In this document: piece by piece, positions 1 through 47,187 of the stretch
Layout: each line of letters opens with the position of its first letter
How positions within the stretch are numbered: the stretch's first letter is position 1
NCBI GenBank assembly: GCA_017443345.1
Contig: JAFSNR010000154.1
Location: 1 to 47,187 of the forward strand
From: Prevotella sp.
GTDB lineage: Bacteria; Bacteroidota; Bacteroidia; Bacteroidales; Bacteroidaceae
Length of the DNA stretch: 47,187 bases
Direction: 5' to 3'
The notes under the pieces: model-generated
What the model saw: the letters and a program-made list of their open reading frames with translations, nothing else
Told to the model about the DNA's origin: nothing
Database searches by the model: none
Made by a program: the position numbers and the translations under genes

Positions 1-2
1 AT

Positions 3-575
3 AATATAAATAGTAATGATAATAGGAATATAAGTTCCTTGTCAGGAACTATAGATTCATCATTATCTTCTCCTATCGTCGAAGATAATATTATAGAGTC
101 TAAAGCCTCTACGTCATCCGACGATGACGCAACGCTGGTTCTGACACCTCAAGAAGGTGGAGGGAAGAGAGTGAAAGACTACTCGGAGAACGTGATGAGG
201 TTCTGGAACCACACGATGATAAGTCCTGTTGCTATACCAACCATTGCCAAGATGACACCGAAGAGGAAGTCGATGGTGAATGCCAGGGTGAAGGAGTTCG
301 GCATCAATATGGTGTACAATGCCATCTCCAAGGCTTCTGAGTCCTCTTTCCTCAACGGAGGTGGAAGCAAAGGCTTCATCGCTGACTTCGACTGGGTGTT
401 CAGACCCAACAACTTCCCGAAGGTGCTGGAGGGCAATTATGACGATGTGAAACCTATAAACAAGAACGGAAATGGAACTAATGAACGAGACAAGAGCCGT
501 GAGTCGAGAGAGGCAGACCTCCGAGACAAGGAACGGTTTGACTTTATCACCGCGAAGTATGGCGATATTGGCTGA
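3..575 (+). CDS. Replication initiator-like protein, C-terminal part (cut by window edge)
   Basis: The reading frame is open to the left edge, so the start and N-terminal part lie outside the window; 190 residues are visible. A low-complexity Ser/Asn/Asp-rich linker is followed by a compact C-terminal domain. That domain has a tract around a Trp-Asn motif (FWNHTM) and the ending GFIADFDWVFRPNNFPKVLE, which is the typical end of phage replisome-organiser/initiator proteins. In that family this domain contributes to origin or helicase-loader interaction; here that is inference. The next gene starts within its last codons. The TTG at 39 is an unlikely start because the frame continues upstream without a stop. 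Confidence 0.7.
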   Translation, partial: NINSNDNRNISSLSGTIDSSLSSPIVEDNIIESKASTSSDDDATLVLTPQEGGGKRVKDYSENVMRFWNHTMISPVAIPTIAKMTPKRKSMVNARVKEFGINMVYNAISKASESSFLNGGGSKGFIADFDWVFRPNNFPKVLEGNYDDVKPINKNGNGTNERDKSRESREADLRDKERFDFITAKYGDIG

Positions 576-1158
576 GCATCCGAAAGGTGCCGAGTACCTG
601 TCGAAGTTCAAGGCAGAGGACATGGCGCGGTACTGCCGTGGAGCACTTGACCGATGCTTCGTCGGTTCCGCTCCTACACTCAACGACCTGTGCGAGGCTT
701 ACGGCGAGAACATTTGCGTGGTGTGGCTGTCAGGCCTCATCTATGACTTGAACAACTTTGTGGGGCAACGTCAGCAGACACCACAGCAGAGTGACGCACT
801 GGCATGGATGCTCCTGGACGAAGCGAAGCAGTACAAGCTGACAGAGGTGATGTACTTCTTCTATCGCTACAAGATGGGGCTGCAGGGCGAGTTCTACGGA
901 GGCGTGAACTCAAACAAGGTTCTCAGTGACTTGAAGAAATTCAAGGAAGTGCAGGGAGAGCATCTGAGCCGCATCTACAAGCAGCAGGAGGAAGAGCGGA
1001 GGGAGATAGAACGCATTGAGCAGAAGAAGCAAGTGATGTCATACGAGACCTACCTGTGGTACACGGCATGGAAAGCCATGTATGGCGACGAGGATGCGCT
1101 TGATGCCATCGACGCTGCACAGGTGGCTTGCATGGCAAGGGAGAAGTGGGGTGTGTGA
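559..1158 (+). CDS. Conserved phage protein, DUF6633-like, beside the replication gene
   Basis: About 199 residues. It resembles the small helical proteins (DUF6633-like) that often follow replication initiator genes in Bacteroidales phages. The middle is hydrophobic/helical (VVWLSGLIYDLNNFVGQ) and is followed by a Lys/Glu-rich probable coiled coil (QQEEERREIERIEQKK). No catalytic motif is visible. The frame extends back to an ATG at 472, but that start would overlap the previous gene by 104 bases. The ATG at 559 overlaps by only 17 and is preferred. A role in replication, such as helicase loading, is suggested only by position. Confidence 0.6.
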   Translation: MAILAEHPKGAEYLSKFKAEDMARYCRGALDRCFVGSAPTLNDLCEAYGENICVVWLSGLIYDLNNFVGQRQQTPQQSDALAWMLLDEAKQYKLTEVMYFFYRYKMGLQGEFYGGVNSNKVLSDLKKFKEVQGEHLSRIYKQQEEERREIERIEQKKQVMSYETYLWYTAWKAMYGDEDALDAIDAAQVACMAREKWGV

Positions 1159-1165
1159 GACGAAT

Positions 1166-1184
1166 AACGATTGTTTAACCAAAA
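1166..1184 (+). repeat. 19-bp direct repeat, copy 1 of 2
   Basis: A 19-base sequence containing CGATTGTTTAACC occurs here and again, identically, at 1725-1743. The first copy follows the end of the preceding gene and lies before the HNH gene. The second lies between a repeated promoter-like element and the ParB-like gene. Just downstream of this copy, a ~13-base A-rich motif is repeated back to back (about 1190-1217). This may be leader sequence duplicated with the regulatory element; the function is unknown. Confidence 0.5.
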
Positions 1185-1238
1185 TGAGATTGAAAAATGG
1201 GTGAATTGAAAAATGGGGGGGGTAATTCCTCCACAAGC

Positions 1239-1643
1239 ATGAAGAAGCACTTCTACCGTCATGTTCGCATCTTCGGTCTGAATATCTATCTGACCACCTT
1301 GCGGATGAGAAGAAGACAGACCAGAGACGTGTTCGATTTTGGGCAGCTGTCGCAAAAGAAGTGCTGTGTGACGAAGCGTCAGTTGTACGCAGACACGTTC
1401 GGGCGTTGCCAGTATTGCGGCAGGCAGTTCCCTTACAGCAAGATCCAGCTGCACCATGTCCTGCCTTGGTGGAAGTATCCGGAGTATGATGGCGACATCA
1501 GAAACTCGAAGCTGTTGTGCAGTGACTGTCACAGAGCCATTCACAAGAATCCTTTTGCCGAGGTGATGGAAATGGAAGAGGTAGCGAAGGTGTTGGGAGT
1601 TGATTTGAGTGAGAGATATGCGCTAAATGTCAGTAAATGTTAA
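1239..1643 (+). CDS. HNH endonuclease
   Basis: About 134 residues from the ATG at 1239; the ATG at 1197 would add 14 low-complexity residues. A zinc-binding HNH fold is visible: CQYCGRQF, then IQLHHVLPW carrying the HH of the motif, then LLCSDCHRAIH with the second Cys pair and final His. Such enzymes nick or cut double-stranded DNA. In phages they act in packaging, as homing nucleases, or in DNA processing. Here the gene is beside replication/ParB genes and far from the terminase, so a packaging role is less likely. Its 3' end lies inside repeated element A. Confidence 0.85.
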   Translation: MKKHFYRHVRIFGLNIYLTTLRMRRRQTRDVFDFGQLSQKKCCVTKRQLYADTFGRCQYCGRQFPYSKIQLHHVLPWWKYPEYDGDIRNSKLLCSDCHRAIHKNPFAEVMEMEEVAKVLGVDLSERYALNVSKC

Positions 1644-1710
1644 GGTGACAAAATGGTGAAGTTTCTGTTTGCACACCTCGTCAATTATGAAGAACTTTAC
1701 TGATGAAAAG
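1626..1710 (+). promoter_or_regulatory. Repeated promoter-like element, copy A
   Basis: First of five similar ~80-bp elements. It has GTCA at 1629 and GTTA at 1639 (10 bp apart). TTTG at 1668-1671 is followed after 20 bp by GAACTTTA at 1692-1699, resembling the Bacteroides -33/-7 layout (TTTG, ~20 bp, TAnnTTTG). It overlaps the end of the HNH gene and lies ~45 bases ahead of the ParB-like start at 1754. Conserved bases flank the TTTG and GAACTTTA boxes, while the 20-bp spacer varies between copies, which favours a DNA signal over a coded peptide. Confidence 0.55.
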
Positions 1711-1724
1711 GCGGAAACGCCACA

Positions 1725-1743
1725 AACGATTGTTTAACCAAAA
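1725..1743 (+). repeat. 19-bp direct repeat, copy 2 of 2
   Basis: Identical to 1166-1184. It lies in the leader between repeated element A and the start of the ParB-like gene, so it would be transcribed if element A is a promoter. Confidence 0.5.
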
Positions 1744-1753
1744 AAGTGAAATT

Positions 1754-3388
1754 ATGATTGAGATTCAGAACTTGAAGGTGAAGGAGATTTGTGAGTCTCC
1801 GATGAACCCGAGAAAACGGTTTGAGAAAGCCGACATCGAGGAACTGGCGAAGAACATCGCCGAACAAGGATTGTTGCAGCCCATTACTGTGAGGCCTCCA
1901 CGCGATGGCATGGAAACCTTCGAGAAGATTGACAAGGACGGCAAGGCACATGGATTCAAGTATGAGGTTGTCTGCGGTGCGAGACGATTCAGAGCCATCA
2001 ACCATCTTGGATGGAAAGAAGTTCCTGCCATCGTGAGAGAAATGACCGATGCCGAAGCCTTCGACGCGATGATCACGGAGAACCTCCAGAGAAAGGATGT
2101 TGACCCCATTGACGAAGCTGTGGCATTCTCTGAGCTGATGAGAAAAGGACAGTCGGTGAAGGAACTGGCTGCGAGGTTCGGCAAGAGTGAGCGTTACATT
2201 CAGGACAGAACAAAGCTCTGTGGCCTCATCAAGGAATTGCAGAAGGAACTTACGAAGGGTCACATCCCTCTTGTTGGTGCCATCTACCTTGCCAAGTGCG
2301 ACGAGGACACCCAGCGGAGTTTCTATGATGATGAGATTGACGGATGCTTTGATGATGACGACACGGACTGCTATCCGTACTCCGACATAAAGGAGTTTGT
2401 CACAAGGTCTTTCCATCTTCTCGCAAACACAGAGTGGATGAAGGAAGGTGAGGAGGAATCCTGGAACGACGAAAAGGATGTGCCCAAGTGCAAAGGATGC
2501 GAGTTCAATACGGCGAGCCACGGGTGCCTGTTCTATGAGATGAAGGGAGATGCTGAGTGTACCAAGGAGAGCTGCTTCGAGAAGAAGGAGCTGGTGTTCA
2601 GGAAATGGAAGCTCATGCAGATGTATGACAAGATGTTGAAGAACGGAGAGGAGTACACGCCCGACAAAATCATCGTCATAGAGTCAGAGTGCCCGTCGTG
2701 TAAAAGAGACGATGAGAAAGAGAAGTTTGATGAAGCCGTCGAGTTCTTGAAGCAGTCGCTACCTGACGTGCAAATCATGTCCTACCGTGATTTCAATGGC
2801 TCATGCTACTATAAAGAGGACGATGAACGTCTGCAGAAGATGCTGGCAGAGGGCAAGGTGTTCAAGACTGTAAGGCTCTATGAGGACTGGCATCGAATCA
2901 CCATCGAGTACCTCTACAAAAGCGGTGTCAACAGAGATACGGCAGAGAAGACGGATGAAGAACTGCTGAAGATTGACTTGGACAAAGCCACAAGCAAGAA
3001 CACCGAGAAGCTGGACGGTGAGTTCATGAAGATATGCAATGAACTGACGAACGATGACTTTGATGGGCATCCAGAATTGTTGAATCAAATCATAAAGCTG
3101 ATGGTATTCGACTATTATCCATACATTTTCAAGAACAAGGCAGGTATTTCTGATGAAGAGAAGATGGATGCGTTTCTGAATGACCCAAAGCGACACTCGG
3201 AGGTGATGAGAGAAGCGGCGAGGTCGTTCTTGACGAAGTACAGCTTCTACGCCAGCATGGGTGTTGCTTTGAGAAAGAAGGTGGTCAGAGAGCTGATGCC
3301 AGAGACGTATGAGGAACTTGTGAAGAAGTATGAAGAGAAGCTGGGGAATGCTGTGGAGAAGATTCGTGCTAAGTATGGTGAAAAGTGA
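1754..3388 (+). CDS. ParB/Spo0J-like DNA-binding protein with Cys-rich C-terminal region
   Basis: 544 residues. The N-terminal ParB/sulfiredoxin-like domain has NPRKRFE, the helix ELAKNIAEQGLLQPITVRP and the nucleotide-site motif VVCGARRFRAI in place of the usual GERR. ENLQRKDVDPIDEA then leads into a KorB-type helix-turn-helix (SVKELAARFGKSERYIQDR). Canonical ParB proteins bind and hydrolyse CTP and load on parS sites; that activity is inferred from the family. The remaining ~350 residues are unusual: acidic, with scattered Cys (CKGCEF, CPSCKRDD) that could bind zinc. Chromosomal ParBs are much shorter (~300). It leads a run with a second ParB-like gene and a base-glycosyltransferase-like gene, so a role in transcription or DNA modification control is as plausible as partitioning. 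Confidence 0.85.
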   Translation: MIEIQNLKVKEICESPMNPRKRFEKADIEELAKNIAEQGLLQPITVRPPRDGMETFEKIDKDGKAHGFKYEVVCGARRFRAINHLGWKEVPAIVREMTDAEAFDAMITENLQRKDVDPIDEAVAFSELMRKGQSVKELAARFGKSERYIQDRTKLCGLIKELQKELTKGHIPLVGAIYLAKCDEDTQRSFYDDEIDGCFDDDDTDCYPYSDIKEFVTRSFHLLANTEWMKEGEEESWNDEKDVPKCKGCEFNTASHGCLFYEMKGDAECTKESCFEKKELVFRKWKLMQMYDKMLKNGEEYTPDKIIVIESECPSCKRDDEKEKFDEAVEFLKQSLPDVQIMSYRDFNGSCYYKEDDERLQKMLAEGKVFKTVRLYEDWHRITIEYLYKSGVNRDTAEKTDEELLKIDLDKATSKNTEKLDGEFMKICNELTNDDFDGHPELLNQIIKLMVFDYYPYIFKNKAGISDEEKMDAFLNDPKRHSEVMREAARSFLTKYSFYASMGVALRKKVVRELMPETYEELVKKYEEKLGNAVEKIRAKYGEK

Positions 3389-3445
3389 GATGTACTAACC
3401 GGTGGGGATGGCTGATGCCGTCCTCGCCATCATACAACGAAGCCT

Positions 3446-3739
3446 ATGGTGACAATCAATCGATGGGCGGAAGATTGCCTTGCAAGGTTCCGCAGTCATT
3501 TTCACATCAAGGAGACAGCTGGCTCCAAAATTTACTCGGTCATGCTGTCCGGCGAATGGCGGCGCATGGACGAGTCGCTGGACAAGGCTCGGGGAGAGAA
3601 GACCGAGCGGCAGCGTAACAAGTATCTTTTTGACACGCAGGAGCGTCTTGCAGACATGATTATCTATTGCATCGGGATGCTGCACATGCTCGGCGTGAAG
3701 GATGTTGAGGAACTGGTGAGGTTGAGATTGGGAAAGTAG
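3446..3739 (+). CDS. Small phage protein, unknown (possible MazG-like helix pair)
   Basis: 97 residues. It is strongly charged at first (KARGEKTERQRNKYLFDTQE) and then has a helix RLADMIIYCIGMLHMLGV and the ending VEELVRLRLGK. The pattern of an acidic helix followed by DxxIYxxxM...LG faintly recalls MazG-type nucleotide pyrophosphohydrolases, but the EExxE...ExxD metal set is not evident, so no function is assigned. It lies between the two ParB-like genes in the same direction. Confidence 0.6.
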   Translation: MVTINRWAEDCLARFRSHFHIKETAGSKIYSVMLSGEWRRMDESLDKARGEKTERQRNKYLFDTQERLADMIIYCIGMLHMLGVKDVEELVRLRLGK

Positions 3740-3793
3740 CACTGCCAGAATGGTGCTGTTGAAATAGTGTTGTTGAATTAAAATTTTGGTAGT

Positions 3794-4456
3794 ATGAAGA
3801 CAGAAATCCGAATGATTCCTGTGAAACTGCTGGAGCAGAACAGGGGTCAGGTGAGCGGATTGCCAAAGAATCCGCGTTTCTTTCGTGACTATCGCTATGA
3901 GGCGATGGTGAAGAGCATGAGGGATTGTCCAGAGATGCTCGAACTGCGTGAACTGATAGTGTTCCCGAATGGTGAAAAGTTCGTCACCGTTTGCGGAAAC
4001 TTGCGTCTGAGAGGAGGCAGGGAGTTGGGATTGAAGGAGATGCCCTGCAAGGTGCTTCCAGCGGACACACCAGTGAAGAAGCTGTGCGAGTATGCGGCGA
4101 AGGACAACATCTCGTACGGAGAGGATGACATGGATATCATCAGCAACGAATGGGACAGAGAAATGCTCGAAGGTTGGGGATTTGAGTTTCCACAAGAGAA
4201 GGAGAAAGACCCCTTCAAGGAGCGTTTTGAAGCCATCAAGGATGATGATGCAGTGTACCCACTCATACCCAAGTACGATGAACGGCACGAGCTATTCATC
4301 ATCCAGAGCGGAAGCGAGGTTGACAGCAACTGGCTACGCGAACGGCTCGGGATGCAGAAGATGAAGTCCTACAAGACTGGGAAGCTGACCAAGAGTAACG
4401 TGATTGACATAAAGGATGTGCGCCATGCCCTTGAAGATCGTCATCCCAAGTCATAA
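3794..4456 (+). CDS. Second ParB-like (ParB/sulfiredoxin fold) protein
   Basis: 220 residues. The start IRMIPVKLLEQN..NPR and the motif VTVCGNLRLRGGRELGLKEMP match the ParB-like nuclease fold, with CGNLRLRG in place of GERRxRA. This variant often sits as the N-terminal part of phage DNA methylases (binding near the methylated site). Here it stands alone, with an acidic C-terminal half and no methylase domain. Its last 32 bases overlap the start of the glycosyltransferase-like gene, so the two are probably translationally coupled and work together. Confidence 0.75.
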   Translation: MKTEIRMIPVKLLEQNRGQVSGLPKNPRFFRDYRYEAMVKSMRDCPEMLELRELIVFPNGEKFVTVCGNLRLRGGRELGLKEMPCKVLPADTPVKKLCEYAAKDNISYGEDDMDIISNEWDREMLEGWGFEFPQEKEKDPFKERFEAIKDDDAVYPLIPKYDERHELFIIQSGSEVDSNWLRERLGMQKMKSYKTGKLTKSNVIDIKDVRHALEDRHPKS

Positions 4457-5177
4457 GCGTTGGGACAGGGTGTTCGCGAAGAACATAGTAGTGGACCCCA
4501 TCATCTGTGTTGCAGAGAGCCAGAAGGAGATGTACGAGCGTTACAACCCAGAGTGTGAGATAGTGACCCATCCCGATGACGTGATAGGCTTGATACCGAA
4601 ACGGAACTGGATGGCGAAGCACTTCGGGGAACTGTTCATGCTGGACGATGATGTGCATGCCTGCAAGTATCTGGCCGCAGTGCCAGGTGAGAAGACGGTG
4701 GTGAAGGATAAGGCGAAGGTGACGAGAATCATCAATGAGCTGTATGACCTCGCCTGTCTGCTTGACGTGCATGTGTTCGGCTTCACCTCTCGCATCAGTC
4801 CGATGATGTATGAAGAGAATGCGTGGCTTTCCCTGTCGAAGATGATAACCGGCTGCTCGTATGGTGTGAGGTGGAACAAGAACGTGTGGTGGAACGAGGA
4901 ACTGAAATTGAAGGAGGATTTCTGGATCAGCTGCTACATGAAGTACAAGGAACGGAAAGTTCTGACCGACCTGCGGTACTCGTTCTCCCAGAAAGACACG
5001 TTTGTGAACGCTGGAGGTCTGTCTGCCTTCAGGAACCAGGAAGAGGAGCGGCGGTGCATCATGCTCATCAGAAAGAACTTTGGTGAGAGCATTCGTCTGA
5101 AGGGAGTGACGAACAACGGAAAGGGTGTGACGAAGCAGATGGTTGAGTACAACATCAGCGTGAAATTTCCCTATTGA
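4425..5177 (+). CDS. TET-associated glycosyltransferase (TAGT)-like GT-A enzyme
   Basis: 250 residues from the ATG at 4425; MPLKIVIPSHKRWDR is a natural N-terminus, and the ATG three codons earlier is less likely. IVIPSHKRWDRV, the segment IVTHPDDVIGLIPKRNWM and the metal-binding LFMLDDDVHAC (a DxD-type motif) match the GT-A-fold glycosyltransferases of phages known as TET-associated glycosyltransferases. In known examples these add sugar to oxidised bases (such as 5-hydroxymethylcytosine) in phage DNA. The acceptor here is unknown: I see no TET/JBP dioxygenase, hydroxymethylase or sugar-nucleotide gene in the window. Coupling to a ParB-like gene supports a DNA-directed role. Confidence 0.7.
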   Translation: MPLKIVIPSHKRWDRVFAKNIVVDPIICVAESQKEMYERYNPECEIVTHPDDVIGLIPKRNWMAKHFGELFMLDDDVHACKYLAAVPGEKTVVKDKAKVTRIINELYDLACLLDVHVFGFTSRISPMMYEENAWLSLSKMITGCSYGVRWNKNVWWNEELKLKEDFWISCYMKYKERKVLTDLRYSFSQKDTFVNAGGLSAFRNQEEERRCIMLIRKNFGESIRLKGVTNNGKGVTKQMVEYNISVKFPY

Positions 5178-5211
5178 GTTCATCATATAGTAACACCAAA
5201 ATTCAATTACA

Positions 5212-5811
5212 ATGAAACAGATTCAATTAAGTGTGCCCGACGGCAAACGTGTCGAGTGGCAAGAGGTGGATGGCAAGACCATTGCCGTCCTTGTGGACGA
5301 AGAAGTGAAAGACGATCGTCCAGTAACAGAACGCATCAAGACCTTTGAGGACGCTTGTGTAGCGTTGAAAAGAGCTGAAGCAGGTGACGAAACAGCTGGA
5401 GATTTGCTTGCCGACTATGAAAGCAACAGAGACAACATTTTATGTAAAGAGATGTTGGCTTGTATGAAGCTCTTCATCATCGTTGCTGCCCTCAATGAGG
5501 GTTGGGAACCGATGTTCGAGAAAGACGAGTACCGCTATTATCCTTGGTTCCGTCTATACACCAAAGATGAGTATGAGGAACTATCAGAGGAAGAGAAGGG
5601 GCGTGCTGTGCTCCGCTCTGGCAACAATACGTATGCGTACTACGGGGTCGTGTGCGTGAATGCGTACAGCGCTTCTTCGGGCTCGGGCTCGAACCTCGGT
5701 GCGCGCCTTGCATTTAGGACCCGTGAACTCGCATTATACGCAGGCGAGCAGTTCGCAGAGGAATTTGTCGACTTTATATTCAAGCCTCGTGACAACGAGG
5801 ATTCAGAATAG
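5212..5811 (+). CDS. DGR variable protein 1 (small, no visible signal peptide)
   Basis: 199 residues. The N-terminal part is acidic (MKQIQLSVPDGKRVEW, then KTFEDAC). A middle segment (IIVAALNEGWEP, YYPWFRLYTKDEYEELSEEE) leads into a variable segment at residues 130-166, which begins GRAVLRSGNN and ends GARLAF. A C-terminal helix (RELALYAGEQFAEEF) closes the protein. The family recurs in Bacteroidales; the variable part probably sits in a small C-type-lectin-like scaffold. Bases 5599-5710 match the DGR template 37 kb away, differing only at template adenines, so this is a target served in trans. No signal peptide or membrane segment is visible, so it should act in the host cytoplasm or be packaged. 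Its ligand is unknown. Confidence 0.85.
   Translation: MKQIQLSVPDGKRVEWQEVDGKTIAVLVDEEVKDDRPVTERIKTFEDACVALKRAEAGDETAGDLLADYESNRDNILCKEMLACMKLFIIVAALNEGWEPMFEKDEYRYYPWFRLYTKDEYEELSEEEKGRAVLRSGNNTYAYYGVVCVNAYSASSGSGSNLGARLAFRTRELALYAGEQFAEEFVDFIFKPRDNEDSE
5599..5710 (+). other. DGR variable repeat VR1 (distal target)
   Basis: This stretch aligns without gaps to 42948-43059. I count 13 differences, all where the template has A (changes to T, G or C). Hot codons are the template AAC/AAT codons, giving Tyr, Ser, Gly and Leu here. The first template adenines (in GGCAACAATACG) are unchanged in both variable repeats, as expected near the 5' edge. The shared end GGTGCGCGCCTTG is the probable initiation-of-mutagenic-homing region; sequences diverge right after it. 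Confidence 0.93.
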
Positions 5812-5839
5812 AAAGACTACAAATTAGAACGAAAAAGCG

Positions 5840-5928
5840 TAAATCGTTAGTAAACGTTAAGGCGCTAAAATGGTGAAGATTCTGTTTTCATACTTCGCCA
5901 TTTTTCACGAAATTTACAGATGAAAAGG
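5840..5928 (+). promoter_or_regulatory. Repeated promoter-like element, copy B (divergent)
   Basis: Second copy. GTTA half-sites lie 10 bp apart (the second at 5856-5859). TTTT replaces TTTG at 5885-5888, and GAAATTTA at 5909-5916 follows the invariant 20-bp spacer. This copy also has a strong hairpin: AAAATGGTGAAG at 5867-5878 pairs with 5893-5904 over 12 positions with one G-T wobble. It lies between the DGR target gene and the gene at 5940. Confidence 0.5.
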
Positions 5929-5939
5929 AGAGCAGGAAA

Positions 5940-6491
5940 ATGATAATACGAACTAAAAACGGATACGATTTTTTCGAGGTTTCATCGGCCATGCAGAAGG
6001 CTATAAGAAGAGCTGACACAGGCGTGGCTGGATTCTTCGCCCTTGAACTGTGGGAATCAGGATATAGGGACTACGTTTGGAAACGGTTGTTCACCATCAG
6101 CGCTGAAGACTGCTGGGGCCTCATCACAAAAGAGGTGGAGGCTTTATGGCAGGGACATGAGTTGGTGAACAAGAAAGCACCAGAGCCCAAAGGACGCATC
6201 TTTGTGAGCAAGGCAGTGATTCTGTTGTGCGAGTGCGCGAAGTGCAGGGATGCCGACCACCTCCAGAACTTCATCTATGACCGGAGGGATGTTGATGTCG
6301 AGCGTTGGATAAACGACGTGAGGCGATATCCTATTCCCATACCTCCATACACCTATGACGTGCATACGAGGAAGGGGAAGAAGATGGGCAGGACAAAGAA
6401 GGAGTTCTTCAAGGATGAACTGGAGGCGTTGCAGCCACGGATAAGGGGCTTGTTTGATGACCTTGTGGAGGAGGACGTTAGTAAAAGTTAA
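5940..6491 (+). CDS. RarA/MgsA C-terminal-like domain protein
   Basis: 183 residues. The stretch around MQKAIRRADTGVAGFFALEL, WESGYRDYVWKRLFTISAED and AVILLCECAKCRDADHLQNF resembles the all-helical tetramerisation/C-terminal region of RarA/MgsA clamp-loader-like ATPases. In those proteins the region follows an AAA+ motor and acts at stalled forks. No AAA+ domain (Walker A) is present here. Such free-standing domains are frequent in Bacteroidales phages. A role at the replication fork, perhaps by modulating the host RarA, is inference. It follows repeated element B by 11 bases, and its end lies inside element C. Confidence 0.6.
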   Translation: MIIRTKNGYDFFEVSSAMQKAIRRADTGVAGFFALELWESGYRDYVWKRLFTISAEDCWGLITKEVEALWQGHELVNKKAPEPKGRIFVSKAVILLCECAKCRDADHLQNFIYDRRDVDVERWINDVRRYPIPIPPYTYDVHTRKGKKMGRTKKEFFKDELEALQPRIRGLFDDLVEEDVSKS

Positions 6492-6552
6492 GGTGTGAAA
6501 ATGGCGAGGAATCTGTTTGCATTTCTCGCCATTTATGAAGAACTTTACAGTA
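6475..6552 (+). promoter_or_regulatory. Repeated promoter-like element, copy C
   Basis: Third copy. GTTA half-sites lie 10 bp apart, TTTG is at 6516-6519, and GAACTTTA at 6540-6547 follows 20 bp later. A perfect 10-bp inverted repeat flanks the TTTG: 6499-6508 (AAATGGCGAG) against 6525-6534 (CTCGCCATTT). Compared with copy B, both arms change (GGTGAAG/CTTCGCC to GGCGAG/CTCGCC), so pairing is kept. It lies ~40 bases ahead of the gene at 6591. Confidence 0.6.
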
Positions 6553-6590
6553 TAAATCAAATCAAATTTCAACCTAAAAAAGAAGAAAAG

Positions 6591-7001
6591 ATGGAAACAA
6601 AGAGAACTCATTTGAATGTTGCTCCCATGGCGAATGATGACGAGGTGTATGTAACATCCGACATCGCGAAGCAATTAAGGGAGAAGGGGTTTGACAAGAA
6701 TTGCCGTAGCAGATTCTACCAGCAACCCAGTGGAAACATTGAAGTTCACAATGCGCTCGTTGGCGAGAACGTCAACAGAAGCGAACTCGTGAACACCTGG
6801 AGCAGACCGACATTGCAGATGGTGCTCCTATGGTTGCATGAGAATGGTATTCACCCTTGCGTTAACTGGCACATCAGTGCGAACAAGTATTATGCCACCA
6901 TCACCGGAAAGGCGAATGCTGATTACCGTGTCGGCTTCTATGAGGAACTGTATGCTGCGTGGATGGCGATCATCAGGTATTCAATAGAAAAGCTTTTGTA
7001 G
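6591..7001 (+). CDS. Conserved Bacteroidales phage protein, unknown
   Basis: 136 residues. The frame is open further upstream through element C, but METKRTHLNV after an A-rich leader is the natural start. The layout VYVTSDIAKQLREKGFD and, later, PTLQMVLLWLHENGIHPC recurs in small proteins of Bacteroidales mobile elements. There it looks like a sensor or adaptor domain, without known function. No catalytic motif or membrane segment is visible. It heads a run of small genes driven, by position, by repeated element C. Confidence 0.6.
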   Translation: METKRTHLNVAPMANDDEVYVTSDIAKQLREKGFDKNCRSRFYQQPSGNIEVHNALVGENVNRSELVNTWSRPTLQMVLLWLHENGIHPCVNWHISANKYYATITGKANADYRVGFYEELYAAWMAIIRYSIEKLL

Positions 7002-7003
7002 CC

Positions 7004-7159
7004 ATGGCAAAACATTGGTATGTGAAATTGAAGGAGGTTGGGCATGGCGTGCTCACCACCGAGTATGTCGGCGACAAGAGCCGTGAAGATGTTATCAAGT
7101 GGTTCGGGCTTGACCAGCCTGACGTTGAGTGGTACAAGTTAAGATGCGAGGAGGAATGA
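7004..7159 (+). CDS. Small phage protein, unknown
   Basis: 51 residues (MAKHWYVKLKEVGHGVL...). It starts two bases after the previous stop and ends in an ATGA overlap with the next gene. This tight coupling is the main support for it being real. It is a soluble mixed alpha/beta peptide with the acidic end YKLRCEEE; no motif is recognised. Confidence 0.55.
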   Translation: MAKHWYVKLKEVGHGVLTTEYVGDKSREDVIKWFGLDQPDVEWYKLRCEEE

Positions 7160-7332
7160 TTATGACAACAGAAGAAGAGAAAAGAGAACAAGCTATTCAG
7201 AGCGTCGCAGAAGGGTTGCGGAGAAATCCGTTCTCTGTGGCGTTCAAGGTTAAGAAAAAGCCTGCCGGCATCAAAATCATCTTCGAGGTGACGCAGGAAG
7301 AAATGGATGCAATGTTAGAGAAGGAGGACTGA
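7156..7332 (+). CDS. Small phage protein, unknown
   Basis: 58 residues from the ATG overlapping the previous stop (ATGA); an ATG two codons later is also possible. The N-terminal helix is Glu/Lys-rich (EEEKREQ), then VAFKVKKKPAGIKIIFEV and an acidic end (EEMDAMLEKED). The middle is a beta-hairpin-like pattern. No family is recognised. It is followed after two bases by the TrpF-like gene. Confidence 0.55.
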   Translation: MIMTTEEEKREQAIQSVAEGLRRNPFSVAFKVKKKPAGIKIIFEVTQEEMDAMLEKED

Positions 7333-7334
7333 AT

Positions 7335-8063
7335 ATGAAACTGCAACACATTACATTTACGGGCATTGATGCCAGGACTGACATTAACGCCCTCGCGGCT
7401 ATTCAGTCCGAGTTCCCGATAGCGGAGTTTGGAGTGCTGACAAGTTATCACTGGCACGAGAATGGAAACCGCTATCTCAATCCAGAGCGCATCATCAAAC
7501 TGTGTGGCAAGGGCTTGAAGCTTGCACTTCACGTCTGCGGTTCTGCTGCTCACGATGCTGCCTGCAAGGGTGGCTGGGATAAAATCGACAAGTTGACAAT
7601 TGACAACCTTCATCTGTTCAAGCGCGTTCAATTGAACTTGGCTGAGCGTAAAGACAATCCAGAATACTGCTGGATTCCGCTCATAATTGGGCAGGAGTTG
7701 ATTATCCAGCAGCGTGCCGAGTTAGAGCTTCCACTGTTCGAGAGCACGGTGAAGCATTGGACAGAGAGGTCATACCCTCACCGCGACACTATCAGCGCAT
7801 TACTCGACAGCAGCGGTGGTCGTGGCATCGACATACCATTGAAGGTGTGGCCATCAAGTGGCAAGATTGGCTATGCTGGCGGTTTCAATCCCGACAACGT
7901 GGCAGACAAACTGTCGTTTTTGATGAGCCACGTCACGCAGGGCACGTTCTGGATTGACATGGAGAGCGGAGTCCGTACTGATGATTGGTTTGACATCGAC
8001 AAGGTGTACAAGGTACTACAGACGTGCAAGCCTATCATTGAAGAGTACAACAAGGAGGGCTGA
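7335..8063 (+). CDS. TrpF-like (phosphoribosylanthranilate isomerase-like) TIM-barrel protein
   Basis: 242 residues, close to TrpF length. ITFTGIDARTD and FPIAEFGVLTS at the start resemble strands 1-2 of this barrel. IGYAGGFNPDNVADKLSFLM followed by FWIDMESGVRT matches the TrpF end, where GGLNPxN binds phosphate and DxSSGVE carries the catalytic Asp (here DMESGVR). The catalytic Cys of TrpF is not clearly placed. Tryptophan synthesis is unlikely in a phage that carries no other trp gene. A sugar-phosphate or nucleobase-related reaction in the DNA-modification neighbourhood is possible but unproven. Confidence 0.6.
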   Translation: MKLQHITFTGIDARTDINALAAIQSEFPIAEFGVLTSYHWHENGNRYLNPERIIKLCGKGLKLALHVCGSAAHDAACKGGWDKIDKLTIDNLHLFKRVQLNLAERKDNPEYCWIPLIIGQELIIQQRAELELPLFESTVKHWTERSYPHRDTISALLDSSGGRGIDIPLKVWPSSGKIGYAGGFNPDNVADKLSFLMSHVTQGTFWIDMESGVRTDDWFDIDKVYKVLQTCKPIIEEYNKEG

Positions 8064-8065
8064 CA

Positions 8066-8545
8066 ATGGAAGCGGTAACGATTGAGAAGCTGAGGATGCT
8101 TGAGGCAAAGCATGGAACCAAACCTGCACCCAAGAAAAGGCGTTTGAAGGTTTTTTACGGATGGGCGAGGCTTGGCAAGGTGCGCAAGCGGGAGTCCATT
8201 TCTATCATCTTTGAGAATGAAGAAGGTGCCGGATGTGAAACGCAACGGTCCCATAAGACCTTGAAGAAGATGCAGGACACAGTCTTTGAGAGGTTCCAGA
8301 CTGACGAGGAAGCACAGGACGCATCTTTTTGCAGGCAGGTGTTTACGGAATACTGCGTGTTCATGGATGAAAAGATTGTCAACGGCAGTTTGGAAAAGGC
8401 GTTGCAGATCAATTCAGAACGGGACAAGAATCATGTTAGCAAGCAAGTGAGGAAAGAGATTGCAGACAAACTGCGAACTTCTTTCCTCGCTTCGCATCAG
8501 GGATATGTTGAACCCATAAGACAACTGGAGTTTGATTTTTTATGA
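8066..8545 (+). CDS. Phage protein, unknown
   Basis: 159 residues, beginning two bases after the previous stop and overlapping the next start by four bases. The N-terminus is basic (PAPKKRRLKVFYGWARLGKVRKR), suggesting nucleic acid contact. The rest is probably helical and ends LEFDFL, which resembles short C-terminal sliding-clamp-binding peptides (Q-L-x-F type: RQLEFDFL). Clamp binding would fit a replication or repair accessory role but is inference. Confidence 0.55.
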   Translation: MEAVTIEKLRMLEAKHGTKPAPKKRRLKVFYGWARLGKVRKRESISIIFENEEGAGCETQRSHKTLKKMQDTVFERFQTDEEAQDASFCRQVFTEYCVFMDEKIVNGSLEKALQINSERDKNHVSKQVRKEIADKLRTSFLASHQGYVEPIRQLEFDFL

Positions 8546-9021
8546 AGACATATTATTTGACATTATCGCAGGTGTTTCCTGTTACCCATCCGAGAGCCGG
8601 AGAGGAAACTCATTTCAAGGATTGGCTTGTCGGTGCCTTGTACTATGGAGCCACAAGTGGGAAAATACACACCATCAGAGCGAACTTCGAGCTTTGGAAA
8701 AAACGCTTTGAGGATATCTATGCAGGGAAGGCGTGTCTATCTGTTCGGTACTGGGAGGGTAAGCCTTACAGAAGCAAGCAGCATGAGATTGTGAGGCTGA
8801 CGAAAGATGATGGCATCGGCATACAGAAACTGGAGTTTCCTTTTGGCACGCTCGATGAAGCCATGATAGAAGATGCTGAACATGTCGGAATGTTTGGCGG
8901 CATCGCCCAAACGCTTGCAACAAACGACGGCCTTTCTCTCGAAGATTGGAAGGCATGGTTTCGTGGTTACGACATCACAAAGCCTCTCGCAATCATTCAT
9001 TTCACGAAATTCAGGTATTGA
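8542..9021 (+). CDS. ASCH-like domain protein
   Basis: 159 residues. LTLSQVFPVTHPRAGE, the segment KIHTIRANFELWKKRF and the later LSVRYWEGKPYRSKQHEIVRL match a family common in Bacteroidales phages whose KIHTIR...W...SVRxW pattern fits the ASCH/PUA-like fold. ASCH proteins bind RNA or modified nucleobases. Its position between the TrpF-like and Dam-like genes would suit a reader of modified nucleic acid, but no direct evidence exists. ATGA overlap with the previous gene. Confidence 0.6.
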   Translation: MKTYYLTLSQVFPVTHPRAGEETHFKDWLVGALYYGATSGKIHTIRANFELWKKRFEDIYAGKACLSVRYWEGKPYRSKQHEIVRLTKDDGIGIQKLEFPFGTLDEAMIEDAEHVGMFGGIAQTLATNDGLSLEDWKAWFRGYDITKPLAIIHFTKFRY

Positions 9022-9023
9022 TT

Positions 9024-9833
9024 ATGAAGACACCTATCACATATTACGGAGGCAAGCAGCAACTCGCATCTCAGATTATCGCGATGATACCTCAGCACAA
9101 GATATACTGCGAGCCATTCTTCGGAGGCGGTGCCGTATTCTTTGCGAAAGGACCGTCATTCTTGGAGGTCATCAACGACAAGAACGACCTTCTGATAACC
9201 TTCTACAAGCAATGTATGACCAACTTCGACGCACTCCAGCAGAAAATAACAACCACATTACATTCTGAATCCGAATACAACCGTGCGAAAAGGATATACA
9301 ACAGTCCCAAGTGGCACAAGAAAATCGATATCGCTTGGGCTGTGTGGATGGTCACCAACATGTCTGTGATGGGAACGCCACGGGGAGGATGGAAACGTGA
9401 CAATGGCTCTGGAGGCTCACACATCGGCATAGGAATGGAGAATTACAGGAGCGCATTCACGAAGCAGGTGCATAACCGACTGAAGCACGTTCAAATTTCA
9501 TGTCGCGGTGCCATCGATGTTATCCGAGAAAGAGATACTGCAGACACTTTCTTCTATCTTGACCCACCATATATCAACTGCGACCAGAAGCACTACAAGG
9601 GCTACACCACAAAAGACTTTCATGAGCTGCTGGAAACATTGAGCGGGATTCAGGGCAGGTTTGTCCTCAGCAATTTCTGGTCTGACATACTCGGTCAATA
9701 CATCGAGCGTCAGAAATGGAACTACAAGGTGATTGAAAGAAAGTGCATGATACCAGCAATGATTCAGCAACCTCGCCGAAAGAAGGAGGTGCTAACTTAC
9801 AATTTCGATATCGAACCAACATTATTTGATTGA
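9024..9833 (+). CDS. D12-class DNA adenine N6-methyltransferase (Dam-like)
   Basis: 269 residues from the ATG at 9024; the frame opens earlier, but MKTPITYYGGKQQLA is the standard D12 N-terminus. Motifs: the S-adenosylmethionine site TYYGGK and EPFFGGGAVFF, and the catalytic DPPY in FFYLDPPYIN. The end FDIEPTLFD resembles the short tail seen in related phage enzymes. It methylates adenine N6, commonly in short palindromes. In phages this protects DNA from host restriction or marks DNA for packaging or repair. No partner endonuclease is adjacent. Confidence 0.92.
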   Translation: MKTPITYYGGKQQLASQIIAMIPQHKIYCEPFFGGGAVFFAKGPSFLEVINDKNDLLITFYKQCMTNFDALQQKITTTLHSESEYNRAKRIYNSPKWHKKIDIAWAVWMVTNMSVMGTPRGGWKRDNGSGGSHIGIGMENYRSAFTKQVHNRLKHVQISCRGAIDVIRERDTADTFFYLDPPYINCDQKHYKGYTTKDFHELLETLSGIQGRFVLSNFWSDILGQYIERQKWNYKVIERKCMIPAMIQQPRRKKEVLTYNFDIEPTLFD

Positions 9834-9836
9834 CTT

Positions 9837-10088
9837 ATGAAATTTTTTGTTGACAGAATCATGGATCTGCTTGAAGATGTGGAGGGGTATAAAATTCAGT
9901 TCCCATCGTCATTTACAAGCATTCGTGACATAGAAGCAAGTTTGAAAGAGAGGGTGAACGACCCTGTTGGCAGCATGTTCGGCATTCAGGTGTCTGACGA
10001 ATGGGAAGATAAATGCTACGGGTTTGAAGTTGACAAGGTGACTCCGACATACACCGTGTTCAGATATGTCGGCATTTGGAAGACGTAA
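9837..10088 (+). CDS. Small phage protein, unknown
   Basis: 83 residues, starting three bases after the methylase stop. A hydrophobic N-terminal helix (KFFVDRIMDLLEDVEGY) precedes a mixed region ending VFRYVGIWKT. No motif recognised. Confidence 0.5.
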   Translation: MKFFVDRIMDLLEDVEGYKIQFPSSFTSIRDIEASLKERVNDPVGSMFGIQVSDEWEDKCYGFEVDKVTPTYTVFRYVGIWKT

Positions 10089-10118
10089 AAGTTCAATTAT
10101 GGCAAGAGTGTAAGTAAT

Positions 10119-10568
10119 ATGGCAGACTTGAATGAATGCGTGGTGAAGATTGCCGTAAGCGGTGAGACTGACTATTTCCACATGGATGATGTGGTCTATT
10201 ACCGCTCTGGCATGACACCAGACTTTGTTACAAGGTGGCTGTGGTACTTTGAATATCTGGCCGCACTGGTCAAGGTGAACAATCCTCATAGAAAGGTTGA
10301 GTTCTACAAAGGCCCACAGGATATATTAGTTGGCAAGGAGTGGCACGAACATAGGAGAGCAACATTGTTGAAGTCCAGAGCAACCAAGTTGAAGCAACTG
10401 GAAAAGGGCGTGGTTGATGATGATTTGTTTCACTTCAAGAGCCAAGACAATGAGGCTAAGAAGCAACAGGTTCTCGCACAGATAGATGCCCTCAACCGTG
10501 ATGAGTTCCCCTTTGAAGAGTTCCCAGATTACATCAATAAAATCAAGCAGTATGCAGTTCGGTATTAA
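10119..10568 (+). CDS. Conserved phage protein, unknown
   Basis: 149 residues. The aromatic-rich core (DDVVYYRSG, RWLWYFEYLAALVKV) and a helical C-terminal half with Lys/Glu repeats (HRRATLLKSRATKLKQLE) recur in small early proteins of Bacteroidales phages and integrative elements. No catalytic motif or membrane segment. A protein-protein contact role is plausible from the probable coiled coil. Confidence 0.55.
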   Translation: MADLNECVVKIAVSGETDYFHMDDVVYYRSGMTPDFVTRWLWYFEYLAALVKVNNPHRKVEFYKGPQDILVGKEWHEHRRATLLKSRATKLKQLEKGVVDDDLFHFKSQDNEAKKQQVLAQIDALNRDEFPFEEFPDYINKIKQYAVRY

Positions 10569-10617
10569 CTGGAATGATGGTTACGAAGCTGAAACCGAAA
10601 CGTAAATAACAATCATT

Positions 10618-10761
10618 ATGAGAAGTGTAATGAAGTGGGTGGTGGTGGCGTTGCTCTTCATCATCCTTATTGTGTGCGGCATCATCATGTCGCCATTGCT
10701 GGCGTTCTCCATATTGGCGGAGCCGCATGAAAGTTACAACAAAGTAAGAATGAGCTTATGA
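10618..10761 (+). CDS. 47-residue membrane peptide
   Basis: Reading ATG at 10618 to TGA at 10761 gives a short protein with one strongly hydrophobic segment (KWVVVALLFIILIVCGIIM) preceded by a basic start (MRSVMK). That is the pattern of a single-pass inner-membrane protein. The stop overlaps the ATG of the next gene (ATGA), which supports translation. With its neighbour it forms a pair of tiny membrane proteins within the early region; superinfection exclusion is one possibility, not shown. Confidence 0.55.
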   Translation: MRSVMKWVVVALLFIILIVCGIIMSPLLAFSILAEPHESYNKVRMSL

Positions 10762-10994
10762 AAAGGAAAGACTGGAGAAACCTGGCAGGAACCGTCATGT
10801 GGTTCTTTGCTGGAATGGCCCTGTGGGGCTATGCCCTCACGCTCATGGAGCGAAGGGAAGAGAAGCAGGCAAGAGAGGGGCACTTCCCTCTTGAGTCTGA
10901 TGACATCAGACGTTACTCGATAGCGATATTCGCTGGGATTCTGGCTGACATCCTGCTCGGTGCATCATTGATTGCCTGGCTGTGCGAACGGTAA
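10758..10994 (+). CDS. Small membrane protein with two probable transmembrane helices
   Basis: 78 residues. A hydrophobic helix near the start (TVMWFFAGMALWGYALTLM), a charged loop (ERREEKQAREGHF) and a second helix (IAIFAGILADILLGASLIAW) predict a two-pass inner-membrane protein with a short basic tail. Coupled to the preceding 47-residue peptide; its end lies in repeated element D. No family recognised. Confidence 0.6.
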   Translation: MKRKDWRNLAGTVMWFFAGMALWGYALTLMERREEKQAREGHFPLESDDIRRYSIAIFAGILADILLGASLIAWLCER

Positions 10995-11090
10995 ACGTCA
11001 GCAAATGTTAAGGTGGTAAAATGGCGGTAAAATGGTGAAGTTTTCGTTTGCATATCTTGTTAAAAATGAAGAACTTTACAGTAGAAAATT
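10991..11090 (+). promoter_or_regulatory. Repeated promoter-like element, copy D, with an 11-bp insertion
   Basis: Fourth copy. GTCA and GTTA (second at 11007) lie 10 bp apart, TTTG is at 11047-11050, and GAACTTTA at 11071-11078 follows 20 bp later. A short stretch (GGTAAAATGG) is doubled, adding 11 bp between the GTTA site and TTTG: 40 bp here against 29 bp in the other four copies. One helical turn is thus added, keeping the same face. It lies ~40 bases ahead of the gene at 11122. Confidence 0.6.
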
Positions 11091-11121
11091 AAACAAGAAA
11101 CCCTCTAAAAACAACGGAAAC

Positions 11122-11457
11122 ATGAAAGCTGCAATTATCAATGAGATTGGCAAAATGATGGCAGAAGCGATGAAGGAGGCCATCTGTGAGAATGAGCACA
11201 ACGCCTACATCGACCACAGCGCAGGTGACTTCTATTTCACAGTTGAGGTGAATGAGGATGACGAAATCGAGGTTGAGGTGCTCAACAACGAAACCGACAA
11301 GACTGACTATCCGAACGTCATCGCTGCCATCAAGGCTGCCATCCCAGACTGGAGCGATGTTGCCGACGATGTGAGAGATGAATGGCAGGAAATGGATGAG
11401 TGGCAGAGAAACGGATTTAGGGATGCCGCAGACTATTACAGTTGGAGATATTGTTGA
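11122..11457 (+). CDS. Acidic phage protein, unknown
   Basis: 111 residues from the ATG at 11122, the first ATG after element D that leaves a leader; the frame itself runs through the element. It is strongly acidic (VEVNEDDEIEVEVLNNETD, DVRDEWQEMDEWQRNGF) with a beta-rich core. Small acidic phage proteins are often DNA mimics or inhibitors of host enzymes, so an anti-restriction role is conceivable, but no specific family is recognised. Confidence 0.55.
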   Translation: MKAAIINEIGKMMAEAMKEAICENEHNAYIDHSAGDFYFTVEVNEDDEIEVEVLNNETDKTDYPNVIAAIKAAIPDWSDVADDVRDEWQEMDEWQRNGFRDAADYYSWRYC

Positions 11458-11476
11458 ACCTAACTGAGAGAGAATC

Positions 11477-12286
11477 ATGAAAGCTGTAATTCCAAGAAGC
11501 GACATTATTGGTCCTCTGCTGAAGGAGATTGAGGATTTCGCAAGGACACATGGTCGGTATTACAGCGAGGTGCTCGAATCCTTGCTTGACTACATCATCT
11601 TCTGTTTCGACATTGACCATACGCCGATTCCTTGGTGGAAGTACAATCAGGAAGAGACGGCCAAGTTCCATCAGATGATGGCCACGTACTTTCTCCAGAT
11701 GGAGGAGGCATTGAAGCACCGGTCCTGGTATGACATGTTTGGCGACCTCTTTATGGCATGGGCTGGTGACAAGAAGTACCGCGGCCAGTGCTTCACTCCG
11801 ATGGATTTGTGCGATGTGCTTGCCCATGTCACTCTCGACGGGAGAATTGATGAAGCCCCAGTCGCTTCATGCCGTGCTTTCGGAAAGAGGGTGATTGTGA
11901 ATGACTGCGCTTGCGGTAGTTCACGCACTTTGCTTGCTGGTCATGCCATCTTCATTGACAAGGGGCTTCGCAAACCTTACCTCATCGGCGAGGATCTTGA
12001 TGCGATGTGCTGCAAGATGAGTGCGGTGAACTTGATGTCGCACGGGTGTTACGGCGAGGTCGTGTGCCACAACACGCTGACTGAGCCAGGCGAGGCGCGG
12101 ATGGGGTTTGTTGTCAACGAGGGCTTGTATCCATTTGTTGGCTTCCCCTCCATCAGGAGAGAGAATAAGCCTGAGCATCTTGTTACCACGGCTGTGTGGA
12201 GAAGAAAGAAGGAGCAGGCAGAGAGAATGAAAGCAGAGGAGCCTCAACCGAAGAAGCAGGAGGCGGTGCAGTTGAGTTTGTTTTAA
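11477..12286 (+). CDS. HsdM-like N6-adenine methylase fold without a visible NPPF/Y motif
   Basis: 269 residues. GQCFTPMDLCDVLA (as in type I HsdM, where GQFxTPxxxxxxM precedes the fold), NDCACGSSRTLLAGH (SAM-binding motif I, variant of DPACGSGG) and GEDLDAMCCKMSAVNLMSHG (motif II region) are clear. After HNTL, where HsdM has the catalytic N-P-P-F/Y, the sequence reads MGFVVNEGLYPFVGFPSIRR and the motif is absent. It may bind SAM and DNA without methylating, or use a changed active site. The start MKAVIPRSDIIGPL and the helical region before residue 100 are typical of the phage version. The end AVQLSLF resembles a clamp-binding peptide. Confidence 0.7.
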   Translation: MKAVIPRSDIIGPLLKEIEDFARTHGRYYSEVLESLLDYIIFCFDIDHTPIPWWKYNQEETAKFHQMMATYFLQMEEALKHRSWYDMFGDLFMAWAGDKKYRGQCFTPMDLCDVLAHVTLDGRIDEAPVASCRAFGKRVIVNDCACGSSRTLLAGHAIFIDKGLRKPYLIGEDLDAMCCKMSAVNLMSHGCYGEVVCHNTLTEPGEARMGFVVNEGLYPFVGFPSIRRENKPEHLVTTAVWRRKKEQAERMKAEEPQPKKQEAVQLSLF

Positions 12287-12311
12287 TGTTGAACAAAAAC
12301 GAGAATTAGTT

Positions 12312-12872
12312 ATGATAACAATAGACGAAGTAAAAAAAATCGTAAACCTTATTAAAAGGGCGAATTGTACAAGCTATGCACTTGTCAGCGAGACGGCAAA
12401 AGAACTTGGAGTAAAAAAGACCGTCCTCATGCAATACATAGAAGACAACCCTGCTCTTTTCACCTTGGTGAAAGTAGAGAAGGGCAAAAAGAACTATGGA
12501 CTTGCTATAAGAAATTGTTATAACACTCCTGTTGAGAATCCTGACTCTGATGAGTGGCTCGAGATGATGCAAGAAAAATGGAAGAAAAAATTGCATGTCA
12601 TGAAAATGGATTACTATGGTGTTGTTGAATTTTATTTTTTCGGTATTGACAGTGGTGGCAGTTTACGAGAGCATCTTTGGAGGAACACTAAAGAAAAAAT
12701 TGATTATTTGTCCGAAAATGGAATAATTGAATTGACTGAGACTGGATACGGCGGATTTGGTGATTATCATAAGGGAAAATGGTATCTTGTAAACGAGAAG
12801 AGCTTACAATCATTAAAAGAGAATGGATGGACTACGGATTTTGCGGAAGTTGTAAATGAATTAAAAATTTGA
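12312..12872 (+). CDS. AT-rich phage protein with winged-helix-like N-terminus, unknown
   Basis: 186 residues. Residues 1-60 (IDEVKKIVNLIKRANC, ETAKELGVKKTVLMQYIED) look like a winged-helix/HTH DNA-binding unit. A probable beta region follows (YGVVEFYFFGIDSGG). The gene is visibly richer in A+T than those on both sides, with Lys AAA/AAG and Ile/Leu A/T-ending codons, suggesting later acquisition. No homologous family is recognised. Confidence 0.55.
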   Translation: MITIDEVKKIVNLIKRANCTSYALVSETAKELGVKKTVLMQYIEDNPALFTLVKVEKGKKNYGLAIRNCYNTPVENPDSDEWLEMMQEKWKKKLHVMKMDYYGVVEFYFFGIDSGGSLREHLWRNTKEKIDYLSENGIIELTETGYGGFGDYHKGKWYLVNEKSLQSLKENGWTTDFAEVVNELKI

Positions 12873-12879
12873 TAAGATT

Positions 12880-13332
12880 ATGACAGAAAAAGAATTTTTA
12901 TCAGAAGTATGGAGGGCACATGACATTGTGCTCACATCCGAAGGAATCAAGGCGAGAGTTCAGAACGTGTGCTTCACAACCAGAAGTGTCCGAATCAAGA
13001 TGCCTGGCGACGGCATGCCTGAGTGGATTCGTTGTGAACTGATTGAGGCGCACACCACACAGAAGGGTGATGCGTGCGACCCAGCGACGATCATCGAAGA
13101 ACTTCACTACAAGCTGCTGGCAGCTCAGGAAACCATCGAGAAGAAAACAGAAAAAATCAAGGAGCTGGAGGAGAAGGTGAACAAGAACCACCTCAAAGAC
13201 CTTCTTTGTGCCTTGAACCTCATGAAGCAAGGTTTGCAGGAGAAGAAGCACAAGATGGCTCAGATTGAGAACGGGCTTCAGATGATAGATGATGTGATTG
13301 CCAAACTCAACGGTGGAGAAAAGGATGAATGA
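12880..13332 (+). CDS. Coiled-coil phage protein, unknown
   Basis: 150 residues. The N-terminal half is a small mixed domain (SEVWRAHDIVLTSEGIKARV). The C-terminal half is a long probable coiled coil (AAQETIEKKTEKIKELEEKV, then LMKQGLQEKKHKMAQIENGL). Probably oligomeric. No function can be assigned. It starts eight bases after the preceding stop. Confidence 0.55.
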   Translation: MTEKEFLSEVWRAHDIVLTSEGIKARVQNVCFTTRSVRIKMPGDGMPEWIRCELIEAHTTQKGDACDPATIIEELHYKLLAAQETIEKKTEKIKELEEKVNKNHLKDLLCALNLMKQGLQEKKHKMAQIENGLQMIDDVIAKLNGGEKDE

Positions 13333-13338
13333 CCGTGT

Positions 13339-13581
13339 ATGAGAACTTTGAACGGAAAGAAATTCTATGAAGAGCCGACCAGCTGCGGCACCTGTCCGTT
13401 CTTCTACAACGGAACGACCTACACGCCCATCAGCGACAGAGGCTCAACCACTGGGCACTGCCAGCAGTTCGACGAGTATCACAAGGTGTGGCGTTCCGTC
13501 CCGAGGCGGTGCGCCAAGCTGTTTAAGAAATTGTTTGAGTACCCAGACGGGTGCGAATTAGTGATTGTATCAAAAGGATGA
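13339..13581 (+). CDS. Small Cys-rich protein (possible zinc or Fe-S binding)
   Basis: 80 residues with Cys at CGTCPFF, GHCQQF and RRCAKLF, spaced like a small metal-binding knuckle (CxxC...C...C). Such proteins with an EEPTSCGTCPFF-type start occur in Bacteroidales phages. The basic stretch RCAKLFKKLF follows. Function unknown; it may bind zinc and a protein or nucleic acid partner. Confidence 0.55.
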   Translation: MRTLNGKKFYEEPTSCGTCPFFYNGTTYTPISDRGSTTGHCQQFDEYHKVWRSVPRRCAKLFKKLFEYPDGCELVIVSKG

Positions 13582-13585
13582 AATT

Positions 13586-13939
13586 ATGGACGAGAAGATA
13601 ATGAACCGGAGCTTTTATGATTCGGTCGTGAAAGTCAGAAGGGGGCAGAAGTCGTACTTCGCCACCATGGACAAGGATTTTCTGGAGAAGGAACTGAAGC
13701 CGATGGAGGCTGAGATTGACAGGAGGCTCGCCAGTGAGTATCCGACATTGGAGGCTGCATGTAAGTTCCGTCGATGTGTCGAGGAAATGCGAAACTGGCA
13801 GAAGCGTTATTTCATTGAGTACACTGACGAGTCACTGAAGCGTGCGAAGCAGTGGGAGAGGAATGTTGACAGGTGGATTGAGGTCACAGAGGAACTCATC
13901 AAGGAGCGTCAGCAACCGAAATTGCAGTTTAAAGAATGA
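13586..13939 (+). CDS. Helical phage protein, unknown
   Basis: 117 residues from the ATG at 13586, five bases after the preceding stop. It is almost entirely helical and charged (KELKPMEAEIDRRLASEY, then KRAKQWERNVDRWIEVTEEL), with no catalytic motif. It is the last gene before the promoter-like site and tandem repeat ahead of the terminase genes, so it probably ends the early block. Confidence 0.5.
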   Translation: MDEKIMNRSFYDSVVKVRRGQKSYFATMDKDFLEKELKPMEAEIDRRLASEYPTLEAACKFRRCVEEMRNWQKRYFIEYTDESLKRAKQWERNVDRWIEVTEELIKERQQPKLQFKE

Positions 13940-14050
13940 TGGGTGAGCGAGTGCGTCGGGAAACTTTTCTCGAAGAACTCTGCATGGTGACATTACGTCC
14001 CGGCGCACATCGCCTCACGCCATGTCGGTGCAACGAACGATATTTTTCCC

Positions 14051-14058
14051 TACCTTTG
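14051..14058 (+). promoter_or_regulatory. Bacteroides-type -7 box ahead of the terminase operon
   Basis: TACCTTTG matches TAnnTTTG, with transcription expected to begin just downstream. No clear TTTG stands ~20 bp upstream, so it may need an activator. It lies 53 bases ahead of the TerS start and directly abuts a tandem repeat (14056-14097), which would fall at or just after the transcription start. Confidence 0.5.
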
Positions 14059-14097
14059 CACTGAATGACAACAAAATTGCACTGAATGACAACAAAA
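14056..14097 (+). repeat. Perfect tandem 21-bp repeat before terS
   Basis: Two identical, directly adjacent 21-base units (14056-14076 and 14077-14097), each containing CACTGAATGACAACAAAA. They sit between the -7-like box and the TerS start codon at 14111. A two-site, two-turn spacing is what a small terminase, repressor or activator would recognise. Candidate functions are a packaging (cos/pac) site or an operator for the late operon. Confidence 0.7.
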
Positions 14098-14110
14098 TGG
14101 AGGATTTGAC

Positions 14111-14638
14111 ATGAAGAATGAGTTGACATTGAAGCAGGAAATGTTCTGCCAGGCATACGTCGATACGGGCATCGCCAGTGCTGCGTATCGGCTCGCCTAT
14201 GACTGCAAGAAGATGAAGAGCGAGACCATCTGGAGCAATGCCTGCAGGTTGCTTGCCGACAGCAAGGTTAAAGCAAGGGTGGCTGAGATTCAGGAGGAGA
14301 ATGCGAAACGCTCCATCGTGGACAGGGCTCTTGTCGAGAAGAAGCTGATGGACATCGTGGAAGTTGACCCTGCGGAGCTGTACTACTGGAGTGAAGAGAA
14401 GGGCAAGTTTGTGATGAAGAGTCCGCATGAGTTGCCCAAGCGTCTGCGCTCTGCCCTCAAGAAAATCAGCAACAAGCGTGGCGAGTTGACCTATGAGTTC
14501 AATGGGAAGGTAGAGGCTGCAAGACTGCTGGCCACGATGAACGGATGGGAGCAACCGAAGGAGGTGAAGCTGAGCGGTGGCGGTGTTCCTGTGCGGTCGG
14601 ATATCCGTATTGGATTCGATGACGAGGAAGACGAGTAG
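14111..14638 (+). CDS. terS: Terminase small subunit (TerS)
   Basis: 175 residues. The start LTLKQEMFCQAYVDTGIASA followed by AYRLAYDC and ACRLLADSKVKARVAEIQEE is the Terminase_2-type N-terminal HTH, which recognises the packaging site. The next part (LMDIVEVDPAELYYW) is the family's oligomerisation region, and the acidic tail DDEEDE is usual. TerS forms a ring that selects phage DNA and stimulates TerL, encoded 19 bases downstream. The tandem repeat just upstream is a natural candidate binding site. Confidence 0.88.
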   Translation: MKNELTLKQEMFCQAYVDTGIASAAYRLAYDCKKMKSETIWSNACRLLADSKVKARVAEIQEENAKRSIVDRALVEKKLMDIVEVDPAELYYWSEEKGKFVMKSPHELPKRLRSALKKISNKRGELTYEFNGKVEAARLLATMNGWEQPKEVKLSGGGVPVRSDIRIGFDDEEDE

Positions 14639-14657
14639 CAAATTACAGGCAAATTAA

Positions 14658-16658
14658 ATGGTCATCAATCCGAGAAAACTCAATCCTAACGGCTTTTGGC
14701 TGTTGCGGTGTCTTCAAGACGAGGCACTGCGATACGTTGTGCTGTATGGCGGCTCGTCTTCGGGCAAGTCATTCAGCGTTGCGCAGGTGGTGCTTATCAT
14801 GACGCTGTGGGATGGTGAGAACTCTCTTGTGATGCGTAAGGTCGGTGCTGCCATCAGCAAGACGATATACGAGGACTTCCGTGTTGCTGCGCAGACGTTG
14901 GGCGTTAGTGATATGTTTAAGTTCGTGCAGAACTGCTGCAGGTGTGTTGTCAACGGAGCGAAGATAGACTTCTCTGGATTGGATGACCCGGAGAAGGTGA
15001 AGGGTATCTCCAACTACAAGCGTGTGTTGCTGGAAGAGCTGTCGGAGTTTGAGTTGCAGGACTGGAAGCAAATCAGGAAACGTCTGAGAGGAAAGAAGGG
15101 TCAGCAGATAGTTGCCACCTTCAACCCTATCAATGAGCAGCACTGGATCAAGAAAGACTTCATCGACATGGACAAATGGCATGACGTTCCAATGCAGGTG
15201 ATGATAGGAGGCGAGAATGTGCCAGAGCATCTGTGCCGTGTGAAGAGCGTGAGGATGAATGAGCCTAAGATGGTGATGAATGCGAGGACGGGAGAGCTGG
15301 AGCAGAAGCCCTCAAACGCTGTACTCATCCAAAGCACCTATCTTAACAACTTTTGGGTGGTCGGCTCTCCTAACGGGAAATATGGCTACTATGACGAGCA
15401 ATGTGTGGCAGACTTCGAGTATGACCGTCTGCACGATCCAGACTACTACAATGTCTATGCGCTTGGCGAGTGGGGTGTGATACGAACGGGAAGCGAGTTC
15501 TTCGGTTCGTTCAACATAGGCAAGCATGTGAAGCCTGTCGAATATGACAGCGACTTCCCCATCCATCTGAGTGTCGATAACAACGTGCTGCCGTACATCT
15601 CCTGCTCGATGTGGCAGGTGGACACCTCCAGCGGAAAGCGTGTCGTTGAAATTGGCGAGGTGTGCGCTGAGAACCCGAACAACACCGTGAAGAAGGCTGC
15701 TGCCATGGTCGGTGCTGTCCTGAATGGCATGGGATATGACGGCAAGGTGTATGTGCATGGTGATGCAAGCACCAGGGCTGCTAACACGTTCGATGACGAG
15801 AAGCGCAGTTGGATGGACTTGTACATCGAGACGCTGAAAGGTTGCGGACTCGATGTGGTTGACTGCGTTGGTGACAAGAATCCGAGTGTTGCCATGAGCG
15901 GTGAGTTCATCAACCAGATACTTGATGGAGAGGTTGAAGGTGTGGAGCTGGTGATAGGTGACAGTTGCAAGAACTCCATCATCGACTATCAGAGTGTTCA
16001 GAAGGACGTGAACGGTGCGATGCTCAAGACGAAGGTGAAGAACAAGACCACTGGGCAGAGTTATGAGGAGCACGGGCACCTGAGTGACACGCTCCGCTAC
16101 ATGGTGGTGGATGCCTGCAGGGATGAGTTCACGGCATTCAGCATGAGGAGGAAGAGGAACCTCTATGCCAAGGATGGTGCTGTCAAGTTCTATAATGCTG
16201 ATGGTGAGTTCGAGTATGGGCAGAAGGTGCTGTATGTGATGCCGAACGTGAACGGCGTGTTCGTCATGTGCCAGGCTGACGCGTTGGACGACCTCTGGCA
16301 CATCGTTTCCGTTGCGTACCGTGAGACCATATCGACGGAGGAGATGGCAAGCCTCATCATTGGAAGCGGTGCCGATGTGTGTGTCATAGAATGTGCAGAG
16401 GCTTATTTCCCATTCGTGCGTAACTTGAGGACACGCACCTCCATGCCTGTGAAGGTGATGAAGGAGTTTGCCGATGTGGATGGTCGCATCGCTGCCACAA
16501 GTGACTATGTGAGTGAGCGGATGCGGTTCAGCAGTATGCAGACAGATGAATACGGGCGGTTTATGGACAGCCTGTATGACTACAACAAGGACAGCGAGAA
16601 CAAATGTGCCAGTGCCGTGCTGAGCGGGCTGGCTCAATACGTCCAGAAGCGGTCCTGA
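14658..16658 (+). CDS. terL: Terminase large subunit (TerL) with an extra C-terminal RNase H-like domain
   Basis: 666 residues, longer than the usual 420-500. The ATPase has VLYGGSSSGKSFSVAQ (Walker A) and the acidic segment RVLLEELSEFE (Walker B region). The nuclease has metal ligands at SVDNN, VHGDAS and the C-terminal HLSDTLRY, a complete RNase H-fold set. After that, residues ~490-666 look like a second, degenerate RNase H fold: KVLYVMPNVNGVFVM, ADVCVIECAEAYFPFVRNL and the final KCASAVLSGLAQYV. Of its likely ligands, only the Glu of VIECAEAY is clear. TerL pumps DNA into the prohead and cuts it at unit ends. Confidence 0.9.
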   Translation: MVINPRKLNPNGFWLLRCLQDEALRYVVLYGGSSSGKSFSVAQVVLIMTLWDGENSLVMRKVGAAISKTIYEDFRVAAQTLGVSDMFKFVQNCCRCVVNGAKIDFSGLDDPEKVKGISNYKRVLLEELSEFELQDWKQIRKRLRGKKGQQIVATFNPINEQHWIKKDFIDMDKWHDVPMQVMIGGENVPEHLCRVKSVRMNEPKMVMNARTGELEQKPSNAVLIQSTYLNNFWVVGSPNGKYGYYDEQCVADFEYDRLHDPDYYNVYALGEWGVIRTGSEFFGSFNIGKHVKPVEYDSDFPIHLSVDNNVLPYISCSMWQVDTSSGKRVVEIGEVCAENPNNTVKKAAAMVGAVLNGMGYDGKVYVHGDASTRAANTFDDEKRSWMDLYIETLKGCGLDVVDCVGDKNPSVAMSGEFINQILDGEVEGVELVIGDSCKNSIIDYQSVQKDVNGAMLKTKVKNKTTGQSYEEHGHLSDTLRYMVVDACRDEFTAFSMRRKRNLYAKDGAVKFYNADGEFEYGQKVLYVMPNVNGVFVMCQADALDDLWHIVSVAYRETISTEEMASLIIGSGADVCVIECAEAYFPFVRNLRTRTSMPVKVMKEFADVDGRIAATSDYVSERMRFSSMQTDEYGRFMDSLYDYNKDSENKCASAVLSGLAQYVQKRS

Positions 16659-16860
16659 CCATTTCCGTGAGTCCACGAAAATGATGTTTTTGCGATGTGT
16701 AAAATAAGCATGAAAAAAAGTCTTATTTTGTACATTCTTTGTAATTGTATGAAATACACAAAGTTATAGCGATATTTTAAGAAAGGGCGTTTTCAAGATT
16801 TCGCTTGTGAGTATCACGGATGCAATTTGTCACTAATTTTGCGACAAAGAAGATCGCGTG
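16659..16860 (+). promoter_or_regulatory. Intergenic region terL-portal with -7-like box and inverted repeats
   Basis: A ~200-base gap, the longest in the head module. It contains an inverted repeat (AAAATAAG at 16701-16708 against CTTATTTT at 16722-16729), a second weaker one (CTTTGT...ACAAAG, 16737-16763) and TAATTTTG at 16834-16841, a TAnnTTTG match 20 bases before the portal start. It may hold a terminator for the terminase transcript and a promoter for the head genes; both readings are inference. Confidence 0.4.
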
Positions 16861-18288
16861 ATGAATTGGTTCCAACATCTGTTTTCAAAGAAATCGACTG
16901 AGAATGTCGTGGCGGTAACAGAAGAGTCGCCACAGCCTTCTGCTTCTCCAGTTGACAGGGGTGCCTTGTTGCTGGCCGCCCTTGATGAGCGTAGATTGGA
17001 GTGCAACATGTCGTATATGGACATGTACAAGTGCATTCCCGAGGTGTTCTTTCCCATAGAGTATATTGCGAGCCGTATCTCTGGCGGTAATTTCCTGTTG
17101 AAGAAAGAGGCCGACGACAGCGTGGTGTGGAGAAACAAGACGGTGAACTCTTTTTTGAACAAGCCCAACTGTGTTTTCTCGTGGAAGGAGTTCGTGCATG
17201 ACCACTTCGTCTGGAAGCTGGCGACTGGCACAAGCTTCATCCGTGCGGTCACGTCGATAGATGTTGACTACCGCAGCGTGTTGGCGTACTGGGTGCTTCC
17301 ATCTGACAGAGTGGAAGTGAGGGCTCCGATGGCATTGGTTCCCTTGTATGATGTGTCTGAGGTGTCTGACCTGATTGCGAGTGTAGATGTCATGGGTGCA
17401 TTTGGTGTTCAGATGAACATAGACCCAAGGCAGGTGATGATAGACCGTGACGGCATCGCCACATTGCTCAGCGAGAACAGCTACATGAAGGCTCACAGCC
17501 GTCTTGACTCGTTGAGGAAAAACATTGCCAACCTCCTTTCGGTGTATGATGCCCGTAACGTGATATTCACGAAGCGTGGTGGCATTGGCTACATCGTGAG
17601 CAAGAAGATGGATGCGACAGGTACCGATGCGCTGACTGAGGCTGAGAAGAAGCAGCTCGTCGAGCAGAATGCTGAACGGTACGGCATAGGCAAGGGTCAG
17701 TTGCCATACGGCATCAGTGACGTGCCGATCGACTTCGTCCGCACGAACCTCTCCATCGCCGAGTTGCAGCCATTCGACGAAACGCTGGCCGATGCTATCA
17801 ACATCGCTGGTGCGTATGGTGTCCCTGCCGTGCTGGTACCACGAAAAGACCAGAGTACGTTCAGCAATCAGGCGACTGCAGAGAAGACGGTATATGCGAG
17901 TGTAGTGATTCCCATGGCGAAGGAGTTCTGCAAGATGTTCACCTCGTTCATCGGGCTTGACAGGAGCGGTTACTACCTCGATGTCGATTTCTCCGGTGTG
18001 GACTGCATGCAGGACGGCATGAAGACTGAGGAAGAGGTGAAGAAGCTCGTGAACGACCGTTGCCGCCAGCAGTTCCTTGACGGACTCATCACGCTGAACG
18101 ACTGGCGCGGACAGATTGGCGAGGCGCAGATTGAAGAAAAAGAGAATCCTTTGTTCTCGAAGTTGAAGTTCGACATGACAGACGAGGAACTTGAGATAAT
18201 TAACAAAATTATTCAAACCAAACAACCCCTAAACAACAATGGCAATAGAGCAGATGAAAAGCCTGGTGTACAAAACCAAGGCGAATGA
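16861..18288 (+). CDS. Phage portal protein (HK97-like family)
   Basis: 475 residues from the ATG at 16861, immediately after a GTG in the same frame. MNWFQHLFSKK is the classic short basic/aromatic start. EYIASRISGGNFLLKK, then FLNKPNCVFSWKEFVHDHFV and AINIAGAYGVPAVLV match HK97-type portals. The dodecameric portal forms the DNA entry and exit channel and nucleates the prohead. Its last 50 bases overlap the protease gene in another frame, an overlap long enough to suggest coupled expression. Confidence 0.9.
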   Translation: MNWFQHLFSKKSTENVVAVTEESPQPSASPVDRGALLLAALDERRLECNMSYMDMYKCIPEVFFPIEYIASRISGGNFLLKKEADDSVVWRNKTVNSFLNKPNCVFSWKEFVHDHFVWKLATGTSFIRAVTSIDVDYRSVLAYWVLPSDRVEVRAPMALVPLYDVSEVSDLIASVDVMGAFGVQMNIDPRQVMIDRDGIATLLSENSYMKAHSRLDSLRKNIANLLSVYDARNVIFTKRGGIGYIVSKKMDATGTDALTEAEKKQLVEQNAERYGIGKGQLPYGISDVPIDFVRTNLSIAELQPFDETLADAINIAGAYGVPAVLVPRKDQSTFSNQATAEKTVYASVVIPMAKEFCKMFTSFIGLDRSGYYLDVDFSGVDCMQDGMKTEEEVKKLVNDRCRQQFLDGLITLNDWRGQIGEAQIEEKENPLFSKLKFDMTDEELEIINKIIQTKQPLNNNGNRADEKPGVQNQGE

Positions 18289-19330
18289 TGTGGATGAGAA
18301 GGGCATTGTTACCGTGGCCGTGAACGGAATCGGCGTGAAGGACTCCCAAGGTGACATCTCCATGCCTGGCTCATTCGACAAGACTTTGACAGAGCACATC
18401 CACAAGATGCGCTGGTTCCTCAACCACAAGACTGACCAGCTTCTGGGCGTTCCTCTGAGCGGCAAGGAAGAGAATGGCAATCTTGTCATGGTCGGCAAGA
18501 TTAACCTTGAGAAGCAGATGGGTCGTGATGTGCTTGCAGACTACAAGCTGTATGCAGAGAACGGCCGCACACTGGAGCACTCCATCGGTGTGAGTGCCGT
18601 GAAGCGTGACGAGGCTGACAAGAGCAAGGTTCTCGAGTGGAAGATGTGGGAGTATTCCACGCTGACGGCTTGGGGCGCGAACCCTCAGACGTTCCTTGTG
18701 AACATCAAGAGTGCGACCCGTGAGCAGGTGGAGGAGGCTGCACGCTTCCTCAGCAAGGCAGCGGAGGGCAAGTATGGACATTCGGACGAAAGATTAAATT
18801 CATTCGATATGGAACTGAAGAAACTTTTGAAGGCGCTTGACGGTGCGAACATCGTGAAGTGCCCTTACTGCGGTAAGGAGTTTGACTATGACGAGCAGGC
18901 AGAGCGTTCGTTCAGCACTCAGGTGCTGGAGAATGCAGCCATGTACGCACGCTGGATTGCCGAGGACAGGGTGTCCGAGGAAATGCACAAGCTGACGCCT
19001 GAGATTCAGGCAGAGGTGATGGCAGTTCTTCAGGCTGTGAACATCATGAAGGCTGGCGGTGTGCGTCCTACAGAGCAGAAAGCGCTCGTCGAGTTGTACA
19101 CAGAGAAGAACATCCAGGATGCGATGACGTATGTGCGTTGTCCGCATTGCTGGAACAAGGTATACAAGACAATGACCGTCATAGGCAAGACGGGTGAAGA
19201 CCCCACGCCCAAGAATGAGCCGTCTGGAGACACTCATGAGAAAGGCGAAGGTGGGGGGAAGCCTGAACAGACGAAAGCCGCCGAAGGCACTTTCGACCTC
19301 TTGAGTCTTGGCGATTGTTTTGCTCAATAG
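18239..19330 (+). CDS. HK97-type prohead protease with C-terminal zinc-finger-like extension
   Basis: 363 residues; HK97-family proteases are usually ~200. The protease part has MRWFLNHKTDQLLGVP (catalytic His) and TLEHSIGVSAVKRDE (catalytic Ser), followed by the typical LTAWGANPQT. The C-terminal half has two CxxC pairs, CPYCGKEF and later CPHCWNKV, which together could bind one zinc. Between them is a helical segment. The extension may act as a scaffold or bind the capsid interior. The enzyme removes the capsid delta domain during maturation. Confidence 0.88.
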   Translation: MAIEQMKSLVYKTKANDVDEKGIVTVAVNGIGVKDSQGDISMPGSFDKTLTEHIHKMRWFLNHKTDQLLGVPLSGKEENGNLVMVGKINLEKQMGRDVLADYKLYAENGRTLEHSIGVSAVKRDEADKSKVLEWKMWEYSTLTAWGANPQTFLVNIKSATREQVEEAARFLSKAAEGKYGHSDERLNSFDMELKKLLKALDGANIVKCPYCGKEFDYDEQAERSFSTQVLENAAMYARWIAEDRVSEEMHKLTPEIQAEVMAVLQAVNIMKAGGVRPTEQKALVELYTEKNIQDAMTYVRCPHCWNKVYKTMTVIGKTGEDPTPKNEPSGDTHEKGEGGGKPEQTKAAEGTFDLLSLGDCFAQ

Positions 19331-19366
19331 ACAACCGATTTATTAACCCCTAAAATTTTCTGAAAC

Positions 19367-21151
19367 ATGAAGTGCAAGAAAATGACAGTAGAAGAAATCC
19401 TCGCGCAACTCAAAGAGGGCACCAGCGAGGAGAACAAGGCTCAGTTGAAGAGCCTCTACACACCTATCGTCAATGCCATGAACGGCATCCTTGACGAGAT
19501 TGTGAAGGGTGCGGCAGACAAGGAAGACCTCGCCAAGATTGACGAGCTCAAGGAAGCCGTTTCCGAAATCAACGGCGAGAAGGGCCTGAAGAACGACATC
19601 ACTCAGTTGTTCGAGCAGGTGAAGAACGTGAACGCTGTGATTGCCGAGCTGAAGAAGCAGGGCATGAAGCAGGAAACCATCAGCAAGTTTGATGAGCAGT
19701 TGAACGCCATGTTCGACTCTGAGCGCTTTGCTGACTTCGTGGCTGGCCGCAAGACCAAGTCTGGCGAATTCGACATCTCTGCTCTGAAGAGCGCAGAGTA
19801 CCCTGTCAACCTGACCAGCAACTATACTGGCAGTGTTCTCATCAGCCAGCAGCAGAAGCGTGTCATTGACCCATACGCAGGTGGTAAGACTCACCTCCGT
19901 GAGGTGTTGGCCACAGAGCAGGGCGACCCACAGTTCCCCAACCTTACCTACAACCAGATTTCAGCACTGAACCGCAACGCACGTTTCGTGACCGAGAACG
20001 GTTTGCTGCCTGAGTCTGCGTTTAGCGTGAAGGAGGTGACCACGGGCACCAAGCGTCTTGGTACCACCATCTTCGTTTCCAAGCGCATGCTCAAGAGCCG
20101 CGTGTGGGTTCGTTCGTACCTCCTCAACAAGATTCCTGTGTGCATCGCCATGGCAGAGGATTGGAACATCCTCTTCGGTGACGGTCAGGGCGAGAACCTT
20201 GAGGGTATCGTGAACAATGAGAACGTGAAGAGCGTGGAGAGCATCATCTCCAACGCTGTAGTGACCGGTACTGCTGGTTCCGTTGCTTCCGTGGCAACTT
20301 ACAACAGCGGTGCTGACACCATCATCACGTTCGCTGCCGCTCAGCCTGACATCCGTTCGGGTCAGAGCATCGTCTTCACTGGTGCTGCAGAGCACTCTCC
20401 ATTGCTCTCCGCAAAGACGCTCATCAAGATGAACGACACGCAGATCCTTCTGCCAGGCGTCGCTTATCAGAGCGAGACTGCCGCTAACCTCGCGTTCACG
20501 GTGAACAACCAGTTCTATCAGAACATCGAAGACCCGAACTCTGAGGATGTCATCCGCACGGCCTTCGCTGTGATGAACTACGGTGAGTACAACCCAACCG
20601 TAATTGTTCTGAACCCATCGGATGTGAACACCATTCAGGGCGAGAAGGACACCACGGGTCGCAGCCTCAACCTCGTGACCGTGGTGAATGGCCGCAAGTA
20701 CATTGCTGGCTATCTCATCATCGAGAGCACGCAGATTCCTGTCGGCAAGTATTTCCTCGGCGACACCATCAACGGTGCTTCTCTCGTGGACTACACGAAC
20801 CTCACGCTGGAGTGGGCAGAGGATGTAGAGACCAAGCGTCGCAACGTTGTGGCTCTCATCGCTCAGGAAGAGGTCATTCTTGCCATCTACAATCCATTCG
20901 CATTCGCTTATGGTGACTTGGCTTCGCTCAAGACCGCCATCACGAAGCCTGCTGAACAGAGCACTCCCGAGACTCACACGACAACGACTGTTGTGTATGA
21001 GCAGGTTGACGCCACTGGTCAAAACCCTGCAAGCAAGGGTTACTACAAGAAGGTGAACGGTGAGTTCGTGGCTGCTTCGGAAACGTCGCCAGCTGACAAC
21101 ACGACTTACTACACTCGCACTGAGACTGTAACCGAAGTAACAACTGAATAG
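19367..21151 (+). CDS. Major capsid protein (HK97 fold) with C-terminal extension
   Basis: 594 residues. Residues 1-115 are a helical, scaffold-like delta domain (EEILAQLKEGTSEENKAQLK) that the protease would remove. The fold proper starts near KSAEYPVNLTSNYTG and has FPNLTYNQISALNR and AEDWNILFGDGQGENLEGIV. An insertion of about 100 residues (AVVTGTAGSVASVATYNSG through VAYQSETAAN) may form a surface domain. The last 60 residues after ITKPAEQS are Thr-rich and contain a YYKKVNGEFV...YYTRTE unit of the kind appended to phage structural proteins, probably exposed on the capsid. Confidence 0.88.
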   Translation: MKCKKMTVEEILAQLKEGTSEENKAQLKSLYTPIVNAMNGILDEIVKGAADKEDLAKIDELKEAVSEINGEKGLKNDITQLFEQVKNVNAVIAELKKQGMKQETISKFDEQLNAMFDSERFADFVAGRKTKSGEFDISALKSAEYPVNLTSNYTGSVLISQQQKRVIDPYAGGKTHLREVLATEQGDPQFPNLTYNQISALNRNARFVTENGLLPESAFSVKEVTTGTKRLGTTIFVSKRMLKSRVWVRSYLLNKIPVCIAMAEDWNILFGDGQGENLEGIVNNENVKSVESIISNAVVTGTAGSVASVATYNSGADTIITFAAAQPDIRSGQSIVFTGAAEHSPLLSAKTLIKMNDTQILLPGVAYQSETAANLAFTVNNQFYQNIEDPNSEDVIRTAFAVMNYGEYNPTVIVLNPSDVNTIQGEKDTTGRSLNLVTVVNGRKYIAGYLIIESTQIPVGKYFLGDTINGASLVDYTNLTLEWAEDVETKRRNVVALIAQEEVILAIYNPFAFAYGDLASLKTAITKPAEQSTPETHTTTTVVYEQVDATGQNPASKGYYKKVNGEFVAASETSPADNTTYYTRTETVTEVTTE

Positions 21152-21153
21152 CC

Positions 21154-21579
21154 ATGAAGAAGACTCTCGTCATTACAGGCAACGGCATTGCTCTTGAGCG
21201 TTTTGCTCGGGAGCAGCGCCTTCGCTTCAAGAAAGAGGGCTTCAGCGTGACTGTCGGTGTTCCTTACGTTCCTTCCATCGACACGAAAGCGACTCCTGCT
21301 GCTGACGTGAAGGACGCACCAGCGGAAGTCGAGAAGCCCGAATCCGTTGTGGACGTGGATAACGCACAAGTGGAAGATTCCAAGGAAGTGCCAGTTGAGG
21401 ACTCCAAGGAAGCGTCTGCGGAAGAATCCCAAGATGCGCCTGCGGAAGACTCAAAGGAAGCACCTGTCGAGGATGTCAAAGATGCTCCGTCTGATGACAC
21501 CAAGGAAGCTCCTGCTGCTGACGTGAAGGACGCACCAGCGGAAGAGAAGAAAACTACGAAAAAGTCCAACAAGAAGTGA
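21154..21579 (+). CDS. Repeat-rich acidic protein in the head operon
   Basis: 141 residues. A 40-residue N-terminal unit (KKTLVITGNGIALERFAREQ) precedes a long tract of imperfect VKDAP/EDSKEAP repeats rich in Asp, Glu, Ala and Pro, ending in a Lys-rich tail (KKTTKKSNKK). Identical 36-base stretches at 21293-21328 and 21509-21544 show recent repeat duplication. It is probably disordered. Its place right after the capsid gene suggests a capsid accessory, tether or connector protein; not a known family. Confidence 0.6.
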   Translation: MKKTLVITGNGIALERFAREQRLRFKKEGFSVTVGVPYVPSIDTKATPAADVKDAPAEVEKPESVVDVDNAQVEDSKEVPVEDSKEASAEESQDAPAEDSKEAPVEDVKDAPSDDTKEAPAADVKDAPAEEKKTTKKSNKK

Positions 21580-21581
21580 GC

Positions 21582-22148
21582 ATGGTACGACTGATAGATT
21601 GCACGTATTTCACGAAGGGCGAACGGCTGATTCAGAACGCCCCTATATCGCCAGACCGCTGTGTCGATCAGAACGAGATTGCTGTCCGTGACAGCATCAA
21701 CGGATGGATAGACAGCGTTCAGGAAGGTTTCCTCATCGCCATGATGGGCATCAACATGACGAAGGTTCTTCTCGCCTACCTTGAGGCGAAGGAGATTGCA
21801 AGCCAGAGCCAGGGTGAGTCTGATGGTGCTGAGGAGCCAGAAGTGGAGGATGTCGAGACAGACGAGGAGCTTGAGTTCCTTGCCGACGGCTTGAAGGAAA
21901 GCCTCGCCGACTACGTGATGTACAAGTTGCTCAGAGGCACACAGCTTCATGTCCTGAACACTGGTGCCGTTGTGCTGAAGAGCGTGAACGACACTGGCGA
22001 GAACACGGCACGCCGTCAGGCTTCCGTGTGGAACACGATGGTGGTGCGCAACCTCCGTTTCTTGGCGGAGGCGGAGCGTCGTCTGAGCAATTACACAATC
22101 TGTTATGTCACTAACATGGTGACTCCTGTCAATGCGATGAACTTATGA
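21582..22148 (+). CDS. Head-tail connector-like protein (DUF6712-like)
   Basis: 188 residues from the ATG at 21582; a GTG two codons earlier is possible. LIDCTYFTKGERLIQNAPIS, the acidic middle (EEPEVEDVETDEELEF) and MVVRNLRFLAEAERRLSNYT recur at this position in Bacteroidales phages. It overlaps the next start. By synteny (after capsid, before tail) it probably forms part of the neck that closes the head. Confidence 0.6.
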   Translation: MVRLIDCTYFTKGERLIQNAPISPDRCVDQNEIAVRDSINGWIDSVQEGFLIAMMGINMTKVLLAYLEAKEIASQSQGESDGAEEPEVEDVETDEELEFLADGLKESLADYVMYKLLRGTQLHVLNTGAVVLKSVNDTGENTARRQASVWNTMVVRNLRFLAEAERRLSNYTICYVTNMVTPVNAMNL

Positions 22149-22726
22149 AGGGAATAGTTGAAATATTGGGCGAAGTGGTTGCAGGTCTGAAAGAGGACCT
22201 GGTAATCAGCGTGTGTGACGGTGGTGGCAACTGCACCGAGATTGAGAAGCCAGAGGTGAATTACATGTTCGGCAACGACATGTACATCAAGGAGCAGCTT
22301 GACACGATGAGCAAGGCACCGCAGTCGGCAGACCGAAAGCCCAAGTTTCCCCTTGTCGCCTTGTTCACTCCTGTCCTTGAGAAGCGTGATTCGGCAGACT
22401 ATCAGATGAAGGCGAAGGTCAACATCCTGATAGCATGCTCTTCACGCCAGGAGTGGAGCAATGAGCAACGCTTGACGACCTCTTTCGTGAACATCCTTCG
22501 CCCAGTGTATGAGCACCTGATGTCCGCATTGAAGTCTGATGGAAGGTTTCTTATCGCATATAACGGTGTTATTCCTCACACATACAGCGAGAACTACAGT
22601 TATGGACGATATGGTGCCTACACACAGAGCGGTGAGCCTGTAAGCGAGCCTATCGATGCCATCAACATAGGTAATTTGGAGATTAAAATCAAAAATGTCA
22701 AATGCTTAAATAGAAGATTACAATGA
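22145..22726 (+). CDS. Head-tail joining / tail completion-like protein
   Basis: 193 residues, ATGA-type overlap on both sides. KFPLVALFTPVLEKRDSADY, NILIACSSRQEWSNEQRLTT and NIGNLEIKIKNVKCL form a compact alpha/beta domain found in Bacteroidales phages between connector and tail-tube genes. By position it would be the tail terminator or neck protein that attaches the tail. Confidence 0.6.
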   Translation: MKGIVEILGEVVAGLKEDLVISVCDGGGNCTEIEKPEVNYMFGNDMYIKEQLDTMSKAPQSADRKPKFPLVALFTPVLEKRDSADYQMKAKVNILIACSSRQEWSNEQRLTTSFVNILRPVYEHLMSALKSDGRFLIAYNGVIPHTYSENYSYGRYGAYTQSGEPVSEPIDAINIGNLEIKIKNVKCLNRRLQ

Positions 22727-23556
22727 GACCAACACGTAATTGTTACAAGGCTGATTTCAATTCGGGCAAGAGTGGTTGCCCCATTGACTACGGCAAGATT
22801 AAGGGTGCCATCATCGTCCCTGCTGGCGAGAAGCTCCCTGCTGGTTTTGATGGTGACGACCTCCGTGAGGCTTGTCACGCAGATGTGCCCAACCGCATCT
22901 ATCCCGTCCTTTTGTTTGTGGAGTACGCGAAGAATGGCGGTGAGCCTCAGGTGAGTGCAACTGGCTATGGCCCCAACAAGGTGACTGGCATCAGTGCCCA
23001 GACTGACACCTTCACGCTCGACAGTGTTGACTACGGTCTGCACGCTGAATTGCTAAAGAGCAAGAACGTTAAGCGTGATGTGTACTACTTTGACGAGGAC
23101 GGTGTGGTTTACGGAATCAACGACGGCACAGATACGCTGGCTGGCATTCCCATGAGCTGCATCTACTCGACCATCATCCCTCATCCCACTTCGAGTGCTG
23201 AGGAGTCGCTGACTGTCAGCTTCTGCCACCTCGACGCAGAGAAGAGCCAGCGGAACTATGACTTCAACGACACTGACATCCGCTTTGAGGATGTGCTCAT
23301 CGGCCTGACTCCTGTCGAGCTGGTGAAGGATGGTGACAACAAGTACCACATTGTGGAGAAGATTGGTGGCTATGACCGAACGGCAGAGTTCGGTACACTC
23401 ATCGCTGCAAACGCTGCCGACACGATTGACGGCATTTCTGCCGCCACCTACGCGAACGGTGCTCTGACGCTTACCGTGACACAGGGTCAAACACCTGCGC
23501 TCAAGGCTCCAAGCGCATTGTACGCCAAGGGCATTGAGGGCATTGTTGCGGTATGA
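22723..23556 (+). CDS. Major tail (tube) protein, probable
   Basis: 277 residues. The start MRPTRNCYKADFNSGKSGC, long beta-rich middle and repeated small-residue strands (NAADTIDGISAATYANGALT) suit a tail-tube subunit. Its position immediately before small chaperone-like genes and the tape measure is the usual tube location. Sequence similarity to canonical tube families is not obvious, so the call rests mostly on order. Confidence 0.6.
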   Translation: MRPTRNCYKADFNSGKSGCPIDYGKIKGAIIVPAGEKLPAGFDGDDLREACHADVPNRIYPVLLFVEYAKNGGEPQVSATGYGPNKVTGISAQTDTFTLDSVDYGLHAELLKSKNVKRDVYYFDEDGVVYGINDGTDTLAGIPMSCIYSTIIPHPTSSAEESLTVSFCHLDAEKSQRNYDFNDTDIRFEDVLIGLTPVELVKDGDNKYHIVEKIGGYDRTAEFGTLIAANAADTIDGISAATYANGALTLTVTQGQTPALKAPSALYAKGIEGIVAV

Positions 23557-23708
23557 CGCTCGAAGGTGTGACGTTTGTCGATGATGCTGTCAGGTCGATG
23601 TCTCGGGACGAGTTCGTGGAGAAGCACAAGGACTGCTTCTGGCAAGACAGGACAGAGGCTGACAGACGGAAGATGCTTGAAGATGCTTACGAGATTATAA
23701 GTAGATGA
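23553..23708 (+). CDS. 51-residue protein after the tail-tube gene
   Basis: Reads from ATG 23553 (overlapping the tube stop as ATGA) to TGA 23708. The sequence (MTLEGVTFVDDAVRSM, DEFVEKHKDCFWQDR, MLEDAYEIISR) resembles short proteins at this place in Bacteroidales phages, of the MSxEEFVExHK type. A tail-assembly chaperone role is suggested by position only. Its stop codon lies in the first bases of a terminator hairpin. Confidence 0.65.
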   Translation: MTLEGVTFVDDAVRSMSRDEFVEKHKDCFWQDRTEADRRKMLEDAYEIISR

Positions 23709-23740
23709 GGGCTGGGCGAAAGCCCGACCCTCTCTTTTTT
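23707..23740 (+). terminator. Rho-independent terminator
   Basis: GAGGG...GGGC, loop GAAA, GCCC...CCCTC with a two-base internal mismatch, followed by TCTTTTTT. It lies between the tail-tube/chaperone genes and the next tail genes, and probably lowers expression of the tape-measure block relative to the abundant capsid and tube proteins. Confidence 0.8.
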
Positions 23741-23760
23741 ACCACTAACGATGAAGGGTT

Positions 23761-24264
23761 ATGGACTTTGACAGACTTTCTGATGCCATCAACACGGCGG
23801 TTGACGGGTTTGAGGATGCCGTCCTCGCATGCCTGGAGACGAACAAAGGTGTTGTGGATGACATTGTGCATGAGCAGCTGTACAGCGGTGTGGACGGCAA
23901 TAATGATTACCTGTCGCCCACGTATGACGATGACCCGTACTTCAAGACACCAGCGCACAGCAAGTGGTACAAGGACTGGAAGGAACGGATTACGCCGCCG
24001 ATTCAGGGTGAGATGCTGTTCCTGCCTCCAAGACCCGTTGAGGTGCCGAACTTGTTCATCATCGGCACGTTCTATGACAGCATCAGGACGGAGCGGACGG
24101 CGAACAGCCTCCACGTGTTTACGGGTGGGTTTCGTGACGGTCCTTTAATTGAGAAGAAGTATGGCGAGTCCATCTTCATGATTGGCATGGCTGGAAAGGA
24201 ATACTTCAATGAGCATTTCTTGAGGGATTGGATATTGAACTATTGGAAACTTTGTGGGCTATGA
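23761..24264 (+). CDS. Conserved tail-region protein, unknown
   Basis: 167 residues. MDFDRLSDAINTAVDGFEDA, an acidic segment with DYLSPTYDDDPYF and then VPNLFIIGTFYDSIRTER form a pattern found in Bacteroidales phages just before the tape measure. It is probably a tail completion or assembly protein. It overlaps the following start by an ATGA. Confidence 0.55.
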   Translation: MDFDRLSDAINTAVDGFEDAVLACLETNKGVVDDIVHEQLYSGVDGNNDYLSPTYDDDPYFKTPAHSKWYKDWKERITPPIQGEMLFLPPRPVEVPNLFIIGTFYDSIRTERTANSLHVFTGGFRDGPLIEKKYGESIFMIGMAGKEYFNEHFLRDWILNYWKLCGL

Positions 24265-24449
24265 GTTGTGCATGTGAGAGAAAGAAGGTGATGGGCGATT
24301 TGGAGAGGGTGAGCGGTCTTGCGAGAAAGGCTGCGATGTTGCTTGAAAAGATACAGGCGGTATATGTGAGGCATGACGGGACGTATGCGTTCTGTGGTGT
24401 GGATGAGCTGAGTGGTGAGGATGTGGTGGAGTATCGTCATTGGCTATGA
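24261..24449 (+). CDS. Small protein before the tape measure
   Basis: 62 residues from the ATG overlapping the previous stop; the frame opens earlier at 24228 inside the neighbour. MSCACERKKVMGDLERVSGL and a short beta pattern ending VEYRHWL. Position suggests a tail-assembly accessory; no family is recognised. Confidence 0.5.
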   Translation: MSCACERKKVMGDLERVSGLARKAAMLLEKIQAVYVRHDGTYAFCGVDELSGEDVVEYRHWL

Positions 24450-24516
24450 TGATGGCAGGGGCAAACCCAGCCACACGAGACCGAAAAGGAGAAAACAATT
24501 CTAAAAACGATATATT

Positions 24517-27500
24517 ATGGCAGACATAAGAATTACTGACTTGGTGGATCCGCAAGCGATTGAGGACTTGCGGACGGTGAAAAATGAGGTGGACAATGTT
24601 CGCTCTGCTTTCCTTGATGCCGCCAAGGTGATGGTTGAAGCCATCAAGATTAAAGTTGAAGTTGTTGGCGACATCGACAAAATCAACAATCTTGTTGCTG
24701 GCGGTTTGAAGAAGGCTGAGGAGGCGACGGCACAGCTGAACAGTGCCGTTGACCAGCAGCGTCAGATTATCGGTCAGACGACCAATGTCATCAGCAGGGA
24801 ACTCGCAGAGATTGAGAAAGAGAACAAGGCGAAGCGTGCTGCGTTCAATCAAGATAAGAGCATGCTTGATGTGGCCAAGAGCATCATCGGCACGAGGGAC
24901 GAGAACATCGAGCGTCTGATTAAGGAAAAGAAGCGGATGAAAGACTTGAAGGATGAGCAGAAGCAGCTGGATGATGCCGTGAAGAAGGGTGCGATGACCG
25001 AGCAGCAGGTATTTGAACGCCGTGTTGAGATAGAGAAACAGCGCGAACTGGCGAAGACTTCTATATCAGAGCTGAGAAAAGTGCTGAACAACCAGAACAA
25101 GGAACTGGTTGCTGCAGAGGGTAGTTCTCGGCAGTTGTCCTTGCAGCTGGAGCAGTTGAAGATGGCTCACAGGCAGATGACGGATGAGGAACAAAAAAGT
25201 CCAATAGGTAAGGCGTTGCTTGATGAGATTCAGAAGATGGATGCCCATCTGAAGGACTTGGATGCCGACATGGGCGAGTTCCATCGCAACATTGGCAACT
25301 ATGCGATAGCTGCAGGTGACTATGTTGACGTGATGCTGAATGCAGTCGGCGTGAACGGCAAGTTCGGCAGTTCGCTGAAGATGCTGGCCACAGAAGGCGG
25401 TGGCGACATCCTTGCAGGGCTGACGACGAAGGTGAAGGCTTTCGGTACCACGCTTCTCGGTTTCCTTGCCAATCCTGCCGTGCTTGCCATCCTCGGCATT
25501 GGTGGAACAGTCGCGGCCTTCAAGTGGTGGTATGACTATAACAAGGGATTGATGGAGGCAACGAGGCTGACGAGGGAGTTTCTGGGCGTGAGTGGGGATG
25601 AGCTTGTCGATGTCAGAAGTGAGATTCAGGCAGTGGCTGATGAGTGGGGCAAGGACTACAAGGATGTGCTCTCCGCTGTCGATATACTGATGCAGCAGTA
25701 TGGCATTGACAGCCGTGAGGCGTTGGATATCGTCCGTGGTGGGTTCCAAGCTGGCGCAGATCTGTCGGGGAACATGCTGAGCAACATGGAGCGGTATGCC
25801 CCCATCTTTAGGGATATGGGTCTTGAGGGCAATAAGTTGGCAGCGGTCCTGGCACAGACTCGTAGCGGCATCTTCAATGAGCAGGGCTTGCAGATGATGC
25901 AGATGGCTACTGAACGATTGAGAAGGATGAGTTCAAGCACTAAAAAGTCGCTTGAAGAAATTGGTATCAGTACGGATGAATGGAATGAGAAGCTGATTAA
26001 AGGTGAGGCTAACTTCTTTGATTATCTTCAAGAGGTTAGCAAGAAAATTAGTGAGTTGCCTGCAGAAAGTAATGAGGTCGGAAATGCTTTGAAAGATGTT
26101 TTTGGGCGCAATGGTGCCGCTGGTGGTATGGAACTCGTGAAGTATTTTGGCGATATGACCACGAGCCTTGAAGAGATGAAGAAGGTGACAGGCGAGGTTG
26201 GAGAACTTCATGACCAGCACATAGAGAAGATGAAGGAGCTGAACAAGAGAGTGGCAGATTTGTTTGATGTGACAGATGACGGATTCGAGGAAGCGACACT
26301 TGCAGGTAAGAACTTCTTGACGGATGTGCTGATAAAGGTCGTCGGATATGCCCAAAAGGTTGTACACTGGTTCCAGGACTGGTATGGAGAGAGTGTCGAG
26401 TTGAGAGGTGTGGTGCAGTTCCTGTCATTTGAGTTTCAGGCTTTATGGCTCAACATCAAGACAGGTGTCATCAATACTGTGTCGCTGTTTGAGGGGATGG
26501 CCAAGACCATCCGTGCGGTGATGGACTTCGACACGTTGAAAGACTCCCCAAAAGAGTATCTGGAGAATCTGTCGAAAGTGCAGGGTGATACGTTGAGGAA
26601 GATGAAGGATAATACGGTGAGTGCTTTCAATGACTTGAAGGAGATTGGGAAACGGTCGATTTACAACACGCTTGTCGCTCCAAAGAGAGGGGGAACAGAT
26701 GAAGTTTCGGCAGTGCCGCAACAAGATGGTAAGAATGGGAAAGATGGCAATGGTGGTGATGACGATAAGGATGGTGACGATGACAAGAAAAAGCCAAGTG
26801 GAGCTTCATCCGTGAGCAAGGAGGCTGAGGCGAAGAATCATGAAGAGGTACGTGAAATCATCATCGAGGCCACAAAGAAGACCATTGCCGAAAGATTGAA
26901 GCTGGTGGAGGAAGGCAGTGAGGAGGAGATGAAGCTTTCCGCCCAGTATGCGGAGGCAGAAATGGCATCCGTCGTTGCCGCTGCGCGTCGGAACTTTGAC
27001 AAGCAGAAGGGTGAACTGGATGCGAGCCTCGCCCAGCGGAAAATCAGTGAAGAAGAGTATGCCAAGGGCGTTGAAGTTCTGAATGAGGAGATGATGGCTG
27101 CCGAACTTGCCGCAGAGCATGAGAAGAACGATGCTGTCAGTGAGGCGAGAAAGAAGTTTGCCAATGCTGAAATAGGTCGAATCAGCGAGTTCTATGCCGT
27201 GCAGAAGTCGTTGAGGGATACCGCATACGTGGAAGAAGTGACAGCCATCGAACAGCAGTATGCCGAGGGCCTCATCACGAAGGAGGAATACGAGCGTACA
27301 CTGTATGAAGCCAAGGTGAGATATGAACAGGCTTCGGCTCTTGCTGTGATTGAGTCGCTGGAGAAGCAACTATCTGTTGAGGAGATGACTGACGATGACA
27401 GAGAGAAGGCGATGCGTGAACTGGCGAAGGCGAGGGTTGACTTGGCAAAGCAGGAGGCAGACGAGGTTATAGCTGCCATGGAGCGAGAGAAGAAGGCTGA

Positions 27501-28344
27501 TGACGAGCTTGCGAAGAAGCGTCAGCAGAACATGAAGGAGTGGTTGCAGACGGCGAGTCAGGCGATAGGAAAGATTAACGGTTTGATGGGTACACTGTAT
27601 GACGGTCAGATTCAGAAGATAGAAGAGGAAAGGGAGGTTCATCAGGCGCACTATGACGAAGAGGTGGCGCGTATAGAGTCTTTAGCTGAACGTGGTGCCA
27701 TCTCCACGGAGGAAGCAGAGGCACGGAAAGCTGCAGCGGAGAAGAGACGTGCGGAGAAGGAGGAAGAACTGGAACGAAAGAAAACAGATATCGCCTATAA
27801 GAAAGCGGTGTGGGAGAAAGCCACCAGTGTCGCAGAGGCGAGCATCGCCACAGCCGTTGCCATCACAGAGGCGTTGAAGACCGGCCCGTGGATGGCGGCC
27901 ATTGTTGCCGCTATGGGTGCCATCCAGATTGCCACCATTCTTGCAACTCCTATCAAAGCGTATGCGAAAGGTACTGGCGAGAAGGGACATGATGGCGGTC
28001 TTGCCATGGTCGGTGATGGTGGAAAGCGTGAGGTTGTCGTGATAGGCAACTCTGCATGGCTGACTCCAGACAAGCCCGTGGTGGTCGATTTGCCGAAGGG
28101 CGCAGTGGTGTATCCAGATGTGGATGAATGGAAGATGGAGTTGCCACTTAGCGGAAACCTGCATCAGGCAGAGATGGCTGCGATTGTATCTCAGCAAGCC
28201 GAGCCGAAGATGCTTGTGGTGAACGATTACAAGCGTCTGGAGAAGAAGATGGACGAACGGAACAGACTGGCGAGGATGTCCTTGAAGTTGCAGGCAGAGG
28301 CGGCATATAGGGCAGAGTTCGCACAATATAGGAGGGACTGCTGA
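24517..28344 (+). CDS. Tape measure protein
   Basis: 1275 residues, the length-determining rod of the tail. It is mainly helical and coiled coil: Lys/Glu/Asp-rich N-terminal 300 residues, then a hydrophobic stretch at ~311-340 (LLGFLANPAVLAILGIGGTV) and a region typical of TMP domains (LREVSDEL-like, residues ~350-560). A low-complexity acidic linker lies near residue 745 (GDDDKDGDDDKKK), followed by long coiled coils. A second hydrophobic segment at ~1110-1145 precedes a glycine-containing end (GLAMVGDGGKREVVVIG...LPKGAVVYPD). The hydrophobic parts may insert into the host membrane during DNA entry. Confidence 0.93.
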   Translation: MADIRITDLVDPQAIEDLRTVKNEVDNVRSAFLDAAKVMVEAIKIKVEVVGDIDKINNLVAGGLKKAEEATAQLNSAVDQQRQIIGQTTNVISRELAEIEKENKAKRAAFNQDKSMLDVAKSIIGTRDENIERLIKEKKRMKDLKDEQKQLDDAVKKGAMTEQQVFERRVEIEKQRELAKTSISELRKVLNNQNKELVAAEGSSRQLSLQLEQLKMAHRQMTDEEQKSPIGKALLDEIQKMDAHLKDLDADMGEFHRNIGNYAIAAGDYVDVMLNAVGVNGKFGSSLKMLATEGGGDILAGLTTKVKAFGTTLLGFLANPAVLAILGIGGTVAAFKWWYDYNKGLMEATRLTREFLGVSGDELVDVRSEIQAVADEWGKDYKDVLSAVDILMQQYGIDSREALDIVRGGFQAGADLSGNMLSNMERYAPIFRDMGLEGNKLAAVLAQTRSGIFNEQGLQMMQMATERLRRMSSSTKKSLEEIGISTDEWNEKLIKGEANFFDYLQEVSKKISELPAESNEVGNALKDVFGRNGAAGGMELVKYFGDMTTSLEEMKKVTGEVGELHDQHIEKMKELNKRVADLFDVTDDGFEEATLAGKNFLTDVLIKVVGYAQKVVHWFQDWYGESVELRGVVQFLSFEFQALWLNIKTGVINTVSLFEGMAKTIRAVMDFDTLKDSPKEYLENLSKVQGDTLRKMKDNTVSAFNDLKEIGKRSIYNTLVAPKRGGTDEVSAVPQQDGKNGKDGNGGDDDKDGDDDKKKPSGASSVSKEAEAKNHEEVREIIIEATKKTIAERLKLVEEGSEEEMKLSAQYAEAEMASVVAAARRNFDKQKGELDASLAQRKISEEEYAKGVEVLNEEMMAAELAAEHEKNDAVSEARKKFANAEIGRISEFYAVQKSLRDTAYVEEVTAIEQQYAEGLITKEEYERTLYEAKVRYEQASALAVIESLEKQLSVEEMTDDDREKAMRELAKARVDLAKQEADEVIAAMEREKKADDELAKKRQQNMKEWLQTASQAIGKINGLMGTLYDGQIQKIEEEREVHQAHYDEEVARIESLAERGAISTEEAEARKAAAEKRRAEKEEELERKKTDIAYKKAVWEKATSVAEASIATAVAITEALKTGPWMAAIVAAMGAIQIATILATPIKAYAKGTGEKGHDGGLAMVGDGGKREVVVIGNSAWLTPDKPVVVDLPKGAVVYPDVDEWKMELPLSGNLHQAEMAAIVSQQAEPKMLVVNDYKRLEKKMDERNRLARMSLKLQAEAAYRAEFAQYRRDC

Positions 28345-28952
28345 TGAAAGAAAAGACTGTAAGGCTGGACGAGTTGTGTCTTGCGGAGTTCATAGACATT
28401 GCCTGTGATGAGTATGGCGGCTTGGCTGAACGTGTCGGGTTGCCAGCCTCATCGGAGGCTGTGCAGAAGCTCGCATCAAGCCTCATCGTTGCGTATCGTG
28501 GTGTAGCTGACCCTGTCGGCATGAGGATGTTTGTGAATGAGCATGGTGCTGAAGCGAAAGACAGGGCGAGGATTGTGATGTACTGCTTGATGAAGGCATT
28601 GGTTGACAATGGTGAGCCAGATGATGTGAAGGAGGTCAGGAGAGTACTTGTTGAGGATATCGGTCGAAGCCGTTGCGGACGCATGACCGTGGAGGAATTG
28701 TCTGCGTTCCTCGGTAAGGAGTTGAAGGGTGTGGAGTTCTCCGTGGAGAGGAGGAAGGCGAAGAGGGAAGCCTCAACGGGCGGACAGCGTTCTCCTGATG
28801 ATGTGCGCCTTGGTTTCGATGCCGAGATTGCCTGTGTGATGAGCCATTACAAGATGAGCATCGACACAAGGGTCGTGAGTGCAAGCGTGTACGCCAATCT
28901 CGTGAAGAATGCGGTTGAAGAGGTGAAGAGAAAACGGAGTGTGAAAAAATAG
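28344..28952 (+). CDS. Tail-region protein, unknown
   Basis: 202 residues, ATG overlapping the tape-measure stop. Helical, with EKTVRLDELCLAEFIDIACD and VRRVLVEDIGRSRCGRMTVE, a basic linker and a C-terminal helical segment. It belongs to the tail assembly operon by position. No catalytic motif. It is the last gene before the inserted island. Confidence 0.5.
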   Translation: MKEKTVRLDELCLAEFIDIACDEYGGLAERVGLPASSEAVQKLASSLIVAYRGVADPVGMRMFVNEHGAEAKDRARIVMYCLMKALVDNGEPDDVKEVRRVLVEDIGRSRCGRMTVEELSAFLGKELKGVEFSVERRKAKREASTGGQRSPDDVRLGFDAEIACVMSHYKMSIDTRVVSASVYANLVKNAVEEVKRKRSVKK

Positions 28953-28985
28953 TGTTTCATAGTATTTAATTTAGGTTAGTTTGTA

Positions 28986-29016
28986 CCACTGCGCTGGGAA
29001 GTGCGGTGGCGTTTTT
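28986..29016 (+). terminator. Terminator of the head/tail operon
   Basis: CCACTGCGC pairs with GTGCGGTGG across a TGGGAA loop (two G-T wobbles), followed by CGTTTTTA. It closes the long head-tail transcript before the HicAB island. Confidence 0.8.
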
Positions 29017-29086
29017 ATGTTTTGATTTTTGCCGTTTGGGGGGTCAAAAGGTGGTCAAAAAAACGATGAAATGTTAAAAATTAAAA

Positions 29087-29144
29087 TATATAACAAAAAA
29101 GTTATATAAATGTTTGTTAGTTTCACGAAAAAGCCGTAACTTTG
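29087..29144 (+). promoter_or_regulatory. hicAB promoter with adjoining inverted-repeat operator
   Basis: A textbook Bacteroides promoter: TTTG at 29113-29116, 20 bp, TAACTTTG at 29137-29144. Just upstream is a perfect 8-bp inverted repeat, TATATAAC (29087-29094) and GTTATATA (29101-29108), with a 6-base spacer. By analogy with toxin-antitoxin autoregulation it is a likely HicB binding site. Nearby GGTCAAAA is repeated twice (about 29040-29060). Confidence 0.72.
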
Positions 29145-29194
29145 TAGTGTCTTAAAAATAAAGGAAGTATTAACCACTTAAACCCCATTCGAAA

Positions 29195-29377
29195 ATGAAT
29201 TGGAACGAAATGAAAAGATTAGCCATCTCAAAAGGCTACGAGTTCGTAAGACATGGTTCGAGACATGACATCTACAGACACCCAGTCAAAAAGGACATCT
29301 TACAGATTGAAAGACATTGGTCACAAGAAGTTAGACCGAAATTGATGAAGAAGATTCTAAGTCAGATAGGCAAATAG
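29195..29377 (+). CDS. hicA: HicA-family mRNA interferase toxin
   Basis: 60 residues, typical length. The double-stranded-RNA-binding-like fold is visible as MNWNEMKRLAISKGYEFVRH, GSRHDIYRHP (the GS-H region carrying the catalytic His) and the end VRPKLMKKILSQIGK. HicA cleaves mRNA and is neutralised by HicB, encoded next. Toxin-first order is standard for HicAB. In a phage this pair may stabilise a lysogen or block other phages. Confidence 0.9.
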   Translation: MNWNEMKRLAISKGYEFVRHGSRHDIYRHPVKKDILQIERHWSQEVRPKLMKKILSQIGK

Positions 29378-29388
29378 CCTATCTGACT
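29360..29388 (+). other. Perfect 12-bp hairpin over the hicA stop codon
   Basis: AGTCAGATAGGC, loop AAATA, GCCTATCTGACT. The stop codon of hicA lies in the hairpin and hicB starts 42 bases later. No U-run follows, so it is not a classic terminator. It could slow decay of, or cut, the transcript and so set the toxin-to-antitoxin ratio. Confidence 0.75.
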
Positions 29389-29430
29389 ACCCCAAAAATA
29401 AAGATTGTCAAACCTAAATTATTGAGAATT

Positions 29431-29829
29431 ATGTTAGTAGCAATAGAAAAACAGAGCGATGGGACTTACATCGCATACAACAAGGAGAGCGAAGATTTCA
29501 CCGCTCTCGGATCTGGTGACACCATCGCTGAGGCAAAGGAGGATTTCTTCAACAGCATAGAGGAAATGAAGGAGGTCTATCAGGAAAGCGGAGATGAAGT
29601 GCCAGCTGCCATGATGGAGAAGCCCACCTTCAAGTTTGACCTCGCATCCTTCTTTGAGTATTACTCTTTCATCAACGTGACTGCATTCGCCAAGATGATA
29701 GGCATAAACGGCTCTTTGATGCGCCAGTACAAGAAGGGCAACACCTATATATCAGATGCCCAGTTGCAGAAGATACAGACTTTCGTGAACAACATGGGCA
29801 CGGATTTTCAAGGTTTGCGCCTTGTGTGA
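29431..29829 (+). CDS. hicB: HicB-family antitoxin with DNA-binding C-terminus
   Basis: 132 residues. The N-terminal partial RNase H fold reads VAIEKQSDGTYIAYNKES, then GSGDTIAEAKEDFFNSIEEM. The C-terminal part (FINVTAFAKMIGINGSLMRQ, YKKGNTYISDAQLQKIQTF) is a helix-turn-helix of the Xre type. HicB binds HicA and represses its own promoter. ATG 29431 is chosen; a TTG three codons earlier is unlikely. Confidence 0.9.
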   Translation: MLVAIEKQSDGTYIAYNKESEDFTALGSGDTIAEAKEDFFNSIEEMKEVYQESGDEVPAAMMEKPTFKFDLASFFEYYSFINVTAFAKMIGINGSLMRQYKKGNTYISDAQLQKIQTFVNNMGTDFQGLRLV

Positions 29830-29887
29830 AATGGGGGTGCAGTCCAGTTCCTGCACTACTTCCTTTATTTTAAGACAACTGACTGGA

Positions 29888-29918
29888 AGCCTCGGCACAT
29901 TGCGTGTCGGGGCTTTTT
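29888..29918 (+). terminator. Terminator after hicB
   Basis: AGCCTCGGCAC pairs with GTGTCGGGGCT over 11 positions (two wobbles) across ATTGC, followed by TTTTTG. It separates hicAB from the convergent sigma-factor gene. Confidence 0.82.
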
Positions 29919-29923
29919 GTTTG

Positions 29924-30397
29924 TTAGGGATGCAGTTCCTGCTTGAGGATTCTGCGCCCTTCGTGGATGCGTCGCTGGATTGTTCCGAGTGGGATGTGGA
30001 GGGAATCGGCTATCTCCTGGTATGAGTAGCCGAGTGCGTACATGATGACGGGGCGGATGCAGACGCTTCGTGTTGAAGCTTGACGGACACGCTGAATGAC
30101 CTGCTTGGCACGGATTAGGGCATCGGCATTTGCGTGTGTGGTCGGTTCCTTTGTCGGGAAATCTTCGACGAGCACGGAGAACTTGTTTCGGTTGTACTGG
30201 TTGATGTAGATGTTCTGCATGACCTTGTAGGCGAGGCTTCTGAATGCGTGGCCCTCGTCAAATCTATCCCGTGTCTGCCATAGTCTGAGGATGGTGTCAC
30301 TTACAAGGTCTTGGATGTCATCCTCTCCCTTGCAGTATCGTCCAGCCATCTTTCTGAGCCATGGAAGTTGGCTGATGAGTTCACTCGCGAAGTCCAT
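29924..30397 (-). CDS. ECF-like RNA polymerase sigma factor
   Basis: 157 residues, on the minus strand and one of only two such genes in the window. Region 2 is visible as DDIQDLVSDTILRLWQTRDR and AFRSLAYKVMQNIYINQYNR, and region 4 as YALGYSYQEIADSLHIPLGT followed by RRIHEGRRILKQ, the HTH that reads the -35 region. ECF factors redirect RNA polymerase to special promoters. In a phage it may switch on the repeated promoter-like elements of this genome; that link is inference. Its start overlaps the gene upstream by 17 bases. Confidence 0.9.
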   Translation of the reverse strand: MDFASELISQLPWLRKMAGRYCKGEDDIQDLVSDTILRLWQTRDRFDEGHAFRSLAYKVMQNIYINQYNRNKFSVLVEDFPTKEPTTHANADALIRAKQVIQRVRQASTRSVCIRPVIMYALGYSYQEIADSLHIPLGTIQRRIHEGRRILKQELHP

Positions 30398-30599
30398 CGT
30401 TGTTGGCTTGTGATGTCCGTTCTCTCTCGATGCGGCTCATTTCCCTCATCCGCATGGCTTCCTGCCTCATGGTGTCGATGAGGCTGTCCACGACTTGCCC
30501 CCTCACCATCCTGTTGAGTTTGGTGAGGAGTGCTGTCATTCTGTCGCATTTCCGCTCAATTCTCTTGAGCTGGCTGGTAATGTTCTTTTTCGGTTTCAT
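30381..30599 (-). CDS. Small coiled-coil protein coupled to the sigma factor
   Basis: 72 residues, highly charged and helical (KRIERKCDRMTALLTKLNRM, then TMRQEAMRMREMSRIERERT). It is transcribed just before the sigma gene and overlaps its start, so the two are co-translated. It might be an anti-sigma or a sigma partner. No membrane helix and no zinc anti-sigma motif (HxxxCxxC) is visible. Confidence 0.6.
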   Translation of the reverse strand: MKPKKNITSQLKRIERKCDRMTALLTKLNRMVRGQVVDSLIDTMRQEAMRMREMSRIERERTSQANNDGLRE

Positions 30600-30680
30600 A
30601 AAGGTGTTAATTTAGGAGTTGTTTGGGATTTTGATTACAAATAAGGCTTTGTGTTTGTTCGGTGGACATGCAATCTGTAC

Positions 30681-30765
30681 AAAATGTCAGCAAATGTTAA
30701 GGTGTTAAAATGGTGAAGTTTCTGTTTGTTTATCTCGCTAAAAATGAAGAACTTTACCGTAGAAA
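30681..30765 (+). promoter_or_regulatory. Repeated promoter-like element, copy E
   Basis: Fifth copy and closest to the consensus with copy A: GTCA and GTTA (second at 30696) 10 bp apart, TTTG at 30725-30728, 20 bp, GAACTTTA at 30749-30756. It lies between the divergent sigma-factor pair and the gene at 30802, whose leader begins soon after. Confidence 0.6.
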
Positions 30766-30801
30766 TCATTCAAAGAATTGTCGAACTTAAAAAATGAGAT
30801 T

Positions 30802-31131
30802 ATGAAACGGAAAAATTTCAGAATGAGAGTGATGAAGTATGCGCACCAACTCGTTGAGAAGAACTTTGGAAGTTGGAGCGAGTGTCTGAAACAAGCGTGG
30901 GTGCTGTACAGACTGGCTTCACGGATGCGTGAAGAAGTGGTTTCTTTCCTTTACCGCAAGACAAACGGGCAGTTCCGCCATGCTTTCGGCACACTGAAAG
31001 GTTTGCCATCAGGAGCGAGTCTGAACGGCAAGCGGTTGACTAAGCCGAGCTACAAGACCATGGCTTATTGGGATGTGAAGAAGGAGGGGATGCGATGCTT
31101 CAGAGTTGACAAGCTGATTGCTGTCTATTGA
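30802..31131 (+). CDS. SH3-like (DUF2693-like) protein
   Basis: 109 residues from the ATG at 30802. The helical part (KYAHQLVEKNFGSWSECLKQ, AWVLYRLASRMREEVVSF) precedes a beta part (YRKTNGQFRHAFGTLKGLP) and the end YWDVKKEGMRCFRVDKLIAVY. This architecture is frequent in Bacteroidales phages and plasmids (DUF2693-like), with no proven function. It is driven by repeated element E, so it is expected with the early genes although it lies among the tail genes. Confidence 0.65.
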   Translation: MKRKNFRMRVMKYAHQLVEKNFGSWSECLKQAWVLYRLASRMREEVVSFLYRKTNGQFRHAFGTLKGLPSGASLNGKRLTKPSYKTMAYWDVKKEGMRCFRVDKLIAVY

Positions 31132-31240
31132 AAAAAGTCGGGTGTGGCGGTTTGGGGTAAGTACGTGAAAAAGAAAGATTTGCGAAAGTAGGGTGTTTTC
31201 AGGATTGGGGCTATGTGGTAGTTCCAATCCTTTGTGTTCG

Positions 31241-31248
31241 TATCTTTG
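31241..31248 (+). promoter_or_regulatory. -7-like box before the distal tail operon
   Basis: TATCTTTG fits TAnnTTTG and lies 20 bases before the start of the tail protein at 31269. No good TTTG is seen 20 bp further upstream. It follows the HicAB/sigma island, and a new promoter is needed here because terminators precede it. Confidence 0.5.
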
Positions 31249-31268
31249 CAACATAAGGAGAAATTTTT

Positions 31269-33632
31269 ATGTTGTGCAAGTTTTATCTTCATCTGAACTC
31301 GTATGTTGTCACGGTCGGCGACGGCGACTGTTATGACGTGTCAAATGATGTCATCAACTGGCAGCAGTTGAAGCAGTCGTACACACGCAAGAACCTTGGT
31401 GGCGTGGTGAAGAACTATGGCAGCAAGATAGAGTTCACGGGCAAGGCTTACGAGTTGCTTGTGGAGCTGTGGAGGAGCCAGTACGTTCATGCGAGGGCTG
31501 CTTTCGCCATCCATGTGATAGACAACAGTTGGGAGTATCACGAGGCTTGGCAGTGTCCTTTGGATTTTGCGACCTTGACCTATGACGGGCACAAGGTGAG
31601 CGCGAACTGCACGGAGGTGTCTGCAGCCTCCCTCATCAAGTCGAACGGTGGAACGAAGAGCAGCTACAGCGTGAGTGCGTTAAGGAGTGGTTATCGGTTG
31701 CTGTATGACAGGGTGATGTCTTACAATGAGGTGCAGTATGTTCTTGCTGGTGAGACCGAGACAGAGGGCGACACTTACACCAAATGGCATCGTGAAATGA
31801 ATGACCCTGCTGGGTATGAATCTAACCTCAATTTTCCTCTCTCGAATCTTGGTGGAACGATTGCTCCCAACAATGTGCTTGCGCCACAATCTCAAGAGGC
31901 TTATGTAAACACAGGATGGGCTTCTCCTAAATACATGGTTGAAGCCTCTGGCGATTGTCTGGTTCATGTTGACTTTTCCGCAATGGAGTTCTGGGTGTGG
32001 CATTATAGCCAGTATGACATGCCAGCAATCACGGTGATGCTCTACAAGTACCACGTCGAGAATCACAGCACTGTTTATCATACGGTGCTCTTGCATAAGA
32101 CATTTGAGGTTGAAGACGGTGAGCATTTCACGCTTGGGTCGTCCTTCGCTGGAGATTTCGAGATGGAAGAAGGTGAACGTCTTGTCTTTTGTCTTTGGCC
32201 ATCTGGTTCGAGTGGCATGACTCCGATAGCAACCGTATATATGAGCAATGACCATGCGATTATGTCATGGGCAAGCCGTGGCGAGCCTGTTGATGTTGAC
32301 GTGATAGAGCCTATTACGCTTCTGCACCGTGTGCTTCGTACGGTTGCCAACGGGAAAGCTTATATTGATGGTGAAATCTGTTTGACCATTGGCGGTGTGA
32401 TGAACGCTCGACTGACGGGGACGAAGATGCTGGCCGCAGAGAGTATGCGTGGCTTCGACGATGCGCAGATACATACGAGCTTCAACCAGTTTGCCTCGTT
32501 CATGGAGGCTGTGTTCGGATATGTGTACCGCATAGACAGGCTGGAGCGTAACCGTGTGGAGTTTGACGGCATCATTGAGTACTCGACTGTTGCAGGGAAA
32601 TTGATTGACGGGTCTTCGGGAACGGTGGTCGATTCCATCCATTTCGTGCGTAACGAGGGCATGTTTGTAGGTAGGCTTGACAGCGTGGGAAAATATACCA
32701 GGTTGTTTGTCGATTACGATGACTATATGCGCATCTTGGACAGACCTCGTAATGATGGCTCATTGACAGAGGTGCTTGAGCTGCCCGTGTTCGTTGACGG
32801 CAACGGTGTGGCGTACATGTATGACATTGACGCACGCACCCTGCTGGAGTATCACGGCGAGGAGGCTTCTGTGGTGCGCTTCATGCACCGCTCTGACCTT
32901 TTCCACGATGAGGTTGTGAAGACGCTGGAGAGCGTGAATGAGTTTGGTTTTTCCGTTGATAAGAGTCGGCTCTATTCAGGTGTGAATGTCGGGTATGAGA
33001 AGCAGGACTATGAGTCTGAGAACCGAGGCAGGGATGAGTGGAACTTCGAGAACTACTATCTGACTGGTGTGGAACTGACCGAATCGAAGTTGGATTTGAA
33101 GTGTCCATACCGTGCAGATTGCTACGGAATGGAGGAACTTGTGCTGAAGAGGAATGATGAGGAATCGACAGACAGTGATGAGGATGTTTTCATCGTGAAG
33201 TGTCTGGCCAGCACGTATAACGGAAAGTGGAAGATTGACCGTAGCTTGACGATAACTGGCACCTATACCAACAGTGTCTTCAATGGTGCTTTCTCTCCTA
33301 TCTACATGGTTGAGGCTAACCGTGGTTACATCGCTTCATTCTGCGATGCCTTGAAGCTGTCGATGACTCGTGGCTGCCGCGATGTGATGATTGGGAATGA
33401 CAGCGTGGCGAAAGATTTCACTTTCCTGGCATCAGAGCGGCTTTTCAAGTGTGGCAAGGTGGATGTGAGCACGAACGACCTCGACATGTCCGATGACACG
33501 GACGGTCTGATTGAGTTTGTGCTGAACGGATGCCGATATAAGGGGTATCTACAGAGCGTTGAGCAGATGTGCCAGCATGATGAGGCTTTGGAGTATGAAC
33601 TAATAGAACATAGTGTGACATGTATATCATAA
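31269..33632 (+). CDS. Large distal tail protein (tail-tip/baseplate-like)
   Basis: 787 residues, in the first position after the island. MLCKFYLHLNSYVVTVGDGD and NLGGVVKNYGSKIEFTGKAY begin a family found after the tape measure in Bacteroidales siphophages. Beta-rich throughout, it probably contains several tail-hub domains and forms the tip or adaptor carrying the fibre. The next gene overlaps its end by 13 bases. Confidence 0.65.
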   Translation: MLCKFYLHLNSYVVTVGDGDCYDVSNDVINWQQLKQSYTRKNLGGVVKNYGSKIEFTGKAYELLVELWRSQYVHARAAFAIHVIDNSWEYHEAWQCPLDFATLTYDGHKVSANCTEVSAASLIKSNGGTKSSYSVSALRSGYRLLYDRVMSYNEVQYVLAGETETEGDTYTKWHREMNDPAGYESNLNFPLSNLGGTIAPNNVLAPQSQEAYVNTGWASPKYMVEASGDCLVHVDFSAMEFWVWHYSQYDMPAITVMLYKYHVENHSTVYHTVLLHKTFEVEDGEHFTLGSSFAGDFEMEEGERLVFCLWPSGSSGMTPIATVYMSNDHAIMSWASRGEPVDVDVIEPITLLHRVLRTVANGKAYIDGEICLTIGGVMNARLTGTKMLAAESMRGFDDAQIHTSFNQFASFMEAVFGYVYRIDRLERNRVEFDGIIEYSTVAGKLIDGSSGTVVDSIHFVRNEGMFVGRLDSVGKYTRLFVDYDDYMRILDRPRNDGSLTEVLELPVFVDGNGVAYMYDIDARTLLEYHGEEASVVRFMHRSDLFHDEVVKTLESVNEFGFSVDKSRLYSGVNVGYEKQDYESENRGRDEWNFENYYLTGVELTESKLDLKCPYRADCYGMEELVLKRNDEESTDSDEDVFIVKCLASTYNGKWKIDRSLTITGTYTNSVFNGAFSPIYMVEANRGYIASFCDALKLSMTRGCRDVMIGNDSVAKDFTFLASERLFKCGKVDVSTNDLDMSDDTDGLIEFVLNGCRYKGYLQSVEQMCQHDEALEYELIEHSVTCIS

Positions 33633-34489
33633 GTCCTTTTACCCCATTATTTTTCCGACCCTCGACAGACAAGTTCGGTGCTGGGTCGAAGTACACGCAG
33701 ACGTGGGCACCCTCTGACCGCATCCTCGTGGAGGTGATAGCGTTCTCTGACGATTACGGCATGGCTGGCATTGAAGGCAATGTGCCGACATTGTACGTGA
33801 ACAACCTTGAGACAGGCGAGCGTGTGACACAGAACTGGCACACATGGGCCATGAACACGGACGTGACGGTGTACTGGAGTGTCATCAGCGGACTTCTGCC
33901 AGGCATCTACAGCGTGACGCTTGGGCAGGAGAGTGAGCCTTTTTGTGTGAGTGAGGAGGCTGTCATCCTTGAGCAGACAACGCTCATCCAGTATTCGATG
34001 GCAGACAACCGTCGTAGGCTTGACGGCGTGTTCCTGCTGAACGGCATGAGGAACTTCTTCGATTTCAGAGTGCCTGGCGGCTTCAAGGATGACAACTGGG
34101 TGTTCGGGGTCGATAACGAGCAGTTCACGACCCATCTGTATGACGTGCTCGACATCTATTCGCATGAGCAGGTGGTGAAGACGTTCACGATGGGTGGAAG
34201 CATCGGCTGTCCTGTATGGTTCGGTGAGTTGCTGAACAGAGTCCTGACGTGTAGCTACGTTTATTTCGATGGTGTCCGCTACTCTCGGCATGAGAGTGAA
34301 GTGCCCGAATTGACTCAGGAACTGGAGGACTTGCGCAGTTACATCATCACCCAGAAAGTGCAGAAGGTGACGAACCTTGACCCGAATGTGGAGAAGGTGA
34401 ATGCGCTCCGTCTGCGCCGTGTTGGCTTGCGCCTTGACAATGATGACTTCAGAGAGACAACAACCAATCATAAACTGTTAAATTTATAA
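33620..34489 (+). CDS. Tail protein, unknown (between tip and fibre)
   Basis: 289 residues. The aromatic, beta-rich N-terminal half (IISPFTPLFFRPSTDKFGAG, VPTLYVNNLETGERVTQNWH) resembles an Ig-like or jelly-roll domain. The C-terminal part has a helical stretch (SEVPELTQELEDLRSYIITQ). It lies between the tip and the giant fibre and is probably an adaptor. Confidence 0.55.
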   Translation: MYIISPFTPLFFRPSTDKFGAGSKYTQTWAPSDRILVEVIAFSDDYGMAGIEGNVPTLYVNNLETGERVTQNWHTWAMNTDVTVYWSVISGLLPGIYSVTLGQESEPFCVSEEAVILEQTTLIQYSMADNRRRLDGVFLLNGMRNFFDFRVPGGFKDDNWVFGVDNEQFTTHLYDVLDIYSHEQVVKTFTMGGSIGCPVWFGELLNRVLTCSYVYFDGVRYSRHESEVPELTQELEDLRSYIITQKVQKVTNLDPNVEKVNALRLRRVGLRLDNDDFRETTTNHKLLNL

Positions 34490-34493
34490 GATT

Positions 34494-37400
34494 ATGACAA
34501 GTACTGAGAAGCAAGAGATTATTGACGCGGTCATTGCCGGACTGCGTACAAACAGTGTACAGATAACAGACCTGACAGAGGTCTCTTCTGCTCCTTCCGA
34601 TGCTTACATTGAGTTGAGCGGTGGCAGACGTGTTCTTGTGAGCAACCTTGTGACGGCTGTGGTTGCTCAGCTGGAAGGTGGCAACGTGACATCCACCATG
34701 CTTGCCGATGCCTGTGTCACTGCCGCGAAGATTGCCACGGGTGCGGTGACGGCTGACAAGATAGGTTCAGGTGCAGTGGGGACGGAAAAGATAGCCGACG
34801 GTGCTGTTACAGCCGCGAAGCTGGCGGCAGAGTCTGTGACCTTGGCGAAGATTGCCGCAGCCGCTTTTGGCTCTGTGGCTTCAGGGAACACAGGACTTGT
34901 GAAGGGTGGTGATGTATATTCGGCGATTGCAGCTGAAATCCAAGCACGGCTGGAGGCAGAAGCCGCATTACGGACTGCGGATGGCTTATTGCAGGAAGCG
35001 ATTACAGCAGAAGCCAGAGTTCGCCAGGAGGCAGAAGCCGCATTACGGACTGCGGATGGCTTATTGCAGGAAGCGATTACAGCAGAAGCCAGAGTTCGCC
35101 AGGAGGCAGACACTGCATTGCAGAATGCGATTACGGCATTGAGAAGTGGTGGTTCAACCGATGCCATCGAGAACTTCAATGAAGTGATAGCGTTCCTTGT
35201 CGGCATAGATGACACCCAGACGCTTGCAGGGCTTTTGTCTGACATCAACGATGCGATTTCTTCTCTTGAAGACAGCGTTTTCAGCTGCTTGAAGTTCGTT
35301 CCCTTCGATAATGTCGTTGACAATGTTTCCTTGGAGGAAGGTTCCACCACTGATGTACGGCACATCGTGTATGACGGGACACGGAAGATGTTTCTCGCAG
35401 CCATCTATCAGGAAGACGAGGCTCCCAAGTATTACCGCACGTTCATCAACATGGCAGACTATATGGACGTGGATAACGGTGGAATCCGCTGTGACCGCAT
35501 TTTCTACCATACCACACTACATGAATCTTATCGGTCTGTTGATGGCGAAGACATTGTCCCCATGGGTGTAACGCATAAGGAACTGAACGATTCTCTTTAC
35601 GGCCTGAGCGAGACGTTGGGCGGACTGATTGAAGCAGAAGCCACCGCTCGTGAAAACGCAGACGGTGGGTTGCAGGGGCAAATCGACGCACACGGCACTC
35701 GTATCGGTGCACTTGAGGATGCCATGAGTTCCATGTCCAGCGTTGCTGGTATCTACAATGTGACGAATGAAATACCTGTGCAGGGATACTACGTGCTGTG
35801 CGATGCGCAGAACCCGACACTTTCCGCTGTGCATGCCGTATGGAACGCAGAGATGGCTCTGAGTGGTCTGATTATCTCATTCGAGATTAGTGCTGGTATC
35901 TGGAAGACTTATCAGTACATCGGAAGGACGGTGACTGAAGTGAACTGGAAGAACGCTGACAACTGGAAGGACTTCGGTTCGTTGGCTGCTGGCAGTGAGA
36001 CGTACATCATCATCGACGAGATGATTGGTGCTCCTGTCGCAGGTGAATACTACACGCTGGAGAGTGCTGTGGCAAGGCTTGTCGCCTACCAGAGGGACTC
36101 TGGTGTAACCTACGCAAAGAAAGGACTCATCATCTCTTATCGAACAGGTGAGAACGTCATGGAGACAAAGCAGTTCCAAGGCGAAATCACCGACTTTGGC
36201 GTTGTAGGCTTGTGGAAGGACTTCGGCGGTGGAGGTTCTGAGGTCGAGACGAGCGATGAGCCAGAAGAGGACGGAGAGGATGCTTTCTCGACAGGTGGCG
36301 CATACAACCTGCTGCCCACAGGCATCAAGGTGGATACTGAGACAGAAGGTGTGGTGAAGCTGCAACTGGAGAACGCGGAAGGAGAAGGATTGGGCGATGA
36401 AATTCAGTTCTCCGTCGGAACAGGTGGCGGTGGAGGTAGCGGCACCATCGTGTCTATGGCCTTCCAGACCTCGCCCATGTACGGCAATGCCGGCAGTGAC
36501 TTCATCTTGAGGGCAGCTGTCCGTTCCGTAACCACAGTCGGCTCCACGGAGCAGGATAACACCATCGCCACGATTGACCTGTATGACCGTGACACCAACC
36601 TGATGCTGGAGCGATTCACGTTCAACCTGCCATCCTCTGCGTCGATGGAGACATACACCTTCGTGATGGATGTGAGCAAGTATTTCACCAGTGCTGGTGT
36701 CCGCAGGTTCAAGTGTCTTGTGACCGACGATGCTGGCAACACTGGTTCTCGCAACATCAACGTGACCGCTGTTGACGTGACGGTTCAGAGCGTTCAGACG
36801 TTGCAGTACACCCAAAGCACTGCGCTTATTGTCGGTGGCAACGCGAAGAGCATTCCCTTCTATCAGTTTCCGAGAAATGTGAGTGACCGAGGTATCACCG
36901 CCATCACGGAGATTTATCTGAATGGCCAGTGGCGTGAGCTGGGTCGTGCCGTCATCACGGACTCCTATTCCCATAGCATCACGATAGACCCGACGAACTG
37001 CCTTGGCTCTGTGCTCCTGCATGGTGCATACCCCATCCGTGTGCATGGTGTGGACGTGTCTTCTGGCGTTGTGGGCAATTACCTCTATTCGGGCATCTTC
37101 GTGATTAACGAGAGCAGCACCGCGCCTCTTGTCGTGGAGAGCTGGACGAGCGCAGGAGCGAACGCTTCCGTGAAGCTGTACGAGACCATCACCGTGAACT
37201 ATGCTGTGTATGACCCGACAAGCAATGCTCCCACCGCCACCGTCTATCTGGACGGCACAGCTGACCAGAGCCATATCGCTTACCGTTCTTCTGCCTACAC
37301 CTACACTCATCAGGTGTCAGGCGTGGCGTATGACGGCACCTTCTCCCATATCGTGAAGGTTGGATGCGGAGCGGCATACGGTGTTGAAGCCACATTCCTT

Positions 37401-40400
37401 GTGAGCGGAACAGTCATCGATGCCCTGTTGAAGGCTGGTGCCATCTACGGATTTGACTTCGCCAACCGAAGCAATGACGAGGCAGACCACACCATCACCA
37501 ACAATGGCTATGAGATTACCGTGAACGGCTCGAACTGGAGCACGACGGGCTTCAAGATGTTCCTTGGAGAGAAGGCATTGAGAATCGCAGAGGACGTGAC
37601 CGCCTCTCTCGATCATCAGCCGTACAACCGTGTTTCCATCGAGAGCACGGGTATGGCAGTGCAATTCGCATTCGCATCGGCAAACCTCGTCGATGATGAT
37701 GCGGTGCTGATGTCTTGCTTCAATGAGGGTGTCGGTGCTGGATTCTTCGTGACTGGCCGTCATGTCGGCATCTACTGCTCGACGGGTCTTTCCAATCAGG
37801 TAGAGCAGCGAGCCTACAAGCAGGGCGAGAAGGTGACTGTTGCGGTTGTTGTTGAACCTGCAGCAGAAGGTCTCGGCCAGACTCGTGCCGGAACCACCTA
37901 CTATTTCATCAAACTGTATCTGAATGGTGAGGAAGTCGCTGTCATTGGCTATGTGGCAGGTCAGAGCAACCTCATCCAGAACAAGAACATCACGTTTGAT
38001 GGAACGTATGGTGATTTCTACCTGTACTACATCTTGGCATGGGACGATTACTTCCAGTTCGACCAGGCATTCCAGAACTACCTCGTGAAGTTGACCGACA
38101 CAGGCAACATGGTTGTCGAGTACAACAATGAGGATGTGATGGCATCGCAGCAGGTGACAGAGCAGGATGTGACCACCACCAAGCTCCGTCCGCAGGCATC
38201 AGAACTTGCAGAGCGTGGCATGGCTTACATCATCGAGTGTCCGTACAACAATTCCGACATCGAGGCGCTGGACAACACCACCAGCACGAAGCAGAACAAC
38301 TATGTGACGCTGTACTACATCGACCCTGCAAGACCTTGGACAAACTTCGTCGCAAGGGATGTGAGAAGAAGGAATCAGGGTACCACTTCCGCCAAGCGTC
38401 CCGTGAAGAACCCACGCTACTACCTGGCACAGAAGAACGGCTCCACCTATGACAAGACCAGCAAGACGGGTGGCACAACGATTGAGCTGCTGAACCCAGA
38501 CAACACCACCGAGGCAGGACGCAGGGCTATTGCTCTTGCAGCCATCAACAAGGTGCAGATCCACGATGACAGCATCCCAGTCGATATCATCACGGTGAAG
38601 GTTGACTACTCCGACAGCTCGAACGCCAACGACTGCGGTGTGTGCGACCAGATGAACGCCACCTTCAGAGCCTTGGGACGCAACTACATGACACCGGCAC
38701 AGCGTGCCTATGACGGTACCTGGAAGAAGGGAACTGTGGAACTTGACGGACTTGTGATGAATCACTCGACCGCCAACATACCGATTGCGATGTACCGCTC
38801 CAAGAGCGACATGGGCAGCAGTCCGTACTTCCACGCCAAGGGCAACTGGAAGGAAGACAAGAAGGAGCAGGTGGCACTCGGTTTCAACGATGTGCCTGGT
38901 TACAACAAGGGCTGTCTGAATTATGGTGATTTCGTTGAGTTCTACGGCAAGAGTGCAGCCATGCTCAATGCAGATGCGGAAGCATACAACGAAGCGAACC
39001 ATCTGTCGGAGGGTGACGAGGGCTATAAGCCTACTAATAGAACAACCGACGAAACCCTTACCGAAAGCATGGATCGATTCATCCACACCACTGGACTTGA
39101 CACCGCCAAGACGTATGTGCTCACCCTGTACTGCGGCACGTCGTACAAGGTGATGAAGCACAACGGAACGTCATGGGTTGAGCAGACAGGCTCGATGGTT
39201 CAGAACGCCAACGGCAAGTGGACTGTCACTGGCTCTGTTGTCAATCCTGTGGAGGGATTTGAGTTGTTGAACTATCAGGGCATGGACTGGTTCAAGGGTG
39301 TCAGCACCGTTGCCGACCTGATGGCTCCGAGCACCTCGTTCTCGAAGTGGGTGCAGGCCCTCATCGATGATGGTGACATCTCCGCTGAGACCGTTCCTGC
39401 ATGGACTTACTATTTCGAGTCCCTTGTCGATGATGATGACCTCGCCATCGCTTACGCTCTCGGAAAGAAGGTTCCTTATAACCTGTTCCGCTGGATGCAG
39501 TTCTGTGACAGCTGTGACTGGGATACCTACCACAGCACAGATGGTGACGGTGGCACTGCAAGACTGAACAGATGGAAGACCGACCTGTACAAGTATGCCT
39601 CTCCTCATTCTTGCTTCGCTTACGACATCTTCACCGACTATGATGCTGCCGTCGATCAGCGAGCCAAGAACATGCAGCCTATGTGGTTCCTTGAGGACGG
39701 CTGTAAGATTGTGAACGGTGTTTACTACAATGCAGACGATGAGGCGAACGACACGACAACGGGAATGCTCGCCATGCGCATGTACCTCAACAAGGTGTAT
39801 GACTGCGACTCCTGTAACGGAAAGGAAAATGAAGGTGGTCAGACTGTCGATGCAGAGGTTGACCCGAACAAGCTCCCAGACGAGCAGACGGGTTACACCA
39901 ACCCATACGCAGGTTACAATTCGGTCCTGTTCCGTAACATGTACCTCCAGCAGACGGTGTATGTGGATGCCAACAACACGGAGCTGTCGTTGCGCACGGT
40001 TGCATCAGCCATGAGAAGCTGCACCACCACCGTAAGCGGTGTGACCTTGAAGCCGTTCTCCCCAGACGGAGCACTTTACTTCTTCGTCGATTCACGCATC
40101 AAGCGTTGGCAGAAGAAAGTGTCTTCATACGATGGAGAGCGTAAGTACATCGACTTCACTGCGACATCAGATGCCATCTACTTCTATGCTCTGCAGGGTC
40201 TCGGACTGACTTCGCTTCCTGCATTCATCGAAAGAAGGTGGCGCATCCGTGACGGCTTCTACGGCACTGGCGACTTCTTCAGCGGAGTCCTCTCCGGTCG
40301 TGTGAACGCTCCGAGCGGTGCGAAGATACGCATCACAGCTGCCAAGACTGGCTATTTCGGCATCGGTAATGACAGTTCGGGCTCTTTGTCTGAAAGTGTC

Positions 40401-42812
40401 TATCTGGAGGCTGGCGAGAGCCACAACTTCACGAACTTCTCCCATGAGGAAGGTGCGTTGCTGTACATCTACCAGGCAGACCGCATGTCGATGATTGACC
40501 TCTCCGAAATCACGCTGTCGAACAACTTCGACTTCTCCGTGATGACGTTGGTCGAGGAAATCTACATCGGCAAGGTCGGGAAGGTGAACCTCACCATTGG
40601 AGCCTACACGCTGTTGACCAACCTCAACCTCGGAGAACTGCCGTTCTTGAAGAAGCTCGATGTGAGGGAAACGCTCATCACGAACGTGGTGTGCAGCGGT
40701 TGCCCACGTCTGGAGAGCCTGTATGCAGCAGGAAGCCAATTGGCGAGAGCAGACATTGCGGATGGTGCCAAGGTGACGTACATGCAGCTGCCGGCGACGT
40801 ATGAATATCTGAAACTGCGCTACCTTCCCAATCTGACGATGGGCGGGCTTGTTCTCGCTGACCCGTCGAGCGTGAAGACGCTGATTGTGGAGAACTGCAC
40901 GAAGATTGATGCTTACACGCTGTTGCAGACCGTGGCAGGTTCTTCGGGCAGCCGCCTCAGCGTGGTGCGTGCCCTCCCAATTGCCGCAAGCGGTAACGGA
41001 AACGATCTCGCCACATGGGTGTCACTCAACATGACCGGTCTTGACGTGAACTTGAACGCTCAGAGTGCTCCAGCCATCGACGGAACGTACATGCTGACCA
41101 AGTATGCCGACGCATCTGTGCTTGCTTCTTGGCAGGCTGCATTGTCAGAGCTCACCATCCATCAGGCGCAGTACACGATGATTGAGTACGATGACGCAGA
41201 GGCAAACGGCTATGACGGCAACATCCGCAACCTTGACAACAACACCAAGGATGGTGTGGGCAGCGGATACGCCCATAGCGGTCACATCAGCATCATCTAC
41301 AACCGTTTGCACATGTACAGCGGCATCTATGACGAGCAGAACAACAAGATGCTTCTCAAGCAGGTGAGTGACGAGGACTACCGATATCTTGCGAATGGCA
41401 ATGCCGTTGACGTTCGAGACGGCGACGGTATGGGTCGTGACTTCTACCTCGGACTCGTGCATTATTGGTACAAGGGCATCAATGACCACCTGCACCAGAA
41501 GAAGTACGTTGCCTTCTCATCTCTGAACGATGAGCCTCTGAGCACATCGAGCGTGGTGAGGAGAAAGACGAATGCGCAGGCTCTGCTTGTTGCTGGCAAG
41601 GCTGTCCAGCTCAGCAACTTCAATGTGGGTGACACGTTCGACGTGGCGAACCTCTCGACGAACTCATCCAACAACGTCTGCAGCATGGACGTGAGCGGCA
41701 TGAGGCAGGTGCGTTGGACGGGCGTGAGCAGTCCATACCTCGGTGCCATCTTCCTTGATGCAGACGGGAAGGTTCAGAGTACTGTTCAGACGTACATCAC
41801 GAACGTGAACAGCGACTTCATCCTTGGCGAATATCTGTTTGTGTCCGTTCCAGACGGAGCCTCAACGTTCGTCTTCACCTGTCCTATCAACTTCGACAGC
41901 CACGAGTGTATCGCAGTTGACAGCAGCGAGATTGAAGCCATAGAACCAGACTGGGTGGAGCATGACTTTGAGCTGATTGGCACATACATGGCCAGTATCG
42001 ATGTGCTGTCGCGCATGCGCTCCATCGCTGGCAAAACTCCGTTGAGAGGAAACGGAACCTCATCGACCGCATCCGGCTGGACTTATGACAGCAACGGCAA
42101 CGTGACGAATCAGGATGTGCCGACCATCAACAACTACACCTGCAAGGACTTGCTGAACTTGGCAAGGATGCGTGGTAACGGGTTCTTCTGCATGGACTAT
42201 GAGCAGCATAAGGATATCGCTAACTTGTGGATGGCAGTTCACGGAAGAAGGAACTCTCAGGCTGTGAACGGTGACGGTGTGAACGCTGGTACTGCCACTG
42301 GCGGTACTGACCTCGCAGCGAGCCCATCTCCACGCCGTGAGACCAGCACTGGAAGACCACGCACTATGTGTCTCGAGGATTTGTGGGGCAACTTGTCAGA
42401 GTGGATGGATCATGTTGCAGTGAATGTGACATCGTTCGCCGCCTACTACAAGAACAAGTCGCAGGCTCCTACGGGCAGTACCGCAGACTATATCTTTCGC
42501 ATCCAAATGCGTGACGGTTCCGAGCGTGCCGTGCAGAGCCTTGCAGGTCAGGCGGAAATATGCCGTGTGAGGAACGGACGCTTTGCAGACCTTGTACCAA
42601 GTAAATTCTACAGCAACAGTAATTACGATGACTATTATTGTGACTACGGTGGCGTAGTGGCAGAAACTGGGCGTGCTGTGCTCCGCTCTGGCAACAATAC
42701 GAATGCGAACTTCGGGGTCGTGTACGTGAATGCGTTCAGCGCTTCTTCGAGCTCGTACGCGCACAGCGGTGCGCGCCTTGCCTTCAGGGGAAGATACGAA
42801 ATTACGGATTGA
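34494..42812 (+). CDS. Giant tail fibre/adhesin, DGR variable protein 2
   Basis: 2772 residues. In order: a helical start; GAVTADKIGSGAVGTEKI-like repeats (~70-135) as in trimeric fibre spirals; two perfect 25-residue repeats (~153-203) and coiled coil; a glycine-rich linker (~640); beta-sandwich domains to ~980; a LamG-like domain (~980-1160); a long segment of unknown fold to ~2000, with Cys/Asn/Asp-rich parts; a leucine-rich-repeat-like section (~2000-2130); and from ~2500 a C-type-lectin (formylglycine-generating-enzyme-like) fold with CLEDLWGNLSEWMDH, RNGRF and the variable segment GRAVLRS...GARLAF (2726-2762). It binds the host surface, and the DGR retunes its tip. The protein is exceptionally long for a siphophage fibre. 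Confidence 0.88.
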   Translation: MTSTEKQEIIDAVIAGLRTNSVQITDLTEVSSAPSDAYIELSGGRRVLVSNLVTAVVAQLEGGNVTSTMLADACVTAAKIATGAVTADKIGSGAVGTEKIADGAVTAAKLAAESVTLAKIAAAAFGSVASGNTGLVKGGDVYSAIAAEIQARLEAEAALRTADGLLQEAITAEARVRQEAEAALRTADGLLQEAITAEARVRQEADTALQNAITALRSGGSTDAIENFNEVIAFLVGIDDTQTLAGLLSDINDAISSLEDSVFSCLKFVPFDNVVDNVSLEEGSTTDVRHIVYDGTRKMFLAAIYQEDEAPKYYRTFINMADYMDVDNGGIRCDRIFYHTTLHESYRSVDGEDIVPMGVTHKELNDSLYGLSETLGGLIEAEATARENADGGLQGQIDAHGTRIGALEDAMSSMSSVAGIYNVTNEIPVQGYYVLCDAQNPTLSAVHAVWNAEMALSGLIISFEISAGIWKTYQYIGRTVTEVNWKNADNWKDFGSLAAGSETYIIIDEMIGAPVAGEYYTLESAVARLVAYQRDSGVTYAKKGLIISYRTGENVMETKQFQGEITDFGVVGLWKDFGGGGSEVETSDEPEEDGEDAFSTGGAYNLLPTGIKVDTETEGVVKLQLENAEGEGLGDEIQFSVGTGGGGGSGTIVSMAFQTSPMYGNAGSDFILRAAVRSVTTVGSTEQDNTIATIDLYDRDTNLMLERFTFNLPSSASMETYTFVMDVSKYFTSAGVRRFKCLVTDDAGNTGSRNINVTAVDVTVQSVQTLQYTQSTALIVGGNAKSIPFYQFPRNVSDRGITAITEIYLNGQWRELGRAVITDSYSHSITIDPTNCLGSVLLHGAYPIRVHGVDVSSGVVGNYLYSGIFVINESSTAPLVVESWTSAGANASVKLYETITVNYAVYDPTSNAPTATVYLDGTADQSHIAYRSSAYTYTHQVSGVAYDGTFSHIVKVGCGAAYGVEATFLVSGTVIDALLKAGAIYGFDFANRSNDEADHTITNNGYEITVNGSNWSTTGFKMFLGEKALRIAEDVTASLDHQPYNRVSIESTGMAVQFAFASANLVDDDAVLMSCFNEGVGAGFFVTGRHVGIYCSTGLSNQVEQRAYKQGEKVTVAVVVEPAAEGLGQTRAGTTYYFIKLYLNGEEVAVIGYVAGQSNLIQNKNITFDGTYGDFYLYYILAWDDYFQFDQAFQNYLVKLTDTGNMVVEYNNEDVMASQQVTEQDVTTTKLRPQASELAERGMAYIIECPYNNSDIEALDNTTSTKQNNYVTLYYIDPARPWTNFVARDVRRRNQGTTSAKRPVKNPRYYLAQKNGSTYDKTSKTGGTTIELLNPDNTTEAGRRAIALAAINKVQIHDDSIPVDIITVKVDYSDSSNANDCGVCDQMNATFRALGRNYMTPAQRAYDGTWKKGTVELDGLVMNHSTANIPIAMYRSKSDMGSSPYFHAKGNWKEDKKEQVALGFNDVPGYNKGCLNYGDFVEFYGKSAAMLNADAEAYNEANHLSEGDEGYKPTNRTTDETLTESMDRFIHTTGLDTAKTYVLTLYCGTSYKVMKHNGTSWVEQTGSMVQNANGKWTVTGSVVNPVEGFELLNYQGMDWFKGVSTVADLMAPSTSFSKWVQALIDDGDISAETVPAWTYYFESLVDDDDLAIAYALGKKVPYNLFRWMQFCDSCDWDTYHSTDGDGGTARLNRWKTDLYKYASPHSCFAYDIFTDYDAAVDQRAKNMQPMWFLEDGCKIVNGVYYNADDEANDTTTGMLAMRMYLNKVYDCDSCNGKENEGGQTVDAEVDPNKLPDEQTGYTNPYAGYNSVLFRNMYLQQTVYVDANNTELSLRTVASAMRSCTTTVSGVTLKPFSPDGALYFFVDSRIKRWQKKVSSYDGERKYIDFTATSDAIYFYALQGLGLTSLPAFIERRWRIRDGFYGTGDFFSGVLSGRVNAPSGAKIRITAAKTGYFGIGNDSSGSLSESVYLEAGESHNFTNFSHEEGALLYIYQADRMSMIDLSEITLSNNFDFSVMTLVEEIYIGKVGKVNLTIGAYTLLTNLNLGELPFLKKLDVRETLITNVVCSGCPRLESLYAAGSQLARADIADGAKVTYMQLPATYEYLKLRYLPNLTMGGLVLADPSSVKTLIVENCTKIDAYTLLQTVAGSSGSRLSVVRALPIAASGNGNDLATWVSLNMTGLDVNLNAQSAPAIDGTYMLTKYADASVLASWQAALSELTIHQAQYTMIEYDDAEANGYDGNIRNLDNNTKDGVGSGYAHSGHISIIYNRLHMYSGIYDEQNNKMLLKQVSDEDYRYLANGNAVDVRDGDGMGRDFYLGLVHYWYKGINDHLHQKKYVAFSSLNDEPLSTSSVVRRKTNAQALLVAGKAVQLSNFNVGDTFDVANLSTNSSNNVCSMDVSGMRQVRWTGVSSPYLGAIFLDADGKVQSTVQTYITNVNSDFILGEYLFVSVPDGASTFVFTCPINFDSHECIAVDSSEIEAIEPDWVEHDFELIGTYMASIDVLSRMRSIAGKTPLRGNGTSSTASGWTYDSNGNVTNQDVPTINNYTCKDLLNLARMRGNGFFCMDYEQHKDIANLWMAVHGRRNSQAVNGDGVNAGTATGGTDLAASPSPRRETSTGRPRTMCLEDLWGNLSEWMDHVAVNVTSFAAYYKNKSQAPTGSTADYIFRIQMRDGSERAVQSLAGQAEICRVRNGRFADLVPSKFYSNSNYDDYYCDYGGVVAETGRAVLRSGNNTNANFGVVYVNAFSASSSSYAHSGARLAFRGRYEITD
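34952..35101 (+). repeat. Perfect 75-bp tandem duplication in the fibre gene
   Basis: Bases 34952-35026 and 35027-35101 are identical and code for two copies of EAEAALRTADGLLQEAITAE plus five more residues. A third, partial and changed unit follows. Exact identity at the DNA level indicates a recent duplication, lengthening the coiled-coil stalk by 25 residues. Confidence 0.9.
42665..42780 (+). other. DGR variable repeat VR2 (adjacent target)
   Basis: Aligns without gaps to the template 42944-43059. I count 10 differences, all at template adenines (A to T five, to G four, to C one). Encoded changes include Asn to Phe, Ser, Tyr and His. Just beyond the shared GCGCGCCTTG, target and template differ at non-adenine positions as well, marking the end of the homing region. 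Confidence 0.94.
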
Positions 42813-42840
42813 CGTTGACTCGAAAGAGCGAAAAAACGCA

Positions 42841-42877
42841 GAGGGAGAGCCCTTAAAGGCTGCTCCCTCTCATTTTT
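42841..42877 (+). terminator. Terminator 1 after the fibre gene
   Basis: GAGGGAG + AGCC, loop CTTAAA, GGCT + G + CTCCCTC: an 11-bp stem with one bulged G, followed by TCATTTTT. It ends the tail operon before the DGR template. Confidence 0.85.
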
Positions 42878-42900
42878 GCCGCGTAAGCGGCTCGATTTTT
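42878..42900 (+). terminator. Terminator 2 after the fibre gene
   Basis: GCCGC, loop GTAA, GCGGC then TCGATTTTT. It directly follows the first terminator and directly precedes the DGR promoter-like box, so read-through into the template RNA would be minimal. Confidence 0.8.
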
Positions 42901-42913
42901 CGGAAAAAGTTCT

Positions 42914-42921
42914 TACCTTTG
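42914..42921 (+). promoter_or_regulatory. Probable promoter of the DGR template RNA
   Basis: TACCTTTG, a TAnnTTTG match, lies 23 bases after the second terminator and 23 bases ahead of the template repeat. Transcription would start near 42927-42930 and run through template, spacer and reverse transcriptase. No clear TTTG at -33 is present. Confidence 0.6.
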
Positions 42922-42943
42922 CGCCCAAAAGGTGGATGTCCCC

Positions 42944-43059
42944 AACTGGGCGTGCTGTGCTCCGCTCTGGCAACAATACGAATGCGAACAACGGGGTCGT
43001 GTACGTGAATGCGAACAACGCTTCTTCGAACTCGAACACGAACAACGGTGCGCGCCTTG
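42944..43059 (+). repeat. DGR template repeat (TR)
   Basis: 116 bases; not needed as a protein. Read in the target frame it codes GRAVLRSGNNTNANNGVVYV then NANNASSNSNTNNGARLDF: AAC/AAT codons stand at every variable position, as in other DGRs, where adenines are randomised. It matches VR2 over its whole length and VR1 from 42948. The end differs from both targets after CTTG (GATTTC against GCNTTY), fitting an IMH* versus IMH distinction. Confidence 0.95.
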
Positions 43060-43201
43060 ATTTCTGGCTATACCCACGGTGATAATCGTTCCTCTGCAGC
43101 AGCAGCGAGTCTGCCATTGTACGGGCGAGGGGACTGAGCCTCGGCAACAGCGTTGCTAAAGTTGCGATTTGTCGCGACCAGACGGAAAGCCGGAACATCA
43201 C
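43060..43201 (+). ncRNA. DGR spacer RNA between TR and reverse transcriptase
   Basis: 142 bases from the TR end to the chosen RT start. The region can fold: GCGAGGGGACTGAGCCTCGGC, the GCAAC/GTTGC pairs and GCGATTTGTCGC are self-complementary. In the Bordetella BPP-1 DGR the equivalent segment of the RNA primes and positions cDNA synthesis; that role is assigned here by analogy. No protein gene lies in 42813-43201. Confidence 0.7.
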
Positions 43202-44569
43202 ATGAAGCCTGAAGGCATGAACGCCGAAATTGTTTACCCTCTTGACCATCTCATACCGGAAATCGTCAGCGATGATAACATGTATGAGAGTTTCGATTAC
43301 GTGATAGACCATCTGGAGAATGGTCATCAGAAAGAGATATACAGACCTCTGCGAGAAAAGATTGTGGCGATGCTGCAAGACGAAATCAGCAGGGGTGTTT
43401 TTCGTATCCTCCCATCTGACGTGAGGCAGATTCATGTAACCGACGGCCCCAAGGAGCGTGATGTACAAGCTCCGCGAGTCATCAAGCGTGTCGGTTGTCA
43501 CGCCATCATGGTGATAGTGGAGAAGTACACCTATCCGACGCTCATCAAGAACACTGGAGCTTCCATCAAGGGAAGAGGGATGCACTGGCAGCACCACCTC
43601 ATAGAGGAAGACCTACGGAATGTACCGCTGATGATGCAGTATTATTACCAGAACGACATCGAGCATTTTTATGACAACATCAGTCAGGAGCGTATGAAAG
43701 AGCTTATACGGGAGTTCATATCAGATGCTTTGCTGTTGCCCATTCTTGACAGCTTCATCACACTTTTGCCACAAGGTCTGTCGAAGGGGTTGAGGAGTTC
43801 GCAGTGCTTTGCCAATCTTTATCTTTCTGTTGTCGATCATGTGATGTGCGAGCATGTGCTGAAGTATGAGCATGAGGGTGAGTGCCGATATCTATACGAC
43901 AGGTATTGTGATGATGTAGTGATGTGGCATTACGACAAGAAGGAGTTGTGGAAACTGGGAGACCTGTATGTGAAAGAGGTAGCGAAACTGGGATTGAGTG
44001 TGAAGGAAAGTGAGGCAGTGCGTCCCATCAGCGAGGGTCTTGACCATCTTGGGTATGTGCATTACGGAGACCATTCGCTGTTGCGGAAGCGGACGAAGAA
44101 GAATACGGCAAGAAAGCTCGCCAAGGTGAAGTCAAGAAAGCGGAGGCAGCAGATTATCGGGTCGTTCAAAGGGATGGCTTACCATGCTGATTGTATTCAT
44201 CTATATTATATATTAACAGGTCAACACATGAAGAAGTTTAGCGAAATGGGTGTGGTTTACACGCCAGCCGATGGGAAGAAGCGCTTCCCTGGAAAGACAA
44301 TGCGCATGAGTGCATTGCAGAACAAGGTGATAGAGATTCACGATTACGAGACAGGCATCAAGACGGAGCATTCGAAGGGTGACGATGACAGATACCTCGT
44401 CAGTTTCAGGGATGTTCAAACAAAGGAATGGGGCAAGTTCTTCACGGCCAGCGAGGAGATGAAGAGCATTCTCGACCAAATCAGTGACATTGAGGACGGA
44501 TTCCCATTCGAGACAACTCTTGTGAGTGAGGTCTTCGACGGCAACAAGGTGAAATACAAATTTACATGA
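43202..44569 (+). CDS. DGR reverse transcriptase with C-terminal extension
   Basis: 455 residues from the ATG at 43202; a TTG at 43169 and an ATG at 43217 are alternatives. Palm motifs: NDIEHFYDNIS (first catalytic Asp, ~152), LPQGLSKGLRSSQ (the SQ that marks DGR enzymes, ~201) and YDRYCDDVVMW (YCDD, ~235-238). The thumb ends in a Lys/Arg tract (KVKSRKRRQQIIGSFKGMAY). About 110 further residues (FSEMGVVYTPADGKKRFPGK, the strand IEIHDYETGIKT and FPFETTLVSEVFDGNKVKY) form an extra beta-rich domain resembling small Bacteroidales phage proteins. It copies the TR RNA into adenine-mutated cDNA for both targets. Confidence 0.93.
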   Translation: MKPEGMNAEIVYPLDHLIPEIVSDDNMYESFDYVIDHLENGHQKEIYRPLREKIVAMLQDEISRGVFRILPSDVRQIHVTDGPKERDVQAPRVIKRVGCHAIMVIVEKYTYPTLIKNTGASIKGRGMHWQHHLIEEDLRNVPLMMQYYYQNDIEHFYDNISQERMKELIREFISDALLLPILDSFITLLPQGLSKGLRSSQCFANLYLSVVDHVMCEHVLKYEHEGECRYLYDRYCDDVVMWHYDKKELWKLGDLYVKEVAKLGLSVKESEAVRPISEGLDHLGYVHYGDHSLLRKRTKKNTARKLAKVKSRKRRQQIIGSFKGMAYHADCIHLYYILTGQHMKKFSEMGVVYTPADGKKRFPGKTMRMSALQNKVIEIHDYETGIKTEHSKGDDDRYLVSFRDVQTKEWGKFFTASEEMKSILDQISDIEDGFPFETTLVSEVFDGNKVKYKFT

Positions 44570-44634
44570 AAATAGCGTATAACGCAACTGTTTGTTATAC
44601 ACAGATATAGTGATTTAATCGATTTAGAGTTTGA

Positions 44635-44663
44635 GGCGTTCGGTACCGAACGTCTTTTTTTTT
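44635..44663 (+). terminator. Terminator of the DGR operon
   Basis: The 16-base palindrome CGTTCGGTACCGAACG (44637-44652), extended by GG/TC, is followed by nine T. It isolates the DGR transcript from the lysis genes. Confidence 0.88.
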
Positions 44664-44665
44664 CA

Positions 44666-44673
44666 TATTTTTG
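44666..44673 (+). promoter_or_regulatory. -7-like box for the lysis operon
   Basis: TATTTTTG fits TAnnTTTG and lies 27 bases before the start at 44701, immediately after the DGR terminator. The -33 region would fall inside the terminator palindrome; no TTTG is seen. Confidence 0.5.
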
Positions 44674-44700
44674 CAATGTCATCATAAAAAATTGCTGAAT

Positions 44701-45174
44701 ATGGAAAAGATTTATGGCGCGGAAAAACGCTGCGACGGCATCAAGCAGATAGGTCGCCGCAGATGGAAAGTCTTCTTCGGTTTCGGGGAGGATGACATGG
44801 GCACTTACGTGTATTGCCACGTATTTGACTATAAGCCTTCTTTCGACGAGGTGAAGGAAATGATTCTCGGACAGATCAATGCAAATGTGCAGGAGCAGAT
44901 TCTGTCTGGATTCAGGTACAGAGACAAGATTGTGTGGCTGTCGGCTGAGAACCAGCGCAACATTGCGTTGGCATACGCCATGGCGAAGGGCGGTGACATC
45001 CAGACGTTGCCGACACTGAAGCTCGGAAGTGACGATGACTATGAGATGTACACGTTCCAGGATGTGAACGAGTTTGTGCTGTTTGCCGTCCATGTCCAGA
45101 TGCACATCGAGGACTGCATCGCTGCAGGGAGAGAGGAAAAAGGATTGGTTAACTGGACTAATTACGAGGAATGA
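44701..45174 (+). CDS. Phage protein before the holin, unknown (DUF4376-like?)
   Basis: 157 residues. MEKIYGAEKRCDGIKQIGRR, a beta region, then VWLSAENQRNIALAYAMAKG and NEFVLFAVHVQMHIEDCIAA. The second half recalls the DUF4376-type domain found in phage tail-fibre-assembly or small structural proteins, with weak confidence. Its end overlaps the holin start. A TTG start at 44671 would lie inside the -7 box and is rejected. Confidence 0.6.
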   Translation: MEKIYGAEKRCDGIKQIGRRRWKVFFGFGEDDMGTYVYCHVFDYKPSFDEVKEMILGQINANVQEQILSGFRYRDKIVWLSAENQRNIALAYAMAKGGDIQTLPTLKLGSDDDYEMYTFQDVNEFVLFAVHVQMHIEDCIAAGREEKGLVNWTNYEE

Positions 45175-45641
45175 TGGAACCGAGAATAACTACATTGATA
45201 ATTGTGGGAGCCATTGTGCTCCTGCTCTACATCGTGACGCTTGGACTCATCTTTCTTGACCTTTGGGCAGGGGTGAGGAAAGCCAAGCAAAGGGGCGAAA
45301 TGCGGACGAGCGAGGCTTACAAGCGCACCATCGAGAAGGTGAGCAAGTATTTCAACATGCTCTTTGCCATGACGCTTGTGGACTGTGTTCAGATAGCCCT
45401 CTTGTTCTTTCTTTATCGTGAGTACGGGTATGACATCCCGATGTTGCCAGTGTTCTCGTTCTTCGGTACTGCCTACATCGCTTTTGTTGAGGTGACGAGC
45501 ATCATGGAGCCATCGAACGTGAAGGAGAAGAAACAGCAGGAGGACTTCGTGCGGCTTGTGACTAAGCTGGCGACCGAGAACAAGGATTTCAAGGATAAGA
45601 TTCTTGACGTGTTGAAGAATGGAGGTGTCAGCGATGAATAA
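45171..45641 (+). CDS. Holin
   Basis: 156 residues. An N-terminal membrane helix (TTLIIVGAIVLLLYIVTLGL), then LDLWAGVRKAKQRGEMRTSE, a hallmark of Bacteroidales phage holins. Two further membrane segments follow (YFNMLFAMTLVDCVQIALLF and MLPVFSFFGTAYIAFVEVTS), with a charged cytoplasmic tail. It forms membrane lesions that release the endolysin encoded shortly after. ATG 45171 overlaps the previous stop. Confidence 0.82.
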   Translation: MMEPRITTLIIVGAIVLLLYIVTLGLIFLDLWAGVRKAKQRGEMRTSEAYKRTIEKVSKYFNMLFAMTLVDCVQIALLFFLYREYGYDIPMLPVFSFFGTAYIAFVEVTSIMEPSNVKEKKQQEDFVRLVTKLATENKDFKDKILDVLKNGGVSDE

Positions 45642-45726
45642 CAATCTGATAGAGGAGATTTGGGGCGTAGCCTTCACGATTGTGATGGCCGCATTGATTT
45701 ACGGACAACTGATTAAAAAGGAGTGA
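45634..45726 (+). CDS. 30-residue membrane peptide between holin and endolysin
   Basis: ATG 45634 to TGA 45726: MNNNLIEEIWGVAFTIVMAA then LIYGQLIKKE. One hydrophobic helix flanked by charged ends. It overlaps the holin stop by 8 bases and ends three bases after the GTG that opens the endolysin frame. This coupled position supports a real gene; an antiholin or pinholin-like modulator is possible. Confidence 0.6.
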   Translation: MNNNLIEEIWGVAFTIVMAALIYGQLIKKE

Positions 45727-45746
45727 AACCATTAACAGAAGATGTG

Positions 45747-46193
45747 ATGAAATATTTTACGATTGACGAATTGATTAAGAGTGCAACGGCACAGAGGAAG
45801 GGCATTAAGTCCCAGTTCAAACCAAGCGACGAAGTGAAGAGAAGCCTGACCGCTTTGGCCGAAAAAATTCTTGACCCATTGCGAGCGGCATACGGAAAGC
45901 CTATCATTGTAACATCAGGCTATCGCTGCCCTGCCTTGAACAAGGCGGTCGGTGGTGCAGCCTCATCACAGCATGTGAAGGGGGAGGCGGCAGACATCAG
46001 GAGTGTCAGCGACCTGCCTTCAGAGAACAAGAAGTTGTTCGACCTTATCCGTGAGTTGAAGCTGCCATTTGACCAGCTCATCAATGAATACGGGTACGAC
46101 TGGATACACGTTTCTTTCGGTGCGCGTCAACGTCGGCAGGTGCTTCGTGCAGTGAAGAAGAATGGTCAAACAGTTTATATATCGGAGAAGTAG
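45747..46193 (+). CDS. Endolysin, M15-family zinc D-Ala-D-Ala carboxypeptidase
   Basis: 148 residues from ATG 45747; a GTG at 45723 would add eight residues. Zinc site: SSQHVKGEAADI (SxHxxGxAxD, with the first His and Asp) and the closing DWIHVSF (second His). IVTSGYRCPALNKAVGG is the typical peptidase M15A segment. It cuts peptidoglycan peptides at lysis. No export signal is visible, so it needs the holin. Confidence 0.92.
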   Translation: MKYFTIDELIKSATAQRKGIKSQFKPSDEVKRSLTALAEKILDPLRAAYGKPIIVTSGYRCPALNKAVGGAASSQHVKGEAADIRSVSDLPSENKKLFDLIRELKLPFDQLINEYGYDWIHVSFGARQRRQVLRAVKKNGQTVYISEK

Positions 46194-46196
46194 CCT

Positions 46197-46811
46197 ATGA
46201 AAAAGTATCTGTATGCGGTGGTCGCCATCGCGATTGCCATCCTTGTGGGATTGTGTGTCTGGCAGGGAAAAGAGCTTGTCAAAGTGAGGGCGGAGCGTGC
46301 GCGTTTGCTGAACAACCAGTATGCGCTTCTTGAAGAGATTGGCTTGTACGAGACAGCGGAGGGTAGGAGTGCCGCATCGGTGCTGGCTCTCCAGCTGACG
46401 TGCGACGAACTGAAACGGCACTATCAGGAGAAGTGCCAGGAGGTGAAGGACTTGGGTTTGAAGGTGAGCCGTATGGAGAGCCTCGCATCCACTGGCACTC
46501 AGACAAATGTGACAATGAAGACGGAATTGAGGGACAGCATTGTATATGAAGTTAGGAATCATGTTGTGTATGTCGATTCGCTCAAGCATTTCGAGTGGAG
46601 AGACCCTCCCTGGGTCGCCGTTGCTGGCACTATTAGGAACGGCATGGTTGACTTGGATGTGGCATCTGTCGATACGCTTGTGCAGATTGTACACCGTGTC
46701 CCGAAGCGGTTCCTGTTCATCAGGTACGGCACGAAGGCAATCCGTCAAGAGGTAGTTAGCAAGAATCCGCACACACGGGTCGTGTACTCGGAATATGTAA
46801 AACTTAAATGA
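46197..46811 (+). CDS. Spanin-like inner-membrane coiled-coil protein (DUF6549-like)
   Basis: 204 residues. The N-terminal membrane anchor (YLYAVVAIAIAILVGLCVW) is followed by a Glu/Leu-rich coiled coil (LTCDELKRHYQEKCQEVKDL) and a periplasmic beta-rich end (DSIVYEVRNHVVYVDSLKHF, RVPKRFLFIRYGTKAIRQ). Size, topology and position after the endolysin fit an i-spanin (Rz) analogue, and it resembles DUF6549 proteins of Bacteroidales phages. No small outer-membrane lipoprotein partner is visible. Confidence 0.7.
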   Translation: MKKYLYAVVAIAIAILVGLCVWQGKELVKVRAERARLLNNQYALLEEIGLYETAEGRSAASVLALQLTCDELKRHYQEKCQEVKDLGLKVSRMESLASTGTQTNVTMKTELRDSIVYEVRNHVVYVDSLKHFEWRDPPWVAVAGTIRNGMVDLDVASVDTLVQIVHRVPKRFLFIRYGTKAIRQEVVSKNPHTRVVYSEYVKLK

Positions 46812-46847
46812 ATCTCATAGTATTTATAGGTTAGACAATTTGGTGGG

Positions 46848-46880
46848 ATGGAGTCGCTTGTGAAAGTGGCTCCATTTTTC
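46848..46880 (+). terminator. Terminator of the lysis operon
   Basis: A 12-position stem (ATGGAGTCGCTT with AAGTGGCTCCAT, two wobbles), loop GTGA, followed by TTTTTC. Confidence 0.85.
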
Positions 46881-46894
46881 ATGGCGAAAAGAAA

Positions 46895-46968
46895 AAGGTC
46901 AGGATGGGTGAGTTCCTGACCTTGAAGAACCCTCGCCAACACATTTCATCTGCACTATTGGGTTCTTC
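46895..46968 (+). other. Two adjoining perfect inverted repeats, non-coding
   Basis: AAGGTCAGGA (46895-46904) pairs with 46914-46923 over 10 bp. The next base begins GAAGAACCC (46924-46932), which pairs with GGGTTCTTC (46960-46968). Read on the minus strand, the first hairpin is followed by TTTTTCTTTTC, so it could terminate transcription coming from the right. The second has a 27-base loop. No gene is seen in 46812-47159. Confidence 0.65.
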
Positions 46969-47019
46969 ACTATGGAATACAAACGAAAGCGGAGATTGTT
47001 CGTTTTTTTTCTTGATTTT

Positions 47020-47050
47020 TTTGTGAGTTCGGACAAAATCGCTACCTTTG
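47020..47050 (+). promoter_or_regulatory. Strong Bacteroides-type promoter, rightward
   Basis: TTTG at 47020-47023, 19 bp, TACCTTTG at 47043-47050: the full host consensus. It shares CTACCTTTGCACT with the terS promoter-like site. It reads out of the window. Confidence 0.75.
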
Positions 47051-47095
47051 CACTACATTTCTAAATCGCTACAAATTTACGGATTTTATGCGAGA

Positions 47096-47136
47096 CCTCC
47101 AAAGGGTTTTGTGAAAAAGTTTTTGGAGGCTTTTTC
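47096..47136 (+). terminator. Attenuator-like hairpin in the leader
   Basis: CCTCCAAA (47096-47103) pairs with TTTGGAGG (47122-47129), followed by CTTTTTC. It lies ~40 bases after the expected start of the 47043 promoter and before the next start codon, so it may truncate the transcript unless antitermination occurs. Confidence 0.6.
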
Positions 47137-47159
47137 AAGAAGTTTCACTAAAAAAATAT

Positions 47160-47187
47160 ATGAGTTATGAATGGTTTGGTAAGGATA
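47160..47187 (+). CDS. Start of a gene running off the right edge
   Basis: ATG at 47160 opens MSYEWFGKD and continues past the edge. It follows the promoter and hairpin just upstream. An alternative start is the ATG at 47167 in another frame. Too short to identify. Confidence 0.35.

Follow-up and report, generated by a model that had tools for sequence, protein, structure and literature searches.

The window analyzed here, a stretch of 47,187 nucleotides that makes up one entire contig of a 4.2-Mb bacterial assembly, carries what is, judging by its sequence, almost certainly a diversity-generating retroelement (DGR) with two recipients, a tail gene and a small early gene. The features concerned, all on the forward strand, are as follows.

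4416..5177, +, neighboring gene for a glucosyltransferase-like protein, of DNA-modification type by family name (phrog_842, E 5.7e-44)
5212..5811, +, second target gene, an ORF coding for 199 aa (phrog_11581, E 1.4e-47)
5599..5710, +, VR1, variable repeat with 13 differences from the template repeat, all at A, and variable among relatives
5704..5719, +, 3' end of VR1 with a recipient-type homing signature (C at 5711, A at 5716)
8946..9833, +, neighboring gene for a DNA methyltransferase (phrog_56, E 4.6e-56)
34494..42812, +, first target gene, an ORF with profile matches coding for a 2,772-aa tail-type protein
42669..42780, +, VR2, variable repeat at the C-terminus of the tail gene, with 10 differences from the template repeat, all at A
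42948..43059, +, TR, the template repeat, 112 bases including 27 A, mostly in AAC/AAT codons
43084..43217, +, RT-3 RNA (Rfam RF03068; 59.4 bits, gathering threshold 40.5)
43202..44569, +, DGR reverse transcriptase (RT; phrog_1423, E 1.9e-77), with a YCDD site

The first ATG of the RT gene is ∼140 bases 3' of TR, and a DGR-type RT thus adjoins the template. The C-terminus of the RT is a phrog_19665 domain (E 2.4e-16), which in a related contig (L036) is encoded apart from the RT, by a 98-aa ORF that follows it, and is possibly a fused accessory factor; no Avd-like gene was found among the subset of window ORFs that was scanned. The final 256 residues of the tail protein match phrog_14959 (E 3.4e-44) and the tail protein family phrog_5302 (E 7.3e-11). 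Two further features of this region are the RT-3 RNA, which sits between TR and the RT gene and overlaps the RT start, tying RF03068 to the DGR spacer, and, close to where the tail gene begins, three repeats of 75 bases each (34923-35147).

Two recipients of one template

VR1 lies 37 kb from TR and aligns with it ungapped, differing at 13 of 112 positions, all 13 at template A, as the initial annotation had counted and as is confirmed here to the base. The probability of 13 random changes all landing on the 27 template A of the 112 bases is 5.9e-10 (hypergeometric). VR2 likewise differs from TR at 10 positions, 10/10 at A. Identity to TR collapses on either side of the 112 bases of VR1, and a repeat search of the window recovers TR, VR1, and VR2 as one family; with the 600-base gene as the query (E 0.001), no further copies were found in the window's assembly beyond the gene itself, VR2, and TR. 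The 3' recipient signature of DGR repeats functions in homing, and just past base 112 there are two bases that VR1 and VR2 have in common and that differ in TR; recipient-type 3' differences of like kind, often more numerous, are present in many relatives. A hairpin just 3' of VR1 was also considered as a coding homing element and was rejected, its folding energy being similar to that of synonymous shuffles: over 160 distinct family segments the mean z was −0.38, with 8% below −2, and the window scored +1.1.

The 199-aa protein has its variable segment in mid-protein, followed by ∼30 more residues with a predicted helix, and the phrog_11581 profile covers residues 29 to 191. Searches with the protein gave no Pfam family (including the Tad2-like domain, PF11195), no NCBIfam family, and no PADLOC match. 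Sequence searches against the PDB gave weak matches only (best E 0.034), a Foldseek search of the PDB with the first AlphaFold model gave no match at E 0.001, and Foldseek at the same threshold against a viral library gave five matches, all to uncharacterized proteins; the variable residues, around which the initial annotation suggested looking for a C-type-lectin core, fall below pLDDT 50 in both AlphaFold models and did not give a confident fold. The N-terminus of the protein is not hydrophobic (19-residue windows starting at residues 1 to 22 reach a hydropathy of 0.04 at best), in agreement with the earlier remark that no signal peptide is visible, but this says little about location, because phage tail proteins likewise lack one. 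It does have one hydrophobic stretch, residues 76 to 94 (mean 2.03, above the usual membrane threshold), which falls within a helix predicted by AlphaFold and from which the window protein may be membrane associated. The window protein is an outlier in this respect, as only 4 of 87 aligned relatives reach 1.6 and the family median is 1.08.

Comparison with close relatives indicates that VR1 is an active recipient and not a relic, as far as can be read from its sequences. The relative designated L153, from a Bacteroidaceae assembly of sheep colon, has 90% protein identity and its own RT, template, and second repeat. Its template differs from that of the window at 7 of 105 bases, none of them at A, and all seven differences are mirrored in both its VR1 and its VR2, a pattern that repeated overwriting by the template would produce; the remaining differences between L153 and the window, 21 in VR1 and 13 in VR2, are all at template A. 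Outside the repeat, the gene is 97.7% identical to that of the window on the 5' side and 91.1% on the 3' side. A second relative (L001, a fragment in which no RT was found) has 22 differences from VR1 of the window, of which 16 fall at A positions of the window's template.

The same behavior is seen on a finer scale in six records resembling LoVEphage, which, like BT-TP2 discussed below, is a public record with a Bacteroides host. The template is identical in all six, and in 14 of the 15 pairwise comparisons VR1 differs at 12 to 20 sites, every one at template A; in the fifteenth, the gene is identical, so that this population test comprises six phage records of which two have the same gene. 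The clearest pair, MW660583 and OY731433, has 20 differences in VR1 and none at the 472 other sites of the gene. VR2 could be read in five of the six records; each of the 10 pairs shows 12 to 19 differences, of which no more than one per pair is not at A. VR1 and VR2 are, on these sequences, both overwritten repeatedly within the lineage. The A-specific variation of VR1 that the initial annotation proposed looking for in related phages is thus present (20 differences against 0/472 in the LoVEphage-like pair; 21 at A in L153), and the invariant VR1 that would have refuted its idea is seen neither in the LoVEphage-like records nor in L153. No LoVEphage relatives were found in the viral_contigs set, and a search of 299 genomes of the window's genus (its own genome included), drawn from a larger group, yielded no second, near-identical copy of the gene.

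The phrog_11581 family and its templates

The second target belongs to a widespread family. All 54 proteins of one family alignment (A1) match phrog_11581, and Pfam and NCBIfam searches over 87 and 54 relatives gave single weak matches only. Pattern scans of viral contigs returned 153 and 297 relatives, of which 80 were retained from each scan, and a further 68 relatives are in genome contigs, most of them labeled Bacteroidota, from Prevotella to Flavobacterium, with five in assemblies labeled Firmicutes. In a comparison of 87 relatives, the residues flanking the variable segment are conserved, and the reading frame is kept.

An RT was found in 23 of 40 viral records and then in 25 of 30 further records; many of the records in which it was not found (17/40 and 5/30) are fragments. 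In 47 of these 48 RT-bearing records (22/23 and 25/25), the family gene is matched by a template next to the RT, with mismatches almost exclusively at A. The count includes records closely related to each other, and the sole exception is a record of the first set, L037, for which no template match was found. The RT-anchored scan tolerates mismatches at A by design, and its totals of 553 differences at A and 19 at other bases are therefore biased and include homing-site bases. Two controls bear on this. With another base tolerated in place of A, the number of records matched fell from 35/35 to 4 (G), 1 (C), and 0 (T), and the nonvariable 5' part of the gene gave a template match in 0/35. With trimmed repeats in 33 records, including the window, VR1 differs from the template at 407 of 801 template A and at 12 of 2,250 other bases.

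Records whose variable segment resembles that of the window (the long form) have a second repeat beside the RT in 33 of 35 cases, the exceptions being L286 and L291, with no second repeat in the RT locus. The family gene and the RT are well separated, by 9.5 to 76 kb (linear distance) in 33 long-form viral contigs. The initial annotation regarded diversification of a second, nontail target as unusual, and this assessment does not stand, since pairing of the family with the template is the rule among the relatives examined (47/48 RT-bearing records) and the idea of a hypervariable target in counter-defense has already been published.

A second arrangement, with a shorter variable segment, was sought in nine contig sets, of which G028 (no template) and G036 were excluded; one of the remaining seven, G038, was covered over 40,000 of its 43,017 bases. 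Each of these seven short-form contigs has one template, with two repeats near the RT in six and three in one, and the scan (allowing ≤5 non-A differences) found no repeat away from the RT in any of the seven. In three of them (G027, G033, and G030), the near-RT repeats read as tandem family genes. In L036, which is among the seven, the family genes come after genes for a Mu-like transposase, a transposition protein, and an ATPase, and a Mu-like transposase is also present in L204, which lies outside the seven. In its short form, the DGR thus seems, as judged from these contigs, to serve the phrog_11581 family alone. This arrangement makes a passive or a purely tail-related role unlikely, although the gene context comes from two contigs.

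Two observations on the distribution and assembly of the family may be added. Matches to phrog_11581 occur in 13 of 200 genomes of the window's genus (its own included), some of the weaker ones covering the repeat segment only, and in one relative (L010, 8444-8974) the contig continues from the family gene with an Asn-rich end that resembles the template, probably through an assembly jump between repeat and template.

Gene neighborhoods and published systems

In the window, the 199-aa gene is preceded by the glucosyltransferase-like gene and followed by a gene with a weak ATPase-type match. The surrounding region codes for ParB-like, HNH, and methyltransferase proteins and lies upstream of the terminase and head genes; profile searches assigned no function to many of the neighbors. 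The location is consistent with the earlier reading of the second target as a nontail protein set 37 kb from the template in an early, DNA-modification region, and the glucosyltransferase-like and methyltransferase neighbors fit such a region. Two other features of the window's genes are of note. An early protein encoded at 7335-8063 has a match to phosphoribosylanthranilate isomerase (PF00697; 28.5 bits, weak but above the cutoff), and a repeated element of ∼93 bases is present in five copies (1616-1708, 5833-5925, 6464-6556, 10995-11087, and 30673-30765), with 48 invariant columns and each copy located just before or overlapping an ORF start. Several similar stretches are present in L001, and the element looks like a repeated leader or promoter-type signal.

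The neighborhoods of relatives are varied. In BT-TP2, the family gene comes directly after integrase, repressor-type, and HTH genes; it is unannotated and spans the record ends (L138 20001-20357 and L144 1-330). In LoVEphage, where the template is 16 kb away, its neighbors are methyltransferase genes, a Lar-like gene, and a tRNA ligase. Of 50 records, 20 have a gene of the N6/N4 methyltransferase family, which scores above the curated cutoff in 14. Among these 20, the methyltransferase gene is within 5 kb of the family gene in 9 records, where 4.3 would be expected (P = 0.012), and within 12 kb in 18, where 9.4 would be expected; the expected values assume uniform placement, and any gene of the early region might exceed them. 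A Tad2-like (anti-Thoeris) domain is present in 4 of the 50 records. In one of these, L015, the Tad2-like domain (E 5.5e-11) forms an in-frame fusion with the family gene, and a methyltransferase gene is next to it. The fusion gene is matched by a template of its own, from which it differs at 18 sites, every one an A, and this fusion is found in one record only. In another, L008, a separate Tad2-like gene is directly upstream of the family gene and a methyltransferase gene directly downstream, and the remaining two Tad2-like domains are 3.0 kb and 11.7 kb from the family gene.

Distant second targets of DGRs are not without precedent, and a nontail second target located near counter-defense genes is already published, so that the window adds one more case. 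In the description of Quimbyvirus (Benler 2021, PMC8008677), a second, distant, and apparently nonstructural DGR target lies in a defense-like island. The window is similar, with its second recipient far from the RT in a nonstructural, counter-defense-like region, but the contig is smaller and the tail target is 2,772 aa. Because LoVEphage has a matching neighborhood that contains the family gene, the second target of Quimbyvirus is probably, by analogy, a member of phrog_11581. A 2025 survey (PMC12629997) describes four species of inducible prophage in which a distal second VR lies close to counter-defense genes; the arrangement and its authors' reading are the same as here, and the accessible text names no protein family.

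Two other systems are more distant in kind. Bacuni phages (PMC8143477) have two targets, one of them distant from the RT, but both are fimbrial-tip-like with the repeat at the 3' end, whereas the distant repeat in the window is mid-gene and the 199-aa protein aligns with the tail target over the repeat only. In the tentaclin phages nd4 and nd12 (PMC10743442), one template serves two unlike proteins with a common variable hairpin, but both targets are in one cassette, and the tentaclins carry Ig-like domains and an N-terminal lectin. The 199-aa protein has no Pfam match, and its modeled secondary structure leaves no room for Ig-like domains. Roux and colleagues state that their survey was unable to see distant targets. 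Our literature search found no naming of phrog_11581 as a DGR target, and the family may be described under another name or in supplements. What is new here is the single family behind the second target, its breadth, the concerted-evolution test, the short form, and the Tad2 fusion.

Role of the second target

The second target probably has a nontail role. The likeliest such role is in counter-defense, which we consider to have about an even chance of being correct, and for which the early position, the nearby methyltransferases, and the one in-frame Tad2 fusion provide circumstantial support. Early action within the cell and binding of a partner that varies among hosts are suggested by this position, by the fusion, and by the short form with no distant repeat. 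In the explanation we favor, TR is copied, as the sequences show, with changes at A both into VR2 and, 37 kb away, into VR1; transfer would occur through mutated cDNA made by the RT, as in known DGRs, and homing of the cDNA would use the 3' signature. The early protein would be intracellular and not part of the virion, its variable segment would form an exposed binding surface, and its binding partner would be something within the host cell that varies fast, most likely part of a defense system. The phage could then retune both adsorption and a postentry interaction with one machine. We hold this explanation as a whole, a two-recipient DGR together with an intracellular early binder, most likely of a defense component, with moderate confidence.

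Phage DGRs are usually explained by adsorption. One unnamed family recurs here as the second, and sometimes apparently the sole, DGR target across Bacteroidota phages, and the scrambling of the same two targets in many related phages suggests, on sequence comparison, that something within the cell is reshaped in addition to adhesion. A remark on a few phages thereby becomes a testable general claim, that phages evolve intracellular binders in real time. More tentatively, phrog_11581 proteins could be early intracellular proteins with a DGR-randomized surface directed at a moving target in host immunity, with one template tuning both adsorption and defense evasion in many Bacteroidota phages and the DGR serving the family alone in some transposable phages. 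If so, phrog_11581 would be the phage-side counterpart of an adaptive receptor.

A rather less likely reading is that the protein works inside the cell on something other than defense, binding a variable factor of the host or of a prophage, such as one involved in replication or transcription, an immunity regulator, or a competing phage. Its early position beside regulators in BT-TP2 and the replication and transposition neighbors in L036 fit with this, but the Tad2 fusion and adjacency and the proximity of methyltransferases point to defense, and such rapid variation is not what one would expect of a core replication factor.

It is unlikely that both targets serve adsorption, with the second, too, being part of the virion or an adhesin, for instance a small accessory receptor-binding or capsid-decoration protein with an early-placed gene. 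The published two-target phages (Bacuni, PMC8143477; tentaclins, PMC10743442) have lectin-fold adhesins as both targets. The variable segment here is also common to the tail protein, and hhalign of the family against the tail domain gives 98.4% probability, but only the 43-residue variable segment is aligned, so that the targets share an exchangeable surface and little else visible to the comparison. Over 33 records, the letters of VR1 and VR2 agree slightly more often within a record than across records (119/253, or 0.470, against 0.388; P = 0.011), as a common ligand would give, and in LoVEphage-like records agreement is 0.50 against 0.35 (rank 7 of 120). This sharing within a phage is weak; the repeats were cut by a rough pattern that over-shortened a few of them, and templates differ among records, making the cross-record control inexact. 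A stronger figure (agreement at 204 of 352 sites changed in both repeats, or 0.58, compared with 0.46 across records; P = 0.0007) was discarded, as its excess lies in the last fifth of the repeat and is inflated by fixed homing-site bases opposite template A. Against a shared role in adsorption, the genes read for context are in early, methyltransferase-rich or transposition regions, and no repeat was found away from the RT in the seven short-form contigs.

Finally, DGR homing depends on the recipient sequence, and a chance copy of a homing site could in principle be overwritten without function, but that VR1 is such a passive hitchhiker is highly improbable given the pairing of family and template in 47/48 RT-bearing records, the finding of no repeat outside the RT neighborhood in the seven short-form contigs scanned, and the intact frame and conserved flanking residues over 87 relatives.
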